Shown here in pieces: positions 1 through 26,450 of a DNA stretch of 26,450 bases. The DNA is taken from positions 1 through 26,450 of the IMG/VR virus record IMGVR_UViG_3300032896_000011; one strand, 5' to 3'. How positions within the stretch are numbered: the stretch's first letter is position 1; each line of letters begins with the position of its first letter. Position numbers and translations under genes: made by a program. The DNA comes from a virus. The notes beneath the pieces were generated by a model. That model did no database searches. It was not told where the DNA came from and was given only the letters and a program-made list of their open reading frames with translations.

Positions 1-48
1 CTGACCCCGCTGGGGTGGCGGTTGTCGGTAGTGCTGGAGACGACGTGA
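1..48 (+). CDS. 3' end of an upstream gene (partial, frame uncertain)
   Basis: The first 48 bases read open in frame 1 and stop at a TGA at 46-48, five bases before the next start. This fits the tight packing of the operon and would be the last 15 residues of a preceding gene. Frame 3 is also open through this point and runs into the next gene, so the frame choice rests only on spacing. No function can be assigned. Confidence 0.3.
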   Translation: MTPLGWRLSVVLETT

Positions 49-52
49 ACCG

Positions 53-1108
53 ATGGCCGATACTTCGGACGTGCAAGCAGCTCTCGTGTTGCTGGTGGGT
101 GGCGTGCTTTACCCTGCCGGCCTAGCGGGTGCCGGCGGTTACGATCAGAGCGGCGGCTACGACCTCGGCTCTCTCGCTTACGGCGATCTGTCGAACCTTG
201 TGACCAGTAGTGCGGCCGGTTTGCCGGTGCGCGTCTATCGTGGCTGGCCGGTAGCGGAACAGCTCGATATCGATCTGGATAATGGGATTGCGCACGTCAC
301 GGTGTTCGAGCAATCCGGCATGACTCGACTTTCGGGCGGCAATCTCGATCCGGACATCTCGATCCCAGCGGTGAGTACGCTTACGGCGAGCGTGACCGGG
401 AACGTGGTGACGTTCTCTGGCACGTGCGCGGCTGGGCAGCTCGCCGGGGTCGAGTTCGGGGGGACGAGCTGGTATTACCCTGTGCAGGCCGCGGATACGC
501 CCGTTGTCGTGGCGCAGGCGTTGGCGGCGGTGATCGGCGGTGGAGCCTGGCTGCTTGAGAGCGGGGCGGCGATCACCGATGGGGCGGCTAACCCGATCCT
601 GTCGGCCGGCGGTGCCGAGGCCTCGGTCGGCGGCGGCGGAACCGGCGCGCTGATAATCGATACCACGCTGCCGGTCATCGCGCGCACCGGACAGGCAGGC
701 CTGTCGCGCCGGCGTCCGCGCGAGCAGGAGCAGGGCTACTGCATTACCTGCTGGGCGCCGGATCCGGGGAGCCGGGATGCAGTCTGCTCTACGCTGGACT
801 CGGTGCTATCGGACACGCGCTGGCTGCAATTGCCTGACCAATCGGCGCGGCTGCTGTGGCACAGCACGCGGAGCGACGATGTACCGTCGAAAGCCCGGCT
901 GTGGCGGCGCGACCTGACCTATACGGTGCGCTACTGGACCACCCGGACGACGGCCGCACCGCCGATGCTATGGGGCGGAGGCCAGCTCTCCGGCATCCCG
1001 TTCGGCGACGTGGTGCCGGGCCCGGCGACCAGCACCGTCTATGAGGATATCGGCGGCAACCTGCTGACCGATAGCAGCGGAAATCTAATTGGAGTGCCCC
1101 CCGGGTGA
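53..1108 (+). CDS. Neck / tail-terminator-like phage structural protein
   Basis: A 351-residue protein just upstream of the tailspike and sheath genes. A conserved-looking stretch near residues 60-90 (RVYRGWP followed by an acidic LDIDLDNG segment) and a C-terminal block from about residue 227 (YCITCWAP, then LWRRDLTYTVRYWTT) resemble the neck or tail-terminator proteins of contractile Burkholderia-type phages. Between them lies a low-complexity Gly/Ala/Thr-rich region (about 110-215), which may be an Ig-like or surface insertion. GGAGA at 36-40 serves as ribosome binding site for the ATG at 53. The stop codon overlaps the GTG of the next gene (GTGA), suggesting translational coupling. The exact role (terminator, neck or minor tail protein) is inferred from position and general resemblance. 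Confidence 0.55.
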   Translation: MADTSDVQAALVLLVGGVLYPAGLAGAGGYDQSGGYDLGSLAYGDLSNLVTSSAAGLPVRVYRGWPVAEQLDIDLDNGIAHVTVFEQSGMTRLSGGNLDPDISIPAVSTLTASVTGNVVTFSGTCAAGQLAGVEFGGTSWYYPVQAADTPVVVAQALAAVIGGGAWLLESGAAITDGAANPILSAGGAEASVGGGGTGALIIDTTLPVIARTGQAGLSRRRPREQEQGYCITCWAPDPGSRDAVCSTLDSVLSDTRWLQLPDQSARLLWHSTRSDDVPSKARLWRRDLTYTVRYWTTRTTAAPPMLWGGGQLSGIPFGDVVPGPATSTVYEDIGGNLLTDSSGNLIGVPPG

Positions 1109-3471
1109 GCGGAACTTATGTCCCGGTGTCGGTGTCGGTGATCGCTGCGCAGGCGGCCACAATCATTGCCGGCAACGCATATGCGGGGGTGGACTTGTCG
1201 GAAGCGTCCGTGACCCCGCCCGACATGGGACGGACGCAGCTCTTGGCGATGGCGATTTCGGAGCGCCCCGGTATCTCGCTTTCAGCGTCCAATGCGACCG
1301 GAAATGGTGTGACCGACGATACCGCCGCGATCAATATGTTCCTGGCGAGCTTCACGGCCGGTGCACGCGTGTCGCTGCCGGCTGGCAAGTTCTATCTGAT
1401 CAACAGCGGTAACCTCGTGGTCCCCGCCGGAGTGACGATCGAGGGTTCCGGTAATCCGTTCGCGCTTGGCGGCGCGGCGATGCTGGCGGGCTGCGGGTTC
1501 CTGCTGAACCCTGCGTATTCGATCGTCATGGGCGATCACTCATCGCTGCGTGGCGTGCGTGTGCTGCGCACAGGATTGCTGGCCAGCCCCACCGCAGCAG
1601 AAGCGATCGCGTCAATCACAACCTGGGGCGCCGAGAGCAGCGTTGGCATCTCAATCCCGCTGAACATCAATGGTGTGGTGATCCATGATGTCGGGATCGT
1701 TGGCTTCAACACCGCGATCAAGGCGCAAGCCGGCGACTTTCATCTGCATCGCATTTGGATCGACTGCTACAATGGCGTGGCGGTCACCGATGCGGGGGAC
1801 AATCACTATCTATCGGAGGTCCGCTGCGAGCCATTCTACTGCATTGATGGAGGTGTGCCGGCTACTGGCGGAACGTGGGATCGTCCAGGTGTGGCCTTCA
1901 ATCTGTACGGCGGGAACACCGGCGGTACTCTGGACCGTTGTTTCAGCTTCATGTGGCGGACCGGCCTGGTCATCAATGCGATCGGCGTGACCCAAATCAC
2001 GGGATGCGGGTTCGAGGTGCAGGCGAGCCTGCTCAACGGCGCCAATTCGAGCGCCACGGCTGGCGTCGTCTTCACTTCCGGGACTCATAGTTCCGAGATC
2101 ATTATTGCAGATTGCTATCTGAACGGATTTGGAACAGGGGTGAGTTGGGGTTCGTCCGGCGAGATGACCTGGACGGGCGGTGGTATCATCATTGCGGATG
2201 ATGGCCATGCGGCGGGCCACGTGATCACTGGCGCGGGTCAGCCCGTATATGGCGGCTTCTACCACGTTCAGTTCAATCTTGGTGGCAACACGGCGGCACC
2301 CCCGATTTTCACGGTGGCGTCGGGGGCTTATGCGGTCAAGATTGTTTGTCCGTTCATTACGAATGGCACATTTGCAGGCACCTGGATCAGTCTTCCTGGG
2401 GGTGCCACCAACGGCCAAGTTGACATCATCAATGCGCATGGCATCAACGGGGGGGCACCAACCGCAGCAACTGTCCAGACGCACTTCAACGAGAAGGTCT
2501 GGGCAACAAGCGACAGCAGTGTTGCTGTTATCGACGGTAGCCCATCGGCCTCGATTTGTGCTGAGTCGAGCACATCCGGTGCGGCGAGCGCGCAGAACCT
2601 TGCGCTCTGGCGGTCGGGGACTCAGATCGGCTCATTGCGCACGGTCCCTGCCGGTGGCTATCAGCCTGCCACGATATTGCAGACTGATCTCGCCAATGGG
2701 TCGCTCGTACTGGCGCCGAATGGCGCGGGTGCGATCATGGCTCAGGTGCCGGATGGCACGGCGGCCGGAGGCAATTCCCGTGGCGGTGGCGTAGTCGATC
2801 TGCAGACGAATCGAAGCGTCGCGTCGCAGGTGGCTTCCGGCGGGCGATCGGTGATCGTCGGCGGCGGCGGCAACACGGCATCCAGCACGTTCTGCGTAGT
2901 CGGCGGGAACAGCAACAACGTCTCAGGTGGGACCTCGGTTGCTTTCGGGTTCGCCAATCAACTGAGCGGAGCGAATTCATCGGCGCCGGGCGGCGCGAAC
3001 GCCAACGATCACGGGCGCATGGGCGTACTTCTGTGGAGTTCCAATACAAGCGCGATCCCCGGCACCCAACAGAGTGCCAAGCAGATACTCGGGGGCTCGA
3101 GCAACGGCGCTACGCCAGTCCGGCTGACGGCCGATGGCCAAGCGGCCGGCGCGGCGAACACCATGAACATTCCGAGCAACACTGCTTATGCGGTTCGGAT
3201 CGTTGTGGTGGGGCGCCACGTCAGCGCGCAGGACGTGGCGGTGTGGCGGCTTGATCCGGTCGTTGTCTCGTGCGGCAGCGGTGCGAGTACCGTGAACGTT
3301 GTAGGCGGTGGGACCGCGATTTCGCCGACCGTGTCGACGGGCACCGTCACCGGTTGGTCGATCAGCGTGACGGCTGATACCACGAATGGTGGCCTGAACA
3401 TCACCGCCACCGGTACTTCCGGCTACGTAATCGACTGGACCGCCGAGGTGAGCGGACCCGAGGCCGGATAG
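1105..3471 (+). CDS. Tailspike with pectate-lyase-type beta-helix and YadA-head-like distal repeats
   Basis: A 788-residue protein. Residues about 68-110 carry the typical opening of the pectate lyase 3 / phage tailspike beta-helix: GVTDDTAAIN, then VSLPAGKFYLI and VTIEGSG. The middle, to about residue 450, has the Asn/Gly/Ile pattern of a right-handed beta-helix. From about 563 comes VVDLQTNRSVASQVASG followed by short repeats (VIVGGGGNTAS, CVVGGNSNNVSGG, VAFGFANQLSG) that look like YadA-head or trimeric fibre repeats. It probably trimerises and binds or cleaves a surface polysaccharide; catalytic residues cannot be assigned by eye. The start is GTG at 1105, overlapping the upstream stop, with GGAG at 1091-1094. 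Its location upstream of the sheath gene, away from the main fibre cluster, is unusual. Confidence 0.8.
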   Translation: MSGTYVPVSVSVIAAQAATIIAGNAYAGVDLSEASVTPPDMGRTQLLAMAISERPGISLSASNATGNGVTDDTAAINMFLASFTAGARVSLPAGKFYLINSGNLVVPAGVTIEGSGNPFALGGAAMLAGCGFLLNPAYSIVMGDHSSLRGVRVLRTGLLASPTAAEAIASITTWGAESSVGISIPLNINGVVIHDVGIVGFNTAIKAQAGDFHLHRIWIDCYNGVAVTDAGDNHYLSEVRCEPFYCIDGGVPATGGTWDRPGVAFNLYGGNTGGTLDRCFSFMWRTGLVINAIGVTQITGCGFEVQASLLNGANSSATAGVVFTSGTHSSEIIIADCYLNGFGTGVSWGSSGEMTWTGGGIIIADDGHAAGHVITGAGQPVYGGFYHVQFNLGGNTAAPPIFTVASGAYAVKIVCPFITNGTFAGTWISLPGGATNGQVDIINAHGINGGAPTAATVQTHFNEKVWATSDSSVAVIDGSPSASICAESSTSGAASAQNLALWRSGTQIGSLRTVPAGGYQPATILQTDLANGSLVLAPNGAGAIMAQVPDGTAAGGNSRGGGVVDLQTNRSVASQVASGGRSVIVGGGGNTASSTFCVVGGNSNNVSGGTSVAFGFANQLSGANSSAPGGANANDHGRMGVLLWSSNTSAIPGTQQSAKQILGGSSNGATPVRLTADGQAAGAANTMNIPSNTAYAVRIVVVGRHVSAQDVAVWRLDPVVVSCGSGASTVNVVGGGTAISPTVSTGTVTGWSISVTADTTNGGLNITATGTSGYVIDWTAEVSGPEAG

Positions 3472-3483
3472 CGCTGGTAGCGC
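3471..3483 (+). other. Small hairpin after the tailspike gene
   Basis: GCGCT, GGT loop, AGCGC: a perfect 5-bp stem with a 3-base loop starting at the last base of the tailspike stop codon. There is no T-tract, so it is not a classical terminator. It could protect or punctuate the transcript ahead of the highly expressed sheath gene; that role is inference. Confidence 0.3.
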
Positions 3484-3509
3484 CGGTCGCAAACAGGAGA
3501 GAGTGACAG

Positions 3510-5132
3510 ATGCCGATCATCCAAGCGGGCGCGCTCAACACGACCGCGCTGGTGGTGCCCGATCTCTATGTCCAGATCGTGCCGCCGCAGAACCTAGTTA
3601 TCAACGGTGTGCCAACCAACGTCATTGGCGTGGTTGGCACGGCATCATGGGGACCTGTCGGCCAACCGACGACCGTCGGCACCATGGCGGAATACGCCCA
3701 GCAGTTCGGGCCGGTGATGAACCGGAAATACGATATGGGAACCGCGGTCGCGATCGCAGTTCAGCAGGGGGCGCAGGACTTCGTGTGCGTCCGCGCGACT
3801 GACGGCACCGATGTCGCCGCCTCCGCGATCTTCAACGGCTCCGTCACCTCCGATTGCTCTTTTGCCGCAACTTCGCTCTACACGGGCTCGCTCGCCAACG
3901 GCGACGTGCTGACACTGTCAGTTGGCGGTGCATCCGGAACCTACAACCTAACAGTGGTGCGACCTGGCATGCCGGGCGAGCTCTACACTGGCATCACCGG
4001 CACCGGCGCTGCGTTCTGGACCAACCTCATCGCAGCCGTGAACACCGGGGTTGGCCAGTTGCGCGGGCCGTCGCAGCTTGTCGTTCTGTCGGCTGGCGCG
4101 GGAGCCAATGCGAGCGTCAGCCCGTCCAGCCTTACGCTCCCGGTGTCCATCACGCTCGGCTCCGGTGCCAGCGCGGTGGCTGGCAGCGACGGGGCCAGCG
4201 CCGCAACCGCCACGACGTTGATCGGGCAGGACATCATCCAGCGCCAGGGCATGTATGCTCTGCGCGGACAGGGATGCTCGGTCGGCGTGCTGGCCGACAC
4301 GGATACCTCCAGCACCTGGACGACACAGGATCAGTTCGGGCTTAGCGAGGGCATCTATATGATGCTGGCCGCTCCGGCCGGGTCCGTGATCCAGAACGGC
4401 AGTGCCGGAACCGTCGATCTCAAGAACGCGGCCGGACTGAATGATTACGCTAGCAAGCTCTTGCATGGTGACTGGATTTATTGGAACGACCAAACCAACA
4501 ACGTGCTGCGGCTGGTTTCCCCGCAGGGCTTCGCGGCCGGGCGTTTGGCCAATCTGTCCCCCGAACAGTCCGGGCTCAACAAGCCAATCTACTCCGTGGT
4601 GGCGTCGCAGAAATCGGGCGTGCCGGGGACCGGACAGACGGGTCAATATGCGTTGGCCGATCTGCAGCTCTTGATCGAGAACGGCATCGACGTAATATGC
4701 AACCCGCAGCCAGGTGGATACTATTGGGGTCTGCGGGCGGGCCACAACTCATCAACGAATGCGTCGATCAATGGCGACAACTACACGCGGCTGACCAACT
4801 ATATCTCGGCCAGCCTGGCGGCCGGCATGGGCATCTACGTCGGTCAGGTCATTAACTCGACGCTGTTCCAGAACATCCGGGCGACGTTGCTGGCCTTCCT
4901 GCAAAATATGCTCAGCCAAGGGCTTCTGGGTTCGCTCGATGGCAGCACCCCGTTCTCGGTCATCTGCGACACAACGAACAATCCGCTGTCCCGCACGTCT
5001 ATCGGCTATGTGCAGGCTGACGTGCAGGTGCAATACCAGGGGATCAACGAGAAATTCATCGTCAATCTGCAGGGTGGCACCACCGTCCAGGTGACGACGC
5101 AGACGCTCCCGACTGGGCAGGTTGGCTCGTGA
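3510..5132 (+). CDS. Contractile tail sheath protein
   Basis: A 540-residue protein with the general layout of myophage sheath subunits. The N-terminus (PGLY-like PDLYVQIVPP, then VIGVVGTASWGPVGQP) matches the strand-forming start of sheath proteins. The C-terminal third has the GIDVICNPQPGG motif followed by WGLRAGHNSS, where many sheath proteins carry GIN..P..G..WG.R, and ends with the beta-rich interaction arm (FIVNLQGGTTVQV). Residues about 115-225 look like an inserted beta domain facing the outside of the tail. A good ribosome binding site (AGGAGAG, about 3496-3502) precedes the ATG. It is followed directly by the tube gene, the standard sheath-tube order, which makes the assignment firm and shows that the virion has a contractile tail. 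Confidence 0.9.
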   Translation: MPIIQAGALNTTALVVPDLYVQIVPPQNLVINGVPTNVIGVVGTASWGPVGQPTTVGTMAEYAQQFGPVMNRKYDMGTAVAIAVQQGAQDFVCVRATDGTDVAASAIFNGSVTSDCSFAATSLYTGSLANGDVLTLSVGGASGTYNLTVVRPGMPGELYTGITGTGAAFWTNLIAAVNTGVGQLRGPSQLVVLSAGAGANASVSPSSLTLPVSITLGSGASAVAGSDGASAATATTLIGQDIIQRQGMYALRGQGCSVGVLADTDTSSTWTTQDQFGLSEGIYMMLAAPAGSVIQNGSAGTVDLKNAAGLNDYASKLLHGDWIYWNDQTNNVLRLVSPQGFAAGRLANLSPEQSGLNKPIYSVVASQKSGVPGTGQTGQYALADLQLLIENGIDVICNPQPGGYYWGLRAGHNSSTNASINGDNYTRLTNYISASLAAGMGIYVGQVINSTLFQNIRATLLAFLQNMLSQGLLGSLDGSTPFSVICDTTNNPLSRTSIGYVQADVQVQYQGINEKFIVNLQGGTTVQVTTQTLPTGQVGS

Positions 5133-5175
5133 CCGCCGCCGTTCCGTAACCCTCGTAACCTGATGGAGGCCGGTG

Positions 5176-5616
5176 GTGTCCGGTACATACAACAATGACT
5201 TCTCACTCGGCAATGACTGCCGAGTAGTGCTGATCCTCGGCTCGCTGGGGCGGCTAGATTTCTCTCATGTGATCGGCTTCGCTGCCAACCAACTCGTCAA
5301 GAAGCTGCGCGTGCCTGTGCTGAACTATCCACCGCTCGGCCGCGACATACCGGCGGGCTGGGAAGGGTCGTTCGACGTCGAACGTGCCAACAGCGTGGTG
5401 GACGATATGTCGGTCACGCTGGAGGCGATGTTCTGGAATGGGCAGCGTCTGCCCACCGGGCAGCTCTATCAGTATCTGAACGAGGTGGACGGATCTGTAT
5501 CCACCTATCTGTTCGAGGGGGTCACCGTGAACCTACGGAGCGCGGGCACGTTCCATCAGGAACAGACTGTGAAACAGACGGTTGAGTTCTTCGCACGTCG
5601 CCGGGTGCGGCAGTAA
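5176..5616 (+). CDS. Tail tube protein
   Basis: About 146 residues. It follows the sheath gene and precedes the tail chaperone, the canonical place for the tube subunit. The sequence starts SGTYNNDFSLGND and contains DVERANSVVDDM and a beta-rich C-terminus (FEGVTVNLRSAGTFHQEQ, then VKQTVEFFARRR), consistent with a tube fold that stacks into hexameric rings inside the sheath. Two in-frame GTG codons sit at 5173 and 5176. The second is preferred because GGAGG at 5165-5169 lies 6 bases before it but only 3 bases before the first. The TAA stop overlaps the next ATG (TAATG). The function is inferred from context and length; no direct family signature was tested. Confidence 0.8.
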   Translation: MSGTYNNDFSLGNDCRVVLILGSLGRLDFSHVIGFAANQLVKKLRVPVLNYPPLGRDIPAGWEGSFDVERANSVVDDMSVTLEAMFWNGQRLPTGQLYQYLNEVDGSVSTYLFEGVTVNLRSAGTFHQEQTVKQTVEFFARRRVRQ

Positions 5617-5960
5617 TGGGGGAGGCGATCGTCAGCACTGATGCGTCAGGGCGGCGGCTTACGCTGCGAGCGCTTTCGGCGCGCGAGCGGTTCGAGCTGT
5701 TCAAGGCAATTCCCAACGAGCAGCAGGGCAATCTGTCGTGGATGGGGTGGACGCTCGCCGCCTGCAGCGTACGCGCAATCAATGACGTGCCGGTGCCAAT
5801 GCCCACCAACGAAAAAGAGATCGCGGCCCTTGTTGCCCAGCTCGACGATGATGGGATCGAAGTTGCGCAGCAGTTCATCATAGATCGGCAGAACGAGCGG
5901 GCAGCGCGAGCAAAAAACTTACCCGGGACTCCGGCTTCCGAGAATGCCTCTGGCTCGTGA
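5616..5960 (+). CDS. Tail assembly chaperone, unshifted product (gpG / gpE analogue)
   Basis: A 114-residue protein between tube and tape measure, where tailed phages encode the chaperone that coats the tape measure during assembly. The sequence is helical and polar (LTLRALSARERFELFKAIPNE, then EKEIAALVAQLDDDGIEVAQ). The ATG overlaps the tube stop codon (TAATG) and lacks its own strong ribosome binding site, so it is probably translationally coupled. The key feature is A AAA AAC at 5912-5918 in the correct frame for -1 slippage; shifted ribosomes continue to 6091. The pair therefore corresponds to lambda G/GT or P2 E/E'. The assignment rests on position plus the slippery site, not on sequence similarity. 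Confidence 0.8.
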   Translation: MGEAIVSTDASGRRLTLRALSARERFELFKAIPNEQQGNLSWMGWTLAACSVRAINDVPVPMPTNEKEIAALVAQLDDDGIEVAQQFIIDRQNERAARAKNLPGTPASENASGS

Positions 5961-6091
5961 AGAATGGGGTCCCTTACGACGTTGTGTTCGAGATGGGTGA
6001 TGCCGATCGGCTTGCCCACCTGATCGTGTTCGGCGAATACGAAGGCAACCACTGGAACTGGCGACGGATGGGTTGGGAGGAGCGGCCATGA
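5616..6091 (+). CDS. Frameshifted tail assembly chaperone (gpGT / gpE' analogue), joined 5616-5918 and 5918-6091
   Basis: After the A AAA AAC slip, 101 zero-frame codons join 57 codons of the -1 frame, giving a 158-residue fusion. The extension starts LTRDSGFRECLWLVKNG and contains VVFEMGDADRLAHLIVFGEYEG and a Trp-rich end (NHWNWRRMGWEE). It ends at TGA 6089-6091, overlapping the next ATG at 6088 (ATGA). This overlap strongly supports that the extension is translated, because the unshifted stop at 5958-5960 would otherwise leave an untypical 127-base gap. In known systems the minor fused form links the chaperone coat on the tape measure to tail tube subunits. Confidence 0.8.
5912..5918 (+). 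promoter_or_regulatory. Programmed -1 ribosomal frameshift slippery site
   Basis: The heptamer AAAAAAC lies in zero frame as gcA AAA AAC, the canonical X XXY YYZ arrangement for tandem -1 slippage. Four bases downstream is a weak hairpin (CCGG 5923-5926, loop GACT, CCGG 5931-5934) that might stimulate shifting. The -1 frame is then open for 57 codons and ends exactly at the start of the next gene. Confidence 0.85.
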
Positions 6092-6468
6092 GGAGTTTCG
6101 ACCTTCCAGACCTTGCCGCGCACCTCGACAGTCTGGCGGCTGGCATCGCGGCTGAAGAGCGCGTTCTGCTCGATTGCGCTGCACAGCTGATCAAGAAGGA
6201 GGCAAAACAAGCGATCGGGCAGCATCAGAACGCGATTGGAGCCTCGGCACCGAAGGACGGCGATCTACGCGACAGCATCGAGCACACTGTGCTTACGGGC
6301 AATGCACATGTCGGCTCGAATCTACCAGAGGCTGAGGCTCGGGAATTTGGCAGTCCGGCGGTTCCGCCCCAGTCGTTCCTTAGCGGCTCGGCGTTTCGCA
6401 TGGCAGCGGAGGTGTGCGACCTCATCGGCGATCATTTCTCGAACTACCTCGCTAGTACGAAGAGGTAG
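6088..6468 (+). CDS. HK97 gp10-like tail completion / minor tail protein
   Basis: A 126-residue protein. The helical N-terminus (LAAHLDSLAAGIAAEERVLL) with KKEAKQAIGQHQ resembles the gp10/gpG family of head-tail joining or tail completion proteins. The middle has the family-like pattern of a loaded polar loop (APKDGDLRDSIEHTV), then AEAREFGSPAVPPQSFL, close to the 'E.GT...PPRPFL' motif of that family. The ATG at 6088 is chosen over an in-frame TTG at 6073 because it overlaps the TGA of the frameshifted chaperone. The position after the chaperone is unusual for this family but occurs in several tail clusters. Confidence 0.65.
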   Translation: MRSFDLPDLAAHLDSLAAGIAAEERVLLDCAAQLIKKEAKQAIGQHQNAIGASAPKDGDLRDSIEHTVLTGNAHVGSNLPEAEAREFGSPAVPPQSFLSGSAFRMAAEVCDLIGDHFSNYLASTKR

Positions 6469-6511
6469 GTGAGTTCTCTGGGCAGCAGCGGCAATTCCAT
6501 AGAAGCAGCGC

Positions 6512-8077
6512 ATGGACGTTTATCGGATCGGCGTCACCATTTCGATGGTGAACAACGCTTCGGCAGTCCTGGGTGTGATCCAGCGGGACGTGCTGAGGCT
6601 GCACCAGTCGGTGGATATGCTGACCGGCGGCTTCGCTGCGGCAAAGGCGGCGGTTGCTGGGCTTGGCGCGGCGCTTGGCGGCGACAGTGTGCTCGGGGTA
6701 ATGGGCAAGCTAGTGGGTCAAGGAAAGGAGCTGGCACGCCAGCAGGGCTTGGTCCAAGAACAGTTGCGGCATAGACCGGCGGTGATTCCTACCTTGCCGA
6801 CCGGAAGAAGCTTCAACGTTGTGACACAGGCGTTGGTGGCAACGAGCGAGTCCGAGGACTTCAAGGACGAACACCAGCTGACTACGGCGTCCGGTAGAGC
6901 AGCCCGTGCTCAGAGCAACTTGACTTTCGATGTCAAGGCACGACCGCTAATGGGGTCGATACTCGGCGTTAGCGATCAAGATAAGTCGTTCCACCAAGCG
7001 AAGACGCCGACAGCCCCGGACGGTTCGCAAAAGCCGAACCCGGCTACGGTGATGAATTCGGCGATCGGTACGAGCAGCTTTATTGACCCGATCATGTCCG
7101 CTCTGGCACAGAGTATGAACGCCAGTGGCACCAATGCCTCAATACCTCGGGCCAGCACTCCGCTGCAGCCAGCAGTCTGGGATCTGACGGGCGGCGTGAT
7201 GAGCGGCAACCAGCAGGGTGACTCCGCAGAGGCACCTGGGTCGCAGGCAAAGCTTTATCCGTCCGGCGACCATATCGCCCAGCAAGTCGGAACCGTGTTC
7301 GCTACACAGCGAGCGCGGTCGGAGACAGACCCCCCCTTGAATCGCGACGCGTCCAGGATCGGCAGCCTTAACGCGCTGGTGCCGAACGACCCGACCGAGA
7401 ATATCAAAACGTTCCAGAGAACGTGGAGCAACCTTTTGACCACGCTCGGCACTCCGCTGGTGGATACTGCGAGCAACCTGATGGTGTCGCTCACCCGCGC
7501 GATGAATGACTTCAGTCAATGGGCGGTAGCGCATCCCGGATTGATAGGGGCCATCGAGAAGACTGATGGCGCACTAGCGGCACTGGCTGGAGCAGCTGGG
7601 CTGTTCGCGATCGGAGCAAAGGCAGCGACTGCGCTCGGTCTGTTGACCGGCCCAACCGGGTTGATCGGATTGGGAGCGGGTATCGAGATGTTGGGCAAGG
7701 CATTGCCGTCGGCGGCGTCTTGGCTGGAGCACTTGGCGGCAGGCTCGGCCACTGGAGTGGCAACGGGCTCTGCTGTCTCTGTCATCGGGACACCGACCGG
7801 GGCTACAAGCGTGGCGGGCTTGGGGACGCTGAGCTCGGGCACGACCAGTGGCATTGGCGCGAGAATGCCGATCGGCAGTTCGGCTGTACCACCGAGCGCG
7901 TCGAGTGCGGGACCGAACGGGCCGGTGCCGGTTTATGTCGTGAACGGCCGCGATATTGCCGATGGAACCACCGCGCACCAGGCAGCGCTGATATCCGCGC
8001 CGCCCAATGGCCCGACCGGGGGCGACCCTCGGATGAGCCTGCCGATGCCAGCTTTTGGCTCAATTGTCGGGCTGTAG
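6512..8077 (+). CDS. Tail tape measure protein (short)
   Basis: A 521-residue protein directly after the chaperone and gp10-like genes. The N-terminus (YRIGVTISMVNNASAVLGVI, then LHQSVDMLTGGFAAAKAAV) has the amphipathic helical start seen in tape measure proteins. A hydrophobic stretch at about residues 354-395 (LAALAGAAGLFAIGAKAA, then LGLLTGPTGLIGLGAG) matches the membrane-inserting segment typical of the family. The middle (about 90-290) is polar, less conserved-looking and with lower GC than its neighbours. If residue length scales with tail length as in other phages, the tail would be short, roughly 80 nm. The start codon ATG has only a weak upstream AGAAG signal. Confidence 0.75.
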   Translation: MDVYRIGVTISMVNNASAVLGVIQRDVLRLHQSVDMLTGGFAAAKAAVAGLGAALGGDSVLGVMGKLVGQGKELARQQGLVQEQLRHRPAVIPTLPTGRSFNVVTQALVATSESEDFKDEHQLTTASGRAARAQSNLTFDVKARPLMGSILGVSDQDKSFHQAKTPTAPDGSQKPNPATVMNSAIGTSSFIDPIMSALAQSMNASGTNASIPRASTPLQPAVWDLTGGVMSGNQQGDSAEAPGSQAKLYPSGDHIAQQVGTVFATQRARSETDPPLNRDASRIGSLNALVPNDPTENIKTFQRTWSNLLTTLGTPLVDTASNLMVSLTRAMNDFSQWAVAHPGLIGAIEKTDGALAALAGAAGLFAIGAKAATALGLLTGPTGLIGLGAGIEMLGKALPSAASWLEHLAAGSATGVATGSAVSVIGTPTGATSVAGLGTLSSGTTSGIGARMPIGSSAVPPSASSAGPNGPVPVYVVNGRDIADGTTAHQAALISAPPNGPTGGDPRMSLPMPAFGSIVGL

Positions 8078-8080
8078 CGC

Positions 8081-8890
8081 ATGTCGGGGTTCGTTTCAGC
8101 CGCTGTCGGCATCGCCGGGGCGGTATCGGAGATCCTCGGGCTTGGTGGGGGCGAAGTTACGCTGGGCAGTGCGACATTCGCCGACCTCGCACTACCATCG
8201 AGGATGACGTGGGGCGGCTATCAGAGGCTGGTACGCCACGTTGCGCCGGGCGGCGTGGTGGTAATGTCTTCGCTTGGCCCGGACTGGAAGCCGATCTGTT
8301 GGAGCGGGGTCATCGAGGGTACAGGCGCTTCGGCGCGGGCCAAGCTGCTCTATGCGATGATGCTCGCCGCGCAGGCGCTCCCACTGGCGTGGCTTGACCA
8401 GCTGTGGGTCGTGGTGATCCAAGAGTTCTACGCCGATGACACTACAGTCGGGTGGGTGCCGTATCGGATCGCCTGTGCGGTAAGTGCCGATCCTTCACAG
8501 CTCGCCGGACCGGGTGATCCAACACTGCTGGACCAGGTGCAGGGCGATATCAGCGCTGCACTGGGTTTCGATGTAGCGGACAACACCGTGACGCCGGCAA
8601 TGACCGCGGTGCAGCAGCAAGCCGCTGTGCCGAATGCTCTGACCTTCGGTTCTGCGGCGTTCACGACACTGACGGCTAATGTGGGTGCGGCCCAGGCCGC
8701 CTTGGGCAATGCGATCTCGGAGGCCGAGAGCGGCCTCAACGGAGTGGGTGGCTTGGGGGTGAGCGGTCCGGCGGCGGGGCTCACCTGGATGAACACTGCT
8801 GTCACGCAGACCGGAGATCTGGCGAATGCCGTGGCGGCGAACGGGCTGATGGGCCGGATCGCGACCAATCTGGCGAATGCGAGCACATGA
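8081..8890 (+). CDS. gpU-like baseplate / DNA-circulation-type tail protein
   Basis: A 269-residue protein between tape measure and gpX. Residues about 25-130 follow the pattern of P2 gpU and related tail proteins: TFADLALPSRMTWGGYQRL, then VRHVAPGGVVVMSSLGPDW, PICWSGVIEGTGASARAKLL, LPLAWLDQLWVVVIQEF and VPYRIACAV. The rest (about 150-269) is Ala/Gly/Thr-rich with TANVGAAQAALGNAI and may form a helical extension that contacts the tape measure or hub. The ATG lies 3 bases after the upstream stop, and the TGA overlaps the next ATG (ATGA). The gpU label is based on pattern and gene order; a precise family was not tested. Confidence 0.6.
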   Translation: MSGFVSAAVGIAGAVSEILGLGGGEVTLGSATFADLALPSRMTWGGYQRLVRHVAPGGVVVMSSLGPDWKPICWSGVIEGTGASARAKLLYAMMLAAQALPLAWLDQLWVVVIQEFYADDTTVGWVPYRIACAVSADPSQLAGPGDPTLLDQVQGDISAALGFDVADNTVTPAMTAVQQQAAVPNALTFGSAAFTTLTANVGAAQAALGNAISEAESGLNGVGGLGVSGPAAGLTWMNTAVTQTGDLANAVAANGLMGRIATNLANAST

Positions 8891-9072
8891 ATACGATTTC
8901 AGTGGTGGGCGGCGATCTCTTCCATATTGCCGCACAACAGCTTGGAGACGCGACGCAGTGGATACGGATTGCGCAGTTGAACAGGCTGATTGACCCGAAT
9001 GTACCCGGGCCAATGATCCTGCAGATCCCAGATGTGAATCCCAACGCCACGGGCGGCGTCGCCACGCAGTGA
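8887..9072 (+). CDS. LysM-like tail protein X
   Basis: A 61-residue protein with a near-complete LysM-type pattern: VVGGDLFHIAAQQLGDATQW, then IAQLNRLIDPN and PMILQIPD. This is the size and form of phage tail protein X (P2 gpX). It sits directly upstream of gpD, as in P2/Mu-like baseplates, where the X-type protein attaches at the hub. The start overlaps the upstream stop (ATGA), and its own TGA at 9070-9072 overlaps the GTG of the next gene. Binding to peptidoglycan is possible from the fold but not required for its structural role. Confidence 0.85.
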   Translation: MNTISVVGGDLFHIAAQQLGDATQWIRIAQLNRLIDPNVPGPMILQIPDVNPNATGGVATQ

Positions 9073-10187
9073 CAATGCCGATCAACAACGCCTATTCGCC
9101 GCCGGCGGTGATCAGGCCACGGCTGCGGGTCCTGGTGAACGGGGTAAGCATACCAACTGCAATTTCGGCCTCCGTCACCAGCACGAACAACTATCATGGT
9201 GACCGTTACACGGCGATGCTGGCGCCGCCGATCTCGGGGCTCGGCAGCTTTGCGTGGTGGGAGCAGCAGACCGATATCGCCGCCGATGTGCAGATAGGCA
9301 TGGTGCCTCTCGGGGCGCCGGAGAGCGCGGTGGTCTGGCAGTCCATCGTGCAGGGACCGGTGGATCGCACCACGCACTGCTTCAACGCCGGGGCGATCCA
9401 GCTCGAGGGTCGCGATTACACGGCGAAGCTGATCGACTTCAAGACCGAGCTGGCCAACGTCAATCAGACATCGAGCGAGATCGTCGCATCGTTGGCCGCA
9501 CAGGTCGGGCTGCAGTCACAGGTGGCGCGGACCACGACGCCGGTGGGACGATATTATGAGTTGGAGCACGCCAGCGTGCAGCTCAATCAGTTCCACAGGG
9601 CTATCACCGGATGGGATGAGGTGGTGCTGCTGGCTCGATACGAGGGGTTCGACGCCTTTTTTGTCGGCGATACGTTGTATTTCCAGCCGCCCGTTGCCAT
9701 GGGATCGGACCCGTATTTGCTGTGGTGGCAGCAGGACGATCAAGGGCGAGCGCAGAGCAATATGGTCGAGTTCTCGGCCGAGCGAGCGCTGACTGTCGCC
9801 AAGGGCGTGAACGTGATAGTCAAGTCCTGGAACGGCAAGCAGGCGCGAGCGTTCACCCGAGGGTATCCGAGCGCCAAGCCTGTCGGAACAACCAGCAACG
9901 TCCAGCAATACGTGTTCGTCCGACCGAACCTGACCGAAGACCAGGCACAGCAGCTCGCCAATCAAGTGTACGCAGAGATTATCACCCACGAGCGTACGAT
10001 CAATGTGACGCTGCCGGGAGACTTGATCCTGACGCCGCGCGTGCTGGTGCAGTTGACGGGGACGGGCACCGGCTACGATCAGACGTATTATCCGAACACC
10101 GTCAGGCGGACGGTCGGTCGAGGCGGCTATCTGATGCACCTGAGCGCCAAGAATCACAGTCCGCAGACGGAAGTGGCTGCGCCATGA
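9069..10187 (+). CDS. Baseplate hub protein (gpD / gp27-like)
   Basis: A 372-residue protein of the late control gene D / VgrG-hub type. Visible features include RPRLRVLVNGVSIPTAISAS (first beta-barrel), IQLEGRDYTAKLIDFKTE, the segment VLLARYEGFDAFFVGDTLYF typical of the second barrel, and a C-terminal EIITHERTINVTLPGD, followed by LILTPRVLVQLTGTGTGYDQ. Hub trimers connect the tube to the spike. The start is either GTG 9069, overlapping the upstream stop, or ATG 9075; GTG is kept because it is coupled. The stop overlaps the spike gene (ATGA). Gene order X-D-V supports the call. Confidence 0.85.
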   Translation: MTMPINNAYSPPAVIRPRLRVLVNGVSIPTAISASVTSTNNYHGDRYTAMLAPPISGLGSFAWWEQQTDIAADVQIGMVPLGAPESAVVWQSIVQGPVDRTTHCFNAGAIQLEGRDYTAKLIDFKTELANVNQTSSEIVASLAAQVGLQSQVARTTTPVGRYYELEHASVQLNQFHRAITGWDEVVLLARYEGFDAFFVGDTLYFQPPVAMGSDPYLLWWQQDDQGRAQSNMVEFSAERALTVAKGVNVIVKSWNGKQARAFTRGYPSAKPVGTTSNVQQYVFVRPNLTEDQAQQLANQVYAEIITHERTINVTLPGDLILTPRVLVQLTGTGTGYDQTYYPNTVRRTVGRGGYLMHLSAKNHSPQTEVAAP

Positions 10188-10849
10188 GCGCCGATCATCT
10201 GCTGAACGCGTTGAAGTTGCACATGGCCAGCATGGATGCGCAGGTTGGACGGGCCCGTATGGGTGTAGTCCAGAGTTACGATCAGAACAGCGGTACCGCG
10301 AAGGTGCTCATCCAGCCGGAAGGCGTGCTGACGAGTTGGCTACCGGTGCTGTCGCAATCGGTAGGTGCAGGCTGGGGGGTTCATATACCGCTGACAGGTG
10401 GCGAGCAGGTGCTGGTTCTGCCAATGGAAGGCGATGCCGACAACGGGGTGATTGTTGGCCGCGCCTGGTCCGACCAAATGCAACCGCCCCAGAACCCGTT
10501 TGGTGGCATACTGGGCGCGGCCCAGATTCTGCTTCTCGACAAAAGCGGGTCGGCACTGCTGCTCGACTCGGCGGGCAACATCAAAGTGAAGAACGCTGCC
10601 GGGGCCAGTGCGCTCATCGAAAACAACGGGCAGATCGCGCTCGCCGATGCCTCCGGGGCCTCGATCGTGCTGAGCAATAACGGCACCGTGAATGTCAATG
10701 GCACACTGGCAGTGAGTGGTGACATCATCGATCTGAACAACGTGCATGGCTCGGTGCAAACCCTGCGGGCCGCCTACAATGCCCATGTCCATCCCGGCGT
10801 TGAAGCCGGCGGGAGCAACACTGGCACAACCGACGATCCGGTGCCCTGA
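10184..10849 (+). CDS. Baseplate spike protein (gpV / gp45-like)
   Basis: A 221-residue protein. The N-terminal OB-fold region (RMGVVQSYDQNSGTAKVLI, then TSWLPVLSQSVGAGWGVHIP and GEQVLVLPMEGDADNGVIVG) is the typical gpV/gp5 domain. The following short repeats (ILLLDKSGSALLLDSAGNIK, then ASALIENNGQIALADASGAS) are the intertwined beta-helix of the needle. The C-terminus has NAHVHPG with His201 and His203, the HxH motif that in P2 and phi92 spikes binds an iron atom at the tip. The ATG at 10184 overlaps the gpD stop; the longer open frame upstream is an artefact. The stop overlaps the next ATG (TGATG). Confidence 0.9.
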   Translation: MSADHLLNALKLHMASMDAQVGRARMGVVQSYDQNSGTAKVLIQPEGVLTSWLPVLSQSVGAGWGVHIPLTGGEQVLVLPMEGDADNGVIVGRAWSDQMQPPQNPFGGILGAAQILLLDKSGSALLLDSAGNIKVKNAAGASALIENNGQIALADASGASIVLSNNGTVNVNGTLAVSGDIIDLNNVHGSVQTLRAAYNAHVHPGVEAGGSNTGTTDDPVP

Positions 10850-11211
10850 TGGCAGATATTTCGCACGTGGTTGGCTCCGATCTCGCGCTCGGGCCGACCG
10901 GCGACCTCGCGGCCGTGAGCGATCCAAGCCTCGGCCAGCAACGAGTTCTGCGTCGGCTTCTGATCAATCCTGGCGACTATATCTGGAACCTAACCTATGG
11001 CGCCGGACTACCGGGCATGGTCGGCCGGCCGGCCAACGCCACGGCGATCCAAGGGCTTATCACCTCACAGATGCTTCGCGAGTCCGCCGTGGCGCAGTCG
11101 CCGCTGCCGCAGGTCACCGTCTCTTCCGATAATGGTGGTACCGTCTATGCCTATGTCCAGTATGCCGATGCCATTACAGGACAGACGCAAGTGCTGACGG
11201 TGCCACTGTAG
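10849..11211 (+). CDS. Baseplate wedge protein (gpW / gp25-like)
   Basis: A 120-residue protein. It contains GSDLALGPTGDLAAVSDPSL, then GQQRVLRRLLINPGDYIWNL, the gp25-like pattern in which a lysozyme-like fold lacks catalytic residues and joins wedge to sheath initiation. The family's usual length is about 110-140 residues. The ATG at 10849 overlaps the spike TGA (TGATG). It is followed by a 93-base non-coding gap, the largest break in the baseplate block, and then gpJ. Confidence 0.8.
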   Translation: MADISHVVGSDLALGPTGDLAAVSDPSLGQQRVLRRLLINPGDYIWNLTYGAGLPGMVGRPANATAIQGLITSQMLRESAVAQSPLPQVTVSSDNGGTVYAYVQYADAITGQTQVLTVPL

Positions 11212-11304
11212 CGAGATACCAGCTTTCGGTTACCAGGGTTCTGGTAATTGATGGCAGAAGCCAGATCTTTGGTAACTGATGACTAAAATGCGGGAACCCA
11301 ATCA
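11212..11304 (+). other. Intergenic segment with hairpin and degenerate 28-base-spaced repeats
   Basis: A 93-base gap between gpW and gpJ in an otherwise nearly gap-free block. It contains a perfect inverted repeat TTACCAG (11230-11236), loop GGTT, CTGGTAA (11241-11247) and an imperfect direct repeat, TGGTAATTGATGGC (11242-11255) and TGGTAACTGATGAC (11270-11283), matching at 12 of 14 positions and offset by 28 bases. The units read as degenerate heptamers. No T-tract or clear promoter is visible. Confidence 0.5.
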
Positions 11305-12447
11305 GTGCTGCCATTGCAGACCTTCACCGCCTTGGTGCAGCAATTCGCCGTCGCGGCGCAGGGGGCAGCCACCGCGTTGCTCGATTTCACGGTTGGCTCG
11401 ATCTCGCGCGCGTTAGCCGAGGGTTGCGCTTCGATCGCGTTGTGGCTGCAATGGATTGCGGTGCAAATCCTGCAGATGACCCGCGCCGCGACCAGCCAGG
11501 GCCCGGCGCTCGATAGCTGGATGGCGGATTTCTCGCTGACCCGGCTTCCGGCGGAAGCAGCCAGCGGGCCGGTGACGTTCTCGCGTTTCACAGCAAGCAG
11601 CGCGGCGCTGATCTCTGTGGGCGCACAGGTGAAGACCGCCGACGGCACGCGCACGTTTGCGGTAGTGATGGATATCACAAATAGCCTGTGGAACGCTGTG
11701 CAGAACGGCTTCCTGATACCGGCCGGCACCGCATCAGGGATCTGTACGGTGCAGGATGTCACGACGGACGCCAGCGGCAACCTGTCGGTCGGCACGGCAG
11801 GCAATGTGACGGCTGGCAGCATTTCACTGCTGGCGAGTGCGATTCCCGGGATCGATACCGTGACGAACCAGGTAGTGTTCACGAACGGGATCAACGCCGA
11901 GACAGATGCGGCGTTTCGGGCGCGCTTCGCGAATTATATCCAAACGCGGAGCCTGGCCACCGATGGCGCGGTGTCCTACGCGATCCAGTCGGTGCAGTCG
12001 GGCTTGCAGTTCACAATCCAAGAGAACGAGGCTGGCGGGTCATATCAACCGGGCAATTTCGTGGTGACCGTCGATGACGGTTCGGGCAACCCGCCGTCCA
12101 CTCTGCTATCGGAAGTCTATGCCGCGATCAATGCGGTGCGGCCGGTGGGTTCGACGTTCACTGTGCAGGGGCCGGGCGACCTGACGGCGAGCATCACCTT
12201 CTCGCTGACGACGAACCCGACGAGCAACAAACCCAACCTGATCGGACCAATCACGACGGCGATCAACGCTTACGTCGATACGTTGCCGGTAGGCGCCACA
12301 TTGGCGTTCACGCGGCTCGCGGCGGTGATCTATGGCGTTGACCCAAGCATCGTCAATGTGACGTCACTCGAGATCAACGGTGGCACAGCCGATATTGTGC
12401 CGACACAGAGCCAGGTGGTGAAGGTCGGAACGGTGACGATCTCCTGA
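11305..12447 (+). CDS. Baseplate protein J (gpJ / gp47-like)
   Basis: A 380-residue protein of the baseplate J family. Features include SWMADFSLTRLPAEAASGPV, the Ig-like segment SVGAQVKTADGTRTFAVV with AGTASGICTVQDV, AGSISLLASAIPGIDTVTNQ, and ETDAAFRARFANYIQT followed by GAVSYAIQSV, all hallmarks of gpJ. The C-terminal DDGSGNPPSTLLSEVYAAI and RPVGSTFTVQG complete the family pattern. The protein forms the wedge arm with gpW and gpI. The GTG at 11305 is the first start after an in-frame TAA at 11284-11286. No strong Shine-Dalgarno is visible upstream. Confidence 0.9.
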   Translation: MLPLQTFTALVQQFAVAAQGAATALLDFTVGSISRALAEGCASIALWLQWIAVQILQMTRAATSQGPALDSWMADFSLTRLPAEAASGPVTFSRFTASSAALISVGAQVKTADGTRTFAVVMDITNSLWNAVQNGFLIPAGTASGICTVQDVTTDASGNLSVGTAGNVTAGSISLLASAIPGIDTVTNQVVFTNGINAETDAAFRARFANYIQTRSLATDGAVSYAIQSVQSGLQFTIQENEAGGSYQPGNFVVTVDDGSGNPPSTLLSEVYAAINAVRPVGSTFTVQGPGDLTASITFSLTTNPTSNKPNLIGPITTAINAYVDTLPVGATLAFTRLAAVIYGVDPSIVNVTSLEINGGTADIVPTQSQVVKVGTVTIS

Positions 12448-12448
12448 C

Positions 12449-13174
12449 ATGGCGACCGGCGATCAGAACGATATGGCGGCCCGCATCCGGGCCGTCCTGC
12501 CGGCTGGATGGTTCCCGGACAGCGCGCCGATCCTGACGGCCATCCTGACAGGGTTTGGCGCGGTATGGGCGCCGATGTATGCCCTGTTGGCCTGGGTGCA
12601 GTCGCAGACCCGCATCACCACGGCGACTGGTGCGAACCTCGATCTGATCTCGCTCGATTTCTTCGGTGGCGACCTGCCGAGGCGAGCCGGCGAAAGCGAC
12701 GCGGCCTTCGAGGCACGGATTGAACGCGAGTTGTTCCGGGCGAAGGGCACGCGCGCCTCGGTAGTGCGGGAGTTGACCGACCTGACCGGGCAGACGCCTC
12801 GTATCTTCGAGCCGCGCCTGACGTCCGACACCGGCGGCTACACGATTGGCGGCGTCGGCTATGGAGCGGGCGGCGGCTACGGAAGCCTGCTGCTGCCGTT
12901 CCAGTTCTTCGTGCAGGCGTATTTTGCCATCGCCACGCCAATCGCGAACGTCGGCGGCTACTATGTAGGCGCAGGGTGGGGTGGTGGCGGATACGGCGCC
13001 GGCGCGATCGAGTATGCCGATACCGAGAACGTGCCAGGCTTGATTCAGGATTCCGACATCTACGCTGGGGTGAACAACGTCCGGCCAGTGGCAACGATCG
13101 CCTGGGTGGCGATTTCCGCGGCACCGGTGCTGCCCGATCCTCCTGGCGTCTGCGGGGGAGTGATGGCGTCGTGA
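12449..13174 (+). CDS. Tail protein I-like baseplate wedge protein
   Basis: A 241-residue protein directly after gpJ, where the gpI/gp6-like wedge protein is expected. Residues 20-125 contain ILTGFGAVWAPMYALLAWVQ, then GANLDLISLDFFGGDLPRRA, ESDAAFEARIERELFRAKGT and VVRELTDLTGQTPRIFEP, a pattern shared by phage tail proteins that anchor fibres. Residues about 128-185 are Gly/Tyr-rich (GVGYGAGGGYGS, later GAGWGGGGYGAG). The last residues (PVLPDPPGV) resemble the opening strand of an FN3 domain. The ATG lies 2 bases after the gpJ stop, and the TGA overlaps the next GTG (GTGA). Confidence 0.65.
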   Translation: MATGDQNDMAARIRAVLPAGWFPDSAPILTAILTGFGAVWAPMYALLAWVQSQTRITTATGANLDLISLDFFGGDLPRRAGESDAAFEARIERELFRAKGTRASVVRELTDLTGQTPRIFEPRLTSDTGGYTIGGVGYGAGGGYGSLLLPFQFFVQAYFAIATPIANVGGYYVGAGWGGGGYGAGAIEYADTENVPGLIQDSDIYAGVNNVRPVATIAWVAISAAPVLPDPPGVCGGVMAS

Positions 13175-13410
13175 CTGTATGGGATGGCGTGCCGCCGAAC
13201 ACCGAGCCGGGATGGCATCTGCTGCGCCGGAAGCCGAGCGCCTATCCCAGGCCGCCTTGCGGCGGCCGCGAAGAGGCTTATCACTACAACAGCAACCGGC
13301 GGCTTCCGTGGGAACGCAGGGAGGATTGCTTGCGTAAAGGCTATTCCCGCGAATGGATTGCGCGCGAATGGGAATATGCGGGGCGGCTCGTGCTTGAGGG
13401 GACGTCATGA
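13171..13410 (+). CDS. Small unknown protein between gpI and the FN3 fibre
   Basis: A 79-residue protein read from GTG 13171, which overlaps the gpI stop, to TGA 13408-13410, which overlaps the ATG of the fibre gene. Both ends therefore show coupling-type overlaps, good evidence that it is real. It is basic and aromatic: WHLLRRKPSAYPRPP, then EEAYHYNSNRRLPWERR and GYSREWIAREWEYAGRL. No domain is recognised, and no TM segment or signal peptide is visible. From its place it could be a fibre connector or fibre-folding helper; that is speculation. A longer open frame from 12976 is not used because it would lie deep inside gpI. Confidence 0.6.
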   Translation: MTVWDGVPPNTEPGWHLLRRKPSAYPRPPCGGREEAYHYNSNRRLPWERREDCLRKGYSREWIAREWEYAGRLVLEGTS

Positions 13411-14588
13411 CGATCGGCCCGAATAGTCTCGGCCTGTCGTGGACCGCTCCGACATCGGGGGGCGCGCCGATATATGGCTACACGATCGTGTCGCGGGTAA
13501 CAGGCACGGGTCCATTCTCTATTGTCGCCGCGGGCCTGACCGGTACGAACTACGAGGTCACGGGGCTGACGCCGAGCACGTCGTTCGATTTTGCGGTATT
13601 CGCTGTGAATGCCAACGGTCCCGGCCCGATATCGGCGATCATCACGCAGGCGACGCAGGGCGCGGTGCCGAACGTGCCAACCGGACTTGTGGCTTCCGCG
13701 GGGTCGCCGGCCTATTCGGCCGTGGCGCTGTCCTGGACGGCGCCGGCCACCGGTGGACTTTATGGACCAGCCACCAGCTACGTCGTCCAATATAGAGTGC
13801 ATGGCAGCGGGAGTTGGACGACGGCGGCCAGCAGCGTCATGAGCGCCAGCTACATGGTAACGGGGCTCTCGCACGACACGGCCTACGATTTCCAGGTGTT
13901 CGGAGTGAACAGTGTCGGCGCGGGCGCGGCTTCCAGCATGGTAACACTGACGACTGACTATGCCCCGCCGAATGCGCCCATGGTCAGCAGTGTCGCACCG
14001 GTGAATGACGGCACCACGTCGGAGCTGGCGGTCACATGGACAGCGCCGGCGACCGACTCGACACATGATGCGGCGACCGGGTACAACCTGCAATACAGCA
14101 TCCACGGCGCCGGGTCCTGGACGCTTGTTACTGGGGTAGCGAGTCCTTACACGATCACCGGACTGTCGGCGGGCACGTCCTATGACGTGGAGGTGGAGGG
14201 CACGAATGCATCCACGACCTCGCCCGGCGCATGGTCGAGCGCCACGACGAACAGCACATACTCGAGTGCGCTGACGTGGGGCGTCAGTGGGCAGCCGCAA
14301 TCGTCGTTCACGCATGGTTCCGGGAACATTAACGGGGTGAACAACGCGGGCATCAACGTCAGTGCATCGCCCGAGCCGTCCACCGTCTATCTCGACGCCA
14401 CCACGTCGAACACCGTGATCCCGACCGCCGGGCTGACCAGCGTGACCTATTACAATTCGACCTATCAATGGGCGGCCTATTATCCGGTGCCTGACGCGCC
14501 GGGCACCTATTACCTGTGGGCATTGGCGCAAAACAGCAGTGGCAATCTGATAGGCGCCATGGTCTCCGGCGCAATCACTGTCTCGTAG
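13407..14588 (+). CDS. Tail fibre with three FN3 domains and a C-terminal tip domain
   Basis: A 393-residue protein. Three fibronectin type III domains are visible by the LSWTAP, SYxVTGL and YDFxVxxVN signatures at about residues 1-86, 87-186 and 187-287. The first lacks the usual leading proline-rich strand, because the ORF begins at TIGPNSLGLSWTAP. Residues 288-393 form a beta-rich tip (STVYLDATTSNTVIPTAG, then GTYYLWALAQNSSGNLIG) that resembles the C-terminus of the fibre at 16594-18390. FN3 domains in phage tails usually mediate weak sugar binding or act as spacers. No adaptor or chaperone domain is visible. The ATG overlaps the preceding stop (ATGA). Confidence 0.8.
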   Translation: MTIGPNSLGLSWTAPTSGGAPIYGYTIVSRVTGTGPFSIVAAGLTGTNYEVTGLTPSTSFDFAVFAVNANGPGPISAIITQATQGAVPNVPTGLVASAGSPAYSAVALSWTAPATGGLYGPATSYVVQYRVHGSGSWTTAASSVMSASYMVTGLSHDTAYDFQVFGVNSVGAGAASSMVTLTTDYAPPNAPMVSSVAPVNDGTTSELAVTWTAPATDSTHDAATGYNLQYSIHGAGSWTLVTGVASPYTITGLSAGTSYDVEVEGTNASTTSPGAWSSATTNSTYSSALTWGVSGQPQSSFTHGSGNINGVNNAGINVSASPEPSTVYLDATTSNTVIPTAGLTSVTYYNSTYQWAAYYPVPDAPGTYYLWALAQNSSGNLIGAMVSGAITVS

Positions 14589-14615
14589 CCCGCATCTGCG
14601 AACGCAGAAGGCTAC
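14585..14615 (+). other. Hairpin at the end of the FN3 fibre gene
   Basis: An outer stem GTAGCC (14585-14590) pairs with GGCTAC (14610-14615), and an inner stem CTGCG (14596-14600) pairs with CGCAG (14603-14607). It includes the fibre stop codon TAG. There is no T-tract, so it may be a processing or stabilising structure, or a weak terminator. Confidence 0.4.
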
Positions 14616-14631
14616 AACCGGAGTTCCCGAT

Positions 14632-14868
14632 GTGCGTGACCAAAACCGCCATGCGGCGGCGCCGACAGATGCGCCGCGATCATCGCTATCGGGCCCGAGG
14701 CCCAGCAAGCCTGGCCCTACGAAGGCAGTGGACAACAAGCCAGGGCGCAAAGACGGCAAAGACGCCGACGAGCCCAGGCCGCAAGTAACCTGGCGCTGCC
14801 CTTGTGGCTACGTGAATCTGGCGCACCACACCTGGTGCTCGCGCTGCTCGGATGGGCGCAAGTGTTGA
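14632..14868 (+). CDS. Small zinc-finger protein, RanBP2-type-like
   Basis: A 78-residue protein starting at GTG 14632, the first start after an in-frame TAG at 14587; GGAG at 14620-14623 lies 8 bases upstream. Residues 1-50 are basic, Pro/Gly/Lys-rich and probably disordered. Residues 54-72 match W-x-C-x-C-x3-N-x6-C-x2-C (Trp54, Cys56, Cys58, Asn62, Cys69, Cys72). This is the RanBP2/NZF zinc-finger pattern except that the first cysteine pair is spaced by one residue instead of two to four. Such fingers bind single-stranded RNA or ubiquitin in eukaryotes; here the ligand is unknown. The stop overlaps the possible start of the next ORF. It lies inside a fibre cluster, with no obvious structural role. 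Confidence 0.6.
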   Translation: MRDQNRHAAAPTDAPRSSLSGPRPSKPGPTKAVDNKPGRKDGKDADEPRPQVTWRCPCGYVNLAHHTWCSRCSDGRKC

Positions 14869-15044
14869 CACGCCGCGTGTTCGTCGTGCTGACCCCGGAC
14901 AGGCAGCCGTGGACCGACCGCGCCTTCGGGACGGAACAGCATGCGTGCGGCTCGGTCTGCGGTGCGATGGGCGTGTATTGGCCACAGCTTGCGGCGGGTG
15001 GCTGGCGCATCGTGCCAGCCGAACTGCTTATCAGTTGCCAGTAG
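14862..15044 (+). CDS. Small unknown ORF ending in the heptamer array
   Basis: About 60 residues from GTG 14862, or TTG 14865 overlapping the zinc-finger stop as TTGA. The sequence VFVVLTPDRQPWTDRAFGTE, then GSVCGAMGVYWPQLAAGGWR looks protein-like, with balanced charge and a hydrophobic core. It ends at TAG 15042-15044 inside the CAGTNGY array. No family is recognised. It may be an intact small gene or the front part of a gene interrupted by the array. Confidence 0.4.
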   Translation: MLTRRVFVVLTPDRQPWTDRAFGTEQHACGSVCGAMGVYWPQLAAGGWRIVPAELLISCQ

Positions 15045-15059
15045 TCAGTGGTCAGTCGT
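15032..15059 (+). repeat. Heptanucleotide tandem array 1 (CAGTNGY x4)
   Basis: Four tandem heptamers of consensus CAGTNGY: CAGTTGC, CAGTAGT, CAGTGGT and CAGTCGT. The array resembles the short tandemly repeated heptamers known from cyanobacterial and other genomes. It supplies the stop codon of the upstream small ORF. Confidence 0.75.
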
Positions 15060-15277
15060 GGACGGCATTGATCGCGCAAGCTGTCGCCTGCGGCGGCGTG
15101 CCAGTGCATTTCGATAGCCTGCCGCTTGCGATCGAATTTCTGCGCATGGTCACGCACCAGATCGTGCCCGAGCAATGGGTGGCGATGGTCAAGGCGCTGA
15201 TCCCGGCGCCGCACACCGCAGAGGCGGTGAGGGCTGCGCAGGATATGGCGACCAAGTGCCTCGGCACGCCTTCTTAA
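15035..15277 (+). CDS. Small unknown ORF starting in the heptamer array
   Basis: About 80 residues if started at TTG 15035, the best available start in frame; no ATG or GTG precedes the body nearby. The body is convincingly protein-like: WTALIAQAVACGGVPVHFDS, then LAIEFLRMVTHQIVPEQWVA and ALIPAPHTAEAVRAAQDMAT, mostly helical. No family is recognised, and there is no clear ribosome binding site. It may be the rear part of a gene whose front is the ORF at 14862-15044. It ends at TAA 15275-15277, about 30 bases before the next fibre gene. Confidence 0.45.
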   Translation: MPVVSGQSWTALIAQAVACGGVPVHFDSLPLAIEFLRMVTHQIVPEQWVAMVKALIPAPHTAEAVRAAQDMATKCLGTPS

Positions 15278-15309
15278 TCTTCGAAACCACACCCTGACGC
15301 GAGAAGCAA

Positions 15310-16587
15310 ATGGACAGACAAATTGTTTATCCGGGAGCCATTCCGCTCGACACCGACGTGCTGAACCTCGAACGCAACGTCATGATCGCAGAAGGCTTTC
15401 TGGCCCAGGGGGCGTTCGGAACCGGGACGCAGGTGTGGGGGCTTTCCTGCGGGCCAACGACCCCGGCTTCGATGAGCATCTTGGTGGGGCCGGGCGCGAT
15501 CGTTTCCCAGCAGGTGGTCGATCAGAACGCCTTCGGCTCGCTGGCGGCCGACACCACCGATGCGCTGGTGAAGGTCGGCATCAATCTGACCAGCACCACG
15601 CTGACCACCACGGCGCCATCCAGCGCGGGGCAGTCGATCAACTACCTGATCGAGGCATCGTTCCTTGAAGAAGATACCACGCCGGTGGTGCTCCCGTACT
15701 ACAACGCTTCCAATCCGGCGCAGCCGTACACGGGTCCGTCCAACTCCGGCGCGGCGCAGAACACACAACGTTTGCAGCGAGTGCAGTTGCAGCTCAAGGC
15801 TGGCATCCCAGCCAACGCCGGCACGCAGACCACGCCGGCGGTCGATAGCGGCTGGGTCGGGCTCTACGTGGTGACTGTCGCCTACGGGCAGACCACGGTT
15901 ACGACTGGGAACATCAGCGCCTACCCGGCGGCGCCGTTCGTCGGTGGCGGGAAGCTGACCACAGGCCGGCTCATCAACGTACAGACGTTCACCACCAGCG
16001 GCACGTATTGGTCCACCCCGGGAACTGCCTCGATAATTATCGAGGCGGTCGGCGGCGGCGCCTCGGGCGGCGGCACGGCGGCCACCGGCGCCGGACAGGG
16101 CTCGGTGTCAAGCGGAGGGGGCGCCGGCAGCATCGCGGTCGGGCGCTTCACGTCGGGCTTCACCGGCGGCTTAGCGGTCACGATCGGAGCTGGGGGCGGT
16201 GCACCGTCCGCGGGTCAGAACAACGGCAACAACGGCGGCACGACGAGCGTCGGACCGCTGATCTCGTGTCCTGGTGGTCTCGCCGGTGTCGGCGGCCCGG
16301 CCACCAACGGCAACCTGATCGTGTCGCCCGCCGGCAGCGTCGCCAGCTCGCCGAGCGGTGGCAACATCTACCAGGCAGTAGGGCAGCCTGGCAGCTACGG
16401 GCTCATGTTCAGCCCAAGCACCGGCTACTATGCCGGCGCGGGGACGGGTGGTGTCTCGCCGTTGTCAGCGGGAGCCAGCGGCCCTGGCGCCGGCGGCGCC
16501 GGCACGAACGCGGCTGGGGCCAGCTCGGCGGCGAGCGCCGGGATCGCCGGCAATGCCGGGATCGTCGTCATCTACGAATACGCGTGA
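15310..16587 (+). CDS. Tail fibre with glycine-rich C-terminal domain
   Basis: A 425-residue protein. The N-terminus (RQIVYPGAIPLDTDVLNLER, then NVMIAEGFLAQGAFGTG) and the region through residue 215 (VDSGWVGLYVVTVAYGQTTV) are typical of phage fibres that attach to the baseplate. From residue 225 (VQTFTTSGTYWSTPGTAS, then IIIEAVGGGASGGG) it becomes the glycine-rich domain found at the tips of many phage fibres, ending in IAGNAGIVVIYEY. In characterised T-even adhesins polyglycine stretches form a receptor-binding sandwich; similarity here is only in composition. AGAAGCAA precedes the ATG. It is one of two proteins in this window with this kind of domain. Confidence 0.75.
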   Translation: MDRQIVYPGAIPLDTDVLNLERNVMIAEGFLAQGAFGTGTQVWGLSCGPTTPASMSILVGPGAIVSQQVVDQNAFGSLAADTTDALVKVGINLTSTTLTTTAPSSAGQSINYLIEASFLEEDTTPVVLPYYNASNPAQPYTGPSNSGAAQNTQRLQRVQLQLKAGIPANAGTQTTPAVDSGWVGLYVVTVAYGQTTVTTGNISAYPAAPFVGGGKLTTGRLINVQTFTTSGTYWSTPGTASIIIEAVGGGASGGGTAATGAGQGSVSSGGGAGSIAVGRFTSGFTGGLAVTIGAGGGAPSAGQNNGNNGGTTSVGPLISCPGGLAGVGGPATNGNLIVSPAGSVASSPSGGNIYQAVGQPGSYGLMFSPSTGYYAGAGTGGVSPLSAGASGPGAGGAGTNAAGASSAASAGIAGNAGIVVIYEYA

Positions 16588-16593
16588 CGCCGC

Positions 16594-18390
16594 ATGCCAA
16601 CCATCGCCCAACTGCCGGCTGCCGCGCAGGCGTTGTCGAACGCTGATCTGATCCCGATCGATCAGAACGTTGGTGGGACTTACACGACGGGGCAGACGAA
16701 CCTTGGCTCGCTGCTGTCTTTGCTGGCCGCTAGCAACCTGCTGCCAGTGTCGATGTATAGCGGCGCCGGCGCGCCGACGAGTGCGGTCGGCAGCGTCAAC
16801 GGCGATGCCTACCTGAACACACAGAACGGCGATCTGTGGCAGTTTGCGTCCGGCACCTGGACGATGGTTGGGTCGCTGCTCGGGCCGGCTGGTGCTGCGG
16901 GCGCGCAGGGGCCGGCGGGGCCGAGCTATTCGATCACCGCGCAGCCCACCGTGACCAGTATCGCCGGGACCGACCTAGTTGGGATCAGCCAAGGTGGGTC
17001 GGATCATACGATTACGCTGGCGAACCTGCTGAATGGCGAAACGATCGACCAGGGCGCCGCGGCTGCGCCGGCGTCGAGCACCGACACGTTCTGGGTCGGC
17101 CAGGGCGGCAGCAGCATGGTGGTGCAGAGCATCGGCGCATTGTGGCCGTGGATCGTCGGGCAGTTGCGTAGCTATTTCCTGCCGGTGATCGAGTTTGTGG
17201 CGAACGCCACTCTCGATGGCTCGGTCCACAACGGTAAACTGCTGATCTGCTCGCAGCCGATCACGATCACGGCCGGCGGCACGATGGGCAGCGGGTTCTC
17301 GTGCACGATCATCAACGTATCGGCCGGCACCTGCAACCTATCGGGGTTTACGACGTCCTCGGGTAGCGGGACCCTGTCGCCCGGCCAGTCGGCGATCATC
17401 TATAGCGCGGCTTACAGCGCCGGCACCGTCTATTACGCGATGATCGCCGGTGGCGCATCGACGCCCCCCTCGCCGCCCGGCACGCCGATCGGTCTGACTG
17501 CCGGCACCCCGACAGCTTCCACCGCTCCACTGTCCTGGACGGCGCCGGGCAGCGGCGGCGCGCCGGCAAGCTACACGGTGCAGTATCGCGTCGCGGGCGG
17601 CAGTTCGTGGACGCAGGTTTCCGGGATCAGCGGTACGTCCTACAGCGTGACCGGGCTCTCGGCCAGCACCGAATACGATTTCCAGGTGCAGGCAGTGAAT
17701 GCCGGCGGGACGAGTGCCTGGACAGCGACGACGAATGTCACCACGGCGGCCGGCACCGCGCCGGGCGTGCCCACGGGCCTATCGGCTGGTTCGCCGACCA
17801 GCAGCAGCGTCGCGCTGTCATGGACGGCGCCATCCGTTGGCGGCATCGGCGCGACCTACAATGTGCAGTATCAGGTGCAGGGGGCGGGTTTGTGGACTGC
17901 TGGGCCATCGACCAGCTCGACCAGCGTCACGGTGATGGGGCTCTCAGCAAGTACCACGTACAATTTCGAAGTCCAGGCGGTCAACGGTGGGTTGACGAGC
18001 GCATGGACGGCCTCGGTCTCCGAAGCAACCACGCCCGCGAGCAACTATCTGCTGACGTCCGGGCTGTATCCGTCCGGTTCGTTCGCGGCGGGTCAGGGAG
18101 GTATCCCGGTCAACGTCGACGACAACAGCACGGCGGCCGAGGGTAGCCATACCGTTCCTGCCAGCGTGTCGTTCGGCTGGTCCACGAGCAGCACGACGGC
18201 ACCGAGTTCCCTGACCACTGCCGCCGGCACGTCGCAGAGCATTCCCGGCGAGACCGGCCGTAACATCTGGTATCAGTGGATCGGTGGGCCTTCGACTGCC
18301 GGGTCATACTATTTCTGGGCCATCGCCTACGACGCGAGCGGAACCCAGGTCGCGCAATACGTTTCGCCCACGGCGTTCACCTTTTCGTAG
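16594..18390 (+). CDS. Tail fibre with collagen-like linker, two FN3 domains and shared tip domain
   Basis: A 598-residue protein. The N-terminus (TIAQLPAAAQALSNADLIPI, then GGTYTTGQTNLGSLLSLL) is the common baseplate-attachment motif of phage fibres. Residues 97-110 are a short collagen-like GPAG..GAQGPAGP run, likely a trimerising linker. Residues about 120-285 form a beta-rich shaft. Two FN3 domains lie at about 290-386 and 389-480, with the same signatures as in the fibre at 13407. Residues about 485-598 form a tip (VSFGWSTSSTTAP, then GSYYFWAIAYDASGTQVAQ) similar to the tip of that fibre. It starts 6 bases after the preceding stop and is the last gene before a 164-base gap. Confidence 0.8.
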   Translation: MPTIAQLPAAAQALSNADLIPIDQNVGGTYTTGQTNLGSLLSLLAASNLLPVSMYSGAGAPTSAVGSVNGDAYLNTQNGDLWQFASGTWTMVGSLLGPAGAAGAQGPAGPSYSITAQPTVTSIAGTDLVGISQGGSDHTITLANLLNGETIDQGAAAAPASSTDTFWVGQGGSSMVVQSIGALWPWIVGQLRSYFLPVIEFVANATLDGSVHNGKLLICSQPITITAGGTMGSGFSCTIINVSAGTCNLSGFTTSSGSGTLSPGQSAIIYSAAYSAGTVYYAMIAGGASTPPSPPGTPIGLTAGTPTASTAPLSWTAPGSGGAPASYTVQYRVAGGSSWTQVSGISGTSYSVTGLSASTEYDFQVQAVNAGGTSAWTATTNVTTAAGTAPGVPTGLSAGSPTSSSVALSWTAPSVGGIGATYNVQYQVQGAGLWTAGPSTSSTSVTVMGLSASTTYNFEVQAVNGGLTSAWTASVSEATTPASNYLLTSGLYPSGSFAAGQGGIPVNVDDNSTAAEGSHTVPASVSFGWSTSSTTAPSSLTTAAGTSQSIPGETGRNIWYQWIGGPSTAGSYYFWAIAYDASGTQVAQYVSPTAFTFS

Positions 18391-18411
18391 CTGCATGCGT
18401 CCCAGGCGGGT

Positions 18412-18528
18412 GTGCCACGTGGTCATCTTGACTACCCGCTGACCCGTTGGCGTGGGTGGCAGGTTCAAGTTGAGCCGCCGCTTGGTGAGCCGCGGCCGTT
18501 CCTGGATTCTCTGACCGCTGACCATTAG
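18412..18528 (+). CDS. Possible 38-codon small ORF
   Basis: GTG 18412 to TAG 18526-18528. The peptide is Trp/Pro-rich and looks coding rather than random (GHLDYPLTRWRGWQVQVEPP, then LGEPRPFLDSLTADH). The upstream AGGCGGG is too close to be an ideal ribosome binding site. Its last codons and stop lie within heptamer array 2. No family is recognised; it may be a fragment. Confidence 0.25.
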   Translation: MPRGHLDYPLTRWRGWQVQVEPPLGEPRPFLDSLTADH

Positions 18529-18541
18529 CCACTGACCGCTG
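18514..18541 (-). repeat. Heptanucleotide tandem array 2 (inverted relative to array 1)
   Basis: Four tandem heptamers, ACCGCTG, ACCATTA, GCCACTG and ACCGCTG. Read on the minus strand they become CAGCGGT, CAGTGGC, TAATGGT and CAGCGGT, close to the CAGTNGY units of the array at 15032-15059. It ends 13 bases before the next ATG; GGAG for that gene follows immediately. Confidence 0.7.
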
Positions 18542-18554
18542 CTTTGGAGTCGGA

Positions 18555-20708
18555 ATGACCGTCGCCATGATTGCTCCCGGCGTGCCGATGATGGTCACGC
18601 CACGCCGGCCGGCGCTGATTTCGCAACTGGCCGGCATCTCCAGTGGCGGCGGTGGCGGCAGCGAAGGCAGCTTCGCGGGCCCGTATCCGTCCGCCATCTC
18701 GGGACTGACCAGCTGGTGGGATGCTGGCCTGACGGCCGGCATCCTGGACCCCTCGGGGGAGCCAATCCTAGGTTGGAACAGCACGGTCGGCAGTCTGGCG
18801 GACAAGTCTGGCGCCGGCTCGCCGCTGACGATCTATCACTACACCGGCACGACGGCGGCACCAGTGGCCACGCCGCGCCTCAATGCTCTGCTGGGAGGCG
18901 TCGGACTGAACAGCATCGTGCTGCCGAACACCTTGCCGGCCACGAACCAACCGCTGCCCGTGATGGATCCCGACCAGGGTATGTTGTCCGGCAACCTAGC
19001 TCTCGGTTCCGGGCAGGCATGGACGATTTACCTCGTCTGGTCTCGGCCCAACTGGCGACAGAACACGTCGGCACCGAGTTGCCTCTTAAGTGTCAACGGG
19101 GCCGACCTGCTGACGCTGGACAACTCCGGCGGCAGTGGCAACCTGACGCTGTTTCCAGGCGCGCACCAGACCGTCCTGACGAGTTCGATGGCGCGTCGGC
19201 ATACACATGCCGTGATACTGACCAGCACGCCCGGCACCGGAATATCCGCCTGGGTGGACGGCCTGCAGTTGCTCTCGGCCGGGACCAACCCGCTGCCGTC
19301 CACCCTGACAACCGGCCTGCTGTTCCTCCATGACGGCACGAATGGCGGTGGTGCGCAGTGCTGGTTCCATGAGGCGGCCACATGGGGACATGCTCTCGAT
19401 TCTGCGGACATCTCGACACTGATAAGTTGTCAGAGGCGATGGCAGCTCGGCGTCCGCAAGGGCATCCAGATCCTTGTCACCGGCCAGTCGAACGCCGGCA
19501 ACGGCGTCACGTGGGGCGCATGGCACTTGCTGGCACAGGGCGTCGCCTACTACCTCGGAGCCCTGGCCTACGGGCTGATCGGCAGCTACACGGGCGGTTC
19601 CACCGATACGACGTGCATCGGCGGAGAGGGTATCTATAACGTGCTGGCGGGCGATCCGGGCGCAGGGCTGACGGGGTCGTTCATTGTCGATCCGGACAAT
19701 GGGTCGAACCCCGATACGTGGTCGATCGGTGCCGACGGCGAGGCCGTGCAGACATTTCTTTCTGCTGTGCCGGCAGAAGATCTTGCAGATATTGTTGCGA
19801 TCCTGTGGCCATGGTCGGAGACCGACAGCACTCGGGTCTATGCGGAGAAGGCCACGCTCATCGAAGCCGCCGAGCAATGGCTGTCGCTGGAACGCGGCAT
19901 GCTGTCTCGGTCTGCGACGAGCCTGCCGCTTTTATGGTGGAATGCTATTCCGTTCCCGTGGAGCAACAACGGCGGGACGCAGATGCACCGGGAGGCGGTT
20001 GCCATGATTGCGGGAACTCCCGCGCAGAATTGCGTGATTGTGCTGCCGCAGACGTCGGACAGCATTCCGCTCGGATCGACATACGATGCCACCACTGGCC
20101 TATGGGCGATCGGGGCGGCCGGTCAGATCCACCGATCAGAACCGGATATGCTGCGATTCGGCATGGCGGGGTCACCGGTGGCGGCGCGGGCCGTGCTGGC
20201 ATCCACTGGCGGCGATACCATCACGTCATTCCCGACTGGCGTTCCGGCCGTGGGCGGCCCGCAGATCGTCCATGCCTATTTGGAAAATAGTAGCACCGTC
20301 ATCCTCACGATCCAGCATGATGCCGGCAACGATCTGGTGATCCCCCTATTGGCGCAGTCGGGCCAGGGCTTCGCCATTATGGACGGCGGCTCGGTGGCGT
20401 CGCCCGGAACGATCGTGAACGCAACGGCCTGCACGCGGGTCGATGCCACACACCTGCAACTGATGCTGGCGCAGGCGTTGGTCAATCCGGCACCGGATTG
20501 CCTGCTGTTCTACCCGTATGGATATTTCGACATCGGTACCGGCAGCGCGGTAACAGACAACTTTTCTATCCTCGCGCCACCGACTGCATGGGACATCGCG
20601 GCCGACCTGAATTGGTCGTGGACGTCACTGGGCGGCGGCACGCTGCCGATCAACTGGCCGCTCGCGGCCACGACAACGCCGATCGCTCTAAGCACCACGC
20701 CTGACTAA
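18555..20708 (+). CDS. Fibre-borne SGNH / sialate-O-acetylesterase-like protein
   Basis: A 717-residue protein. Residues about 50-295 look like a concanavalin/LamG-type beta-sandwich (SGLTSWWDAGLTAGILDPSG, later FLHDGTNGGGAQCWFHEAAT). Residues about 300-555 match a carbohydrate esterase of the SASA/SGNH type: ILVTGQSNAGNG with Ser312 in the GQSN block, WPWSETD at 418-424 where the family has W.QGE.D, and PDMLRFGMAGSPVAARA at 530-546 where it has DxxH. The expected His is Arg534, although His526 is nearby. The C-terminus is beta-rich. It may deacetylate or just bind surface polysaccharide. GGAG (18545-18548) precedes the ATG. Confidence 0.7.
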   Translation: MTVAMIAPGVPMMVTPRRPALISQLAGISSGGGGGSEGSFAGPYPSAISGLTSWWDAGLTAGILDPSGEPILGWNSTVGSLADKSGAGSPLTIYHYTGTTAAPVATPRLNALLGGVGLNSIVLPNTLPATNQPLPVMDPDQGMLSGNLALGSGQAWTIYLVWSRPNWRQNTSAPSCLLSVNGADLLTLDNSGGSGNLTLFPGAHQTVLTSSMARRHTHAVILTSTPGTGISAWVDGLQLLSAGTNPLPSTLTTGLLFLHDGTNGGGAQCWFHEAATWGHALDSADISTLISCQRRWQLGVRKGIQILVTGQSNAGNGVTWGAWHLLAQGVAYYLGALAYGLIGSYTGGSTDTTCIGGEGIYNVLAGDPGAGLTGSFIVDPDNGSNPDTWSIGADGEAVQTFLSAVPAEDLADIVAILWPWSETDSTRVYAEKATLIEAAEQWLSLERGMLSRSATSLPLLWWNAIPFPWSNNGGTQMHREAVAMIAGTPAQNCVIVLPQTSDSIPLGSTYDATTGLWAIGAAGQIHRSEPDMLRFGMAGSPVAARAVLASTGGDTITSFPTGVPAVGGPQIVHAYLENSSTVILTIQHDAGNDLVIPLLAQSGQGFAIMDGGSVASPGTIVNATACTRVDATHLQLMLAQALVNPAPDCLLFYPYGYFDIGTGSAVTDNFSILAPPTAWDIAADLNWSWTSLGGGTLPINWPLAATTTPIALSTTPD

Positions 20709-20717
20709 GGAACGCAC

Positions 20718-21362
20718 ATGAGCTACCTGAACCTTTCGGTTGCGACAAAGGCCAATCGGGCGACCCAGATCATCAACGGGCTCGGTTCGGGCGGCTACGC
20801 GATGTTCTATTCCGGCAGCTACCCTAGCAGCCCCGACGATCTCGTCTTGTCGGGCAACCTGCTGGCCTCACTGCCGCTGTCCGGTACCCCCGGAACCATC
20901 GTCTATTCAGTACAGAACGCCGCTGTAAACGCGGGCGGTTCCGGCGGCACGAGCGGGACGCAGACTGTCACCGGAACGACCGGAACGGGGACCAAATTCC
21001 AGGCCAGCGTGATAGTCTCCGGTGGGGCAATTGCGGCGGTCAGCTCCATCACCGTGGCGGGCTTGTACACGACGCTGCCGAGCAACCTGAACGCCGAGCC
21101 GGTGACGGGGGCAGGCCTGACCGGCGCAACGCTGTCGCTGGCGATGACGGCGGGCGTGAGCTTCAACGCGATTACGACGGAGAACGCGAGCGCCACCGGC
21201 TCTGTTGGGTTCTGCCGCCTGGCTGCAAACAATACAGCCGGCGCCGCCGGGATCGTCGATCTCGATGTTGGAACCTCGGGCACTAGCGTGATCGTCAACA
21301 CTACATCGTTCGCCAGTGGTGGACCGATCGTGGTTTCGAGCGCGGCCATTACCGAAGCCTGA
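20718..21362 (+). CDS. Fibre-associated structural protein
   Basis: A 214-residue protein. The opening (LNLSVATKANRATQIINGLG, then GGYAMFYSGSYPSSPDD and LVLSGNLLASLPLS) follows the conserved pattern 'a.a.ll..in.g....l.iYsG..P..pd....g.lLa.l' found in small structural proteins of phage tail-fibre regions. Residues 75-150 form a Gly/Thr-rich insertion (GTQTVTGTTGTGTKFQAS), followed by FNAITTENASATGSVGFCRL and a beta-rich C-terminus. AAGGA lies upstream of the ATG. The function within the virion is not known; a role as fibre connector or minor capsid/tail decoration is inferred. Confidence 0.55.
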   Translation: MSYLNLSVATKANRATQIINGLGSGGYAMFYSGSYPSSPDDLVLSGNLLASLPLSGTPGTIVYSVQNAAVNAGGSGGTSGTQTVTGTTGTGTKFQASVIVSGGAIAAVSSITVAGLYTTLPSNLNAEPVTGAGLTGATLSLAMTAGVSFNAITTENASATGSVGFCRLAANNTAGAAGIVDLDVGTSGTSVIVNTTSFASGGPIVVSSAAITEA

Positions 21363-21401
21363 GTGGACGACCGCCGGACGCTTCGCCGCGCGGGATAGAT
21401 T

Positions 21402-22919
21402 ATGATCGTCGTTCTGCTGATCACGGCCGGCAGCGGCACATGGAACCCGCCGACGAGCGGCGCGAATGCCTGCCCCGCCGGCACTCTCCTGACGATCGAG
21501 TGTTGGGGCGCTGGCGGCGGCGGTGCCTGCGTGGCGAGCGGGCGCAGCGGTGGTGGTGGCGCATACTGCGTCGGAACCTACTCCGTCACATCTTACGACG
21601 TAACGAATGGCATCAATTATAATGTCGGCTCTGGCGGTACCGCCTCGGCGGGGTCCAATGGCGGCACTGGCGGTTCCACGTGGTGGCTTGCTAGCAGCAC
21701 CATACTCGCCGCAGGTGGTGCTGGCGGCACGACTACCGGCACGACGCAGGGCGGCCAAGCATCCTCGTGCGTCGGATATACTACGGCGTATAGCGGCGGC
21801 AACGCGCCCCCATCGGATGGCGGCGGCGGCGCGGCAGGCCCGAATGGCACTGGCGGCAATTCTACGGGCTCTTCGGGCGGCGCAGGTGACAACGGTAGCG
21901 GCGGTGCTGGCGGTGCCACCGCTACCGCCGGCACATCCAACACGTCGGGCGGCGGTGGCGGCGGCGAAACAGGCAGCGGCAACCCAGGGGGAGTGGGCGG
22001 CACGCCCGGCGGCGGCGGCGGCGGGGGCAACGGCTCGCACGTAGGCGGCGCCGGCGGCGCCGGCCAGATCAGAATCACCTATACCCCGCCGAGCGGCGAG
22101 ACCGCCAGCATTGCTGCCATTACGCGGACGCCAAGCGTTTCTTTCTCGACGGCAATCGGCGAGGCCGCGAACGTAACGGCCATTGCCCGGCTTCCGACTG
22201 GTGCGGTTTCTGCTGAGAAGGGTGAGACCACCGCCATCGTGGCCGCGGTCGCGCGGCCGGCTGCCCTAAGCATTGCACAGACCGGCGAAGCTGCGTTCGT
22301 GGCGGTCACTGCTTCGAGGCCGCAGGGAGCCGCGGGCACGCGGGTCGGCGAGACTGCTGATATAGTGGCCGCTGCGCTGCGACCCAACGCAGTTGCCCAT
22401 TCGCTTCGGGGTGCGGCCGTGACGATCACGGCTGCGGTGCCCCCGCCATTTGCCGTTGCCAGCGGCAACACTGAAAGCGGAGCGTGGGCGAGCATCAGCG
22501 CAAGCGTGCCACAGCCGAAGGCATTTGTCGCCGGCGTAGCGGGTGATACGGTTGAGCTTGTCGTCGCTGCTAGACGTCCGTCTGCATTAGGGCGCATGGC
22601 GATAGGCGCGGCGGCGGCGACGATCGCCGGCTTTGCGCAACCTCCATCGGGGGGCGTCGTCGCAGTGGTCGGCGAGAGCGGGCGGCTCATTGCTTTCGCG
22701 CCGTGCCCGGCTGCCGGCTTCGGTGCAACTGCGCACTGGGTCGATATCATGTCGGCAATGGCGGCGACGGTGCCGCGCCCGATCGCAACGGCAGCGCTCA
22801 TGGCGAGTGTTATGCGCGTGCCCGACCAAGCGCTGGCGGTGCTTCCAGGGGTACGGCGGCTTGCCGCGACAGCGTCCACCCGGAGCCACCTAGCGCCCGC
22901 TGATCTCTGGAGCCCCTAA
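21402..22919 (+). CDS. Glycine-rich fibre protein with ten or more 21-residue repeats
   Basis: A 505-residue protein. Residues 1-225 are a glycine-rich fibre domain (GTWNPPTSGANACPAGTLLT, then IECWGAGGGG and long GG runs ending GAGQIRITY). From residue 232 it carries about ten tandem units of 21-23 residues with consensus GE[TA]AxIxAxAxRP followed by a variable Ala/Ser/Val half. The first five units are exactly 21 residues; later ones drift. The C-terminal 40 residues are less regular. The repeat resembles a beta-solenoid or stacked hairpin shaft, but no named family was recognised. A weak GGGAT precedes the ATG. The TAA overlaps the next ATG (TAATG). Confidence 0.7.
   Translation: MIVVLLITAGSGTWNPPTSGANACPAGTLLTIECWGAGGGGACVASGRSGGGGAYCVGTYSVTSYDVTNGINYNVGSGGTASAGSNGGTGGSTWWLASSTILAAGGAGGTTTGTTQGGQASSCVGYTTAYSGGNAPPSDGGGGAAGPNGTGGNSTGSSGGAGDNGSGGAGGATATAGTSNTSGGGGGGETGSGNPGGVGGTPGGGGGGGNGSHVGGAGGAGQIRITYTPPSGETASIAAITRTPSVSFSTAIGEAANVTAIARLPTGAVSAEKGETTAIVAAVARPAALSIAQTGEAAFVAVTASRPQGAAGTRVGETADIVAAALRPNAVAHSLRGAAVTITAAVPPPFAVASGNTESGAWASISASVPQPKAFVAGVAGDTVELVVAARRPSALGRMAIGAAAATIAGFAQPPSGGVVAVVGESGRLIAFAPCPAAGFGATAHWVDIMSAMAATVPRPIATAALMASVMRVPDQALAVLPGVRRLAATASTRSHLAPADLWSP
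22095..22796 (+). repeat. About 63-base coding repeats (21-residue units)
   Basis: Ten to eleven units begin at GETASI, GEAANV, GETTAI, GEAAFV, GETADI, GAAVTI, GAWASI, GDTVEL, GAAAAT and GESGRL. The protein period is clear; DNA identity between units is low, so the duplications are old or diversified. Confidence 0.7.
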
Positions 22920-23236
22920 TGCCAGTAACCGCCCGGTATACGCCGATCTCGCCGGGAGATGCCAACGAAGCACTTGCGTTCGACTTCTCTCCCATTCTGT
23001 CGGGGGGTGAGACCGTGACGGGTGGTACATTGACGGTTGCAACCAATACGTTCCCGCCCGCAGTTTCGATGGCGCTAACGGTAAATTACGTCGTCGTCTC
23101 AGGTAGTGCCCTGGTGGCGAGCGTGACGGCCGCGAGTAATGGCAGCGGCGATCAGATCTTGACCTTCACCGCAGCAACAACGCTGCGGCCAAGCCTGTCG
23201 CGCACCGCGCTGATCTTCGTCGGGCCGACATCATGA
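22919..23236 (+). CDS. Small beta-rich phage structural protein
   Basis: A 105-residue protein with the pattern ARYTPISPGDANEALAFDFS, then PILSGGETVTGGTLTVAT, VTAASNGSGDQILTFTA and LSRTALIFVG. This matches the common layout of small phage proteins with an N-terminal 'F....L..GetI....' strand and a C-terminal 'T..gr......V' strand, usually found near tail or fibre genes. The start overlaps the stop of the repeat fibre, and the stop overlaps the next ATG (ATGA). It probably is an adaptor or decoration protein; the role is inferred. Confidence 0.5.
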   Translation: MPVTARYTPISPGDANEALAFDFSPILSGGETVTGGTLTVATNTFPPAVSMALTVNYVVVSGSALVASVTAASNGSGDQILTFTAATTLRPSLSRTALIFVGPTS

Positions 23237-23571
23237 GAGAGGGCGCCGACGAGATGAGTGATCGCACCCGAACACCAGATGACACCGAGAGGCCCGCCGA
23301 CCTTTCCGAACGCGTCACCCGCTTGGAGGTCTGGCGCCAGGCGGATCGGGAACGGATGATAGCGTTTGAAACCGAGGTCCGAACAGGATTGATGGACCTT
23401 CGCGGTCGGTCGGACGCGATCTTCACGCGCCTCAACGACATCGTTCAGGCCCAGGCGATGCAGGCAGGCAATCGGCAGACGTGGGGCAGCGTCGTTGAGT
23501 GGGCCCGCATGCTGATCGCGAGTGCGCTTGGGGGCGCCATCGGCTATTTCGCACCCCATTTGGGACACTGA
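23233..23571 (+). CDS. XhlA-like coiled-coil membrane protein (lysis region)
   Basis: A 112-residue protein. Residues 22-80 are a charged helix (LSERVTRLEVWRQADRERMI, then RLNDIVQAQAMQAG) likely to form a coiled coil. A single hydrophobic segment at about 90-108 (ARMLIASALGGAIGYFA) anchors it in the membrane. This arrangement resembles XhlA-type proteins found with holins in phage lysis cassettes. ATG 23233 overlaps the preceding stop; ATG 23254 is an alternative start. Neighbouring candidates for holin, lipoprotein and peptidase support a lysis role, but a spanin or other membrane function is also possible. Confidence 0.55.
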   Translation: MREGADEMSDRTRTPDDTERPADLSERVTRLEVWRQADRERMIAFETEVRTGLMDLRGRSDAIFTRLNDIVQAQAMQAGNRQTWGSVVEWARMLIASALGGAIGYFAPHLGH

Positions 23572-23605
23572 TTTAGTTATCATCTCAACCAACTGAGGGC
23601 TCCCG

Positions 23606-24520
23606 ATGGGCGAGTTGCATGTTGTCACCGCGATCGCCAATCCGATCCGGTGGGCAAGCAGAATTCGGCTGTATCGCGATTTCGAGCAGCATATGCTCGA
23701 CGGCGGAGTACGGCTTACGGTGGTGGAATGCGCTTATGGCGATCGCCCGCACGAGCTGGTCGGCAATCCGCACGTAAACCACGTTCCGGTTCGGGCCAAG
23801 ACGCTGGTGTGGAACAAGGAGAACCTGATCAACCTTGGCATCGCACGCCTGCCGCAGGACTGGCGCCATGCCGCCTGGATCGACGCCGACGTGGAGTTCC
23901 GCAAGCGCGACTGGGCCAACGAGACGGTACATGCGCTGCAGCAATACGACGTGGTACAACCGTGGTCCGATTGCTACGACCTGGGACCCAACGACGACCA
24001 CCTGACCGCGCACCGCTCGTTTGCTCGCATGGTCCATGAGGGCAACGTCATTAGCGTGAGCGACGTTGGGGGCGGCCGTTTCGCCCATCCGGGTTACGCT
24101 TGGGCGGCCACTCGGCGCGCTCTAACGCTGCTTGGCGGCCTGATCGAGACGGCGGCCCTAGGGGCTGGTGATCACCACATGGCGCTCGCTCTGACCGGGC
24201 GCGTGCGCGAGAGCGTGCCCGGGGGAATCTCGGAGGGATATCTGCGGCCGTTGCTGCGCTGGCAGGATCGCGCCACCCAGCACATCGCGCAGAACATCGG
24301 CTACGTGCCAGGTACCATTGAGCATGCCTGGCACGGGTCCAAGGACAAGCGCGCCTACGTCGATCGATGGACGATTTTGACTCGCAACGGCTTCGATCCT
24401 GATACCGACCTGCTTCGCAACACCTGGGGCGTGTTCGAACTCGCCGGCAACAAACCCGGACTGCGGCGGGACATCGACCGGTATTTCCGAGCTCGAGACG
24501 AAGACTCCAATACCATCTGA
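23606..24520 (+). CDS. Glycosyltransferase (GT-A-like)
   Basis: A 304-residue protein. The N-terminus (LHVVTAIANPIRWASRIRLY) and the WIDADVEF segment with Asp93-x-Asp95 match the nucleotide-sugar and metal-binding DxD region of GT-A glycosyltransferases. Downstream, GAGDHHMAL (Asp189, His190, His191) and EHAWHGSKDKRAYVDR (His240, His243) are likely catalytic or metal-associated blocks. It has no TM segment. GAGGG at about 23594-23598 gives a good ribosome binding site for ATG 23606. The gene lies within the lysis cassette; related enzymes occur in phages and could modify a host surface glycan or virion proteins. The acceptor and sugar cannot be read from sequence. Confidence 0.75.
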   Translation: MGELHVVTAIANPIRWASRIRLYRDFEQHMLDGGVRLTVVECAYGDRPHELVGNPHVNHVPVRAKTLVWNKENLINLGIARLPQDWRHAAWIDADVEFRKRDWANETVHALQQYDVVQPWSDCYDLGPNDDHLTAHRSFARMVHEGNVISVSDVGGGRFAHPGYAWAATRRALTLLGGLIETAALGAGDHHMALALTGRVRESVPGGISEGYLRPLLRWQDRATQHIAQNIGYVPGTIEHAWHGSKDKRAYVDRWTILTRNGFDPDTDLLRNTWGVFELAGNKPGLRRDIDRYFRARDEDSNTI

Positions 24521-24533
24521 CAGAGGGTGATCC

Positions 24534-24755
24534 ATGAACTCCAATCAGCGCGGCGCAGTAGCAACCGGCGCGGCTTCCTCCGGCGTAGCCGGAGCGACTG
24601 TTGTTATCCTGACCTGGGCGCTGGGCCTGCTGCATGTCGAAGTACCTGCCGAGGTAGCAGCGGCGCTGCTCGTCGTGCTCTCGCCGGCGCTGCATTTCGC
24701 CGTGGTGCGGCTCGGCATTGACCGCGTGGCCGCGGGTGCGGGAGAGCAGAGGTGA
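24534..24755 (+). CDS. Two-TM small membrane protein, holin candidate
   Basis: A 73-residue protein with two hydrophobic segments, about 17-35 (VAGATVVILTWALGLL) and 40-60 (VAAALLVVLSPALHFAVV), joined by a short EVPAE turn. The ends are polar, with Arg-rich C-terminal residues. Size and topology fit class II holins. AGAGGG precedes the ATG. The gene is followed by a coupled lipoprotein gene and, nearby, a cysteine peptidase. Holin function is inferred; small two-TM phage proteins can have other roles. Confidence 0.6.
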   Translation: MNSNQRGAVATGAASSGVAGATVVILTWALGLLHVEVPAEVAAALLVVLSPALHFAVVRLGIDRVAAGAGEQR

Positions 24756-25210
24756 AGCGCCGCCATGCTCTGACCGGCACGAGTATGTTGTTCGTCGCGG
24801 CGCTGATCGGGTGCACCCGGTCCTCCGATGTTCCGGCGACGGTCGCGACCGATGCCGGGCTGATTGCGTCCGGTCTTGCAGGGTCGTTCAAGGACATATC
24901 CGCGGTGCCAGGGGCCATACTGGCGGCATTGACTGACCTTGCGAGTGCTGCGCAGGCGCTAGCCGATGAGGACACGATCGCGTCTGCTCAACCGCTGGTG
25001 CAGCGGGTTGAGGCGGACGTGAACGCGGTGGTCACCGCGGTTGGGGCGCTGCCTCTGCCTGCCAACGCGGCGTCGGCGCTACAGGCGGCACAGGTACTGC
25101 TGGTAGTGATCGAAGCCGGGGTCAACCTGGTGGTGACGGCGAGCAGTACACGAGCGGCGATGACTCCTGAGCAGGCGCGCCTAGTGCTGGCTGCGGCGGC
25201 AATCCGCTGA
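24752..25210 (+). CDS. Putative lipoprotein of the lysis region
   Basis: A 152-residue protein starting with MKRRHALTGTSMLFVAAL and LIGC at residues 18-21, a lipobox with Cys21. The n-region is basic and the h-region short and hydrophobic, as expected for signal peptidase II. The mature part is Ala-rich and helical (ADEDTIASAQPLVQRVEADV, then LQAAQVLLVVIEAGVNLVV). GTG 24752 overlaps the holin-candidate stop (GTGA), indicating coupling. It is longer than a typical Rz1 spanin, so an outer-membrane spanin-like or superinfection role is only a guess. Confidence 0.6.
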   Translation: MKRRHALTGTSMLFVAALIGCTRSSDVPATVATDAGLIASGLAGSFKDISAVPGAILAALTDLASAAQALADEDTIASAQPLVQRVEADVNAVVTAVGALPLPANAASALQAAQVLLVVIEAGVNLVVTASSTRAAMTPEQARLVLAAAAIR

Positions 25211-25272
25211 CGTGCCCGCCGATAAGAGGCAGACGAATCAACTTACGCATAGGTCCATGCAGCGAGGAAGGA

Positions 25273-26016
25273 ATGAAGCGCAAGCTGGGGCGTTTGCCGC
25301 ACGATCGTGCGCTATTTGCGCAACTGCCGACAGTTGCAGCCCATCTCGCCGATTTACCCGCTGTACCGGCTGTCGTGGACTGGAGTCGGGACGTGGCGCC
25401 GGGGAGCTGGGGCATGTGCGCCAACGACGTGCTAGGCGATTGCACCTGCGCCGCCGTCGCGCATGCGATCGCGCTATGGCAGAGCTACTGTCCGCCGGTT
25501 ACCTTTTTGACCGATCGGGAGGTAGTGGCGCTTTATAGTGCGGTCTCCGGCTATAATCCGGGGCGGCCGGAGACCGATCAGGGCGCGCGCTGCGCCGACG
25601 TGCTGCAGCAGTGGATGAGGCAAGGTGTGGCATGCGCCGGCAGCATCGATTTGTTGTCGGCGTTTGCGACGATTGACCCTCGCAACCATGCGCATGTCCG
25701 TGCGGCATTGTGGGCAATGGGCGCGATTTATGCTGGAGTGCTGTTGCACGAGGCCCAGGAAAGCGAAGCTGTGTGGTCCGATTTGACGGGCTCGATCGTC
25801 GGTGGCCACTGTGTGCTGCTGGTGGCAGTGGACCATGATGGCTTGACTTGCGTCACCTGGGGTGAGCTGCGGCGTATGACCTGGGCTTGGTGGGATGCCT
25901 GTGCCGAGGAAGCCTATGCCTTACTGTCGCCGCGCTGGTTAGCGGCGGGACGCGCTCCGCAGGGACTTCCAGTGGCCACACTGCAGGCGGACATGTCGGT
26001 GTTTGCCGCCGGATAG
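25273..26016 (+). CDS. Papain-like cysteine peptidase, possible endolysin or processing enzyme
   Basis: A 247-residue protein. The segment MCANDVLGDCTCAAVAHAIA places Cys57 in the GDCTCAA block, where papain-like peptidases carry the nucleophile. GSIVGGHCVLLVAVDHDG puts His179 at the expected general-base position, followed by CVTWGELRRMTWAWWDACAE with Trp196-Gly197, the counterpart of the NSWG block but with Thr instead of Asn-Ser. The family appears in prophages near lysis genes. AGGAAGGA gives a strong ribosome binding site before the ATG. No lysozyme, amidase or transglycosylase gene is seen in the window, so it might serve as endolysin; that is inference. Confidence 0.6.
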   Translation: MKRKLGRLPHDRALFAQLPTVAAHLADLPAVPAVVDWSRDVAPGSWGMCANDVLGDCTCAAVAHAIALWQSYCPPVTFLTDREVVALYSAVSGYNPGRPETDQGARCADVLQQWMRQGVACAGSIDLLSAFATIDPRNHAHVRAALWAMGAIYAGVLLHEAQESEAVWSDLTGSIVGGHCVLLVAVDHDGLTCVTWGELRRMTWAWWDACAEEAYALLSPRWLAAGRAPQGLPVATLQADMSVFAAG

Positions 26017-26093
26017 GGCTCTTGAGGTGGTGGATGCCGCGGGAGGCAGCGCGCGTGGGGACCGTCGCGCCGCGACGCAATCGGGTCCCTCGG

Positions 26094-26126
26094 CCATGAA
26101 GTCACATGAGGCGACACCATGAAGTC
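26094..26126 (+). repeat. Ten-base direct repeat around two small starts
   Basis: CCATGAAGTC occurs at 26094-26103 and 26117-26126, offset by 23 bases. Each copy contains an ATG AAG TC(A/T) start-like context. The first opens an 8-codon ORF that ends by overlapping the second ATG (ATGA). Confidence 0.6.
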
Positions 26127-26187
26127 TGCTCGGAAGATCGGTGACGGCATGCGGGGGATCGGCGACGGGATGCGCCGCATCCGCTGA
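26119..26187 (+). CDS. 22-residue basic repeat peptide ORF
   Basis: ATG 26119 to TGA 26185-26187 encodes 22 residues, with GAGG at 26108-26111 placed 7 bases upstream. The peptide starts MKSARK and then has two adjacent near-identical 7-residue units, IGDGMRG and IGDGMRR, ending IR. Net charge is about +5. It lies between the peptidase gene and a strong terminator, so it would be the last gene of the late transcript. No family is recognised; a chance ORF is possible because of its size. Confidence 0.4.
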   Translation: MKSARKIGDGMRGIGDGMRRIR

Positions 26188-26215
26188 CCTGTCTGCAAGC
26201 TTTTCGGTCAAGAGA

Positions 26216-26252
26216 ACCCGCGTTCGGCCTCTGGCCGACGCGGGTCTTTTTT
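26216..26252 (+). terminator. Rho-independent terminator
   Basis: A GC-rich hairpin with arms 26216-26229 (ACCCGCGTTCGGCC) and 26233-26245 (GGCCGACGCGGGT), one bulged base and a 3-base loop, followed by C and six Ts at 26247-26252. It is well placed to end the late tail/lysis transcript. Confidence 0.9.
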
Positions 26253-26324
26253 GTTTCCGGAGCACCGGATGTCCTCTCGAGACACGGTTCACTTGCCAGG
26301 TTGATCCGCCAATGACGCCGCGGC

Positions 26325-26450
26325 TGGAGTTGACCCGGTTTCGTGGACACCCGAGCATTTGCGTTCGAGGAGTCCACCATGTCGAAAGCAAGACGAGTTT
26401 ACGCACCTGAGTTCCGTCACCAGATGGTTGAGTTGGTGCAAGCCGGGCGC
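26325..26450 (+). mobile_element. Left end of an IS3-family insertion sequence (cut by window end)
   Basis: A TG-starting terminal-repeat-like segment at about 26325-26350 (TGGAGTTGACCCGG, then TTTCGTGGACAC) precedes a transposase start. The pattern of TG followed by GACCC...GT.GACA is common at IS3/IS150-type ends. The exact boundary and the right end cannot be seen. Confidence 0.6.
26379..26450 (+). CDS. IS3-family transposase OrfA, N-terminal part (partial)
   Basis: Twenty-four codons from ATG 26379 to the end of the window. The sequence RRVYAPEFRHQMVELVQAGR matches the first helix of IS3-family OrfA proteins (R.Y.PEF..Q.VELV.AGR), which is part of the helix-turn-helix that binds the IS ends. 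CGAGGAG at 26366-26372 serves as ribosome binding site. In IS3 elements the OrfA frame is usually joined by frameshift to OrfB, the DDE catalytic part, which would lie beyond the window. Confidence 0.75.
   Translation, partial: MSKARRVYAPEFRHQMVELVQAGR

Follow-up and report, generated by a model that had tools for sequence, protein, structure and literature searches.

A RanBP2-fold zinc-finger microprotein from an accessory tail-gene cassette of a phage, a candidate docking adaptor

The RanBP2 finger is best known from eukaryotic RNA processing and nuclear transport. A small open reading frame that ends in a finger of this appearance lies among the tail genes of the virus record IMGVR_UViG_3300032896_000011, a stretch of 26,450 bases (referred to here as the window), and it raises the questions of whether the frame is a gene, whether its finger belongs to the RanBP2 fold and which role such a protein could play in a phage. 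A first-pass annotation of this DNA had read the pattern W-x-C-x-C-x3-N-x6-C-x2-C at the C-terminus, and the pattern is present exactly as written in the frame 14632-14868 (finger letters W-R-C-P-C-G-Y-V-N-L-A-H-H-T-W-C-S-R-C, C-terminal in a protein of 78 amino acids). The same annotation described a preceding basic disordered tail of about 50 residues. A tail of 53 residues is indeed present, but its net charge is +4 in the window and 0 and +2 in the two relatives described below; basic charge is therefore not a conserved property of the tail. The setting between two fibre genes was only half right: a fibre gene lies downstream, with two more small ORFs separating it from the finger gene, whereas the upstream neighbour encodes a tail protein with fibronectin type III (FN3) domains. 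The features of the region are the following:

12449..13174, + strand, baseplate-region gene, left boundary of the cassette; 241 aa; PHROG phrog_26379 (2.3e-65); its stop overlaps orfX (GTGA)
13171..13410, + strand, orfX, cassette gene of 79 aa that starts with GTG; stop overlapping the FN3A start (ATGA)
13407..14588, + strand, FN3A, cassette gene; tail protein of 393 aa with three fibronectin type III stretches
14620..14623, + strand, GGAG, 8 bases upstream of the finger-gene GTG; likely its ribosome-binding site
14632..14868, + strand, finger protein gene; 78 aa, GTG start, TGA stop overlapping the ORF2 start (TTGA)
14632..14790, + strand, N-terminal low-complexity tail of 53 residues, variable
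14791..14847, + strand, putative RanBP2-fold zinc finger W-x-C-x-C-G-x2-N-x6-C-x2-C, from selection, model and PDB matches
14865..15044, + strand, ORF2, cassette gene; 59 aa; its start overlaps the finger stop
15068..15277, + strand, ORF3, cassette gene; 69 aa, TTG start
15310..16587, + strand, fibre gene bounding the cassette on the right; PHROG tail fiber assembly (7.3e-29)

Homologues of the finger protein, which the annotation had proposed to look for next to phage fibre genes, were found at the same place in two other phage contigs of IMG/VR, IMGVR_UViG_3300032895_000052 (L002) and 3300032896_000012 (L003), with 73% and 66% identity to the window copy, respectively. The cysteine and Trp/Asn positions, whose variation among homologues was to have counted against the finger, are all kept in both, so that the Trp, the four Cys and the Asn are conserved in 3/3 contigs. 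The frame could nevertheless be no gene but a chance opening between fibre genes. Its small size and GTG start would fit that explanation, as would an overlapping frame of 52 aa at 14630 that has an ATG and a codon-position signal that is weak in the tail, and the probability that a frame stays open over 40-52 random substitutions is 0.46-0.39. Against it, no other frame, forward or reverse, among the six is free of stops in all three copies as the finger frame is, and the alternative frame at 14630 has stops inside the finger region. The indels within the finger ORF are multiples of three, with the exception of one extra base beside the L003 start codon, where the frame is recovered by an ATG located two bases upstream. 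The overlap of the finger stop with the ORF2 start is conserved (TTGA, ATGA or GTGA in the three copies) and the GGAG is aligned with identical bases in L002 and L003. The dN/dS ratios of the finger (25 codons) are 0.18 for window-L002, 0.14 for window-L003 and 0.45 for L002-L003, which indicates purifying selection in all three comparisons, as estimated from few codons and three sequences; adding the last two codons gives 0.54, 0.36 and 0.23 in the same order. For the tail, with identities of 58-72%, the corresponding ratios are 0.63, 1.05 and 0.37, and for the neighbouring genes (baseplate, FN3 and fibre) they range from 0.06 to 0.18 in the same three pairs. The finger is thus better conserved than the tail in both window comparisons but not in L002-L003, the numbers being small. 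With the fold match described below, a chance frame is already disfavoured and we consider it very improbable.

A structural model of the window finger, folded on 102 sequences of the finger class presented below, reached a pLDDT of 84 overall and 93 in the core; since these fingers were picked by motif, the model is not independent of the motif. It predicts, without zinc, two short beta hairpins with strands at 10-12 and 18-20. The model of the whole protein, built from three sequences, has low confidence (pLDDT 52) and was set aside, so that the fold comparison uses the finger model only. With Foldseek, rows 1-16 are all RanBP2/NZF fingers (16/16), from Nup153, Trabid, RanBP2, ZRANB2 and HOIP, with a probability of at least 0.93 and E-values of 0.32-1.1, none at or below 0.001, values that are weak because the domain is tiny. 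The best match is the ZnF3 of Nup153 (TM 0.69/0.86, rmsd 0.7, 27 columns). In the VIA list, from which the absence of a family does not exclude that family, Z is at most 4.3 for the finger and 2.0-2.3 for unrelated rows (RadD, bacterial ribosomal proteins). Model, Foldseek and VIA thus agree with the RanBP2/NZF-like fold with shortened first cysteine spacing that the annotation had suggested, and which it had proposed to check by structure prediction. At the level of sequence profiles, that of the three relatives had the ZNF265/ZRANB2 finger (E 0.055) as its sole PDB match at E≤10, and the profile of the class matched RBM10 (1.1e-4), eL40 (1.6e-4), ZNF265 (7.9e-4), FUS (5e-3) and ArnA (0.035), matches that are partly built in because the class was selected by motif.

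The HMM searches recommended at first pass had a different outcome. The window protein was unmatched by zf-RanBP (PF00641) at E≤10 and matched none of the prokaryotic zinc ribbons; no Pfam family at all was detected at E≤10 for the whole protein, for a finger stretch of 35 aa or for the relatives L002 and L003, in a search where HMMER filters drop many weak matches. The Trp two positions before the first Cys, the Asn four positions after the second Cys and the x6-C-x2-C half are found in 3/3 copies. The first knuckle, however, is C-x1-C in 3/3 copies and fails the RanBP2 consensus C-x2-4-C given in the available text of PMC6384913, and the finger is therefore called here a RanBP2 variant and not a member. 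The four invariant cysteines suggest that it would bind a single zinc.

The C-x-C form is not restricted to the window. Scanning viral contigs for the DNA pattern W-x-C-x-C-G-x2-N-x6-C-x2-C gave at least 121 matches in at least 119 stretches. Among the 121 matches listed, 10 have an internal stop, 111 are open and 100 are distinct; by our own arithmetic (12 free codons, uniform codon use) about 44% would contain a stop by chance, so most of them appear to be real. From the first Met, 54 of the 100 distinct fingers listed are in ORFs of at most 56 aa and 75 in ORFs of at most 100 aa. The class set of 102 fingers consists of the window, L002, L003 and 99 of these 100 (one repeats L003). At E≤1, 16 of its members match PF00641 and 19 match Zn_Ribbon_1, the window finger matching neither; 15/102 match L40e of NCBIfam at E≤0.1, where the window finger is again unmatched. 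Any one PHROG family matches at most 3/102 members, and the window finger protein has no PHROG match at E≤1. In bacterial genomes, the C-x-C pattern has at least 127 matches, with two stops among those listed, and most listed titles are Clostridia. The bacterial proteins that bear the same W-x-C-x-C-G finger (L191-L309), mostly from Clostridia, are several hundred residues long and carry it well inside the chain, some in two copies. None of 25 bacterial pattern stretches encodes a relative of the window protein. Given the similarity of the baseplate gene to a gene of a Komagataeibacter phage, 299 genomes from the family of an Acetobacteraceae MAG were also scanned: C-x-C occurs in three of them (one match with a stop), C-x2-C in one and a reversed C-x-C control in one, counts too few for comparing the spacings. 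Named-phage homologues were sought by tblastn of the finger protein in 50,697 phage records; the 17 records recovered, at E 2-5, were judged to be chance, 15 of them matching residues 9-43 of the tail only. Two other class members had no match in phage records at E≤0.01 and E≤0.1, respectively.

A second phage family contains the two spacings. Its small finger proteins have a GGTNAGW-type N-terminal motif (L323-L329, and also L076, L106, L116 and L183), and the gene lies upstream of the terminase large subunit, on the same strand, in the 7/7 contigs where this was found, at a distance of 175-886 nt in six contigs and about 2 kb in L327. The finger is C-x-C in L106 and C-x2-C in L327 (with Tyr for Trp and otherwise similar letters), and L329 has the C-x2-C knuckle too, so that the shortened spacing is a real variation among relatives. 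These proteins resemble the window protein in being small phage proteins with the same finger, and differ from it by their position upstream of the terminase and by their N-terminus; they may represent an unrecognised packaging factor. In L166, a finger ORF (7657-7809, - strand) is located directly 3' of a different kind of terminase large subunit (phrog_9).

Because the C-x-C finger recurs across many small proteins of phages, with both spacings present in one family, the window finger is best interpreted, from sequence and model, as a variant of the RanBP2 fold and not a chance motif. With a one-residue change of the first knuckle seen among relatives, the lack of a PF00641 match is probably due to the spacing and not to another fold. 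RanBP2-type fingers (PF00641; ZRANB2, Nup153, RBM10, NZF) share with it the Trp, the Asn, the x6-C-x2-C half and two short beta strands and supply its best PDB sequence and fold matches, whereas the C-x1-C knuckle and the lack of a Pfam model match set it apart. The prokaryotic zinc ribbons (PF13240 Zn_Ribbon_1, DUF7577) and the archaeal protein eL40 share the C-G-x2-N-x6-C-x2-C half; prokaryotic ribbons usually have C-x2-C and no leading Trp. According to the available text of PMC6509490, the archaeal ArnA has an N-terminal RanBP2-type finger, a prokaryotic case (the ArnAB structure 8s05 is Foldseek row 18), but ArnA is a motility regulator in which the finger is joined to an FHA domain, and not a phage microprotein. 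Other prokaryotic cases mentioned, beside ArnA (PMC6509490), are parts of YprA-family helicases; RanBP2-type fingers in phages were described in none of the papers listed from the open full text covered (PMC7641849 and PMC12458937 included).

The finger gene is embedded in a cassette with the order orfX, FN3A, finger, ORF2 and ORF3, where orfX, FN3A and ORF2 are joined to the preceding gene by the overlaps GTGA, ATGA and TTGA. The baseplate gene on its left has relatives at 68 loci of viral contigs, and about half of its protein aligns, at 47% identity, with a Komagataeibacter phage protein encoded next to the annotated baseplate J-like gene; tail sheath and baseplate wedge genes are localized further upstream. 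FN3A matches PF00041 (2.2e-33, three stretches) and a PHROG minor tail protein (2.1e-09), with dN/dS of 0.15-0.17. The protein orfX, present in three other contigs with 70-87% identity, has no match in Pfam or PADLOC. ORF2 and ORF3 are conserved in L002 and L003 with identities of 80-83% (dN/dS 0.25-0.37) and 83-89% (dN/dS 0.08-0.12), respectively; the sole Pfam match of ORF3, YdiH, is weak (E 0.22), and neither has a match in named-phage records at E≤1. Pattern scans of the viral contigs found orfX, ORF2 and ORF3 in this clade only, by a method that depends on short exact peptide patterns and may overlook more distant relatives.

The junction between the baseplate and fibre genes was surveyed in 63 rows from 60 contigs where both genes were found. 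In 48 rows the gap does not exceed 121 nt, and in five it is 198-263 nt, the baseplate match there being partial and the true gap smaller. It reaches 2139-2370 nt in six rows, which come only from the three finger-bearing contigs. Two rows with about 1.1 kb (L060, L063) were considered as junction insertions and rejected, the baseplate gene itself being enlarged: it is about 250 residues longer, in its middle (L060 1823-3301, L063 661-2085). In the last two rows, with 1.6-1.7 kb, there is one extra ORF of 508 or 574 aa (L017 3263-4789, L023 5632-7356) at the same junction, which consequently takes more than one insert. The 63 rows do not include nine loci where the baseplate gene was found without a fibre match. 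Of these nine, L004 carries orfX and the beginning of FN3A, at which point the contig ends, and L013 has, by eye, a fibre-like ORF directly after the baseplate gene, with no BLAST match. The end of the baseplate gene likewise coincides with the start of a fibre-gene relative (38% over 212 residues) in the Komagataeibacter phage phiKX1. This synteny shows that the genes from orfX to ORF3 form a clade-specific accessory cassette inserted between the baseplate and fibre genes. Promoters and terminators were detected between 12300 and 15500 at chance level only, and so no separate transcription unit is claimed.

The finger class as a whole is not tied to fibre genes. A tally of the neighbours of other phage fingers was restricted to fingers in ORFs of at most 200 aa and neighbours of at most 900 aa, and 109 of 160 neighbour ORFs were searched, duplicates and many opposite-strand or short ones having been dropped by eye. 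A terminase large subunit family comes first with five, whereas tail fibre is represented by one family, once, in the best 25 of 122 families. The named neighbours in these best 25 include packaging and DNA-metabolism genes.

What the finger might bind was addressed by comparing its residues with the contacts of known fingers, since eukaryotic ones had been described at first pass as binding ssRNA or ubiquitin. In NZF fingers that bind ubiquitin, a Thr-Phe pair follows the second Cys and a hydrophobic residue is in the last knuckle. All three copies have Gly-Tyr after the second Cys and an Arg in the last knuckle, and ubiquitin binding is unlikely because the Thr-Phe pair is replaced by Gly-Tyr. 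For ZRANB2, the ssRNA contacts reported in the available text of PMC6384913 are D4, an aromatic residue at 17 (W17), R19 and R20. With that numbering, and D4 placed directly before the Trp by our own alignment, the window family has T (V in one copy), L, H and H, that is 0/4 of these contact side chains, which goes against ssRNA binding in the ZRANB2 mode. An aromatic residue at position 17 is found in 10 of the 100 phage class fingers listed. With all four RNA contacts absent, docking onto proteins is the known use of the fold that remains. Around the knuckles, Tyr60, Val61, Leu63, His65, His66 and Trp68 form an invariant aromatic and hydrophobic face, and this face, together with the lack of ZRANB2 or NZF contacts, favours docking onto a protein. 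Against docking, the packaging and DNA-metabolism neighbours of other fingers fit nucleic acid binding equally well; with the terminase neighbours of the class, they keep nucleic acid binding alive.

Sequence, selection and model support a microprotein that consists of a flexible tail and a single RanBP2-fold finger at the C-terminus. Beyond this, we propose tentatively, as a reading with a little less than an even chance of being right, that it is a real phage microprotein made late with the tail genes, whose finger docks onto one protein partner and which serves as an adaptor for a variable tail appendage. Late expression would follow from the gene order, docking would involve the aromatic and hydrophobic face, and the tail would be mainly a tether. 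The nearest candidate partners are in its own cassette, the FN3 protein or the products of ORF2 and ORF3; the cassette genes co-occur wherever the contigs reach, and co-occurrence cannot single out one of them. The protein would then act as an accessory adaptor or assembly factor of the appendage.

The main rival is a translational regulator like Com of phage Mu, which would bind the mRNA at the start of ORF2 and switch on its translation. In the available text of PMC6483171, Com is a CCCC zinc-finger protein of 62 aa with a disordered tail that binds the region of the mom translation start. The gene com overlaps mom and is located after gin and the Mu tail-fibre segment, so that Com offers a precedent for a small phage finger whose gene lies close to tail-fibre genes and overlaps its target; the finger gene likewise overlaps the next gene (TTGA/ATGA/GTGA) near tail-fibre genes. 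The resemblance is limited, however, by the order of the protein, Com having an N-terminal finger followed by a disordered segment where the window protein has the reverse, and by an overlap of 4 nt, as in ordinary coupling, against 50 in com-mom. A Com-like hairpin was looked for at the junction of the finger gene and ORF2 in the three copies and was not supported: no unusual RNA structure was apparent (z-scores +1.79, -0.64 and -0.62, for three sequences only), and the single hairpin shared by all three predicted folds falls within the invariant finger codons. As the protein moreover has 0/4 of the ZRANB2 RNA contacts and no Pfam family at E≤10, regulation of this type seems unlikely, though worth keeping in view. 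Quite unlikely in turn is a host-takeover or counter-defence moron, also raised at first pass, whose finger would dock onto a host protein or the ribosome after late expression. Such a function would agree with an optional, clade-restricted cassette whose junction is occupied by other inserts in L017 and L023, with the variable tail and with the match of the class profile to the archaeal ribosomal protein eL40, but the gene is in a late structural block between virion genes and not in an early region. PADLOC, a library of defence and not of counter-defence proteins, matched 0/5 cassette proteins at E≤1.

Returning to the docking adaptor, a broader and more doubtful extension is that a large, mostly uncatalogued phage class of RanBP2-fold C-x-C microproteins supplies plug-in docking modules at virion morphogenesis loci, namely upstream of the terminase in one family and in the baseplate-fibre cassette in the window. 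If this were true, the RanBP2 finger would be an old module of prokaryotes and viruses. A fold regarded as typical of eukaryotes is present in many small proteins of phages, in a C-x-C form that largely escapes the standard family models (no match for the window, 16/102 listed class members for PF00641 at E≤1). The C-x-C-G pattern is a cheap way to find such proteins, and the cassette is a small system for testing the partner of a finger.

Elsewhere in the window, the FN3 proteins encoded at 13407-14588 and 16594-18390 are 38% identical over 315 residues, which suggests that they arose by duplication. Near the right end, a gene at 25273-26016 matches phrog_19005, a family of unknown function, at 1.1e-32.
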